Shown here piece by piece: positions 1-42,218 of a stretch of 42,218 nt of DNA (position 1 is the first letter of the stretch; each line of letters starts with the position of its first letter). The notes beneath the pieces are model-generated. The model made no database searches. It was not told the origin of the DNA and saw nothing but the letters and a program-made list of their open reading frames with translations. The stretch spans positions 1-42,218 of the forward strand of contig JAHEFR010000023.1 in the NCBI GenBank assembly GCA_024640085.1, written 5' to 3'. Origin of the DNA: Gammaproteobacteria bacterium. Its GTDB lineage: Bacteria; Pseudomonadota; Gammaproteobacteria; Steroidobacterales; XN24. A program made the translations under genes and the position numbers.

Positions 1-119
1 TCCGGTTCCCAGTCGACGAAGTAGCGCCCGCGCACCGTCTCCAGCCTGCGGAAGTCCTTCCGATCGGGAAAGCGAGGCTGGAAGGGCTGGCGGGCGATCA
101 GGGAGAGGAATTCGAACAT
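1..119 (-). CDS. N-terminus of an unknown Fur-regulated protein (partial)
   Basis: The window edge cuts this gene, leaving the first 39 codons or so. The protein begins MFEFLSLIARQPFQPRFP and continues through a basic stretch to a YFVDWEP segment. I do not recognise the family. The ATG at 117-119 is the only plausible start, because an in-frame TGA lies just upstream within the promoter. The Shine-Dalgarno is weak. The gene sits 22 bases downstream of a near-consensus Fur box that overlaps the -10 of a good promoter, so it is probably induced by iron starvation. No function can be assigned from the visible part. Confidence 0.6.
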   Translation of the reverse strand, partial: MFEFLSLIARQPFQPRFPDRKDFRRLETVRGRYFVDWEP

Positions 120-141
120 GTTGATAGTGGGCGTCGAGAAT

Positions 142-182
142 GCGAATGATTCTCATTATCGACAAAATCCCGAACATGTCAA
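142..182 (-). promoter_or_regulatory. Fur-repressible sigma-70 promoter
   Basis: Reading on the minus strand, TTGACA (182-177), a 16-base spacer and GATAAT (160-155) form a near-consensus promoter. The -10 is the left end of GATAATGAGAATCATTCGC (160-142), which matches the 19-base Fur box consensus at 16 positions. This is the classical arrangement in which Fur-Fe(II) blocks RNA polymerase. It points at the partial gene at the left edge. Confidence 0.8.
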
Positions 183-345
183 GACCGCCAACACAGGTTG
201 GCCACCGCCCGGGATGGGCAGAGATCAATCCGGACGTCTCTCTTGATGGTCGAAGGAAACAGCAGGAATCGAGCGCCCCGCCCGACAGCCCCGGGGCCAA
301 CATGTCCGCCGGGGGGCCACGATCGCAGAGCGACGTGACCGGTAA

Positions 346-1470
346 TCAGGACACGGAGATGCGCTGGCTGACGTACTGCTCCATCTTGCTCTCGAGGATT
401 CGGACACCCAGGCCATAGCCCCTGAGGGCACGGGCGGGTTCGGCGAGGTCCGGAACCAGGGGAGGCTCGGTGATTGAGTCCGCCAGTCGGGGCAACCCGG
501 GTGCGATTTCGCACCAGCGGACACCCTCGGCGCGGGTGGCGAACAAGCGGCCCGCGGCAGCCAGGAGTCCGGCTTCCGCCGCGTCTGCGCCGAGCTGGCA
601 CCCCAAACCGGCATCCCTTGCGATCCGATGGATCCGGGCCGCGTTGATCAGGCCGCCGCAACGGGAAATGCTGATGCTGAACATGTCGCAGGCCTTCCGG
701 GCGGCGAGGTTCTTGGCGTCTTCGGCGGTGACCACAGCCCCGGTGGCGATCACCGGAACGATACCGGCGGCCGTCACCGCCGCCAGGCCGTCCACATCCG
801 CAACCGGTACGGGTTGTTCCACCCCTGCCAGCCTGAACGGCGCCATCGCAGCGAGCTGATCGAGCGCTTCCTCAGCGTCCCAGCACCCCCCGGGAGCTAC
901 GCGGATCTCGACGGCTTCGCCGAGCAGTTCGCGGGTGATATCCAGGAGGGAGAGATTTGTGGCCAGATCGCCCGCCGCGATCAGCTTGGCGTCGCGGATG
1001 CCGGTCCGGCGCAGTGCCGCGGCCTGTCTCGTGACGGCCGCGTCGTCGCCGGCGAGGAGGCCACCATAGTGGATGACCGGCTGACGGGGCCGGCCAAGGA
1101 CATCGCCCGAACTGCGTCGGAGGCGGTGTCCCATGAGGTCCAGCAGCGCCAGTTCGGCGCCGCAGAAGGCGGGGTAGGCGCTGGCAGGCAACTCCTCCAG
1201 GAGCGCACCGGCCGCGTCGGCAACGGCATCGAAGCTCCCGAACTCACGAGCGGCGAAGGCGGGCAGGATGGCCTCCCGCAATGCATCGCGCGCCTGATCG
1301 AGCATCGCCGGTGACGCACCCGCGGAGACCGGGGACTCGCCCCAGCCATATAGCCCTGTCTCGTCTCTCACCCTGATTAGGATGGACCGGCTGCCGGGCA
1401 GCGACGTATCCCTCCCATCTGCACGCCAGGGGACGTCGATAACGAAAATGTCGAAGCCTTCGAGTTTCAT
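346..1470 (-). CDS. Enolase-superfamily (mandelate racemase/muconate lactonizing-like) protein with degenerate active site
   Basis: At 374 residues it has the full length and layout of the muconate-lactonizing/dipeptide-epimerase branch: an N-terminal capping domain to about residue 125, then a (beta/alpha)7-beta barrel. Landmarks remain recognisable: AKLIAAGD where KxK is expected, IRVAPGG where RVDANG is expected, GVEQPVP (matches), VIATGAVV where ADES is expected, and SISISRCGG where IKxSKCGG is expected. The family uses three acidic metal ligands and two or three catalytic lysines. Here only the middle Glu and one Lys are kept. The fold is therefore probably intact, but Mg-dependent proton abstraction is unlikely. 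It follows the mechanosensitive channel gene by 71 bases on the same strand and may be co-transcribed. A muconate cycloisomerase or epimerase label would be unsafe. Confidence 0.82.
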   Translation of the reverse strand: MKLEGFDIFVIDVPWRADGRDTSLPGSRSILIRVRDETGLYGWGESPVSAGASPAMLDQARDALREAILPAFAAREFGSFDAVADAAGALLEELPASAYPAFCGAELALLDLMGHRLRRSSGDVLGRPRQPVIHYGGLLAGDDAAVTRQAAALRRTGIRDAKLIAAGDLATNLSLLDITRELLGEAVEIRVAPGGCWDAEEALDQLAAMAPFRLAGVEQPVPVADVDGLAAVTAAGIVPVIATGAVVTAEDAKNLAARKACDMFSISISRCGGLINAARIHRIARDAGLGCQLGADAAEAGLLAAAGRLFATRAEGVRWCEIAPGLPRLADSITEPPLVPDLAEPARALRGYGLGVRILESKMEQYVSQRISVS

Positions 1471-1541
1471 GTCATCGGTCGGTGAGCGATGCGGTGTCGC
1501 AGGGCTCCTGTCGGGCGGCCTTCGCGAAGCCGTTTCCGGTC

Positions 1542-4154
1542 CTATTCTTCCGCCCGCGGGATCGACGAGGTGTCCGCGGGGTCGACGACCTCCATCGTAG
1601 CCGGCACCGAAGGCCCTCCCGGTTTCGGTCGCGAGGACAGGTTACGGCCGGCCTCCGGATCGACGCTACGCAGATGCAGATCGCGCTGCGGGAAGGGAAT
1701 CTCGATGCCGGCCTCGGCCAGCGCATCGTGAATGGCCAGGTTCAATTCGGTCCTGACCCTGAGGCCCTCGTTGAAATCGCACCAGGCGCGCAGCTCGAAG
1801 TCCAGCGAACTATCCCCGAATCCCATGAACAGGGCATAGGGCTCCGGCTCTTCCAGAATGTCTGTCTGCGTTCTCGCGACCCGGACCAGCAGTTCCATGA
1901 CCTGGTGAGGATTGCTGCCGTAGGCCACCCCGACCGGGACGATCAGCCGCCGGGTCACATCCGACAGGGTCCAGTTGATGACCTCCTTCGAGATGAAATC
2001 GGCATTGGGAACGATCACTTCCGACCCGTCGAACGTGCGCACGACGCTGGAGCGGATCCCGATCCGGTTGACCCGACCCATCAACGGGCCCACCTCGACG
2101 GAGTCTCCCACCTGGATGGGACGCTCGAACGCCAGGATCAGGCCGGAGACAAAATTATTGACGACATTCTGGAGGCCGAAGCCGATACCGACTGACAGCG
2201 CGCCGGCGATGATGGCGAATCGGCTCAGATCGAACCCGGCTACAGCAAGGGCGATGAAGAAAGCGAGCGTGATGATCCCGTAGTTGACCATCATGCTGAT
2301 GGTCGCCGGCACGCCTCGAGGCAGGCGCACCCGCGTAAACACATCCTCTTCCAGGATGAACCTGATAAGGCGTGACAACTGTGTCCCCAGCCAGAGGGCC
2401 ACCACGAAAGCCACGATGTCGCCGAGGCTGATCTGGAACTGGCCGACGGTCAGCGAAGCCGAGAACACGAAGACGACCAGGTCCCTGATCGGGCTCCACA
2501 GGTTGAAGAAAAGCAGGGTGAAGTACAGCCAGGCGACCACTGACAGCAGGTTGACCGCCTTCTCCACCCATCGGTGGACCTTGTCGGGATTCCTTCGAAA
2601 CGCGCGGATCTTGCTGCCGATGGGTGACTGCAGCAGGAGATCCAGAAGACCCTGCAGGACCAGGCTGAGCGCGTACAGCCCGAATCCAGCGAAGATCGTC
2701 AGCATCGTGCCCTCGCCGAGAAGCTCTGCAAGGCTGACAAGGCCTGCTACATTGGCGATGAGGGCTGCGCCAAAGGTGAGGATCGCCAGGCGAGAAACGA
2801 GGTCAGCAACCCGTCCCCAGGCACCACGTCCCCGGCCGGTGATGGCCCGCTTGGTGATGAGAGCCCATGCCATCGCCGCGCAGCCCAGGGCAGTCAGCAC
2901 CAGCAGCGACAGGCGACTGGACAGGGGCTGTGTTTGCAGCAGCCCCCTTATCACGTCGAGGACGAACAGGGTCAGCAGAGTGAACAGCACCGCCCGCTGG
3001 TGCTTTGCGAATGCGCGGCTCAGGAGCACTGCGATGGGGATCACCGTCACCAGACGTCCGAGGTCGTGGAGGGCGAGCGGTGCCCCCGGGTACATGCTGC
3101 GGGTCAGGACCAGTGAGACAAGCGCCGCCGAAGCGATGGGATGGGCGACGATATCCACGGTCCCCTCAGACTGCCCAAAGCTCTGCGGCCACTGCTGCCG
3201 GCGCCGGTTGAATAGCGCCAGGAGGCCGGCGATCGCTGCAAATGTGAGCAACTGGGCCAGCACGCGATCCGTGTTGCGCCCCAGGTAGTCCGGAATGGCC
3301 GACAGGTGCTGTTCCAGGGCGGCCGCGAGCTCTCCGCCAATCACTTCCTGCGCATCATTCGACTCATCGCCGGCCTCGGCACGGTCGGCGCCTCCCTTCG
3401 CCTTCTTTTCCGCCGAGAGCACAGCGCTCCAGAGGGTCTCCGAGTCCGCGACCAGGAGCCGGCCACGCTTGGCGGCATCTGCTTCGGCGATGGCCCCGAG
3501 GGCGCCATCGACCTTCACGTGCAGCTCGGAGATCTGGCTACCCAGGGTCAGCAGCGCATCCAGCCGGTTCCGTAACGCCTTCTCCTGCCCGTCGATGGCG
3601 TTCAGGGTGCTATGGACCTGGTCGACCAGGACTTCGGGTAGCTGCTCCTGCTTGTGGGTTTCGAGAGTCAGGCCCCAGACAGTGCGCTGATTCTTGAGGA
3701 CCTTGCTCTGGGCCTCCAGGGCCTGGGACCTGGCAGATACGGTCTGCTGCCAGCCGGACAATCGTGTCTTGATCGCCTCCCACTGGACCCGGAGGGCGTA
3801 GAGGCCCCTGGGGCTGAGCGCGGCGAGAGAACTCATTTCCCGGGACAACAAAAGCTTCGAGACCCCTGCGGCGGCGGCTTCCGCCTGTTGCTGGATCTCG
3901 TCGATATGCATCGACGGGGTGGCTTTGGCGGACGCATCACGAAGCAGGCTCCGGATTGTCTCCGCCTGCTTGGGGATGTCCGAAGCCGGGATCGGCGCCG
4001 GTGCGGGCGCAGCCTCTGTCTGGGACGCCTCCTTTGCCGAGTCCTGGCCGAAAGCCGCGCCCGTCGGGTCGAGACAAGCTGCCAGCAGGCTCGCCAGCAC
4101 GAATCGGCGCATCCTGCGTCGCGCCCGAACGGCGGCGTGGCTGTCAGCGGTCAT
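1542..4154 (-). CDS. Large MscS-family mechanosensitive ion channel
   Basis: An inner-membrane channel that would open under membrane tension and release solutes after osmotic downshock. From the chosen ATG the protein is 870 residues. It has an export signal near the N-terminus, a roughly 250-residue helical periplasmic region, about ten membrane helices, and a C-terminal MscS core. The core shows the pore helix (SVGIGFGLQNVVNNFVSGL), the beta domain (FERPIQVGDSVEVG, VVRTFDGSEVIVPNADF) and the alpha/beta tail. This is the MscK/DUF3772-like architecture, much larger than plain MscS. The ATG at 4152-4154 is preceded by AGGA at good spacing. A longer reading to 4241 exists but lacks a Shine-Dalgarno. 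The signal region contains LLAAC, which fits a lipobox, so lipid attachment is possible. Confidence 0.88.
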   Translation of the reverse strand: MTADSHAAVRARRRMRRFVLASLLAACLDPTGAAFGQDSAKEASQTEAAPAPAPIPASDIPKQAETIRSLLRDASAKATPSMHIDEIQQQAEAAAAGVSKLLLSREMSSLAALSPRGLYALRVQWEAIKTRLSGWQQTVSARSQALEAQSKVLKNQRTVWGLTLETHKQEQLPEVLVDQVHSTLNAIDGQEKALRNRLDALLTLGSQISELHVKVDGALGAIAEADAAKRGRLLVADSETLWSAVLSAEKKAKGGADRAEAGDESNDAQEVIGGELAAALEQHLSAIPDYLGRNTDRVLAQLLTFAAIAGLLALFNRRRQQWPQSFGQSEGTVDIVAHPIASAALVSLVLTRSMYPGAPLALHDLGRLVTVIPIAVLLSRAFAKHQRAVLFTLLTLFVLDVIRGLLQTQPLSSRLSLLVLTALGCAAMAWALITKRAITGRGRGAWGRVADLVSRLAILTFGAALIANVAGLVSLAELLGEGTMLTIFAGFGLYALSLVLQGLLDLLLQSPIGSKIRAFRRNPDKVHRWVEKAVNLLSVVAWLYFTLLFFNLWSPIRDLVVFVFSASLTVGQFQISLGDIVAFVVALWLGTQLSRLIRFILEEDVFTRVRLPRGVPATISMMVNYGIITLAFFIALAVAGFDLSRFAIIAGALSVGIGFGLQNVVNNFVSGLILAFERPIQVGDSVEVGPLMGRVNRIGIRSSVVRTFDGSEVIVPNADFISKEVINWTLSDVTRRLIVPVGVAYGSNPHQVMELLVRVARTQTDILEEPEPYALFMGFGDSSLDFELRAWCDFNEGLRVRTELNLAIHDALAEAGIEIPFPQRDLHLRSVDPEAGRNLSSRPKPGGPSVPATMEVVDPADTSSIPRAEE

Positions 4155-4349
4155 GTGGTAGTCCTGCGGCGATGCCGGGGGCCAAAGCGTAGAGAGGAAG
4201 CGGGGACGGGGCAAGCGCTCACCGAGGTATCGGACGGTCATCGAATTGAAACAGATCCCGATTATCGTTGGACATGGCTTTGACGCCCGAGCACCCCGCC
4301 ACTCCCGCCGGGTGACCCGGTGTCGCGTCTGCGGTCACTAGCCCGATTC

Positions 4350-4418
4350 TCCGTTCCGCCCCGGGACGGATGTTATCGCCGCAACCCTGTGCCCGGGTCT
4401 CCGCCCGGGCTTTTTTTT
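4350..4418 (+). ncRNA. Candidate small RNA 3' part: two hairpins ending in an intrinsic terminator
   Basis: Two hairpins follow one another on the plus strand. The first pairs TCCGTTCC (4350-4357) with GGGACGGA (4363-4370), with one G-U pair. The second is a terminator hairpin followed by eight T. The only nearby genes run on the minus strand, so no plus-strand reading frame accounts for the terminator. A short structured transcript starting between about 4250 and 4350 would explain it. TTGAAA at 4246-4251 could be a -35 element, but I see no good -10 at the right distance. The 5' end is therefore undefined, and the RNA is inferred, not shown. Confidence 0.35.
4391..4418 (+). terminator. Rho-independent terminator (plus strand)
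   Basis: GCCCGGG (4391-4397) pairs with CCCGGGC (4404-4410) across a six-base loop and is followed immediately by TTTTTTTT. The T-run lies on the plus strand only. Read from the minus strand, the hairpin is not followed by T, so it would not end the TerB-like gene whose stop is at 4434. Confidence 0.85.
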
Positions 4419-4433
4419 ATCGGGGAGCTTCAG

Positions 4434-4880
4434 TCAGATGTCGTAGACCCCGAGTTCTGCGGGATCCACGCCGAGCCTTTGACAGATCTGTTCGACGACG
4501 CTCCGCTCCGGAGCGCTGAAGTCTTTGTCGGCGTGTCCGATGGCGAGGCAGGCGCGCACCAGGGTGAGTCGCTCGCGCATATCACCCTCGAACTCCCCGA
4601 TCCTGTCCAGTGCCCGGAGCCGGCCGGCCTCGGCATTCTTCTGCAACAGCCGCGAGTGCCGCTCGTAGGCTGCGACCGCGTCGTGGACATCGAACCACTC
4701 CAGGTCGGTCAGTCGTGCCAGCACCCGATCCCGGGCGATGAGTTCCGCCAACCTTTCGTCCTTGTCGGCCCGCGCCACCAGCGCTGCTCCCGCCATGACG
4801 ACATCCACGAACTCCCGGTGGCGGGATCGTTCCCTGAAGCTGCCGAGGCTCCCCCTGATCTTGTCGAAGAAGGTCTTCAT
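4434..4880 (-). CDS. TerB/DjlA-N-like helical protein
   Basis: A 148-residue soluble, helix-rich protein resembling the TerB domain. The C-terminal motif DKDFSAPERSVVEQICQRLGVD is typical of the second half of TerB-like domains, and ADKDERLAELIARD resembles the first half. The family binds metals or acts as an adaptor at the membrane in tellurite and stress responses, but a lone TerB domain has no assured function. There is no signal peptide or membrane segment. It is divergent from the short-chain dehydrogenase gene that follows. The start ATG at 4880 has only a weak ribosome binding site. Confidence 0.7.
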   Translation of the reverse strand: MKTFFDKIRGSLGSFRERSRHREFVDVVMAGAALVARADKDERLAELIARDRVLARLTDLEWFDVHDAVAAYERHSRLLQKNAEAGRLRALDRIGEFEGDMRERLTLVRACLAIGHADKDFSAPERSVVEQICQRLGVDPAELGVYDI

Positions 4881-5002
4881 GGTCAGGTACGAAAGGCTAG
4901 CACAGGCGCTGACTCAGGAAGCCGCGACGAATCCGGCCCCGGGGCCATGCCGAATGCGACACCGGAATTTCGATTAAGGCAATCACAGTTGAGCAGGGCC
5001 CC

Positions 5003-5764
5003 ATGAAGTCATTCACGAGCGGTGGTGTAGCGGTGGTTATCGGCGCCGGTGGCCTCGGCTCTGCGCTCGTGGGGCGATTACTGGCCAGTGCGAGTTTCGA
5101 CCGCATCGTCGTCGGCAGCCGTTCTCCCGAAAAGGTCCGGCAACTTTTCCCCGGCAGGAGCGGCCGGTCCAAGATCCAGTGCGAGGCCGTGGACCTGTCC
5201 GACTCAGACTCAGTCCAGTCGTTGGCCGCCACCCTGGGATCGACCGGGCAGCCCTTGCGACTGGTCATCTGCGCGACCGGTGTCCTGCATCGGGGCGAGG
5301 GCATCCGCCCCGAACGCAGACTGGAGGACGTGGAAATGGATGCGCTGACCACGGTCTTCACGGTCAACGCCTTTGGGCCCATGCTGGTCGCAAGACATCT
5401 GGCGCCGTTGCTTCCCCGTCGGGAGCGTTCTGTGTTCGCCGCTATCTCCGCCCGGGTGGGCAGCATCGGCGACAATCGCCTGGGCGGCTGGTATGCCTAC
5501 CGGGCGTCGAAGGCGGCCTTGAATCAATTTCTGCGCTGCACCGCAATCGAACTCAGGCGGCGCGCTCCGGAGGCCGTCGTGGCGGCGCTCCATCCCGGCA
5601 CGGTGGACACACCTTTGTCGGCGCCGTTCAAGGCCGGCGTCCCGCGCGACCGGCTGTTTTCAGCCGACACTGCGGCTGCCCGGATGCTGCACATGATCGA
5701 CCGCCTCTCGCCGGACGACAGCGGAGGTTTCTACGCCTGGGACGGCAGTCCTATCCCCTGGTAG
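5003..5764 (+). CDS. Short-chain dehydrogenase/reductase, C-factor (CsgA)-like
   Basis: A 253-residue NAD(P)-dependent oxidoreductase of the classical SDR type. The N-terminal Rossmann motif is VIGAGGLGSAL, the expected NxAG region reads ICATGVLH, a serine lies in the SARVGS segment, and the catalytic pair is YRASK (Tyr and Lys, about residues 164-168). HPGTVDTPLS after the last strand is characteristic of C-factor-like SDRs (Myxococcus CsgA relatives). The substrate cannot be read from sequence. An AGGG just before the ATG supports the start. It stands alone, 115 bases ahead of the YbaK-type gene on the same strand. Confidence 0.85.
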   Translation: MKSFTSGGVAVVIGAGGLGSALVGRLLASASFDRIVVGSRSPEKVRQLFPGRSGRSKIQCEAVDLSDSDSVQSLAATLGSTGQPLRLVICATGVLHRGEGIRPERRLEDVEMDALTTVFTVNAFGPMLVARHLAPLLPRRERSVFAAISARVGSIGDNRLGGWYAYRASKAALNQFLRCTAIELRRRAPEAVVAALHPGTVDTPLSAPFKAGVPRDRLFSADTAAARMLHMIDRLSPDDSGGFYAWDGSPIPW

Positions 5765-5826
5765 CCACCGCGTGCGGGCGCCGACCCAGCACCGCCCCGG
5801 ATCACCGCGATGGCGATCACTGCGGC

Positions 5827-5832
5827 TATAAT
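5827..5832 (+). promoter_or_regulatory. Possible -10 element of the YbaK-type gene
   Basis: A perfect TATAAT lies 48 bases before the start codon. No clear -35 is seen 16 to 18 bases upstream, so the promoter, if real, would be weak or need an activator. Confidence 0.35.
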
Positions 5833-5879
5833 CCCGCCAGGACCCGGACACACGGAAAGTAACAGCAAAGGGGGTCGTC

Positions 5880-6359
5880 ATGGGTATCGCCGATACGGTC
5901 GATTTCGCATTGACCTTGAGCGACGTGGATTTCCAGATCCTGCGTCATCAGCATTCCGCCACCAGCGCTGAATCAGCCCACAAGGCGAGGGTAGCGGAGG
6001 GGGAAGTGGCCAAGGCAGTAGCGCTGACCGACGGTCTGGGGCCGCTGCTGGCAGTCATGCCCGCCAACCGCATCCTGGATCTGGAACGGCTCCGCAGCCT
6101 GCTCCATCGGCCGGGACTTGAGATGATGACCGAAGAGGAACTCGGGCGGGTGTTCTTCGATTGCGAGCCGGGAGCGGTGCCACCGCTGGGTCCCGATTAT
6201 CGGGTCCCCACCGTGGTCGACAAGTCCCTCATGAAGAAGGACGACATCTACTTCGAGGCCGGTGACCACGAGGGGTTGATCCACGTGGATCGCACCGCCT
6301 TCCGCAAGCTGCTCCGGGGCGTCGAGTTTCTCGAGTTCAGTCAACGGATCGACGGCTGA
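5880..6359 (+). CDS. YbaK/EbsC-family aminoacyl-tRNA deacylase
   Basis: A 159-residue single-domain protein of the YbaK/ProX family, which hydrolyses mischarged aminoacyl-tRNAs in trans. Family features are the basic early segment AHKARVAEGEVAKAVAL, the LLAVMPANRILDLERL strand-helix unit, the TEEEL helix and GAVPPLGPDYRVPTVVD, which matches the G-x-V-P-P-x-G signature, then a closing beta region (IHVDRTAFRKLL). AAAGGGGG seven bases before the ATG is a strong ribosome binding site. Which aminoacyl-tRNA it edits cannot be told from sequence. It precedes the 2-oxoacid oxidoreductase operon by about 200 bases, with its own promoter candidate between, so it is likely a separate unit. Confidence 0.8.
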   Translation: MGIADTVDFALTLSDVDFQILRHQHSATSAESAHKARVAEGEVAKAVALTDGLGPLLAVMPANRILDLERLRSLLHRPGLEMMTEEELGRVFFDCEPGAVPPLGPDYRVPTVVDKSLMKKDDIYFEAGDHEGLIHVDRTAFRKLLRGVEFLEFSQRIDG

Positions 6360-6462
6360 GACGGGTCGTCGCCCGACCACTCCCGGAGGCGATCCGGGCC
6401 TCCACCGGCCGCAGGCGGCGGGGCCGAGTTTGCTGCAGCATTCTTCCGTCCCCACTTCGTCA

Positions 6463-6490
6463 TTGTTTTTCGCGGGTGAAGCGTTAAAGT
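6463..6490 (+). promoter_or_regulatory. Candidate promoter of the 2-oxoacid oxidoreductase operon
   Basis: TTGTTT (6463-6468), a 16-base spacer and TAAAGT (6485-6490) resemble a sigma-70 promoter. It lies in the only intergenic gap before the operon, 73 bases ahead of the first start codon. Confidence 0.4.
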
Positions 6491-6530
6491 AGCCCCCGAC
6501 GGTCGATCAGAACGGCCGCACAGGAGGAGC

Positions 6531-6566
6531 GTGGCGTCCCCCGTCGGGGCGTCCAGCGGCGGATGA
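6531..6566 (+). CDS. Possible 11-codon leader ORF overlapping the next start codon
   Basis: A strong AGGAGG (6522-6527) precedes a GTG that opens a frame of 11 codons (VASPVGASSGG), ending in a TGA that overlaps the ATG of the following gene as ATGA. The main ATG itself has no good ribosome binding site. The arrangement suggests translational coupling through a mini-ORF. Spacing from AGGAGG to GTG is only three bases, shorter than ideal, so this is tentative. Confidence 0.3.
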   Translation: MASPVGASSGG

Positions 6567-8374
6567 AGCCTACCGATACTTCCAACCCGGATTATTTCCA
6601 CCGGGTCGTAGATTGCCAGTGGGCGTGTCCCGCGCACACCGACGTCCCCGAATACATCCGCCTCATCGCCCAGGGGCGGCTCACCGATGCCTACATGGTC
6701 AATCGGGAGTCCAACGTCTTTCCCGGCATCCTCGGGCGGGTCTGCGACCGGCCTTGCGAACCCGCCTGCCGGCGCGGTCGGGTCGAGGACAAGCCGGTCG
6801 CGATCTGTCGTCTGAAGCGGGTAGCGGCTGACCTGAAACGGGATTTCAAGGACCGCCTGCCGATCATCCCCGCGGCCAAGAACGGAAAACGGGTGGCCTG
6901 TATCGGCGCCGGGCCGGCCTCACTCACCGTCGCCAACGATCTCATGCCCCTTGGCTACGAGGTCACGGTCTTCGAGGCGCTCAGGTCGCCCGGTGGATTG
7001 ATGCGGGCCAATATCCCCGCGTTCCGCCTGCCGGCGGAAGTCCTCGACAACGAAATCGGAGTCATCGTGGGCATGGGCGTCGATCTCCGGTTAGGACACC
7101 GCGTCGACAGTCTCGCCGGCATGCTCGCGGAGGGCTGGGACGCGATCTTCGTGGGCAGTGGCGCACCCCACGGGAAGGACCTGAAATTGCCGGGCCGTGA
7201 CGAATGCGCCGCCAACATCCACATCGGGATCGACTGGCTGGGATCCGTGGCCTTCGAACATATCGACAAGATCGGCGAGAGGGTGCTCATCATCGGCGTG
7301 GGCAACACCGCCATGGACTGCTGCCGGTCCTCCCTGCGTCTCGGCGCCACCGAGGTCAAGGTGATGGCCCGCAAGCCGCGCGATTTCTTCAAGGCCTCGG
7401 AATGGGAACTGGAGGATGCGGAGGAAGAGAACGTCGAGATCATCGTCAATCACTCCCCCACCGAATTCGTGATGGAGGGTGGTCGTCTCGCAGGCATGCG
7501 CTTCGAGATGATGGAGTACGAGCTCGATGACGCCGGGGGTATCGTGAGCCAGCGCGTCACCGGCGAGCGCGTGATCCCCTGTGACGACGTGGTGCTCGCA
7601 ATCGGCCAGGAGAACGCGTTCCCCTGGATCGAACGCGATCTGGGGGTCGAATTCGACAAGTGGGACGTCCCGGTTGTCGACAGTGCCACCTTCCAGTCGA
7701 CTCGTCCTGAGGTCTTCTTCGGCGGCGACTCCGCGTTCGGCCCGAAGAACATCATCTGGGCCGTCGAGCACGGTCACCAGGCGGCCGTATCCATACACAA
7801 ACATTGCCATGGACAGTCAGTGGAGGAACGGTTGCCCGTCACCATGAATCTCTCCAGTCGCAAGATGGGCATCCACGAGTGGTCCTACAAGAACGACTAC
7901 AATCCCGCCGAACGCCGGCTCATGCCGCATGTGAGCCTGGCCGAAAGATTCAAGAAGCTCAATGTCGAGGTGGAACTCGGTTTCACCGCCGAGCAGGCCG
8001 ACGCGGAGGTGCAGCGCTGCCTCAACTGCGACATCCAGACGGTGTTTACCGACCATCTCTGCATCGAGTGCGACGCCTGTATCGACATCTGTCCCACCGA
8101 TTGCCTCACCATCATCCGCAACGCCCCGGAGGACGAGTTGAGACAGCGGCTCAAGGCCCCGGCGGACAATCCGGATCAGCAGTTGTTCGTCTCCGGCCCC
8201 TTGAAGCACACCAGTCGCGTCATGGTCAAGGACGAGAACCTGTGCGTCCATTGCGGTCTGTGCGCCGAGCGCTGTCCGACGGCGGCCTGGGACATGCAGA
8301 AGACCCATTTTGATTTTCCCTACGCCACAGACGAGGATGAGGCATGTCGAAGCCGCAAGCTGCGGAGCGCATAA
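6563..8374 (+). CDS. GltD-like FAD/iron-sulfur subunit of a 2-oxoacid:acceptor oxidoreductase
   Basis: A 603-residue electron-transfer subunit. The N-terminal alpha-helical iron-sulfur region (CQWACPAHTDVPEY; GRVCDRPCEPACRRG) and two dinucleotide-binding domains (IGAGPASL near 115; IIGVGNTAMDC near 245) match the small subunit of glutamate synthase. A C-terminal ferredoxin domain carries two CxxCxxCxxxC sets (CIECDACIDIC near 499; CVHCGLCAERC near 560). The FGGDSAFGP motif completes the FAD site. By context it exchanges electrons between the alpha/beta oxidoreductase encoded next and a soluble carrier, NAD(P) or ferredoxin. The direction is unknown. The last 31 bases overlap the next gene, which indicates a tight operon. 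Confidence 0.88.
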   Translation: MKPTDTSNPDYFHRVVDCQWACPAHTDVPEYIRLIAQGRLTDAYMVNRESNVFPGILGRVCDRPCEPACRRGRVEDKPVAICRLKRVAADLKRDFKDRLPIIPAAKNGKRVACIGAGPASLTVANDLMPLGYEVTVFEALRSPGGLMRANIPAFRLPAEVLDNEIGVIVGMGVDLRLGHRVDSLAGMLAEGWDAIFVGSGAPHGKDLKLPGRDECAANIHIGIDWLGSVAFEHIDKIGERVLIIGVGNTAMDCCRSSLRLGATEVKVMARKPRDFFKASEWELEDAEEENVEIIVNHSPTEFVMEGGRLAGMRFEMMEYELDDAGGIVSQRVTGERVIPCDDVVLAIGQENAFPWIERDLGVEFDKWDVPVVDSATFQSTRPEVFFGGDSAFGPKNIIWAVEHGHQAAVSIHKHCHGQSVEERLPVTMNLSSRKMGIHEWSYKNDYNPAERRLMPHVSLAERFKKLNVEVELGFTAEQADAEVQRCLNCDIQTVFTDHLCIECDACIDICPTDCLTIIRNAPEDELRQRLKAPADNPDQQLFVSGPLKHTSRVMVKDENLCVHCGLCAERCPTAAWDMQKTHFDFPYATDEDEACRSRKLRSA

Positions 8375-10164
8375 ACGACTTCGTCATCAAGCTCGCCAAT
8401 GTCAACGGCACCGGCTCGGCCAGCGCCAACAGCCTGCTGATGAAGTCCATCTTCCGGATGGGCGTGCCGGTGGTAGGGAAGAATTTCTTCCCTTCGAATA
8501 TCCAGGGCCTTCCCACCTGGTACGAGATTCGCCTGAGTCGCGATGGTCACATCTCCCGCTCGGGCGACGTCGACATCATGGTGGCGATGAACGCCGAGAC
8601 CTACGGCCGGGATCTGGCGGAGGTCTCGCCCGGTGGCGTGCTGATCTACGATTCCACGTGGCCGCGCAGCCAGGAGCTCATCCGCGAGGACGTGACAATC
8701 CTCGGCATGCCGCTGGCCAAGATGTGCAACGAGAATTTCGACGGTGTCCGCGGACGGATACTGATGAAGAACGTCGCCTACGTCGGGGCTCTGGTAGCCC
8801 TGCTGAACATCGAACTGGACATCATCAAGGACTTGCTGTCCGAAACATTCTCCAGCAAGCCCCGGCTCGCCGAGGCCAACATGAAGGCCATCCAGCTTGG
8901 CTACGATTACGCGCTGGAGCACTTCCAGTGTCCGCTGCCCCTGCGGGTTAGCCGTATGGACAAGACCGCGGGCCATATCATGATCGACGGCAATTCGGCG
9001 GCCGCGCTGGGCTGCCTTTATGCCGGAGCCACCGTCGGCGCCTGGTATCCGATTACGCCCTCCACATCCCTGATGGACGCGTTCCGTACTTTCTGCGACC
9101 AATATCGCACTGACGAAGAGACAGGCGAGCGCCGATTCTGCGTCGTCCAGGCCGAGGACGAACTGGCAGCGATCGGCATGGTGCTGGGCGCAAACTGGAT
9201 GGGCGCCCGCGCGTTCACCCCGACCAGCGGGCCGGGCGTCTCGTTGATGAGCGAATTTATCGGCTACGGCTACTATGCCGAGGTGCCGGCGGTGATCTTC
9301 GACGTCCAGCGCGTTGGGCCGTCCACCGGGATGCCGACGAGGACGCAGCAGTGCGACATCCTGCTCGCCGCTTATTGCTCTCACGGCGATACGCGTCACC
9401 CGGTGCTGTTCCCTGCCGACCCCCACGAATGCTTCGAAATGGCGGTCAAGGCTTTTGATCTCGCGGAGCGCCTGCAGACTCCTGTTTTCGTGCTGTCGGA
9501 CCTGGATATCGGTATGAACGACTGGATGTGCCCGAAGCTCGAGTGGGACGATGCCTATCGGTGGGACCGCGGCAAGGTGCTCGGCCGGGAGGAGCTGGAG
9601 AAGATGGACCATTTCTGGCGCTATCACGATGCCGACGGGGACGGCATCCCGTACCGGACCTTGCCAGGCGTACACCCTCGAGGCGCCTATTTCACCCGGG
9701 GCTCGGGACATAACGCCCGCGGCGCCTACACCGAGGATTCCGACGAGTACCGGGAGGTCATGGACAGGCTCACGCGAAAATTCGCCACGGCAGCCGAACT
9801 GGTGCCAGGCCCGGTGACCATCGGCAACGGCCGCAGCGATGCGGCCGTGCTCTCCGTCGGTAGTTGTGACGGCGCCGTCCGGGAAGCGCTCTCGATCCTT
9901 TCCGCCGAAGGCGTGAATCTCAGTTATATGAGAGTCAGGGCCTTCCCCTTTTCCGCCGAGGTCCAGGCATTCCTCGACCGCCACGAGCGCGTCTTCGTGG
10001 TCGAGCAGAACCGTGATGCCCAGCTCAGGACCCTGCTCATCGCCGAGACCCGGGTAGATCCCGGAAAACTTGTCCCGGTGCTGCATTACGATGGGCTGCC
10101 CATCGGCTCCGACTGCGTCGTCGGCGCCATCCGGGAGGCCATGGCGACAGGAGCCGCAGCATGA
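8344..10164 (+). CDS. korA: 2-oxoacid:acceptor oxidoreductase, fused gamma-alpha subunit
   Basis: A 606-residue fusion. Residues 1 to about 195 are the gamma domain (NVNGTGSASANSLLMKSIFR; PVVGKNFFPSNIQGLPTW). From about residue 205 comes the alpha domain with the pyrimidine-binding N-terminus (GNSAAALGC, YPITPSTSLMDAF) and the FTPTSGPGVSLMSE segment typical of 2-oxoglutarate/2-oxoacid:ferredoxin oxidoreductases. The C-terminal transketolase-like domain (VSVGSCDGAVREAL, RVRAFPF, VFVVEQNRDAQLRTLL) is complete. With the beta subunit it would decarboxylate a 2-oxoacid to its acyl-CoA and reduce ferredoxin, or run in reverse. The gamma-alpha fusion is standard for two-subunit KorAB enzymes. The substrate is most likely 2-oxoglutarate by family, but this is inferred. 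Confidence 0.88.
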   Translation: MSKPQAAERINDFVIKLANVNGTGSASANSLLMKSIFRMGVPVVGKNFFPSNIQGLPTWYEIRLSRDGHISRSGDVDIMVAMNAETYGRDLAEVSPGGVLIYDSTWPRSQELIREDVTILGMPLAKMCNENFDGVRGRILMKNVAYVGALVALLNIELDIIKDLLSETFSSKPRLAEANMKAIQLGYDYALEHFQCPLPLRVSRMDKTAGHIMIDGNSAAALGCLYAGATVGAWYPITPSTSLMDAFRTFCDQYRTDEETGERRFCVVQAEDELAAIGMVLGANWMGARAFTPTSGPGVSLMSEFIGYGYYAEVPAVIFDVQRVGPSTGMPTRTQQCDILLAAYCSHGDTRHPVLFPADPHECFEMAVKAFDLAERLQTPVFVLSDLDIGMNDWMCPKLEWDDAYRWDRGKVLGREELEKMDHFWRYHDADGDGIPYRTLPGVHPRGAYFTRGSGHNARGAYTEDSDEYREVMDRLTRKFATAAELVPGPVTIGNGRSDAAVLSVGSCDGAVREALSILSAEGVNLSYMRVRAFPFSAEVQAFLDRHERVFVVEQNRDAQLRTLLIAETRVDPGKLVPVLHYDGLPIGSDCVVGAIREAMATGAAA

Positions 10165-11216
10165 GTTACATGCGCAAGCCGAAGATCGTCCATCCGGGGC
10201 TCAAGAAGAATGCCCTGGGCCTGACCAGGCGTGATTACGAGGGGGCAATGTCCACCCTGTGCGCCGGGTGCGGTCACGATTCCATCACCGCCGGGATCAT
10301 CCAGGCATGTTTCGAGCTGTCCGTCGAGCCTCACCGGGTCGCGAAAGTGAGCGGTATCGGCTGTTCCTCGAAGACGCCGGCCTACTTTCTGAGCGCGTCC
10401 CACGGATTCAATGCGGTCCACGGCAGGATGCCGGCCGTGGCCACGGGGGCTAACGCCGCCAATCCGGACCTGTACTACATCGGCGTGTCCGGCGACGGCG
10501 ATTCCCTGTCCATCGGTCTGGGACAGTTCTGTCACGCCATGCGCCGCAACCTAGACATGCTCTATATCATCGAGAACAATGGCGTCTATGGTCTGACAAA
10601 GGGGCAGTTCTCCGCCTCCGCCGACGTGGGCACCAAGGCCAAGAAGGGCGAGACCAACGAGCAGCCGCCCATCGATCCGGTACTTACCGCCCTGGCCCTC
10701 GGCAGTACTTTCGTGGCGCGGAGTTTCTCCGGGGACAAGGAGCAGCTCGTGCCGCTGATCAAGGCCGGGCTCAAGCACAAGGGCTTCGCCCTCATCGATG
10801 TGCTGTCACCCTGCGTGACCTTCAACGATCACGAGGATTCGACCAAGAGTTACGCCTTCACGCGGCAGCACTATCATCCCGCGCTGGAAGCCGATTTCGT
10901 CCAGCCAGCCGATGAAATAATGGCCGACTACGACGCCGGCGCCGCCATCGAGATCGATCTCCACGACGGCAGCCGCATCATGCTGCGGAAGACCGCGCCG
11001 GATTATGATGCCCAGAACCGCGGGCTGGCCTTCGCCTATATCAAGGACAAGCTGAGGCTGGGTGAATACCTCACCGGGCTATTGTTCGTCGATGAGGACG
11101 GGCGCGACATGCATGCGGTCAACCAGACCGTGAGCCAGCCGCTCAACAGCCTCGATTGGGACGCGGTCTGCCCGGGGTCGTCAGCCATGCCAGGGATTCT
11201 GAGTCGTTACTCCTGA
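10161..11216 (+). CDS. korB: 2-oxoacid:acceptor oxidoreductase, beta (TPP-binding) subunit
   Basis: A 351-residue catalytic subunit. CAGCGHDSI near residue 31 and the Cys in GIGCSSKTP are the family's cluster ligands. The thiamine diphosphate/Mg motif is GDGDSLSIGLGQF followed by ENNGVYGLTKGQ. The C-terminal part (LIDVLSPCVTFND) ends the core and is followed by an extension typical of KorB. It overlaps the alpha gene by four bases (ATGA), so the two chains are translationally coupled. It converges on the AlaX gene, whose stop is five bases away, with no obvious terminator between. Confidence 0.88.
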   Translation: MSYMRKPKIVHPGLKKNALGLTRRDYEGAMSTLCAGCGHDSITAGIIQACFELSVEPHRVAKVSGIGCSSKTPAYFLSASHGFNAVHGRMPAVATGANAANPDLYYIGVSGDGDSLSIGLGQFCHAMRRNLDMLYIIENNGVYGLTKGQFSASADVGTKAKKGETNEQPPIDPVLTALALGSTFVARSFSGDKEQLVPLIKAGLKHKGFALIDVLSPCVTFNDHEDSTKSYAFTRQHYHPALEADFVQPADEIMADYDAGAAIEIDLHDGSRIMLRKTAPDYDAQNRGLAFAYIKDKLRLGEYLTGLLFVDEDGRDMHAVNQTVSQPLNSLDWDAVCPGSSAMPGILSRYS

Positions 11217-11220
11217 CGCA

Positions 11221-11922
11221 TCAGGTCTCGGCGAACTCGACATAGACGCGCCGGTTGCGGCGCCCCTTCTTCTCGATCTTCGCGATCCGGACCGGACCGA
11301 TCTCGCCGGTTGCCCGGACATGAGTCCCGCCACAGGGCTGGAGATCGAGCCCCGGTATCTGCAGCAACCGGATTCGACCTGCTCCCCTTGGCGGGCGCAC
11401 CGACAGGGTCCGGATCAGTTCGGGCCGGGCATCCAGCTCTTCCTCGTCTATCCAGAATGACGAGACCGGGTGATCGGCAGCGATCAGCCCGTTGAGGGCA
11501 TTCTCCACGCCCGCTCTGTCCGGGGAGTCGGGGAGATCGAAGTCAAGCCGACTGCGGTCGGCAGTGATGTTTCCCCCGGTGACGCCGTAGGGGAGGGCGA
11601 CCCCCAGCAGGTGGAGGGCGGTGTGCATCTTCATGTGGGCGTACCGGCGCGGCCAGTCGATCAAAGCGTGGACCTCCGAGTCCCTCGCCGGGAGATTCGG
11701 ACCCTCCGCCAGGTGGACGATGCGGCCGTCCCCACCATGGATCGTATCGACGATACGGACCTCCGCATCCCCCTGGATCAGCCGCCCGGTGTCACCGGGT
11801 TGACCACCGCCGCGCGGGTAGAAGACGGTCCGATCCAGGATGATTCCGTCGGACCCGGCCTCGATTACGGTGGCAGCGCACCGTTCCAGGTACGCGTCCT
11901 CAAGGTAGATTCTGTCTGTCAT
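11221..11922 (-). CDS. AlaX-type alanyl-tRNA editing protein
   Basis: A 233-residue free-standing editing domain that removes Ser or Gly from mischarged tRNA-Ala. The zinc ligands are in HTALH and CGGTH, the two hallmark motifs of the AlaRS editing domain and AlaX. YPRGGGQPGDTG is the conserved N-terminal substrate loop. I chose the ATG at 11922 (MTDRIYLED), because relatives start just before this strand and AGG sits five bases upstream. A start at 11937, five codons longer, has no ribosome binding site. It lies last in a minus-strand run after the glutathione transferase. Confidence 0.87.
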   Translation of the reverse strand: MTDRIYLEDAYLERCAATVIEAGSDGIILDRTVFYPRGGGQPGDTGRLIQGDAEVRIVDTIHGGDGRIVHLAEGPNLPARDSEVHALIDWPRRYAHMKMHTALHLLGVALPYGVTGGNITADRSRLDFDLPDSPDRAGVENALNGLIAADHPVSSFWIDEEELDARPELIRTLSVRPPRGAGRIRLLQIPGLDLQPCGGTHVRATGEIGPVRIAKIEKKGRRNRRVYVEFAET

Positions 11923-11952
11923 CAGTGCCTGGGCCATTGGAGTCAGCAGGCT

Positions 11953-12603
11953 CTATGCTTTTGCCGGGCCCGCAAGAAAGCGCTCGACCATGGGGCGTGC
12001 GTCGGCGGCGACCCGCTCGAAGGATGGCCTGGCGGCCAGATTCTCCCAGTACTCCACGATGGCCGGATGGTCATCGAACGGATGCACCCACGGCGCGTAG
12101 AACAACGCAGGCGCGGCGGCACAGTCGGCAAGAGTGAACTCGTCGCCCGCCGCCCAGCGTCGATGGGCGAGATTGTTGTCCAGAATGCCGTACATGGCGT
12201 CTATCCTCATGGCCGACCGCTCCAGCAGGGCGGCGTCGCGCGCTTGCTCCGGCTTGCGCCGCTCGAACAGGAGCCCGGCGATCTGGTCGTTGAGGTAGTG
12301 GTCCATGAGCCGGTCCTGCAGTCGCACCTCCAGGGCCGCATCGGGGTCCTCCGGCACCAGTTTTGGCCCCTCGGAGCTCAAACGGTCTACGAACTCGACA
12401 ATGATGCTGGCCTCCGGGATACGGCGGCCGTCATCGAGTTCAAGCAGCGGGATCTTGCCGAGGGGCCAGATGCGGCGGTAAGCATCCCAGGAGCCGGCAT
12501 CCATCGGGTTGACGAACTCTGGCTCGAATGCGACGCCCTTTTCGTAGAGAGCCATCAGCGCCTTCATGCAGTATGTGGAGAGCGGAGCGTAAAAGAGTTT
12601 CAT
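11953..12603 (-). CDS. Glutathione S-transferase family protein
   Basis: A 216-residue cytosolic GST. The N-terminal thioredoxin-like domain opens MKLFYAPLSTYCMKALMAL, where the Ser or Cys near residues 9-12 would activate glutathione. The cis-Pro is in GKIPLLELDDGRRI, and the Glu-Ser equivalent is PEASIIVEFVD. The all-helical C-terminal domain contains WAAGDEFTLADCAAAPAL, the GST N-capping motif. The ATG overlaps the stop of the DUF2914 membrane gene (ATGA), so the two are co-translated. The longer frame upstream of this ATG is a read-through of that neighbour. The substrate is unknown. Confidence 0.87.
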   Translation of the reverse strand: MKLFYAPLSTYCMKALMALYEKGVAFEPEFVNPMDAGSWDAYRRIWPLGKIPLLELDDGRRIPEASIIVEFVDRLSSEGPKLVPEDPDAALEVRLQDRLMDHYLNDQIAGLLFERRKPEQARDAALLERSAMRIDAMYGILDNNLAHRRWAAGDEFTLADCAAAPALFYAPWVHPFDDHPAIVEYWENLAARPSFERVAADARPMVERFLAGPAKA

Positions 12604-13820
12604 GGCGCCTCGATCCTCGCCTCGAAAGAAAGTGCGTCGATTTCCCGGCCACCGTCGTCGACGACCACCGCTCGCCACTGGCCGGGGCCAATGGTCTTGC
12701 TGGAATACACCCTCCAGTGACCGCTACCGCCGATGACGAAGGGGATCGTTGCCACCGTGTCGCCCTCCAGTTCCCAGCGGTGTTCGATGCGATCGCCGGG
12801 GCGGCCCTGGAGTTCGGTAAAGAAGTAGATCGTCAGGATCTCGTCAGCGGGAAGAGACACCTCGTCGATCACCAGGCCCACAGGTTCCCGATCCACGATC
12901 TCCATGGCAAGCGCCGCCCGGGGAACCTCGACGGCGGCGGAATCGCCCCCCGGCTCTACTGCACTGGCGGCCACGTCATCAGGGGGAGGGGCCCTGTCAC
13001 CCACGCCCGGGTCGCCTCGGGATTCGTCCGCTGCCCTCGCCGCCGGTGGCTCGTGCGTGGTTACCATGCCTTCGCTTTCGGAAGGGACCTGCGGCGGAGC
13101 CGGCAGGGCTGTTGCCTCTACGGGGGCGGGCGCCGGCGTCTGGATTACCGGGCCAGGCGAGGCTTGACCGGTTGGGTTTGGGGGCTCGACGCTTTCCGGC
13201 TGCCCGGCAGGGGACGCAATGGTCTCCGTGGACGTCGGTTCCTGTCCAGGCTGCGCCGATGAGTCGCCGGCGGAATTGTCAGGCGATCCCGACGCCTCGT
13301 CATCGATACCGGTCTCCGGGCCTACTGCGACCTGTTCGGGCGCGTTGCCATCTCCGTCCGTCATTCCGGGGTGCGTCGCGGCTCCGGCACGGACATCCTT
13401 GACCCCCTCCTCAGCCGAACCAGGCGATGATGGCACCGCTACGACGATCGCCGCGGGTTCCTCGTCTCCCGGGCCGATCAGGAACCAGGTCGCGCCGGAG
13501 GCAAGTAGCGCCGTCAGCAGACCGAAGAGGAAGTGACGCAGCCCCCGGCGCACCGGGCGCGGCGGCTGCCGGGTCTCCATGGAGTCCACCTCGGCGATCC
13601 GCCGGCTCTGCTCTAGGGCCTCAAGCGCGGCAGGATAGCCTGTCTCCGGGAACAGTCCGATCGTCCTCCTCCGCACGAAGTCGTCGCATGGATACACGTG
13701 CACCCAAGCCTTGACGCCGTTGGGGAACACGCTGAAAACCAGCTGGTCGGCCACCGGCGTGTCATATCGGCGGTCGCGTGGCGGGAGATCCCGGAAGTAG
13801 TCATCGCTGAACTGAGGCAT
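12600..13820 (-). CDS. Membrane protein: N-terminal integrase-arm-like domain, one TM helix, periplasmic DUF2914
   Basis: A 406-residue protein with three parts. Residues about 15-78 (VADQLVFSVFPNGVKAWVHV, RRRTIGLFPETGYPAALEAL, QSRRI) follow the pattern of the arm-type DNA-binding domain of tyrosine integrases (DUF4102): PNG, Trp, Tyr, basic-T-h-G-x-aPE, Ala, R+I. A single membrane helix spans about residues 96-115 with Arg before it, placing the N-terminus in the cytoplasm. A roughly 180-residue Pro/Ala/Glu-rich linker leads to DUF2914 at about 300-403 (MEIVDREPV, IYFFTEL, IEHRWE, GHWRVYSSKT, GQWRAVVVD). The layout recalls ToxR/CadC-type membrane regulators, but no catalytic or regulatory activity is shown. 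GGAG before the ATG supports the start. Confidence 0.8.
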   Translation of the reverse strand: MPQFSDDYFRDLPPRDRRYDTPVADQLVFSVFPNGVKAWVHVYPCDDFVRRRTIGLFPETGYPAALEALEQSRRIAEVDSMETRQPPRPVRRGLRHFLFGLLTALLASGATWFLIGPGDEEPAAIVVAVPSSPGSAEEGVKDVRAGAATHPGMTDGDGNAPEQVAVGPETGIDDEASGSPDNSAGDSSAQPGQEPTSTETIASPAGQPESVEPPNPTGQASPGPVIQTPAPAPVEATALPAPPQVPSESEGMVTTHEPPAARAADESRGDPGVGDRAPPPDDVAASAVEPGGDSAAVEVPRAALAMEIVDREPVGLVIDEVSLPADEILTIYFFTELQGRPGDRIEHRWELEGDTVATIPFVIGGSGHWRVYSSKTIGPGQWRAVVVDDGGREIDALSFEARIEAP

Positions 13821-13888
13821 GAGGCTCCAGATAGGCGCCCGGCTGGCGGGTGGAACACGGTACCGGGAGACTGGACTGCATGTAAACC

Positions 13889-15685
13889 TCAGGGAAGTCG
13901 GCCGGCATCGCGGTCACGCTCCACCGACCGGTGCTCGTCGGCGTCGAACAGGTCTGCGAGTTCGCGCCAGGCCGCCTCGGCGGACTGCAGCACGGATTTC
14001 TCGTCGTGCAGAACCGTGGCCTCGGTTCGCAACAGCCGCTCGTCGGCCTGGCGGAATCTCTCGATCGTCTCCCTGGCCCGGTCCGGGGTGTCGCCCATTT
14101 CGCGGAGCATGGCTGCAGCCATCTCGAGACTCGAGACAAACGCCTCCCGGATAATGTAATCCACCCCGAGATTCATGAGCAGGTGGGCGTGGTGCCGGTT
14201 CCGTGCCCGGGCGTAGATCTTCAGCCCCGGGAAATTCTTCTTCAGCATTTCCACGATCCTTATGGACTCCCTCGCATCCTGGACTGCGACCACGAAGACC
14301 CTTGCCCGATCGGCGTGGGCAGCGCGCATCAGGTTCGGGTCGGTGACATTGCCGTAATAGACCGACGCGTTGAAATGTCGCATGAAGTCGACCTGCGCTG
14401 CGTCGGATTCGATGGCGGTGAAGGGGATGCGGCGCACGTGCAGGATCCGGGCGACGATCTGTCCGAAGCGGCCCATGCCGGCGATGATCACGTCGTGGTC
14501 GTCGGTCTGGATCTCGTCGTACTCCCGTGCCGGGGCGTCAGGCGCGGCGCCTCGGGCGAGACGTTCGCCGAAGGTGACCAGGAAGGGGGTCAGCAGCATG
14601 GTCAGTGTCACGACCATGATCAGCAGCGCGGCCAGATCTTTCGGCATGGCGCCGGCGGCAATCGCCGCGGCGAAGATCACAAACGCAAATTCTCCGCCCT
14701 GGGAAAGAGTGAAGGCGATCCGAAGGGGCGCGGTGCCCGGAACCCGGAAGATCCGGCCCAGACCCCACAAGACAATCCCCTTGCCGGCCAATAGCGAGGC
14801 GGTGATCGCCAGCAACGCGACGGGCCTTTCCAACACGAGACCCAGGTTGGCGGCCATGCCCACGGAGACGAAGAACAGACCGAGGAGCAGGCCTTTGAAC
14901 GGTTCGATCTCGGCCTCCAGCTGGTGGCGGAATTCGGAATCGGCCAGGAGCACGCCGGCCAGGAACGCCCCCAGGGCCATGGAAACGCCCGCCGTGTACA
15001 TGATGTAGGCAGACCCCGTGACAACCAGCAGCGCCGCGGCGGTGAAGATCTCGTGACCGCCGAGGGCGGCCACGACCCGGAATGCCGGTCGGAGGAGATA
15101 ACGGCCGCCGAGGATCAGCGCGCCAATCACGGCGACCGACAGGAGGCCCTGGGCCAGGACGTTATCGGTGGCCCCGCTCCCGGACCCGAGCAGGGGGATA
15201 ATCGCGAGGATAGGGATGGCCGCCAGATCCTGGAAGAGCAGGATGCCAAAAGCGGCGCGCCCGTGCTGGGCGTTGAGTTCCTTCTTTTCCGCAAGAATTT
15301 GGAGGACGAATGCCGTGGAAGACAGGGCGAGCCCCAGACCGACCACCACCGCGATCCTCGTCTCCAGCCCTGCCCACACACCGACGGCGGCGATCAGGAC
15401 GGTGGTGACGACCACCTGGGCGGTGCCCAGGCCGAAGACGGATCTGCGCATCACCCGGAGCCGCGACGGCTTCAGCTCCAGTCCGATGATGAACAGCAGC
15501 AGGACGACGCCGAATTCGGCCATGTGCATGATACGGTCCACGTCGTCCACCAAGGCCAGCCCGAAGGGCCCGAGGGCGATGCCGGCGGCGAGATAGCCCA
15601 GCACGGATCCGAAGCCGAAGCGCCGGAACAGCGGTACGGCGATACATACGGCGACGAGAAAGGTCACAAGTTCGGCTAGCGTCAT
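13889..15685 (-). CDS. Monovalent cation:proton antiporter-2 (KefB/KefC-like) with TrkA-N domain
   Basis: A 598-residue inner-membrane potassium/proton antiporter. Twelve to thirteen hydrophobic segments cover residues 1-380, including the conserved GFGSVLGYLAAG and FGVVLLLFIIGLEL helices, LSSTAFVLQIL and the FQDLAAIPIL discontinuous helix. A cytoplasmic Rossmann RCK/TrkA-N domain follows (IIAGMGRFGQIVARIL, DPNLMRAAHADRARVFVVA). In KefB/KefC this domain binds glutathione adducts and NADH, which gate K+ efflux during electrophile stress. The ATG at 15685 has AGGGA seven bases upstream and is preferred to the start six codons earlier. It is divergent from the DUF4097 gene. Confidence 0.87.
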   Translation of the reverse strand: MTLAELVTFLVAVCIAVPLFRRFGFGSVLGYLAAGIALGPFGLALVDDVDRIMHMAEFGVVLLLFIIGLELKPSRLRVMRRSVFGLGTAQVVVTTVLIAAVGVWAGLETRIAVVVGLGLALSSTAFVLQILAEKKELNAQHGRAAFGILLFQDLAAIPILAIIPLLGSGSGATDNVLAQGLLSVAVIGALILGGRYLLRPAFRVVAALGGHEIFTAAALLVVTGSAYIMYTAGVSMALGAFLAGVLLADSEFRHQLEAEIEPFKGLLLGLFFVSVGMAANLGLVLERPVALLAITASLLAGKGIVLWGLGRIFRVPGTAPLRIAFTLSQGGEFAFVIFAAAIAAGAMPKDLAALLIMVVTLTMLLTPFLVTFGERLARGAAPDAPAREYDEIQTDDHDVIIAGMGRFGQIVARILHVRRIPFTAIESDAAQVDFMRHFNASVYYGNVTDPNLMRAAHADRARVFVVAVQDARESIRIVEMLKKNFPGLKIYARARNRHHAHLLMNLGVDYIIREAFVSSLEMAAAMLREMGDTPDRARETIERFRQADERLLRTEATVLHDEKSVLQSAEAAWRELADLFDADEHRSVERDRDAGRLP

Positions 15686-15791
15686 GCTCGGATCCCTGGC
15701 CACGGCTGGAGGAGAGCTAGCTTATCGATTTAAACCCGGGCTTTCCCGTGGGCGTCTCATTGAGGCGGTGGTTGAATTTATCGGAGCGAAC

Positions 15792-16721
15792 ATGTCTGGA
15801 AGATTCCTGAGCGTTGCCTTGCTGTCCTTTGCAGCGGGCGTGGCCGGCGCAGCCGACATCTCGAAGAGTTTCGACGTCACCCCCGGGGGTACCCTCGATA
15901 TCGACTCCGACGTAGGGTCGATTGAGGTCGTGCCCGGGGCAGCAGACAAGGTCACGATCGAAGTGGATGTCAGCGGGCGAGATGCCGACAGGCTGGTGGT
16001 TGACTTCGACCAGAAGGCCGACGGTATCCAGGTCAAAGCGCGGCTGGAGGACCGGGGGCGCAAGAACAGAAACTACAGCCTGAGGGCCAAATTCCGGGCG
16101 ACGGTCCCGCAGCAGTATGACGTCGTCCTGGACACGAGCGGCGGCGACATCGAAGTGGGAGACCTGGACGGCAAGGTGCGTGCCGATACCGCCGGGGGCA
16201 GTATCCTCGTCGGCGAGGTCACCGGACCCGTCAAGGCCGACACCGCCGGCGGTGGTATCGAGATCGAGGCAAGCCGGAAGGAGGTCGATGCCGACACTGC
16301 CGGGGGCAGCATCCGTCTGGGCGAGATGGGTGATCGGGTGCGTGCCGATACTGCCGGCGGCTCGATCCGCATCGAGACGGCGGCCGGCCCCGTGCGTGCC
16401 AGCACCGCCGGCGGCGGCATCACCGTCCGCGCGGCCTCGGCGGCGGTGGATGCCTCCACGTCTGGCGGTAGCGTCGACGTGACCTTCGTGGGCCAGCCGG
16501 ACGACGACAGTGACCTCGAGACCTCGGGGGGGAGCGTCACGGCAACGCTGGCGGATGACCTGAAATTCGACATCCAGGCTCGTTCCGGATCGCGGGTCAA
16601 GTGCGACTTCACCCTGGATGAGGCCAGGAAAGATGAGGGTCGCCTGGATGGCCGTCTGAATGGTGGCGGACCCCGCCTCCGGCTGAGCAGTTCCGGGCCG
16701 GTCCGGATTGAGCGGCGCTAG
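15792..16721 (+). CDS. Secreted DUF4097-family beta-solenoid protein
   Basis: A 309-residue exported protein. A signal peptide ends around GVAGA at residue 20. The middle consists of roughly 22-residue repeats of the form VRADTAGGSIRIxxxxGP, at least six copies in residues 110-235, which should stack as a right-handed beta-solenoid like other DUF4097 (putative adhesin) proteins. Many members are periplasmic or surface-associated. No enzyme motif is visible. GGAG seven bases before the ATG sets the start. The frame remains open 36 codons upstream, but that part lacks a ribosome binding site and would bury the signal peptide. A second DUF4097-like gene lies 10 kb away. Confidence 0.82.
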   Translation: MSGRFLSVALLSFAAGVAGAADISKSFDVTPGGTLDIDSDVGSIEVVPGAADKVTIEVDVSGRDADRLVVDFDQKADGIQVKARLEDRGRKNRNYSLRAKFRATVPQQYDVVLDTSGGDIEVGDLDGKVRADTAGGSILVGEVTGPVKADTAGGGIEIEASRKEVDADTAGGSIRLGEMGDRVRADTAGGSIRIETAAGPVRASTAGGGITVRAASAAVDASTSGGSVDVTFVGQPDDDSDLETSGGSVTATLADDLKFDIQARSGSRVKCDFTLDEARKDEGRLDGRLNGGGPRLRLSSSGPVRIERR

Positions 16722-16730
16722 CGCGGACAG

Positions 16731-17594
16731 TCAATGCAATAGGGTGGCCATGCGCTTGCGGTACCCGGCGACCCGCTCGTCGCCGGCACCCAGCATAGCG
16801 ATTATCGACAATAAGCCGTTGCGGCCCGCGTCATCACGGAAGCCCCGGTCCCGGCTCATGATTGCGAAGAACTGTTCTGCTGCTTCCTCCAGCGCGCCCT
16901 CCGCTACCAGCCGGGCCGCGAGCAGATAGCGAGCCTCCAGATCCCCGGGGTCGGCGGCCACGGCCCGTTCCAGGTGCTCCCGGTCAGGTGCATTTTCCAG
17001 GTCCCTGGCGAAGCGGATGCGGTCCCGGATCGTGCGCCCGGCGTCTGATTCCTTCTGGGCGGCGGTCAGGGGGCTGATGGCGGCCTCGGCGCCCTCCGGG
17101 TCGCCGACAGCCAGCATCAGCTCCGCCAGCGCCAGCCGTGGGCCGGGTCTATCAGGCTCCTCGGTGACGGCCATTTCGAGGAGACGCCTCGCTTCGTCAA
17201 TGTCGCCGCGGTTCGCCGCATCCGCGCCCTCTTGCGCCAGTTCGTCCGCCGCCGTCTTCACGAACGGCCTCACGAACTCGACGATGGCGGCCTCGGGCTG
17301 CGCACCCATGGTTTGGGCCCGGGGTTCGCCGCCGGAGAACAGCAACAGCGTCGGCAGGCTGCGAACGCCGTATCGCGCCGCCAGATCCGGTTGGGCGTCC
17401 GTATCCACTTTCGCGATCAGCAGGCGGCCCGAAAAAGTCCCGGCCACTGATTCCAGGACCGCAGCCAGGGAGCGGCATGGCTCGCACCAGGCTGCCCAGA
17501 AATCCACCAGGACCGGGACCCGGGCCGATCGTGCGATCACCTTGTCGTCGAAATCTTCGGCGCCGGTCTCGAATATGTGGGGGTTTGTGGCCAT
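16731..17594 (-). CDS. cnoX: Thioredoxin-TPR protein, CnoX/YbbN-like chaperedoxin
   Basis: A 287-residue cytosolic protein. The N-terminal thioredoxin domain (residues 5-110) has the active site WAAWCEPC, retaining both cysteines, and the cis-Pro in VRSLPTLLLF. The C-terminal half is TPR-like helical repeats (AANRGDIDEARRLLEMAV, GDPEGAEAAI, EGALEEAAEQFF). This is the CnoX/YbbN layout, a redox-linked holdase that protects GroEL substrates from oxidation. E. coli CnoX has SxxC, whereas CxxC forms are known in other bacteria and may also act as reductases. AAGGACCG before the ATG supports the start. An upstream extension of 30 codons has no support. Confidence 0.85.
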   Translation of the reverse strand: MATNPHIFETGAEDFDDKVIARSARVPVLVDFWAAWCEPCRSLAAVLESVAGTFSGRLLIAKVDTDAQPDLAARYGVRSLPTLLLFSGGEPRAQTMGAQPEAAIVEFVRPFVKTAADELAQEGADAANRGDIDEARRLLEMAVTEEPDRPGPRLALAELMLAVGDPEGAEAAISPLTAAQKESDAGRTIRDRIRFARDLENAPDREHLERAVAADPGDLEARYLLAARLVAEGALEEAAEQFFAIMSRDRGFRDDAGRNGLLSIIAMLGAGDERVAGYRKRMATLLH

Positions 17595-17691
17595 CGGTCC
17601 TTGTTTTCCTGTGTCCCGGCAACGGCCCGTTGCGGAAATGGATTGCCGAGGCAACCGGCCGGCCGCGACAGCGGGCCGGCCCACGGGCGGG

Positions 17692-18569
17692 TCACCCGCG
17701 TATCCAGTCTACGGTAAGTCGGGCCAGTTTCTCGCCAGCGTCCTCCTGGACGAAATGGCCAGCGTGCGCCAGATCCCTGTGTGGCTGTCCGGACGCGCCT
17801 GGTACCTGTTTTTGCAGAAGTCGATCCGCGTATCCCAGGATGGGATCTTTCTTCCCGAAGGCCGTGAGGAAAGGCTTTTTCCAACGACCCAGGGAGTCCC
17901 AGGCGGCCCGGTTCGCAGGCACTGCCGGATCGCCGGGGTCGGTGGGCACCAGCGCCGGGAAGGCTCTCGCTCCCGCCTTGTAATCCGACGAGGGGAAAGG
18001 CGCGTCGTAGGCGGCCAGCACGGCTCTGGGGAGGCGGCTTACGGTCCCTGCCTGCACGATTCTGGCGACAGGCAGGATGGGGCTGTAGCGGGCGAAGGCC
18101 CGCCACAGGCGGAATGCCCGGTTGGCAGGGACTGCGGCGGTGGGCAGAAATCCGTTGGCGACCACGATGCGGGCGAACCGGTCGGGATGTTCCGCGGCCA
18201 GCCGCAGTCCTATCAGCGAGCCCCAGTCCTGGCATACCAGGGTGATGCCCGTGAGATCGAGGGACTCGATCCAGCCCAGGGTCCAGGCTACGTGGCCGGC
18301 GTAGGTGTAATCCGAGATGGCGGCCGGCTTGTCCGATCGGCCGAAGCCGATGAAGTCCGGAGCTACGGCGCGGAAGCCGGCCTCGGCGAAGATCGGGATC
18401 ATCTTGCGATACAGAAACGACCAGGTGGGCTCTCCGTGGAGCATCAGCACCACCGGCCCGGTTCCGTGCTCCACGTGGGCCATCCTCAGTCCGCCGAGGT
18501 CGGTGTAATTGGGTTCGTAGGGGAAGTCCGGCAGGTCGGCGAAACGCGCCTCCGCGGTGCGTAGGATTT

Positions 18570-18573
<4 letters not shown>
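17692..18573 (-). CDS. Haloalkane dehalogenase (HLD-I, DhlA-like)
   Basis: A 293-residue alpha/beta hydrolase that hydrolyses carbon-halogen bonds. [15 protein letters not shown] (46-60) and [13 protein letters not shown] match the dehalogenase family. The nucleophile is Asp116 in CQDWGS, with the halide-binding Trp117 beside it. The acid is Asp243 after strand 7 (GKKDPILG), and the base is His273 (GHFVQED). This triad order is that of subfamily HLD-I (DhlA/DppA). The start is TTG at 18573: GAGGAGG lies at ideal distance, the next ATG (codon 31) would remove conserved sequence, and homology extends to the TTG. The start overlaps the preceding acyl-CoA synthetase stop as TTGA. Confidence 0.87.
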
Positions 18574-20216
<1,643 letters not shown>

Positions 20217-20360
20217 GTCGTGAATCCTTTGCCGGTGTGCGGTGCGCCGGCGAATGTCGTGGCGCAGGCACGGGCGGTCCGATGCCCGATCACGGCGATG
20301 TTGGTCGCCACCGGTAGCCCTGCCGCATCCAGCGGCTCATCGCCGTGGCGGCCGTTGCCC

Positions 20361-20382
20361 GCCCCCGGAACCGGCCGGGGGC
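20361..20382 (-). terminator. Strong hairpin between peptidase and acyl-CoA synthetase genes
   Basis: GCCCCCGG (20361-20368) pairs with CCGGGGGC (20375-20382) over a six-base loop, just after the M28 peptidase stop on the minus strand. No T-run follows, so it may be an RNA-stabilising or Rho-dependent end and not a classical terminator. Confidence 0.4.
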
Positions 20383-20399
20383 CAACGGGTCCCCCGGGA

Positions 20400-22031
20400 T
20401 CAATCCGACCCCTTCGGCGCGAACCGTTCGCCGAAGAAGTCGCCCTCGTTCCAGGTGGGGCGTTCCGGCTCGTCTGCGATGGCCCGGATCAGGTAATAAT
20501 TGGCCCGGGTGAAGTCTGTCGCCGAGTCGTCATGAAACGGCAGACCCACCTCGTCGGAAGGCTTGTGATAATGATTCTGCAGGAAATCAGTCCACAGCCT
20601 GCCGCCGTCGGTCGCGCGGTCGGAGGACCGGAATCCGGGTACGAAGAAGATCGAGGGCACGCCTTTTTTCACGAATGAGTACTGGTCGCTGCGGATGAAC
20701 AGGACTTCCTCCGGCATGGGGTCCGGACTGAGTTCCAGGCCGACCCGGAGGGCGGCGTCCTCCACTTGGCCGGCCAGGGAGGAATGCTCTGCGCCGAAAG
20801 CCACCACGTCCGCAAGCGGGTAGATAAACAGCGGCATGTCCAGGTTCACGTTGGCGACGATGGCGTCAATCGGGACCGTGGGGTATTCGGCGAAATATTC
20901 CGATCCCAGCAGGCCCATCTCCTCTCCGCCCACGGCCAGGAACAGGATCGACCTGGCCGGTCGGCGTCCTTGCCCGGCGAGCGCCGCGGCCACTTCCAGC
21001 ATGATGGCCACACCGGCGGCGTTGTCGTATGCGCCATTGTAAATCGTGTCTCCGTCCAGGGCCGGGCCCACGCCGATATGGTCCAGGTGAGCTGTGATCG
21101 CCACATATTCGTCCCGCAGGGCCGCATCGCTGCCGGGGAGGATGGCGGCCACATTGCTGGTCGTGCCGGTCACTTGTGTCGAACGGCGCTGGACCCGGAC
21201 CTGTCTGTCGAGGGGCCGGCTCCCGGGGGCCCCGCTCTCAGCCTGGTCGTAGAGGTCGTCCGCCGGGATGCCGGTGCCGGCGAGGAGCTTGTCGAGACCC
21301 GCCGGGCTCAGGCTCATGGCGAACTCCAGGCCCGGATAGACGCCCTTGACCGTCCCGTCGGGGCGTACCCAACGCATGCCGTGAAAGCCGTAGCTCCGGA
21401 CGGTGTCGTCCCAGGAGTATTTTTTCGCCAGGGCGCGGGTCCGGAGCACGATGGCGCCGGAAATGCCCCGATCGGCCAGGGTCCGGTATTTCACCTCGGA
21501 TGAGGAATAGTAGGCGCGGACGTCGTGAGGGAAGCTTTCGGGAGCCCCGGAGAACATCAGCACAACGTGGCCCTCCAGGTCGAGGCCCGCGAGATCGTCA
21601 TAGCCGACCTCCGGGGCGCTCACGCCGAAGCCGACGAACGTCACGGGGGCGGCCACCAGGTTCTCACTGGCTACGTAACTGCCCGCCATCATGAAGTCGG
21701 CGGGAGACTCGAGGAACACCGGTTTTCCGTTCCCCTCGATCGAGACGCTCGCGCTGCCTTTCACCAGTTTTTCCTCGACCGTGCCGAAAGGCTGGAAGAA
21801 CGACCCCTCCGGTCCGGCAGGCTCCAGGCCGAGGCCCTCGAACTGCGTCGCCACGTAGTGCGCCGCAATGTCGTAACCGCGTGTTGCAGCGGCGCGTCCT
21901 TCGAGCAGGTCATCGGAAAGGAAACGGATGTGGGCGCGGATGGCGTCGGCGTCGAACCGGACTGCCTCGGGCTCCGCCGACGCGAGGAGAGGGAGCATCG
22001 CGACGAGCGCGCCGATCAAGAGCTTGTGCAT
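20400..22031 (-). CDS. Secreted M28-family zinc aminopeptidase
   Basis: A 543-residue exported peptidase. A signal peptide occupies about residues 1-19 (ending LLASA). An inserted PA-like domain covers about residues 130-230. The catalytic domain has the di-zinc ligands of M28: His in TAHLDHIG, Asp in AYDNAAGVA, the Glu pair in VGGEEMGLLGS, Asp in NLDMP and His in HYHKPSDEV. The product is an extracytoplasmic aminopeptidase or related exopeptidase that trims peptides. The ATG at 22031 starts the signal peptide. An upstream TTG (22061) would add ten residues before it and lacks a ribosome binding site. It is divergent from the alpha/beta hydrolase gene. Confidence 0.88.
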   Translation of the reverse strand: MHKLLIGALVAMLPLLASAEPEAVRFDADAIRAHIRFLSDDLLEGRAAATRGYDIAAHYVATQFEGLGLEPAGPEGSFFQPFGTVEEKLVKGSASVSIEGNGKPVFLESPADFMMAGSYVASENLVAAPVTFVGFGVSAPEVGYDDLAGLDLEGHVVLMFSGAPESFPHDVRAYYSSSEVKYRTLADRGISGAIVLRTRALAKKYSWDDTVRSYGFHGMRWVRPDGTVKGVYPGLEFAMSLSPAGLDKLLAGTGIPADDLYDQAESGAPGSRPLDRQVRVQRRSTQVTGTTSNVAAILPGSDAALRDEYVAITAHLDHIGVGPALDGDTIYNGAYDNAAGVAIMLEVAAALAGQGRRPARSILFLAVGGEEMGLLGSEYFAEYPTVPIDAIVANVNLDMPLFIYPLADVVAFGAEHSSLAGQVEDAALRVGLELSPDPMPEEVLFIRSDQYSFVKKGVPSIFFVPGFRSSDRATDGGRLWTDFLQNHYHKPSDEVGLPFHDDSATDFTRANYYLIRAIADEPERPTWNEGDFFGERFAPKGSD

Positions 22032-22184
22032 CGGAGGAGGTTCCCCGAGTTGATTTCGCAAGGGAGCAAGGCTATGCCATGCCAGGCCCGGCCGCTACCC
22101 CGTGATCGTCGCCCGATAGGACAAATCCGGGGCACCCGGCTATATTGCCGGGACTGGATGGGCGGTAAAGGAGCCCGCTGACCG

Positions 22185-23591
22185 ATGTCATACGCCAATC
22201 TGAAGCGGCTGGAATTCTGGGTACTGCTAGTCTGCGGACTGGCGTGGATGGACGCCGGGTCAGGAGAAGGGCTTCTGACCCTCCTGCTGGCCGCAGTGCC
22301 CGGTGGCGCCATGCTGACGGCGGCTATCGGTTTCGTGATGTTCCCTGGGGATAACGGGATCTCCAGGACCGGAGCGCTGGGGGGCGGCCTCGGCGTCATT
22401 CTAGCCATGCCCGTGCTGCTGGTGGAGCCGGTGACTGCCATCGGTCTGACGGCGGCTTCGATCGCCGGCATCATCGCCAGCGGCCTGATCGGAGCAGAAG
22501 GGATACCGGTCCCCGACGGTCTCGATCCCCCGGATGCCACGATACGTCTTGGCCTTGAGGTCGGGTCCGACGAAGTCGTGCTGGGCGTCACCGCCGTCAC
22601 CATGGGCGTCTTTTCCGCAGGGGGCCAGACCGCCGTGGCCCGCGAGATGGAAGAGGCAGTGGAATGGCTCGGGGACAGTGGGTGGCTGACGGCGCCCGCC
22701 GGGTTCCACGATGCGCCACCGGTTTTGGACAAGTCTGAGCCAGTTTTCGAGGCCCGGTCCGTTTCCGGTCTTTCCATCGAGGTGATGAGTTTCGAGAGCG
22801 GGTATGCCCCGCGGCCTGAAGCGCCGGGATCGCAACGTTACCTCGGCTACCAGCCCTGCCGGCAGGCCTGGGCCTGGGTGCTCAGGGGAAACGACGACGC
22901 GCCCTGGCTCGTGAACGTCCATGGGCTGACCATGGGGACGCCATGGCTCGACCTGAAGTTATTGCAGGCCCGCATGCTCCATCAAGAGATGGGCCTGAAC
23001 CTGGTATTTCCGGTGCTGCCCCTGCATGGTCCTCGTGCCCTGACGAGGATCAGTGGCCGTGGATACCTCACCGGCAACGTCATGGATACCATTCACGCCC
23101 AGTCCCAGGCGCTCTGGGACATCCGAAGGATCATCGGTTGGCTTTGGGCGCAGGGCTCGGACCGTATCGGTATCCACGGGATATCACTGGGCGGCTATAC
23201 GGCCGCCCTGGTGGCGAGCCTGGAGCAGGGCCTGCGTTGCGTCATCGCCGGCATTCCGGCCGCCGATCCCGCATGGTTGATCTGGTGGCACGCGTCCCAG
23301 CAAGCCCGTCGGCAATGCGTGGCGGCCGGCCTCACGGAGGAGACTCTGGAGAGCATCTTCCGCGTCGTCTCGCCGCTTGCCATGGATCCCCAGGTGCCCG
23401 GGGCACACCGGTACATCTACGCTGGTCTCGCCGACAGGTTCGTTCCCCCGGTGGTCACGGAGCGCCTCTGGGAACACTGGGGCCAGCCCGATATCTGCTG
23501 GTATCCCGGCGCGCATCTCTCTGTCCCGTGGCACGGTGAGGCCATCGGTTTCCTGCGACAGGCGCTGGAGGCCAGTCTCAGCGGAGAGTGA
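22185..23591 (+). CDS. Membrane-anchored alpha/beta hydrolase
   Basis: A 468-residue protein. Residues 1 to about 110 contain three or so hydrophobic segments (LEFWVLLVCGLAWM, LLTLLLAAVPGGAML, LGVILAMPVLLVEPV). The alpha/beta hydrolase domain covers about residues 235-465: the strand before the oxyanion hole (WLVNVHGLTMGTP), the nucleophile elbow GISLGGY, the acid in LADRFVPP and the base His in GAHLSVPW. The triad is complete, so it should be an active esterase or related hydrolase facing one side of the inner membrane. No family name is certain. AAAGGAG lies 12 bases before the ATG, a little far. Confidence 0.77.
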   Translation: MSYANLKRLEFWVLLVCGLAWMDAGSGEGLLTLLLAAVPGGAMLTAAIGFVMFPGDNGISRTGALGGGLGVILAMPVLLVEPVTAIGLTAASIAGIIASGLIGAEGIPVPDGLDPPDATIRLGLEVGSDEVVLGVTAVTMGVFSAGGQTAVAREMEEAVEWLGDSGWLTAPAGFHDAPPVLDKSEPVFEARSVSGLSIEVMSFESGYAPRPEAPGSQRYLGYQPCRQAWAWVLRGNDDAPWLVNVHGLTMGTPWLDLKLLQARMLHQEMGLNLVFPVLPLHGPRALTRISGRGYLTGNVMDTIHAQSQALWDIRRIIGWLWAQGSDRIGIHGISLGGYTAALVASLEQGLRCVIAGIPAADPAWLIWWHASQQARRQCVAAGLTEETLESIFRVVSPLAMDPQVPGAHRYIYAGLADRFVPPVVTERLWEHWGQPDICWYPGAHLSVPWHGEAIGFLRQALEASLSGE

Positions 23592-23614
23592 GTGCCGCCG
23601 ATCGCGCCGCCGCG

Positions 23615-24115
23615 CTACCAGCGGTACCGCCGGAAATTACGGGGGTGTGCCCAGTCATCCGGCGAGTTCCATTCCCGTTGACGGTTATAAGTGTCCACAT
23701 CGTAGGTGTAGACGGAGTACCAGGCGCCATCCTCCCGGACCCGCCGGTGCAGGTTCAGGGCAAGTGTCAGCAGCTCCGGCTCTGACCAGGCGCCTTCCTT
23801 GTGGTGGGCGTCCACGTGCCGACACGCGAGGGCGAAACTGTGGCAGTGGACGTCCCGGACCCGGGCGATCACGGCGGCGCCGTCCTTCGGATCCAGCGGC
23901 TCAAGGGCGCGGCTGAGTACGGCGTAATCGAAGCGGCCCATCTCGGCGAGGCACTCGAGCGCCGTTTCAGCGTCGACACGCGTCGGCTCGCATCCCGGAT
24001 GATGGGAGAGGAACTGCGTCACGGAAGCAGGCGCCGGACCGCTCGTGACGCACAACAGAGACGCCGGGTTCGCCGCCTCGAGCAACTCGTACAGGATTTC
24101 CTGGACCAGGTTCAC
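23615..24115 (-). CDS. DUF6231-like protein (methyltransferase-like fold)
   Basis: A 166-residue protein. The first strand-helix (LLEAANPASLLCVTSG) and the DYAVLSRALE segment resemble a small Rossmann methyltransferase core. The C-terminal YSVYTYDVDTYNRQREWN, then NSPDDWAHPRNFRRYRW, is like the conserved end of gammaproteobacterial DUF6231 proteins. Nothing is known of the role. The start is GTG at 24115 with GGAGG eight bases ahead, which overlaps the stop of the DUF819 gene upstream. The two genes are therefore in one transcript. It converges on the alpha/beta hydrolase gene. Confidence 0.7.
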   Translation of the reverse strand: MNLVQEILYELLEAANPASLLCVTSGPAPASVTQFLSHHPGCEPTRVDAETALECLAEMGRFDYAVLSRALEPLDPKDGAAVIARVRDVHCHSFALACRHVDAHHKEGAWSEPELLTLALNLHRRVREDGAWYSVYTYDVDTYNRQREWNSPDDWAHPRNFRRYRW

Positions 24116-24127
24116 GCGCCTAGCCTC

Positions 24128-25378
24128 CTAGGGAGCCACAGCTGCCATCATCACCCCGCAAATCCATGCGGCGTAGGTCCCGAGAGAGTAACCCAACACG
24201 GCCAGCAGCACTCCGACGGGCGCCAGGGTCGGGTGGAAAGCCGATGCAACGACCGGGGCCGACGCGGCGCCGCCGATGTTCGCCTGGCTGCCGACGGCCA
24301 TGTAGAAGACCGGGGCCTTGAGGAGGCGGGCGGAGATGACGAGCAATAGTGCATGGATTCCTATCCAGATGAACCCCACGACGAACAGGCCGGGACTCCT
24401 GAACACGGCCCCCACGTCCATGCGCATGCCGATGGTGGCCACGAGGATGTACAGCATGGCCGAGCCTACGCGAGACGCGCCGGCACCTTCCAGACGCCGG
24501 GCTGGCGTGAACGACAGGGCCAGACCCGCGGTGGTGGCGATAACGACGATCCAGAAGAACGGACTGGTCAGGCTGAGACGGGCGAGCCCAGGGGCATGGA
24601 GCCCGATCCAGGGTGCGATGAATCCGGCGGCGGCATGGGCCAGTCCTGTCGCGCCGAAGCCGATGGCGGCGATGAATATCAGGTCCGGCAGCGTGGTGAT
24701 CCGGGAATGCTCGGCGTGGAACCTGGCGACCCGCGTCTTCAGATCTTCGATGGCGGCAGTATCCGCGCCCATGCGCCGGTCGATGTCGGCGGCGCGACCG
24801 GCCAGGAACAGAAGTACCGCCATCCACACGCTGGCGCACAGTACGTCGACCGCGACCATCTGGGAGAACAGCGCATCGTCGACCTGGAAGACTTCCTTCA
24901 TGGCGGTCTGGTTGGCGCCTCCGCCGATCCAGCTGCCCGCGATCGTGGTCAGGCCACGCCATACCGCCTGGGGGCCCTGGCCGCCCACTACGGAGGGGTC
25001 GACGGCACCGACGATGATCACCGCCAGTGGACCTCCTATGACGACGCCGAGGGTGCCTGTCAGGAACATGGCGATGGCCTTGTAGCCCAGTCGTGCGATC
25101 GCCACGAAATCGACCGACAGCGTCAACAGGACGAGACAGGCAGGCAGCAGATACCGCGAGGACACGAAGTACAGTTTCGAGGCCTCGCCGTCCACGACGC
25201 CGAAACTGTTCAGGAGGGAGGGGAGGAAGTAGCACAGCAGAAGCCCGGGGACGTACCGGTAGAATCTTCGAAAGAAGGAGTGGGAACTGTTCTCGGTGTA
25301 GAAGACGAGGCCCAGTATCAGGGCCAGCAAGCCGAGGGTGACCGCATCGTTCGTTACCAGGGGTTGGGCCAGCGGCAT
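24128..25378 (-). CDS. DUF819 family integral membrane protein (YjcL-like)
   Basis: A 416-residue inner-membrane protein with about 11 hydrophobic segments. It matches the DUF819 family: FYRYVPGLLLCYFLPSLLNSFG, the central AGSWIGGGANQTAMKEVF loop (family signature GSWxGGxAN) and the C-terminal MAVGSQANIGGAASAPVVA. The two inverted G-rich re-entrant motifs suggest a sodium-coupled secondary transporter, but no substrate is known. GAGGA before the ATG supports this start, which is 30 codons inside the open frame. It is divergent from the Old Yellow Enzyme gene. Confidence 0.8.
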   Translation of the reverse strand: MPLAQPLVTNDAVTLGLLALILGLVFYTENSSHSFFRRFYRYVPGLLLCYFLPSLLNSFGVVDGEASKLYFVSSRYLLPACLVLLTLSVDFVAIARLGYKAIAMFLTGTLGVVIGGPLAVIIVGAVDPSVVGGQGPQAVWRGLTTIAGSWIGGGANQTAMKEVFQVDDALFSQMVAVDVLCASVWMAVLLFLAGRAADIDRRMGADTAAIEDLKTRVARFHAEHSRITTLPDLIFIAAIGFGATGLAHAAAGFIAPWIGLHAPGLARLSLTSPFFWIVVIATTAGLALSFTPARRLEGAGASRVGSAMLYILVATIGMRMDVGAVFRSPGLFVVGFIWIGIHALLLVISARLLKAPVFYMAVGSQANIGGAASAPVVASAFHPTLAPVGVLLAVLGYSLGTYAAWICGVMMAAVAP

Positions 25379-25483
25379 GGTCGGTCCTCGGGTGCGGTCG
25401 TGCGGAGATTGTACCCGCGCATCCCACGGCTCCGGACCTGTCATTACGTGTACCCTTTGGCCTGGCATCGGGAGGGGGCAGAT

Positions 25484-26785
25484 ATGGAGACTCGGCTGGC
25501 GGCTCGGTTATCCCTGGCGTGCGGCGCGGAGCTGCCGAACCGGTTTGCCAAGGCGGCGATGACCGAGGGCCTGGCGGATGCCGATGACCGGGCGACAGTG
25601 AGACACGTCACCCTGTACCGGCGTTGGTCGAAAGGCGGCGCGGGTCTGCTGATCACCGGCAATGTCATGGTGGACAGGCGTTTCCTCGAGCGCCCCGGCA
25701 ACGTGGTGGTCGACGACAACGGCGGTCTCGACAGTCTCGCGGCATGGGCACGAGCCGGCACGGAAGCCGGCAACCACCTCTGGATGCAGATCAGTCACCC
25801 GGGGAGACAGAGCTCGCGGATGTCTACCCGTGAGCCCCTCGCGCCTTCTGCGGTGCGGCTGCGGTTGGCGGGATTGTTCGCGCGGCCGCGCGCGATGACC
25901 GGCGCGGAGATCGCGGATGCGATCGGGCGGTATGCGCGTGTGGCGGCCGTGGCGCAGGAGACGGGATTCACCGGCGTCCAGGTCCATGGTGCCCACGGAT
26001 ACCTCATCAGCCAGTTCCTGTCGCCGGTTACCAACCGTCGCAGCGACGAATGGGGCGGCCCTCTGGAGAATCGGGCCCGTTTCTTGCTGGAAACGATCCG
26101 AGCTGTCAGGCGGCGGGTCGGGCCGGGCTTCCCGGTGGGCGTCAAGCTGAACTCGGCGGATTTTCAGAAAGGCGGGTTCACCCTGGACGAGTGCGTCCGC
26201 GTGGCCGGCTGGCTCGGGCGGGAAAGTATCGACATGCTGGAGATTTCCGGGGGTACCTACGAGCAGCCACGGCTGCTCGGCCATCGTGGGGACGAGGGCA
26301 CCTACTCGGAACCTGCCCGGGAGAGCACCCGCCGGCGCGAAGCCTATTTCCTTGAGTACGCAGCCGCTATCCAGGCCTCGGCGAAAGTGCCGCTGATGGT
26401 CACCGGAGGTTTCCGCACCCGGGCCGCCATGGAGGCTGCGGTGTCCTCGGGCGAGACCAGTATCATCGGCCTCGCTCGGCCCCTGTGCGTCGATCCCGAC
26501 CTGCCCCGACGGATGCTGGATGGTGCGGTTGACGAGGGCGAGTCGCCGGAGCGTCGCCTGCGGCTTGGCCCGGGCCGCCTGTTGGGGCCTGCCAGTCCAC
26601 TGCCGTTGTGCCGGTCGCTGAACACCCAGGGCGAGGTGGCCTGGTTCTATCGGCAGATAATCCGTCTCGCGGAGGGCAGGGAGCCCCGGACCGACCTGAC
26701 CCTTGGCCGGGCGCTGGCCCAGCACTTCAGGGACGAGTTCCGTCTCGGCCGCAGACGGAATTTCCAGCCCGGCGCCGGAGTTTAA
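25484..26785 (+). CDS. NADH:flavin oxidoreductase, Old Yellow Enzyme family
   Basis: A 433-residue FMN enzyme of the OYE/2,4-dienoyl-CoA reductase class without the C-terminal flavodoxin part. It shows LPNRFAKAAMTEGLAD (phosphate loop), WMQISHPGRQS (FMN contact), VQVHGAHGYLISQFLSPVTNRRSDEWGG (His-Xaa-Xaa-His ligand pair, substrate) and VTGGFRTRAAMEAA. It reduces activated C=C bonds, with physiological substrate unknown. The frame is open 377 codons upstream, but that region is the antisense of the DUF819 gene. GGGAGGGGG just ahead of the ATG at 25484 fixes the start. Confidence 0.85.
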   Translation: METRLAARLSLACGAELPNRFAKAAMTEGLADADDRATVRHVTLYRRWSKGGAGLLITGNVMVDRRFLERPGNVVVDDNGGLDSLAAWARAGTEAGNHLWMQISHPGRQSSRMSTREPLAPSAVRLRLAGLFARPRAMTGAEIADAIGRYARVAAVAQETGFTGVQVHGAHGYLISQFLSPVTNRRSDEWGGPLENRARFLLETIRAVRRRVGPGFPVGVKLNSADFQKGGFTLDECVRVAGWLGRESIDMLEISGGTYEQPRLLGHRGDEGTYSEPARESTRRREAYFLEYAAAIQASAKVPLMVTGGFRTRAAMEAAVSSGETSIIGLARPLCVDPDLPRRMLDGAVDEGESPERRLRLGPGRLLGPASPLPLCRSLNTQGEVAWFYRQIIRLAEGREPRTDLTLGRALAQHFRDEFRLGRRRNFQPGAGV

Positions 26786-26790
26786 ACTTC

Positions 26791-26804
26791 CCGCGACGTC
26801 GCGG
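26791..26804. repeat. 14-base perfect palindrome in the OYE/DUF4097 gap
   Basis: CCGCGACGTCGCGG reads the same on both strands and sits six bases after the OYE stop codon. It could be an operator, a short hairpin or chance in GC-rich DNA. There is no T-run. Confidence 0.3.
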
Positions 26805-26857
26805 CGTCCAAGTACGTGATACCGCGGCCAGATGGGACGCCACGACGAGGATACGAC

Positions 26858-27652
26858 ATGCGCAAATTCATCATCTCAGTCATCGCCATCGCCCTCGGGC
26901 TCGCTTCCCTGTCCGCATCGGCGGCCAAATGCAGGTACCAGGCAGACCGGGGCGGGGAACTCGAACTCGACGGCGCGGGCACCGTCGAAATATACGCCCT
27001 TGCCGGGGAACTCAGAGTGACAGGCAAGGACGACCTGACGGCCGTTCGGGCAAAAGGGGAGGCTTGCGTGTCGAAGGAACCCATGCTGGCCGAGACCGAC
27101 ATCACCATCCGGCGCACCGGCGATCGGATCCAGATCCTGGCGGAGATGCCCGACATCAGTGGAGAGAGCGATGACCGGTGGACCAACGAATACGCGGTCA
27201 TGGACCTGGATATCGAGATCCCCGCGGGCGTCGGCGTCGTGATCCACGACAGCAGCGGGGATATGAAGGTTTCGGGTCTCGCATCGGCGGAGATCACCGA
27301 CAGTTCCGGCGGGATTGAGGTCACAGACATCGCCGGACCCGTGGTCATCCCCCAGGACAGCTCCGGTGACATCTATATGGAGCGGGTCGGGGAAGTCACG
27401 ATCCAGGTGGACAGCTCGGGCGAGATCGAGATTCGGGAAGCCGATGCAGTCACCATCGCCAACGACACGTCGGGCGATATCTTCGTACGGGACATCCGGG
27501 GCAGCGTTCTGGTCGGGAACGACTCCTCGGGCAGGATCACGGCCCGGGACGTGGGTGGGGACCTGATCGTGGAGAACGATACCAGCGGAGGCATCAGTTA
27601 CGACCGGGTGGTCGGGAACGTCAGCTTGCCGGAGTACCGGCAGGGCGACTGA
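26858..27652 (+). CDS. Second secreted DUF4097-like beta-solenoid protein
   Basis: A 264-residue exported protein with a signal peptide ending near SASA at residue 20. Residues 130-255 carry about six repeats of roughly 20 residues centred on DSSGDI/DTSGDI/DSSGRI, the same stacking logic as the DUF4097 gene at 15792-16721 but with DSSG in place of DTAGG. The N-terminal part has two cysteines (KCRYQA and EACVSK) that may form a disulfide in the periplasm. GAGG eight bases upstream supports the ATG. It is unlinked to the first copy, and the sequences are divergent. Confidence 0.78.
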   Translation: MRKFIISVIAIALGLASLSASAAKCRYQADRGGELELDGAGTVEIYALAGELRVTGKDDLTAVRAKGEACVSKEPMLAETDITIRRTGDRIQILAEMPDISGESDDRWTNEYAVMDLDIEIPAGVGVVIHDSSGDMKVSGLASAEITDSSGGIEVTDIAGPVVIPQDSSGDIYMERVGEVTIQVDSSGEIEIREADAVTIANDTSGDIFVRDIRGSVLVGNDSSGRITARDVGGDLIVENDTSGGISYDRVVGNVSLPEYRQGD

Positions 27653-27746
27653 TGACCGAAACGACGTGCCGCCATCTCGGAAGCGCAATCGCACGAGAAC
27701 GGGTCGCCCACAGTAACTAATTGTTAAGTCTGGTTTTTATTCCGAG

Positions 27747-27766
27747 TACTGTGAATACATACAGGT
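27747..27766 (+). promoter_or_regulatory. LexA (SOS) box
   Basis: TACTGTGAATACATACAGGT has the CTG-N10-CAG core and matches the E. coli SOS consensus at 15 of 20 positions. It precedes the helicase start by 18 bases and overlaps where the -35 should lie. The -10 candidate TATAGT (27773-27778) begins just after it. Confidence 0.82.
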
Positions 27767-27784
27767 GGTTGTTATAGTCGGCCC

Positions 27785-29869
27785 ATGGCCGAGTCAACCG
27801 CCACTGGCGACTACCTGGACAAGCTGAATCCCGCCCAGCGCGAGGCGGCGGTCCATGGCCAGGCGGGGACGCAGGGATTCCAGGCCGGTCCCCTGCTCGT
27901 TATCGCCGGTGCGGGCACCGGCAAGACCATGACCCTGGCTCACCGGGTTGCCCATCTCGTCCTACAGGGCGTCGATCCCGGCCGTATTCTGCTGCTGACC
28001 TTCACCCGCCGGGCGGCGCGGGAGATGTCACAGCGGGCGAGACGGATCGTGGGCGAGGCGGTGGCGGCCGATCGCCGGGGCCCGACCGACGTGAAGATCC
28101 CCTGGTCGGGAACCTTCCACGCAGTCGCCAACCGGCTGTTGCGCGAGTACGCCGGGAACCTGGAGCTGGATCCCGCCTTCACCGTGCTGGACCGCGGGGA
28201 CTCCGCCGATCTCATGGACCTGGTCAGGCATCGGCTGGACCTTTCAGCCAGGTCGCGCCGGTTCCCCAAGAAAGACACCTGCCTCGCGATCTACTCCCGT
28301 TGCGTCAACAGTCGCCGGGCCCTCGAGGAATGCCTCGAGACAGCCTGGCCCTGGTGTCTGGACTGGACGGAGGACCTGCGCCGGCTGTTCCGCGCCTATG
28401 TGGAGGCGAAACAGGCGAGCGCCTCGCTGGACTATGATGATCTGCTCTTGTACTGGCACGAGTTGATGAGCGTGCCGGAGCTGGCGGCATCGGTCGCTGA
28501 TCGTTTCGATCACATCCTGGTCGACGAGTACCAGGATACGAATCTGCTGCAGGCGGAGATCCTGGCCGGTCTTCGCCCGGACGGCGCCGGCGTGACAGTG
28601 GTCGGGGATGACGCCCAGTCGATCTATTCCTTCCGGGCCGCCGAGATCGGGAACATCCTCGGATTTCCCGACCGGTTCAATCCGCGGGCGCGGGTAGTGA
28701 CACTGGAGAGGAACTACCGCTCGGTGCAGCCGGTGCTGGACGCCGCCAACGAGATTATCGCCAGGGGCGCACGCCAGTACCGGAAGACGCTGGTCTCCGA
28801 CCGGCCCTCCGATCAGAAGCCGAGGTTCGTCACGGTAGAAGACGACGAAGGGCAGGCGGACTACGTGGTGACCGCCGTGCTCCGCACGCGGGAGGAAGGT
28901 CAGCGCCTGATGGACCAGGCGGTACTGTTCAGGAGTTCGCACCACAGCGACCGGCTGGAGCTGGAGCTGACGCGCAGGAACATCCCTTACGTGAAGTACG
29001 GTGGCCTGAAGTTCCTCGAGGCTTCGCACGTCAAGGACTTCCTGGCCGTGCTGAGATGGACCGAGAACCCCAGGGACCAGGTGGCCGTGTTCCGCGTGAC
29101 CCAGCTCTTGCCCGGAGCGGGTCCGGCGGCCGCCCAGCGCTGCTACGAGTATCTGGCGGCAAACGCATTCAGGATGGCGACGCTCGCCGCATTCCGGCCG
29201 CCACCGGCGGCCCGCCGGGACTGGCCGGCCCTGGCCGCCCTGTTCATGGATCTCGGGCCGGAACATGGCCCGTGGCATACCCAGATCGGGCACGTCCGGC
29301 GCTGGTACCAGCCTCACCTGGAGCGGATCTACGACGACTGGACCGTCCGGGAGGGGGACCTGGACGCCCTGGAGCAGATCGCCGCGGGGTTCCCCACCCG
29401 GGAGAGATTCCTCACCGAGCTTTCCCTGGAACCGCCACAGGCAACCGGGGACTATGCCGGCCCGCCTCATATGGACGAGGACTTCCTGGTGTTGTCGACA
29501 ATCCATTCCGCAAAGGGGCAGGAGTGGGATTCCGTCTACCTGCTCAACGTGGCTGACGGCAATTTCCCGTCTGAATTCGCCACCGGCCGGGATGAGCTTG
29601 TGGAAGAAGAGAGACGCCTGCTGTACGTGGCCATGACCAGAGCCAGGCGCGAGCTGCACCTGGTGGCGCCGCTGAGATATTACGTCCCGCAGCAGCGGCG
29701 TTACGGCGACAAGCATGTCTACGGAGCCCGCAGCCGGTTCCTCCCCGACGGCGTGATGGACCGGTTCGACAGGGTGTTCCACTCCGTGCGCGCGACTGAG
29801 GGAGGTCCGCGGGCGCCTGTCACCGGCAAGGTGGTCGACGTGGGGGCTCGCCTCAGGGAGATGTGGTAG
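27785..29869 (+). CDS. UvrD/Rep-family SF1A DNA helicase, SOS-regulated
   Basis: A 694-residue ATP-dependent 3'-5' helicase. Motifs in order: I GAGTGKT (near 42), Ia TFTRRAAREM, II VDEYQDT, III VVGDDAQSIYSFRAAE, IV LERNYRSVQPVLD, V STIHSAKGQEWDSVYL and VI EEERRLLYVAMTRARREL. It is close to UvrD/Rep/PcrA in layout, slightly shorter, and ends without a long C-terminal tail. The LexA box shows induction on DNA damage, which fits repair or replication-restart duty. Whether it is the genome's UvrD or a paralogue cannot be told here. No ribosome binding site lies close to the ATG, and the likely transcript start falls on or next to it, so the mRNA may be leaderless. Confidence 0.86.
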   Translation: MAESTATGDYLDKLNPAQREAAVHGQAGTQGFQAGPLLVIAGAGTGKTMTLAHRVAHLVLQGVDPGRILLLTFTRRAAREMSQRARRIVGEAVAADRRGPTDVKIPWSGTFHAVANRLLREYAGNLELDPAFTVLDRGDSADLMDLVRHRLDLSARSRRFPKKDTCLAIYSRCVNSRRALEECLETAWPWCLDWTEDLRRLFRAYVEAKQASASLDYDDLLLYWHELMSVPELAASVADRFDHILVDEYQDTNLLQAEILAGLRPDGAGVTVVGDDAQSIYSFRAAEIGNILGFPDRFNPRARVVTLERNYRSVQPVLDAANEIIARGARQYRKTLVSDRPSDQKPRFVTVEDDEGQADYVVTAVLRTREEGQRLMDQAVLFRSSHHSDRLELELTRRNIPYVKYGGLKFLEASHVKDFLAVLRWTENPRDQVAVFRVTQLLPGAGPAAAQRCYEYLAANAFRMATLAAFRPPPAARRDWPALAALFMDLGPEHGPWHTQIGHVRRWYQPHLERIYDDWTVREGDLDALEQIAAGFPTRERFLTELSLEPPQATGDYAGPPHMDEDFLVLSTIHSAKGQEWDSVYLLNVADGNFPSEFATGRDELVEEERRLLYVAMTRARRELHLVAPLRYYVPQQRRYGDKHVYGARSRFLPDGVMDRFDRVFHSVRATEGGPRAPVTGKVVDVGARLREMW

Positions 29870-29906
29870 CCGGCCACGCGCGGCGACGACGCCCGTCGGA
29901 AATGAA

Positions 29907-29930
29907 CAGGGCCGCCCGAAGGCGGCCCTG
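29907..29930. terminator. Hairpin between convergent helicase and MipA genes
   Basis: CAGGGCCGCC (29907-29916) and GGCGGCCCTG (29921-29930) pair perfectly across a CGAA tetraloop. On the minus strand it is followed by TTCATTT, so it works best for the MipA transcript. It probably serves both. Confidence 0.65.
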
Positions 29931-29957
29931 CCACGATCATTCCCGCGTTGTGACGAT

Positions 29958-30749
29958 CTACTTGCGGAAGGTATAGCCCACGCCGACAAAGCCCATGAAC
30001 TGCTTGTCGTCGCTGGTGATTGGGCTGTCGTCCACTTCGTCGCCCATGAAGTCGTAGCGTGCTCCGAACAGGAGAAGCCATTTCGAAGACGGGCGCTGAT
30101 AACCGATGGTCATCCCGACGCGTCCAAAGATCTGGGAGTCGCCCTCGTACGCCGTCCGGCCGATGTTGGTATCGACTTCCTTGTCCTTGACGCCATAGTA
30201 GTAATCGATGAAATCGTCGCTGTTCCAGATAGCGCCGCCGGTGGCCTGGTAGAACCAGTCCTCGAACCGGTTGCGATAGAACGCCATCGCTTTGACCTGG
30301 GTGCCGTCGCTGTTGCCGGTGACGTCGGTGGCCGCCTGAAGCTTGAGACCGAATTTCTCAGGTGCCCAGCTCACGTAGCCGCCCAGGCCGAAGGACGGGT
30401 CACGGTCGTCCATGCCCTGGAGGATGTCGGCGTCGCTGGATTCGTAGCCGTCACCCCAGAATTCACCTACCGCGGCGACTTCCCAGGGCTTGTTGCTGAT
30501 GAACTTCCAGCCGAGGCTGGAGCCGCGGACGAAGAAGTGATCGCCCTCGTAGATCACCAGAGGGAACGCCTGCCACTTGTCGCTGTCGTCGTAACCCTTG
30601 TAAGGCTTGTCTTTGTAGATCCCGCCCAGACCCAGAGTGAAGGGGCGCTTGCCAGCGGTTGCCGCAGGAATCTCGTCATCCGCGGAGGCGACCGGCATGG
30701 TGCCGATAAGGAACAGCGCCGTCAGGGCGCATAGAGCAATCCGTCTCAT
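29958..30749 (-). CDS. MipA/OmpV-family outer membrane protein
   Basis: A 263-residue outer-membrane beta-barrel protein. The signal peptide ends near VASA at residue 23. Alternating hydrophobic strands follow from the family opening (FTLGLGGIYKDKPYKGYD) to the aromatic C-terminal strand FMGFVGVGYTFRK. RFEDWFYQATGGAIWNS and DSQIFGRVGMTIGYQ are typical MipA/OmpV strands. MipA links murein synthases and hydrolases in E. coli, while many family members are simply envelope barrels. GGAGA before the ATG is a good ribosome binding site. Upstream lie a TAGAAT -10 candidate and an ACGAT/ATCGT palindrome that may regulate it. Confidence 0.82.
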   Translation of the reverse strand: MRRIALCALTALFLIGTMPVASADDEIPAATAGKRPFTLGLGGIYKDKPYKGYDDSDKWQAFPLVIYEGDHFFVRGSSLGWKFISNKPWEVAAVGEFWGDGYESSDADILQGMDDRDPSFGLGGYVSWAPEKFGLKLQAATDVTGNSDGTQVKAMAFYRNRFEDWFYQATGGAIWNSDDFIDYYYGVKDKEVDTNIGRTAYEGDSQIFGRVGMTIGYQRPSSKWLLLFGARYDFMGDEVDDSPITSDDKQFMGFVGVGYTFRK

Positions 30750-30794
30750 GTTGAATCTCCGGCAGAAAATATCGATGGGGGATGGCTGCGAGGA

Positions 30795-30818
30795 ACGATG
30801 ATAATCGTCAGTATTCTA
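30795..30818 (-). promoter_or_regulatory. Promoter and operator candidate upstream of the MipA gene
   Basis: TAGAAT on the minus strand (30818-30813) is a possible -10. ACGAT-GATA-ATCGT (30795-30808) is a perfect inverted repeat just downstream, at the expected transcription start. It resembles a Fur box only in its centre (12 of 19), so the regulator is not identified. The -35 is not clear. Confidence 0.35.
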
Positions 30819-30842
30819 GCCGATTCCAGGTAGGCGTCGCAG

Positions 30843-30878
30843 GGTTTCGGTGCAAACGGGACGGGTCAATCCGAAACC
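30843..30878 (+). other. Stable 5'-UTR stem-loop ahead of the TPR gene
   Basis: GGTTTCGG (30843-30850) and CCGAAACC (30871-30878) form a perfect eight-base stem with a 20-base loop containing ACGGGACGG. It lies 140 bases before the TPR gene. I checked it mentally against c-di-GMP-I and mini-ykkC layouts and it fits neither. The rest of the 267-base gap between MipA and the TPR gene shows nothing else definite. Confidence 0.3.
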
Positions 30879-31016
30879 GCAATGGCCGTCATGGAGCGGT
30901 CCGACCGGATCGCCAGGGATGGTGGATATGCGGCAGACGGGAACCTACGATGGCCGGAAACGATCTGCCAGTGAAAGAGGCCGGCAACCTGGCCCCGATG
31001 CCCGGGGAGGAGATTC

Positions 31017-32789
31017 ATGGCAAATATTCGTCGAGGCGTCGCCGTCGCGGCCGCTCTCTTGCTGGTGGCGGCAGCCGCGGTTGTAGGCGGCCTTCGCGGC
31101 GCCGTCTGCCCCTTCCTGCCCTGGATGCCCGGCTGCCCGACCCGGGTCTCGGTGCCCGCCCTGGAGGCCGACCAGCGGCTCGCAACCGCCGCCGCGCTGG
31201 TCCGGGAAGGCGACGTGGCCGGCGCTCGCCGGGCCCTGTCGGAGGCGGAGGACCTGTATCGGGAGCTGGGAGACCCGTTGGGGGAAGCCCGAGCCCGGGC
31301 GGGTCTCGGCCGTCTCCTGCTGGGGGCCGGCAGCGCCAGGGAAGGGCTCGACCAGCTCGTCGAGGCCCGCAGACTTTATCGTCTGGGCGGCGATGCCCTG
31401 GGCGAGGCCCGCGTGGTCGAGGACCTCGGAGAGGCCGAGCGTCTCCTGGGCCGCTACCAGGAGGCGGCACGGTATTACGCTGAAGCCGCCGCCATGTTCG
31501 AAGGCTCGGGCGACCCAGGTGGCGCCGCGGCCGCGCTCACATCGCTGGCCGACATGGCGCGGCTCGCCGGCGAATATCAGCAGGCGGCACGCCTCTATGT
31601 CGAGGCGCGTGGCCGCTATCAGGCGCTGGGCGATGCCGCGGGAGAGGGCGATTGCCTCATGGGGCTGGGCGAGCTGGCGATGCTATCTGGCAGTGAGCCG
31701 GATGCCCGTGCGTTCTATGGAGACGCCCGGGCCTATTACGAGTCCGCGGGCTCCCCGGGCGGCTCGGCGCGGGCGCTGCGGGCCCAGGGAGAGCTCGAGG
31801 CCCAGGTCGGCGATACCCGGGCCGCGAGGGATGCTTTCTCCCAGGCGCTCGATCTGGCCAGGGGCGCCGGTGAGGCGGGGATCGAGGGCGAAGTGCTTCT
31901 TAGCATCGCGGAGCTGGAAACCCAGGTGGGCAGTCACGATCAGGGCCGTGATGCCTACCGGCAGGCTCGGTCGATCTTTGCTTCGGCCGGTCGCATCCAC
32001 GACGAGGCCAACGCCCTGAGAGGATTGGCCGAGCTCGAGCGGCTTGCCAGCAGACCGGAGCAAGCGGGGCGGGCCTATGCGGAGGCCGGCCGTTTATTCC
32101 ATGACGTCGGCGACAGGCTCGGCGCGGCGGCCGTGTACCGTGGCATGGGAGATATTGACCTGAACCGGCACGATTTTCCGGCGGCAATGCAGAGCTACAG
32201 GCAGGCCCTGGCGTTGTATCAGGATCTGGGCAACCAGACGGGACAGGCCCATGTCTTGAGGAGCATCGGCGAGGTCGAGCGGCTGCAGTCCCGGTTCGAT
32301 GCGGCGGCGGACGCTTATGGCGCGGCGCTGGTCCTCTACCGGGAGGAATTCGACCGGCTCGGGGAGGCCAACGCCCTCACCGGACTGGCGCACGTCAGAC
32401 GAGAGCTGGGCGACTGGCGGCAGGCAATCGCAGCCTATGACCAGGCGTTTCGCCTCTATGCCGGCATGGAGATCGTACTCGGCCAGGCAAACGTCATGCG
32501 GGGCCGGGGCGACCTGTTCCTTCGGCTTGCCGATCTCCCCGCGGCGAGGAAAGCCTACAACGCGGCCCTGGGGCTCTATACCGAGGCCGGGAACCAGCGC
32601 GGACAAGCCTATGCGCTGTGGGGGCTCGGCAAGGTCGCGGAGAAAGGCGGTGCCGATTCCGCAGCAGCGAAGGTATCCTTCGACGAGGCCGCCCGATTGT
32701 TCGGGGCACTGGGACTCGCCGACGAACACGAACAGGTCCTGGCGGATCTTGCCCGCCTGCTGTCAGGCGGAGAACGAATCAGTCTCTAG
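31017..32789 (+). CDS. Membrane-anchored TPR repeat protein
   Basis: A 590-residue protein with one N-terminal hydrophobic segment (residues 7-28) followed by about 13 tandem helical repeats to the C-terminus. The pitch is 40 residues, with recurring units such as GDPLGEARARAGLG, ARRLYRLGGDALGEA and QALALYQDLGNQTGQA. The 40-residue spacing matches the LGN/rapsyn-like TPR subtype, not the 34-residue canonical one. The solenoid is most likely periplasmic and would hold peptides or partner proteins. No enzyme domain is seen. GAGGAG five bases before the ATG sets the start. Nothing in the neighbourhood tells which partner it binds. Confidence 0.82.
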   Translation: MANIRRGVAVAAALLLVAAAAVVGGLRGAVCPFLPWMPGCPTRVSVPALEADQRLATAAALVREGDVAGARRALSEAEDLYRELGDPLGEARARAGLGRLLLGAGSAREGLDQLVEARRLYRLGGDALGEARVVEDLGEAERLLGRYQEAARYYAEAAAMFEGSGDPGGAAAALTSLADMARLAGEYQQAARLYVEARGRYQALGDAAGEGDCLMGLGELAMLSGSEPDARAFYGDARAYYESAGSPGGSARALRAQGELEAQVGDTRAARDAFSQALDLARGAGEAGIEGEVLLSIAELETQVGSHDQGRDAYRQARSIFASAGRIHDEANALRGLAELERLASRPEQAGRAYAEAGRLFHDVGDRLGAAAVYRGMGDIDLNRHDFPAAMQSYRQALALYQDLGNQTGQAHVLRSIGEVERLQSRFDAAADAYGAALVLYREEFDRLGEANALTGLAHVRRELGDWRQAIAAYDQAFRLYAGMEIVLGQANVMRGRGDLFLRLADLPAARKAYNAALGLYTEAGNQRGQAYALWGLGKVAEKGGADSAAAKVSFDEAARLFGALGLADEHEQVLADLARLLSGGERISL

Positions 32790-32970
32790 AGGGCGGCTTC
32801 CTCTTCGTACGCCCCCGGGGAGGCAGCCTCCGGGCGACGTCGTGGAGCTGTCCCAGCCAGTCGCCGGCCTCTGTCCGGGCCCGCCGGCGGGCAATTCGCC
32901 GCGCGTGGTCGTCGCCCTCCTGGCCGGTGAGGGCCGTCAACGCCCGGCTGAAACGTTGCAGGTAGTTCAT
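32779..32970 (-). CDS. Possible small basic protein of 63 residues
   Basis: An ATG with GGAGAGA about seven bases upstream opens a 63-codon frame. The product is rich in Arg (ARRIARRRAR; RRLPPRGRTKRK) with an amphipathic start (YLQRFSRALTAL). It fills the gap between the TPR and esterase genes and overlaps the TPR stop by 11 bases, tail to tail. I do not recognise it. GC-rich DNA makes short frames by chance, so this is only moderately likely to be real. Confidence 0.4.
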   Translation of the reverse strand: MNYLQRFSRALTALTGQEGDDHARRIARRRARTEAGDWLGQLHDVARRLPPRGRTKRKPPSRD

Positions 32971-33056
32971 GGGAAGTCTCTCCGTCTCGATTGGATGGCA
33001 TCCTACGATCGCCCTGTTACGGCGTGATGAAGACGGAGCGGACCGGTACGAGAGGA

Positions 33057-33914
33057 TCAGGGCGCGGGTGGACAGGCGGCCGAGGGCCCCGGGCGGTGTT
33101 CGTCGAAGAACCGGACGATCGTTTCATTGCCGTCGGACGGCCAGACATGGCCGGCACCATAGAGCCCGTACACCGTGGAGGCGCCGCCCGGACCCGGTAC
33201 AAACTCCGTGAGACCCGGGCCCCACTCCCGTTTCTCTCCCGTGGCGCGATTGGTCTTCGCCAGCGCCACCACCGTCTGTTGCCAGGCCTCGGAGTACTCC
33301 CTCGGTTCCTCGCGCCCGAACAGATACAGGGTCGGCCGCGGCGTCCGGGCATCGGCAACATACTCCGCAAGGGCGCCGACCGGCGCGAAAGCCGCGAAGC
33401 GGCAAGGACGGTCCATCAACAGGTTGAAGGTCATGTGTCCGCCGTTGGAGAAGCCAGTGGCATAGATGCGGCCAGGATCGACCCGGTAGCGTTCGGACAA
33501 GCGATCCAGCAGGGCATCGACGAAGGCCAGGTCGTCGTTCAGGTCATTGTCGCGGAAACCGTGCCAGCCCCTCGAGCCACCCCGATCCTCACGTGGCAAG
33601 CCCTCGGGGTACGCGACCGTGGCCTCCGGCCACTGTCCGTGGAAACCGACGATATCGGCGAAATTCCAAGCGCTGTCGGCGAGTCCATGGAACACGAGCA
33701 CCAGGGGCGACGGCGTGTCGTCAGCGTCATCGCCGGGATAGACCCTCGCCGTCCGCTGGACACCGTTGACTTCCAGTTCCAGGATGTCGATCGCGCCGGC
33801 CGTCACCGGGACTATCCCTGCCACGCAGGCGAGCAGCGCCAGCGCCGTCCGCCATCCGGACGACCGCATCCGCCGGTGTCCGGAACACACGGTCTCAATG
33901 CCGACCGTCTCCAT
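33057..33914 (-). CDS. Secreted PHB-depolymerase/feruloyl-esterase-like hydrolase
   Basis: A 285-residue exported alpha/beta hydrolase of the LpqC/CE1-like esterase family. A signal peptide covers about residues 16-39 (ALLACVAGIVPVTAGA). The oxyanion segment is VFHGLADSAWNFAD, the nucleophile elbow is TGFSNGGHMT and the base is in GAGHVWPSDG; the acid lies in between, in the YLFGREEP region. Relatives cleave ester bonds in polyhydroxyalkanoates, feruloylated sugars or other polymers. I chose ATG 33914, because AAGGGG lies at good distance. ATG 33869 is a shorter option. The frame further upstream to 34208 is not supported. Confidence 0.75.
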   Translation of the reverse strand: METVGIETVCSGHRRMRSSGWRTALALLACVAGIVPVTAGAIDILELEVNGVQRTARVYPGDDADDTPSPLVLVFHGLADSAWNFADIVGFHGQWPEATVAYPEGLPREDRGGSRGWHGFRDNDLNDDLAFVDALLDRLSERYRVDPGRIYATGFSNGGHMTFNLLMDRPCRFAAFAPVGALAEYVADARTPRPTLYLFGREEPREYSEAWQQTVVALAKTNRATGEKREWGPGLTEFVPGPGGASTVYGLYGAGHVWPSDGNETIVRFFDEHRPGPSAACPPAP

Positions 33915-34204
33915 CCCGACCCCTTCCGGCGAGCCACCGCATCCGGGGTCTGCGTCCGTCGCCGACCCCGGTTGACCCTCAGGCCCATCGGGAGATGATG
34001 ATTTCGTCCGATCCGCTGCCCGGTAGGCCGGTTCGGCGCAGATGCAGCCGCCGCACCGATCGCTGCGCACGCGCATTCCGACGGCCGCGGTCCGCTTCGG
34101 CGGCACGCATGGGCGGGGGCCAGGTCGCGCTCCCGCAATGCCACCGGCGCCGTCGTCCGGAGCGTTGGCCGGGGACGGTGCCTGGCCGCGCGGTCGCACC
34201 CGGG
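33915..34204. other. Intergenic stretch without a recognisable gene
   Basis: About 290 bases between the esterase start and the stop of the next minus-strand gene. Open frames cross it in several phases, but none has a ribosome binding site or a recognisable protein. I see no tRNA, terminator or obvious promoter. It may only be the untranslated leader of the esterase gene. Confidence 0.5.
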
Positions 34205-34630
34205 TCACTGGTCGGCCTTGGCCCGCGCAGCCGCCTCGTCTGGCTCGAACGAGATTGCCAGGATGCGCCAGTACCGGACTGCCGGATTATCGGGGATGTA
34301 CTTGTGCTGGACGATCTCGCTGTTGGCGCCACGGATGGGGATCTCCATCACGCTGGAGGCAAGATGACCCCGCCAGCTGCCCTGGAACAGGATCCGCACC
34401 CAGCCCGGACCGGGGGATCCCGCCACGCGTCCGGTGATCCGGATCAGTCTGGAATCCGGATCATAGAGCAGCGTTCCACGGATGCACATGGTCCGATCCG
34501 GATCGCAGATGTCGCCGTTGCGGACGAGGAATTCCGGTGGAGACGCCGCGGCGAGCGCCGGAAGCAACATGGCTGCGGCGAGCATTCTGGGGAGTGTCGG
34601 CAAGAGGGCCTCGGCGGGCGTGGACAGCAC
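34205..34630 (-). CDS. Small exported protein of unknown function
   Basis: A 141-residue protein with a hydrophobic N-terminal segment (MLAAAMLLPALAAAS) typical of a cleaved signal, then a compact beta-rich domain of about 105 residues (MCIRGTLLYDPDSRLIRI, VRILFQGSWRGHL, VMEIPIRGANSEIV). Two cysteines near residues 42 and 49 (ICDPDRTMCIRG) may form a disulfide. The family is unknown to me. The frame opens with GTG at 34630, with AGGA immediately upstream. The ATG at 34585 is an alternative that starts at the signal itself. Confidence 0.55.
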   Translation of the reverse strand: MLSTPAEALLPTLPRMLAAAMLLPALAAASPPEFLVRNGDICDPDRTMCIRGTLLYDPDSRLIRITGRVAGSPGPGWVRILFQGSWRGHLASSVMEIPIRGANSEIVQHKYIPDNPAVRYWRILAISFEPDEAAARAKADQ

Positions 34631-34729
34631 GATCCTGACACAATAACCGTCGAGCCGCTGTCCGCAAGGGCCTTCCCACGCCGGCGATCGAACGTTATAT
34701 TGGTCGTTTTTCCTCCCAAGATCAGTGGC

Positions 34730-34758
34730 TTGACCGCCATTTCACCTTCGAGTTAACA
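34730..34758 (+). promoter_or_regulatory. Sigma-70 promoter of the 34837-36135 operon
   Basis: TTGACC (34730-34735), exactly 17 bases, then TTAACA (34753-34758) makes a near-consensus promoter in an otherwise GC-rich gap. Transcription would start near 34766, about 70 bases before the first gene of the unknown pair. Confidence 0.6.
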
Positions 34759-34836
34759 CATTCCCACGGGCCCCGGGGGACCGATGCTCCCGGGCCGAGG
34801 GAAAGATGTCAGCTGGATATCGGAGGTGCATACCGG

Positions 34837-35469
34837 ATGAGCGGTACAGCCCGGAGCGGGCGGCTGGTGGCCAGCCCGAATGTGCGAGAGTTTTTCCGTG
34901 AATCGGTGGACGAGGCGGTCGCCCGTCAGAAGCTGAAGGCGGACGATCACACTGTCCACTACGTGGTGAACCTGCTCACGCTGTTCACACGGGCGGAGGA
35001 GTTCTACAGGGACGCGCCGGCAGGCAGGGGCATGCCGCCACTGGCCGGTATTTTCGCGGATGCCTCAGACGCGGAATGCGATCTGGCGCGGGATCGCTAC
35101 CTGCAGCGGTTGGGTGACGTGGCCCTGTTCATGGCCGGGTTCTTCCCCGATTACTTCGAACGGCGCCCGGTGGGTGTGGACTATTGCATCCGGATGGGCG
35201 GCGCGGCCTACGGCACCCTGGCCGAGCGGTCGAGACAGACGCCCGGACCCAGGGCGCTGGGAAATATCTTCGAGGAACTTGCGCGGAAGTTCTCGGCCTT
35301 TGTGGACGTCCTCGGGGAGATCGCCGACCTGGGACGCCAATACACGTCCAGGGACATCCTGAGGCTTTACGACCTGTGGCTCACCACCGGCAGCCGGCGG
35401 GCCCGGGCCCGGCTTGATGCCCTCGGCGTGCCTTCTGCGAACGTCTCGCCGGAGCCGTCGCGGCACTGA
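34837..35469 (+). CDS. Helical protein of unknown function (first of a pair)
   Basis: A 210-residue soluble protein, predicted mostly helical, with no signal peptide or membrane segment. Notable stretches are VREFFRESVDEAVARQKL, TVHYVVNLLTLFTRAEEFY, RDRYLQRLGDVALFMAGFFP, YCIRMGGAAYGTLAER and ILRLYDLWLTTGSRRARARL. I do not recognise the family. GGAGG lies about nine bases before the ATG. It is followed after nine bases by the second gene of the pair, which is also helical and unknown, so the products probably act together. Confidence 0.7.
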   Translation: MSGTARSGRLVASPNVREFFRESVDEAVARQKLKADDHTVHYVVNLLTLFTRAEEFYRDAPAGRGMPPLAGIFADASDAECDLARDRYLQRLGDVALFMAGFFPDYFERRPVGVDYCIRMGGAAYGTLAERSRQTPGPRALGNIFEELARKFSAFVDVLGEIADLGRQYTSRDILRLYDLWLTTGSRRARARLDALGVPSANVSPEPSRH

Positions 35470-35478
35470 GTCCATCCC

Positions 35479-36135
35479 ATGCAGGTCATCGACAGGCTTC
35501 AGGGGATCATCGAGCGGACCTACGATCTCGAGAACAGCCACCGGCTCACGGACTTCCTGGTCACCTGCCCCGAATTCGCCCGGGCCTACGGATTCGGTTC
35601 CGATGGAACAGGTGGGACCGAAAAGGTGCTGGTGGCCGAGGACGCCGGCCAGATGGACCTGGCGGTATACCTGGACCGGGACGTGGTGGCGCGCCTGGGC
35701 CGGCAGGATCCGATCGAGTCATTACACGACGGTAACCTGGAGGCGTTCTGGACGGCCATGGAGGGCGTCAGCCATTTCGTGTACCTGATCTGGAACGCCA
35801 CCCGCCGCAAACAGGTGACGCGACTGGAACTGGAGTTGCAGGCCGAGGTAGACAAGTTCGTCACGACGGCCTTGCTGGTGGCGGCCCAGCAGGGCGGCCG
35901 GGTGCCCGCAGGCCTGCACGCGTGGCTGTTCGATCTGTGGAGGCTGGACGATTCCATGGGCGTGGAGGATGCCGACAGATACACCTGCGCCAACCGCTAT
36001 GCTGGTCGATATTGTCGGCGGTTGGCCAGGGATTTTCTCCGCCTCGGCGGCGCCTCCCTGTTTCCGGAGATCCGGCGCTTCTACCGGTTCACCCAGTCCC
36101 GCAAGATGCGCCACATAGAGACCGAGTCACTTTAG
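35479..36135 (+). CDS. Helical protein of unknown function (second of a pair)
   Basis: A 218-residue soluble protein. The first 95 residues are mixed (IIERTYDLENSHRLTDFL, EDAGQMDLAVYLDRDVVARL) and the remainder helical (FWTAMEGVSHFVYLIWNATR, LELELQAEVDKFVTTALLV, RYAGRYCRRLARDFLR). It ends FTQSRKMRHIETESL. There is no signal peptide, membrane segment or known motif. It lies nine bases after the previous gene and shares its promoter. Its stop overlaps the tail of the cupin gene on the other strand by nine bases. Confidence 0.7.
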   Translation: MQVIDRLQGIIERTYDLENSHRLTDFLVTCPEFARAYGFGSDGTGGTEKVLVAEDAGQMDLAVYLDRDVVARLGRQDPIESLHDGNLEAFWTAMEGVSHFVYLIWNATRRKQVTRLELELQAEVDKFVTTALLVAAQQGGRVPAGLHAWLFDLWRLDDSMGVEDADRYTCANRYAGRYCRRLARDFLRLGGASLFPEIRRFYRFTQSRKMRHIETESL

Positions 36136-36813
36136 TCCTGAGCTCAGGTGTCCCGTCTTCAGATAGAACTCCGTGTCCGGTGAGACGCTGAGTCGGTGGC
36201 GGGCGCCGGCCGGCAGGCGCAACCAGGTCCGGGCCGGATAATGGCCAAGTTCGTCATGGATCTCCCCGTGGACCACGAGGAATTCGGCACCGGCGGGCCA
36301 GCAGGTGTCCACTGGTCCCGCGCCGGAGGGCGATCGCACCAGGCGGACCCGCTCCCGACCGAAACGATGCAGTCCGATCTCCGAGAGCCCGGCAAAAGCT
36401 CCGGACTCGGCCGGCTCCCGATTCGTGTCAATCACGACCCGGCGATCGTCGCCGGGGTCGAACTGGCGCAGCTTGACGAAGATGACGCATCCGTCCCGGC
36501 TGAAGGGTGCGTGACCGCTCCCCGGGGGGTTCCGGACATAGAGACCTGGAGGATAGTCGCCGGATTCGTCGGAAAAGATGCCCTCCAGCACCAGAAATTC
36601 CTCGCCTCCACCATGGATGTGGCGCGGGAACCGGCTATTCGGCGGATACCTGACCAGGCTTGTCGCCCTGGCGACCTCCGCCCCGTCACGATCCAGCATC
36701 CGCCGCTCGACACTGCCGTCGGGGGACGGGCGCCAGGGCAGGGCGTCCGTCACGGCCATGGCCCGCTGGGCGAAATCGGCATTGATCTTCATATTCGCGG
36801 CGTGTTCTGTCAT
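36127..36813 (-). CDS. Double-cupin protein (ChrR-like cupin)
   Basis: A 228-residue protein with two cupin domains. The first (HIHGGGEEFLVLEGIFSD, DYPPGLYVRNPPGSGH) has the His and Glu metal ligands of the ChrR-type cupin. The second (AGAEFLVVHGEIHDELGHYP, RLPAGARHRL) is more divergent. ChrR cupins in Rhodobacter bind zinc in an anti-sigma factor, but here the N-terminal sigma-binding part is missing, so a stand-alone metal-dependent sensor or enzyme is more likely. The start is either ATG 36813 or the ATG seven codons on (MKINAD). Neither has a good ribosome binding site. The frame upstream to 37632 is an antisense shadow of the kinase gene. Confidence 0.75.
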   Translation of the reverse strand: MTEHAANMKINADFAQRAMAVTDALPWRPSPDGSVERRMLDRDGAEVARATSLVRYPPNSRFPRHIHGGGEEFLVLEGIFSDESGDYPPGLYVRNPPGSGHAPFSRDGCVIFVKLRQFDPGDDRRVVIDTNREPAESGAFAGLSEIGLHRFGRERVRLVRSPSGAGPVDTCWPAGAEFLVVHGEIHDELGHYPARTWLRLPAGARHRLSVSPDTEFYLKTGHLSSGLK

Positions 36814-36924
36814 CCGTTCGGCGGCCAACGTTAACAAACCGGTTTCCCACGCGGCTACTCTTCGTGGTATGCATGCGCCGTCAGTCGCGCAATGGTCGGT
36901 CAAATGTCCCGAGTCAGGGTAGTC

Positions 36925-38865
36925 ATGAAACAGTTTGTCGCGGGCGAACTCGATTTCGCCGGGTTGCAGCGAAATCTGTCCGAGGCGCTGGCCGCCGGGG
37001 CAACGCGTGAGGAAGCGCTCGACGCGCTCCGGACCCTCGCCGGTGACGAACGTGTTTCTCCGCCAGTGGTCGCATTGTTGCGGCGGGCCGTCGATCGTCA
37101 CTTTTCTTCCGACGACACGGATCCCTTCCCGAAGATAAGGCCTTCCAGGGACCGCGACACGGAGCGCGTCGCCGACGATGGCGTGGATGCGACCGTCGAT
37201 CCGGGCGACGAACCCGGCCTGCCCGCGATGTTCGCCGAGGGGCCGGGCGAGGAAGAACCAGCGCCGGAGGAACTCCCCCCCGAATCGCCCGTCCGCGAGG
37301 CAGAGCCCGGGGTCGGCGATGTGATCGCTGGACGCTACGAACTGGAAGGGCTGATCGGGCGTGGTGGCACGGGGCTTGTCTATCGGGCCGTGGATCGGTG
37401 CAGGATCGCCGCCGGTCTCGCCGAGCCCCGGGTTGCGCTCAAGCTGCTGAAGCCCGATCTGACGGGGCGCAAGGAGGCGCGACAACGCCTGCTGGCGGAA
37501 GGACTCCGTGGCGGCGAGGTCTGGCACGAGAATCTCGTCCGGGTCTTCGATGTCGGCGAGGACGGGGGTGACTGTTTCGTCGTCATGGAGCTGCTGGACG
37601 GCGACAACCTGAGAACCGTAATCCTGCGTCACAGTCCGGATGGCCTTCCCGTGGAGGAAGGTATGCGGGTGCTCGAAGGAATAGCCAGGGGTCTGGAGTC
37701 ACTCCATTCCCGGGGGCTGGTACACGGCGACCTGAAACCGGGAAACGTATTCCTGACCCGGGACGGTTGCCCGAAGCTGCTCGATTGCGGCATCGCGACG
37801 CGGCATGGCCACGATCGCGAACCGCTCCTGGACGGAGCGGGCCCGCCCGGGCGGACACCAGCCTATGCCAGTCCCGAGGTCCTCGGCGGCACCTGGCCGC
37901 AACCCAGCGACGATGTATTCGCGCTCGGCTGCGTGGCTTGCGAGCTGCTTTCATCGAAACATCCTTTCGGCCGGGTACAGGCCGACGACGCCAGGGAGCA
38001 GCGGCTGACTCCAGTGCTGCCCAAGACCCTCTCCGGCGGCCGGCGCCGGGTGCTGGCCCGCGCTCTGCGATTCGATGGCACAAAACGGCCGGCGGACGCC
38101 GCGGCGTTCCTGGCCGCCATTGGCACGGGTGAGAGGAGAGGAGGGCGTGCCCGGTTCACCGCCGGGGTGCTGACCGGGCTCGGCCTGGGGATCTTCCTGG
38201 TGCTGTTGATCATCCATCCTTCCGGGCCGCTGGCCAGGGTGCTGGGGTTTGGAGGACTCGTCGCGACGACACCGGCCATATCGCCGCCCGCAGGGGAGGC
38301 GGAAGCGGCCGGCCCCTCGCCCGGGGAGCCGGCGCAGGAAATCCGGTCGCCGAGCGTGGACGTGGCCGGCCGATTCGTCCCCACGGAGCCCGTTACCCCG
38401 GCTGAGGCGGCTACCGAAACGTCGGAGCAGACTTCGCCGACGGTGTCCGCCGAGCCGCCGCCACCGACGGCCGACGCCGTCCCGACGCCGGCCGAGCCCG
38501 CGCCGCCACTGCCTTCGGGACCGGGGAGACTGGCGTTCGCGACCGGTGAGATCCGGGTCATCGAGGGCACGGCGGTGGTGATCGCGACCGTGGACCGCCA
38601 GGGTGGCAATACCGGGGACGTCACGTTCCGTTGGCGGACCGTGGCCGACTCGGCCACCGGGGACGTGGACTATGCGGCATCCGACTGGGAGGAGGCCACA
38701 GTGCCCGATGGCAGCGCCAGCGTGCGGCTCTATGTGCCCCTGGTTGACGATGGCCTGACCGAGCAGGAGGAGAGTTTCTTCCTGGAACTCGCCGAACCCG
38801 GCGGCGGCGCCAGTCTCGGCTCGCCCGCCAGGCTACGCGTCAGAATCGCCGACGACGAACGCTGA
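36925..38865 (+). CDS. Transmembrane Ser/Thr protein kinase with periplasmic Calx-beta domain
   Basis: A 646-residue membrane kinase. Residues 1-130 are a helical and acidic region with DTERV and DATVDPGDE, possible phosphosites. The kinase domain spans about 138-400: P-loop GRGGTGLVYRAVD, VALKLLKP (lysine), HGDLKPGNVFLT (catalytic loop), LLDCGIAT (Mg loop), YASPEV. One membrane helix follows (FTAGVLTGLGLGIFLVLLII), then a Pro/Glu/Ala-rich linker and a Calx-beta domain at about 535-642 (ATGEIRVIEGTAVV, GDVDYAASDWEEATVPDGSA, EESFFLELAEP). The usual HRD is HGD and DFG is DCG. AGGG six bases before the ATG at 36925 supports that start over ATGs at 36892 and 36904. Confidence 0.83.
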   Translation: MKQFVAGELDFAGLQRNLSEALAAGATREEALDALRTLAGDERVSPPVVALLRRAVDRHFSSDDTDPFPKIRPSRDRDTERVADDGVDATVDPGDEPGLPAMFAEGPGEEEPAPEELPPESPVREAEPGVGDVIAGRYELEGLIGRGGTGLVYRAVDRCRIAAGLAEPRVALKLLKPDLTGRKEARQRLLAEGLRGGEVWHENLVRVFDVGEDGGDCFVVMELLDGDNLRTVILRHSPDGLPVEEGMRVLEGIARGLESLHSRGLVHGDLKPGNVFLTRDGCPKLLDCGIATRHGHDREPLLDGAGPPGRTPAYASPEVLGGTWPQPSDDVFALGCVACELLSSKHPFGRVQADDAREQRLTPVLPKTLSGGRRRVLARALRFDGTKRPADAAAFLAAIGTGERRGGRARFTAGVLTGLGLGIFLVLLIIHPSGPLARVLGFGGLVATTPAISPPAGEAEAAGPSPGEPAQEIRSPSVDVAGRFVPTEPVTPAEAATETSEQTSPTVSAEPPPPTADAVPTPAEPAPPLPSGPGRLAFATGEIRVIEGTAVVIATVDRQGGNTGDVTFRWRTVADSATGDVDYAASDWEEATVPDGSASVRLYVPLVDDGLTEQEESFFLELAEPGGGASLGSPARLRVRIADDER

Positions 38866-38880
38866 TACGGCGAACGGAGG

Positions 38881-40335
38881 TCAATCGGACGGTGTGATAA
38901 GCACGTCTATGCGGCGGTTGCGGGCCCGGCCTTCTTCCGTGGCGTTGCTGGCCACCGGCTGGGTCTCGCCGTATCCGACGGCGGAGATCCGGAATGCCGG
39001 CATCCGCGCCACCTCGACCAGATACCTGCGTACCGCCTCTGCGCGACGGCCCGAGAGTTCGAAGTTGCTGCGGTCGCCGCCGAAGGAGTCCGTGTGCCCG
39101 GTGACGGAGACCACTGCGTCCGGGAACAGCCGGATGGCGGTCTCCAGTCGCTTCATGAGGTCTTCGCTGCCCGGGGGGATCGTCGCGCTGCCAGGACGAA
39201 AGGCGAGTCCGTATAGCCGCAGGATGACCTGCTGCCCCTGGCGCGTGACTCTGGCTTCGTCGCGGGAGAACAGAGCCTCCACGTCGGCCAGGCGCTGCCG
39301 GTCCATTTCCTGTCGTCGGACCTCCTTCTGAAGGGCTTCACGTTGCTGGGCGACCCCGCCGAGCTGGGCCCGGGTCTCGGTGATCTCTTGTTCCAAAGCG
39401 AAAACCTGGCTGGTGCGCTCGTCCAGGGACTGGTCGAGACGCTGATTGTTGTCCTCCAGGGTTTCGATATGCGCAAGGATCTGTCCCGCCGTGGCCGCCG
39501 GGCCCTCGTCGAAACGGATGGGGACGTCGGCCTCGGCGGCGACCCGCCGCATCGGTTCCTCCATCTCCAGGATGAGATCCTCGGGTGTGCCGTCCCTGTC
39601 CCTCCAGGCATCGATCTGTCGCGCGATCTGGAAAGCGTGCCGGACCTCGTAACGGGCCTGCAGCGCCAGCTCGCGAGGTTTGTCCGTGTCGTACCGGTCG
39701 GTTTCGACGGCAGCCTCCGCCTCCGAGACCAGTGACTCGGCCCGGGCCAGCGTCCTCGGCGCGTATCGCTGGACCTTCTGCCGACGCGCGTCCTCGATCA
39801 GCGCCCGGGTGTCGGCCAGCAAGCGAAGCTTGATGGCCTGGAGTTCGGCCGACCTGTACCGATCGGCGGCATTTTCACCGCGGCGCAGCCCGCCGCTCTC
39901 GTCACCCCGTTCAAGAGCGAGGGCGGCCTTCTCGAGTTCGCTTTCCCCGCGACCCCAGTCCTCCAGGTCGAGGGTTTCGGCGCCTGCCTCGGCCGCCGCG
40001 GCCCGGGCTCGCAGCGCCGCGCCGAGAGTGGCCTGGGCGGCACCAGCAGCCTCGGCAGCCTTGCGGAAAGCGGCCAGCGCATCCTGCGCCCAGCGGGTCA
40101 CACGGTCCTGGTTGCGGCCCCGGGCGGCATCGGCCCGCGCCCGCTCAAGGGCCCGGTCCCCCAACGCGAATGCGTCCGGAGCCAGGAGTGAGGCGCCGGC
40201 CTCCACGGCGGTTGTCCGCGCGGATTCCGCCTGCGACATCAGGTTCGCGACATCATCGGCGGATACCGGAGCCAGAGACAGTGCACCGGCCAGGAGCAGC
40301 GCCAGGGAGGTGAGCCTTCTCGAAACGGAAATCAA
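38881..40335 (-). CDS. OmpA-family lipoprotein-like protein with DUF4398-type helical N-terminus
   Basis: A 484-residue periplasmic protein. A signal peptide ends near PVSA at residue 26. A long helical and coiled-coil stretch runs to about residue 360 (ARADAARGRNQDRVTRWAQD, ALALERGDESGGLRRGENAA, VFALEQEITETRAQLGG), with a DUF4398-like start. The C-terminal OmpA peptidoglycan-binding domain is complete (VVSVTGHTDSFGGDRSN, LSGRRAEAVRRYLVE, VGYGETQPVASNATEEGRARNRRIDV). The start is a TTG at 40335 ten bases after the acyl-CoA dehydrogenase stop. An in-frame TGA excludes a longer version. The signal peptide leaves little choice. Confidence 0.83.
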   Translation of the reverse strand: MISVSRRLTSLALLLAGALSLAPVSADDVANLMSQAESARTTAVEAGASLLAPDAFALGDRALERARADAARGRNQDRVTRWAQDALAAFRKAAEAAGAAQATLGAALRARAAAAEAGAETLDLEDWGRGESELEKAALALERGDESGGLRRGENAADRYRSAELQAIKLRLLADTRALIEDARRQKVQRYAPRTLARAESLVSEAEAAVETDRYDTDKPRELALQARYEVRHAFQIARQIDAWRDRDGTPEDLILEMEEPMRRVAAEADVPIRFDEGPAATAGQILAHIETLEDNNQRLDQSLDERTSQVFALEQEITETRAQLGGVAQQREALQKEVRRQEMDRQRLADVEALFSRDEARVTRQGQQVILRLYGLAFRPGSATIPPGSEDLMKRLETAIRLFPDAVVSVTGHTDSFGGDRSNFELSGRRAEAVRRYLVEVARMPAFRISAVGYGETQPVASNATEEGRARNRRIDVLITPSD

Positions 40336-40344
40336 TCTTCCGTC

Positions 40345-41508
40345 TCAGCGCAGGCCGATCTCGCCGCGGGCGATCACGAGCCGCTGGATCTCGCTGGTTC
40401 CCTCGTAGATCTCGGTGATCTTCGCATCTCTGAAGTATCGTTCCACTGGCATCTCCCGGCTATAACCCATGCCGCCATGGATCTGCACCGCCTGGTGAGT
40501 GATGAACATGGCCGCCTCGGAGGCGAACAGCTTGGCGCAGCACGCTTCGGTGGTATTCCTCAGCCCCGCGGCCTTGGCGCGGCTCTTGTTCCACGCCGCC
40601 CGCAGGGTCAGCAGGCGCGCGGCCTCCAGCCGCATCTTCATGTCGGCGATCTTCGCCTGGATCATCTGGAATCCGCCGATGGGTTGTCCGAAAGCCTGCC
40701 GCTCCCGGACGTATTCGAGGCTGGCCTCGTAGGCCGCCCGGGCGATGCCCACAGCCTGGGCCGCGATGCCGATGCGGCCCGCGTCCAGAACGGTCATGGC
40801 GATCCTGAATCCCTGTCCCTCACTGCCGAGCCGGTCCTCCACGGGGCAGCGGTAGTCCTCCAGCTCGATCTCGCAGGTGGCCGAGGCGCGGATTCCCAGT
40901 TTCGGCTCGCCCTTGCCCCGCCGAAATCCGTCCCTCTCCGCATCGATTACAAACGCGGTAATTCCCTTGGCGCCAGCCGATGGATCGGTGGTGGCGAAGA
41001 CCACGAAGTATCGAGCGACCGGTCCCGAGGTGATCCACGACTTCTTGCCGGTGATGACATAGTGCGTTCCGTCGTCGGACAGGGCCGCGCGGGTCCTCAT
41101 ATTGCCGGCGTCGGATCCAGACTGGGGTTCCGTGAGGGCGTAGGCGCCGATGACCTCGCCGGAGGCGACCGGCGTCACGTACTTCTGTTTCTGTTCTGTG
41201 GTGCCGAACTCGAGGATGCCGTTGCTGTACAGCGAGTTGTTGACCGAGATGATGGTCGAGTGGGCCGCATCCGCCGCGGCAATTTCCTCCATGAGGAGCG
41301 CGTAGCCGACGGCATCGAGGCCTGCTCCACCAAATTCCTCGGGGACTTCGATACCCATGAACCCCAGCTCTCCCGCTTTCCTGATCGTCTCGGCGGGGAA
41401 CTCCCCGGTCTCATCGAACCGGGCGGCGACAGGCGCGATCTCCTTCTGCGCAAACTCGCGCGCGGCATCGCGGATCATCTCCTGTTCTTCGGTGAGTGCG
41501 AAATCCAT
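40345..41508 (-). CDS. Acyl-CoA dehydrogenase
   Basis: A 387-residue FAD enzyme catalysing the first step of a beta-oxidation or amino-acid degradation cycle. It is close to short-chain/branched types: MDFALTEEQEMIRDAAREFA at the start, YALTEPQSGSDAGNMRTRA (FAD contact), GIRASATCEIELEDYRCPVE, QIHGGMGYSREMPVERYFRDAKI and EIYEGTSEIQRLVIAR, where the Glu in YEGTSE is the catalytic base. The product is a 2,3-dehydroacyl-CoA, with electrons going to ETF. GGAGA before the ATG is a good ribosome binding site. The OmpA-family gene begins ten bases after its stop, though the functions seem unrelated. Confidence 0.88.
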   Translation of the reverse strand: MDFALTEEQEMIRDAAREFAQKEIAPVAARFDETGEFPAETIRKAGELGFMGIEVPEEFGGAGLDAVGYALLMEEIAAADAAHSTIISVNNSLYSNGILEFGTTEQKQKYVTPVASGEVIGAYALTEPQSGSDAGNMRTRAALSDDGTHYVITGKKSWITSGPVARYFVVFATTDPSAGAKGITAFVIDAERDGFRRGKGEPKLGIRASATCEIELEDYRCPVEDRLGSEGQGFRIAMTVLDAGRIGIAAQAVGIARAAYEASLEYVRERQAFGQPIGGFQMIQAKIADMKMRLEAARLLTLRAAWNKSRAKAAGLRNTTEACCAKLFASEAAMFITHQAVQIHGGMGYSREMPVERYFRDAKITEIYEGTSEIQRLVIARGEIGLR

Positions 41509-41577
41509 CGGGTATCTCCAGAGCGGGCAAGGGGCATCTTCGCCGAGCCAATCATTCTAACTCGCCCGGCGTGGAAG

Positions 41578-42090
41578 TCAGCGGTCCGGGGCGACGTCGT
41601 AGGATATGTCCAGGATGTAGAAGCCGGCGCGCCCTCCAGGCAGGTCCACAAAGACTTCATCGCCCGCAGACTTACCCAGCAGGGCTTTTGCCATGGGGGA
41701 ATCGATGCTGATGTGATTCCTGGCCGGATCGAGTTCGTCGGCGCCGACAATGCGGTAGTTCTTCTCCGCCCCTTCCTCGTCCTCCAATCTCACCCGGGCG
41801 CCGAAGAATATCCGCGCGGGATCCGCCGGGCGGTCCTGCACCACCTTTAGGACCTCCAGTCGCTTCCTCAAGTATCGGATGCGGCGGTCGATCTCGCCCA
41901 GCTGCTTCTTCCGGTAGATGTACTCGGCATTCTCGGACCGGTCGCCCTCGGCCGCGGCGGCCGCCAGGGCGGCGGTCACTTTCGGCCGTTTCCGACGCCA
42001 GAGGTGATCGAGTTCGTCCCGCAACCGTCCTGCTCCCTCGGCGGTGATATAGGGAGAACTCACTGGCGCGGGAGCCCGGTAACGTCCCAT
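41578..42090 (-). CDS. greB: Transcript cleavage factor GreB
   Basis: A 170-residue secondary-channel factor that rescues backtracked RNA polymerase by stimulating transcript cleavage. The N-terminal coiled coil carries [26 protein letters not shown] at its tip, with the acidic Asp-Glu pair used for cleavage and the basic EYIYRKKQL that distinguishes GreB from GreA. The C-terminal FKBP-like domain follows ([31 protein letters not shown]). The extra MGRYRAPAP lead is seen in other GreB proteins. It lies eight bases after the DUF2797 gene on the same strand. Confidence 0.9.
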
Positions 42091-42098
42091 GGGACTGC

Positions 42099-42218
42099 TC
42101 AGGTCTCCACGGAGACGACGTAGGAACGGAATTTCCGTACGTTGATCACGCCGGTGTTCAGGATCAGGTACTGCCCCTTGATCCCTTGCAGCCGGCCCTG
42201 GATATCGGGGGTGCGGTC
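42099..42218 (-). CDS. DUF2797-family protein, C-terminal part
   Basis: Only the last 39 codons before the TGA are inside the window. They include [20 protein letters not shown] and the [14 protein letters not shown] ending, which match the closing strands of DUF2797 proteins. The function is unknown. It probably forms an operon with greB, whose start is eight bases further on. Confidence 0.7.

Follow-up and report, generated by a model that had tools for sequence, protein, structure and literature searches.

The question raised by this locus is what the arm domain of a phage integrase does at the head of a membrane protein. The gene lies in a window of 42,218 nucleotides (by window we mean the whole stretch of DNA that was analysed); its open reading frame starts with ATG, occupies exactly 12600-13820 on the minus strand and encodes 406 aa. 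The earlier note, made from the letters alone, had described the product as an integrase-type arm joined through a single membrane helix and a long linker to a C-terminal DUF2914 domain, with no recombinase catalytic domain, and had proposed a sensor-to-DNA circuit of the ToxR/CadC kind. When the whole protein was searched against Pfam, DUF2914 alone was detected; there was no match to PF13356 (Arm-DNA-bind_3), to a winged-helix N-terminal domain (the arm fold stands there instead) or to the core-binding or catalytic domain of a tyrosine recombinase, the last as the note had held, and an NCBIfam search of the 406 residues gave no match. The arm-domain fusion in this protein is confirmed (Table 1). 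We hold at a probability of about 95% that a gammaproteobacterial order acquired a phage-integrase arm domain, probably by a single capture, and that the domain was fixed to the inner membrane face by one helix and is mostly linked to a periplasmic DUF2914 domain.

Table 1. Features of the arm-domain gene and of the genes beside it (positions in the window).
Feature	Residues	Position	Strand	Basis
Arm domain - membrane helix - linker - DUF2914 protein	406 aa	12600..13820 incl. stop	-	ORF, Pfam
Integrase arm-type domain (PF13356-like)	1-80	13581..13820	-	Profile and predicted fold
Membrane helix	97-115	13476..13532	-	Hydropathy; basic residues at N-terminal (cytoplasmic) side
Linker	116-297	12930..13475	-	P/A/S/T/E/Q/D/G = 0.82 of residues (C-terminal 110 residues outside the count)
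DUF2914 region	298-406	12603..12929	-	Pfam match 344-400; modelled all-beta sandwich
GST gene, downstream		11953..12603	-	ATGA overlap
Kef-type antiporter gene (Na_H_Exchanger + TrkA_N), upstream		13889..15703	-	Domain matches

Residues 1-85 searched alone score 17.4 bits against PF13356 (E 0.005), below the curated cut-off of 27 bits, and this shortfall speaks for a chance resemblance or for the remnant of a decayed integrase joined to the frame of a neighbouring gene. The relatives point the other way. All 16 aligned members match PF13356 at a permissive limit of E <= 10 (best E 1.7e-12), and a profile built from 16 relatives finds the solved phage and CP4-like integrase arm domains 3ju0 (E 2.6e-11) and 3jtz (3e-11), the next match standing at E 0.61. 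The AlphaFold2 model of residues 1-80 (pLDDT 93.3, alignment of 9) has strands at 19-24, 27-31, 37-45 and 48-57 and a helix at 62-79, which is the sheet and C-terminal helix of PF13356. The sole Foldseek matches of this model under E 0.001 are 3jtz, 3rmp and 3ju0, with VIA-align Z scores of 12.9 for 3jtz, 12.5 for 3ju0 and 11.8 for 3rmp against at most 5.6 for rows that are not arms, and it superposes on the solved arm domains over 75-78 residues with an rmsd of 1.7-2.0. Because the family profile, the model, and the Foldseek and VIA-align scores agree, we regard the arm assignment as real. The note had named two results that would speak against it, a predicted structure unlike the arm domain and the absence of this N-terminus from orthologues; the fold is that of the arm domain, and at least 19 membrane-arm proteins carry the N-terminus. 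With at least 19 proteins in at least 15 genomes, a profile E of ~3e-11, a fold Z of 12.9 and a dN/dS of ~0.2 within one genus, chance or a decayed fragment is very improbable. All 16 aligned arms also match phrog_3423, a phage family of 157 positions with function unassigned (best 2.2e-12; residues 6-75 of the window arm), and just two of the 16 match the integrase family phrog_1. The members of phrog_3423 are possibly stand-alone or cut arm proteins of phages.

The remainder of the protein is built much as the earlier note had supposed. The membrane helix, placed by hydropathy at about residues 97-116, is the sole stretch of the window protein that reaches 1.6; a full-length scan from the arm start gave one stretch >= 1.6 in 17 of 19 members, among them the protein of the window, and a weak hydrophobic stretch alone in G014 and G027 (1.45 and 1.34). 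The N-terminal flank of the helix is the more positive one in 15 of 16 members. By hydropathy and flank charge the protein probably crosses the membrane once, its N-terminus lying inside, and the likeness in topology to ToxR/CadC regulators stands on the same hydropathy. The long linker is there too; in the 13 long-tailed members (of 16) its counterparts consist to 70-87% of P/A/S/T/E/Q/D/G, a composition that suggests a disordered-type linker in most members. The DUF2914 match (PF11141; E 1.5e-13, 50.7 bits vs a cut-off of 23.6) bears out the C-terminal domain, which was modelled with a pLDDT of 93.9 (alignment of 5). Its fold matches many immunoglobulin-like sandwiches, among them Leptospira 6oe6, RhoGDI/UNC119 and the Wzt sugar-binding domain, and because this fold is too widespread we rejected naming a ligand from it. 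Elsewhere in the order, one open frame of 864 aa (L107/L115, G387) carries two DUF2914 matches and, by eye, ankyrin-type repeats.

Matches to the full 406-aa protein were found in at least 17 of 59 genomes, its own included. Across the 296 genomes of the order, counted as lower bounds, the arm profile matches in at least 128 (own included), and membrane arms number at least 19 proteins in at least 15 genomes. Seventeen of the 19 score >= 99 bits; the other two are partial, one at a contig edge with 77.8 bits and one with 60.3. The highest-scoring integrase arm of the order reaches 70.2 bits, so the separation is clean save for the 60.3-bit partial copy. All 14 membrane-arm rows inspected have a hydrophobic stretch (mean Kyte-Doolittle >= 1.34) within 80 residues, and a catalytic-type motif is absent from all 14; the other 72 inspected rows (70 open frames) have no hydrophobic stretch above 1.19, and the integrase HxxR-type motif is present in 59 of them (57 frames), several of the 13 rows without it being cut or short frames. 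DUF2914 is carried by 16 of the 19 membrane-arm proteins. The proteins of G002, G005 and G006, all of one genus, end after the membrane helix, and these three genomes gave no DUF2914 match; among the short forms dN/dS is ~0.18-0.25, as expected under purifying selection. Two paralogues each occur in G021, G034, G046 and G056.

Within the order, the DUF2914 frames of G440, G460 and G496 gave no arm match, and neither did the whole genome of G387, in which DUF2914 is present, at E 0.001; the DUF2914 locus of G333 runs off its contig end, that of G037 begins at one, and in G001, of the window's own genus, an assembly gap lies where the arm would stand. Among the matches listed for 229 genomes of the class, the top arm outside the window scored 58.5 bits; with a closer profile and 349 genomes of the phylum, the window itself reached 143 bits and the best listed match elsewhere 76.3, the top twelve outside it falling in open frames 394-440 residues long. 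DUF2914 itself is found in at least 100 of 369 class genomes. The census of DUF2914 proteins for the same N-terminus, suggested by the earlier note, gave no arm match in any of the 29 proteins examined from the class; these came from 30 retrieved loci, of which L176 was left out, and are a part of the class matches. Carriage of the membrane arm by mobile elements was considered and rejected: the full protein had no tblastn match in plasmids and phages, and in viral contigs, where the arm profile finds at least 26 loci, 26 of 26 arm rows have an integrase-type motif and lack a membrane helix. No relative came up either when genome contigs were first scanned with the full protein.

The residue, charge and tree comparisons draw on 164 aligned arm matches after removal of those that had over 20 gap columns, were more than 93% identical to another retained match or belonged to neither class. 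Class (membrane or integrase) was set by score, membrane helix, catalytic motif or length, and charge was not used; two partial copies (G021:C25, G046:C9) and one near-copy (G014) stand outside the 16 membrane arms. In a maximum-likelihood tree of these 16 and 51 integrase arms, built on few columns (78) and with a root that is not known, the membrane arms fall on one side of a branch supported at 99/98, a split with which 98% of 200 bootstrap trees agree; one membrane row, L016, forms a long branch. Single capture is the simplest reading of this placement, which suggests that the arm domain was captured once.

Binding of DNA by the arm, as the earlier note had supposed, fares less well. Between integrase arms (n=51) and membrane arms (n=16) the share of K/R falls from 0.88 to 0.25 at position 13, from 0.41 to 0.06 at position 30, from 0.49 to 0 at position 40, from 0.55 to 0 at position 42, from 0.71 to 0.12 at position 44 and from 0.90 to 0.12 at position 48. 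Neutral, hydrophobic or acidic residues mostly stand there instead: V/T/L/I predominate at 40 and 42, and the commonest residue at 48 is F (7 of 16). D/E rises from 0 to 0.69 at position 7 and is also up at positions 11, 20 and 26. Other basic residues are retained: K37, R18, R50 and R51 persist, K/R at 51 goes up from 0.51 to 0.94, and K/R is gained at 52 (0.04 to 0.69). The presumed DNA-facing side comprises positions 28, 30, 32, 38, 40, 42, 44, 48, 50 and 52, chosen on the grounds of strand alternation and of the K/R enrichment there in integrases rather than of the contacts in 3rmp. On this presumed face the mean K/R count is 4.10 in all integrases, or 3.50 in those of the same order, and 1.81 in membrane arms, and that of hydrophobic residues is 3.53 or 4.20 and 5.19, respectively. 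Lambda Int is no more than an analogue here: the title of a lambda arm-DNA NMR paper in the reference list of PMC4880445 names beta-sheet recognition of the major groove, in agreement with the chosen face, but a figure legend of PMC4880445 speaks of a helix-turn-helix for the lambda Int arm domain.

Net charge separates the two classes without overlap, from +5 to +16 in integrase arms (n=51; +5 to +11 in the ten of the same order) vs -6 to +4 in membrane arms (n=16), 11 of which are negative. General acidity of the proteome was rejected as the cause with a control of 30 of the PF02899 matches: the net charge of Phage_int_SAM_1 (XerC/D-type) domains lies between +3 and +8 in 15 membrane-arm genomes, and for 15 such domains taken from 10 further genomes of the order it lies between +4 and +10. 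Acidic DNA-binding proteins are therefore not simply a general trait of the membrane-arm genomes. In a control of 20 Trans_reg_C domains, chosen mostly for long open frames, the 17 membrane-anchored winged-helix domains of such genomes range from -3 to +5. These domains presumably bind DNA; a near-neutral charge is therefore compatible with a membrane regulator, and the argument from net charge that DNA is not bound was withdrawn. The loss of K/R at particular positions is the stronger evidence, and it lowers the likelihood of DNA binding without excluding it; from the alignment, the DNA-gripping surface of the arm looks remodelled. Several CadC-like proteins (Trans_reg_C followed by a hydrophobic helix) were found in G000 and its relatives, indicating that ordinary membrane regulators coexist with membrane arms.

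The neighbourhood is less constant than the protein. The arm gene and the GST gene meet in ATGA, where the stop codon of the first overlaps the start codon ATG of the second, and in this coupling the earlier note had seen a hint of a stress circuit. The overlap holds in the window, but tblastn with the window GST against the DNA of 20 other neighbourhoods, each of 5-18 kb and among them the locus of the same genus, gave nothing at E <= 1e-3. GST was seen beside the arm gene in the window alone, and the circuit was rejected as a family feature. The Kef-type gene adjoins the arm gene in three of seven loci of the window's family (the window, G004 and G006), where it is the next gene upstream and has the same orientation. 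In G006 (L145:7792-9971) the end of the Kef-type gene and the start of the short arm-helix gene share 4 bases, a hint of translational coupling. In a second subgroup the arm gene lies opposite a glnE-like gene and near groEL-, dsbD-, hldD- and waaF-like genes (names by eye). Simple gene calls found no neighbour common to the whole family, and a conserved operon partner was rejected at that level. Divergent from the Kef-type gene, the window also encodes at 15684-16721 (+) a DUF4097 (toastrack) protein with many DTAGGSI-like repeats.

What, then, does the arm do at the membrane? The changed sheet positions and the forms that lack DUF2914 lead us to favour, at about even odds, a repurposed membrane-anchored docking module or adaptor in which the arm would no longer be a sequence-reading clamp. 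The former DNA-facing sheet would have turned into a conserved, partly hydrophobic surface with the arginine cluster at 50-52 retained; this remodelled surface may dock a cytoplasmic partner, another arm copy or acidic surfaces at the membrane, and DUF2914 may anchor to or sense something in the periplasm. Against this reading stands the lack of a known partner protein for the arm and, in the simple gene calls, of a neighbour gene shared family-wide. The arm could instead bind operators and DUF2914 sense a periplasmic signal, as in a ToxR/CadC-like one-component regulator. To our knowledge, DNA binding is the sole function of the arm fold. The topology fits a regulator, the title of 3rmp refers to attP recognition, the basic residues kept at 50-52, 37 and 18 could touch phosphates, the membrane winged-helix domains of such genomes are near neutral as well, and four genomes have two paralogues. 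These points are set against the loss of most K/R from the presumed DNA-facing positions and the confinement of the GST coupling to the window; moreover, three same-genus relatives keep arm and helix at low dN/dS in genomes without a DUF2914 match, which weakens the proposed sensor-to-DNA circuit although its topology fits. On balance we find the regulator a doubtful but still serious contender.

An unlikely third course is that the arginine cluster holds DNA or RNA near the membrane as a non-specific tether that reads no sequence. The basic residues at 50-52 suit it, and so does the DUF2914 protein L189, whose N-terminal domain is weakly RMF-like (PF04957, E 0.0038, below cut-off); the negative net charge of 11 of 16 arms and the increase in D/E at four positions argue against it. 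L189 (664-1692, G589) is of interest in its own right: a different module stands before its hydrophobic stretch, so DUF2914 may pair with several cytoplasmic modules, and nucleic-acid-type modules may recur among them. Besides the favoured docking module, we tentatively put forward, at somewhat less than an even chance, that a recombinase arm was exapted into a transmembrane signalling module in which DUF2914 takes the periplasmic input and the beta-sheet arm fold in the cytoplasm receives it. An arm that still reads DNA would make this a one-component membrane regulator on a fold other than helix-turn-helix; an arm that no longer does would be a DNA-binding fold turned into a protein-binding output domain, with both states open to comparison. 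A single probable capture, spread over several families of one order, offers a natural experiment on the repurposing of a DNA-reading sheet, and automatic annotation could mistake such proteins for integrase fragments.

So far as we know, arm domains are otherwise treated as parts of integrases. Among titles and abstract openings, with subscription literature mostly outside the scope, we found no description of the arm-membrane architecture, and the main text of a census of transmembrane regulators (PMC10269533), which keeps its domain lists in supplements, does not contain "integrase", "DUF4102", "arm-dna" or "recombinase". Other gammaproteobacterial DUF2914 proteins (PF11141) share the C-terminal domain with the membrane-arm proteins but differ in the rest: none of the 29 examined has an arm match, and by eye most consist of a signal peptide and DUF2914, some being multipass. 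With the arms of P4-like integrases (PF13356; 3jtz, 3ju0, 3rmp) the membrane arms have in common the fold and the core positions P33, G35, K/R37, W/F39, G55 and P58; they differ in the lack of core-binding and catalytic domains, in the membrane helix after the arm, in the basic sheet positions, which are largely lost, and in their separate branch of the tree. Like regulators of the ToxR/CadC type, the protein joins a small cytoplasmic domain of a DNA-binding fold to a periplasmic domain through a single membrane helix, but its cytoplasmic domain is not a helix-turn-helix, and three members of the family do without the periplasmic domain.
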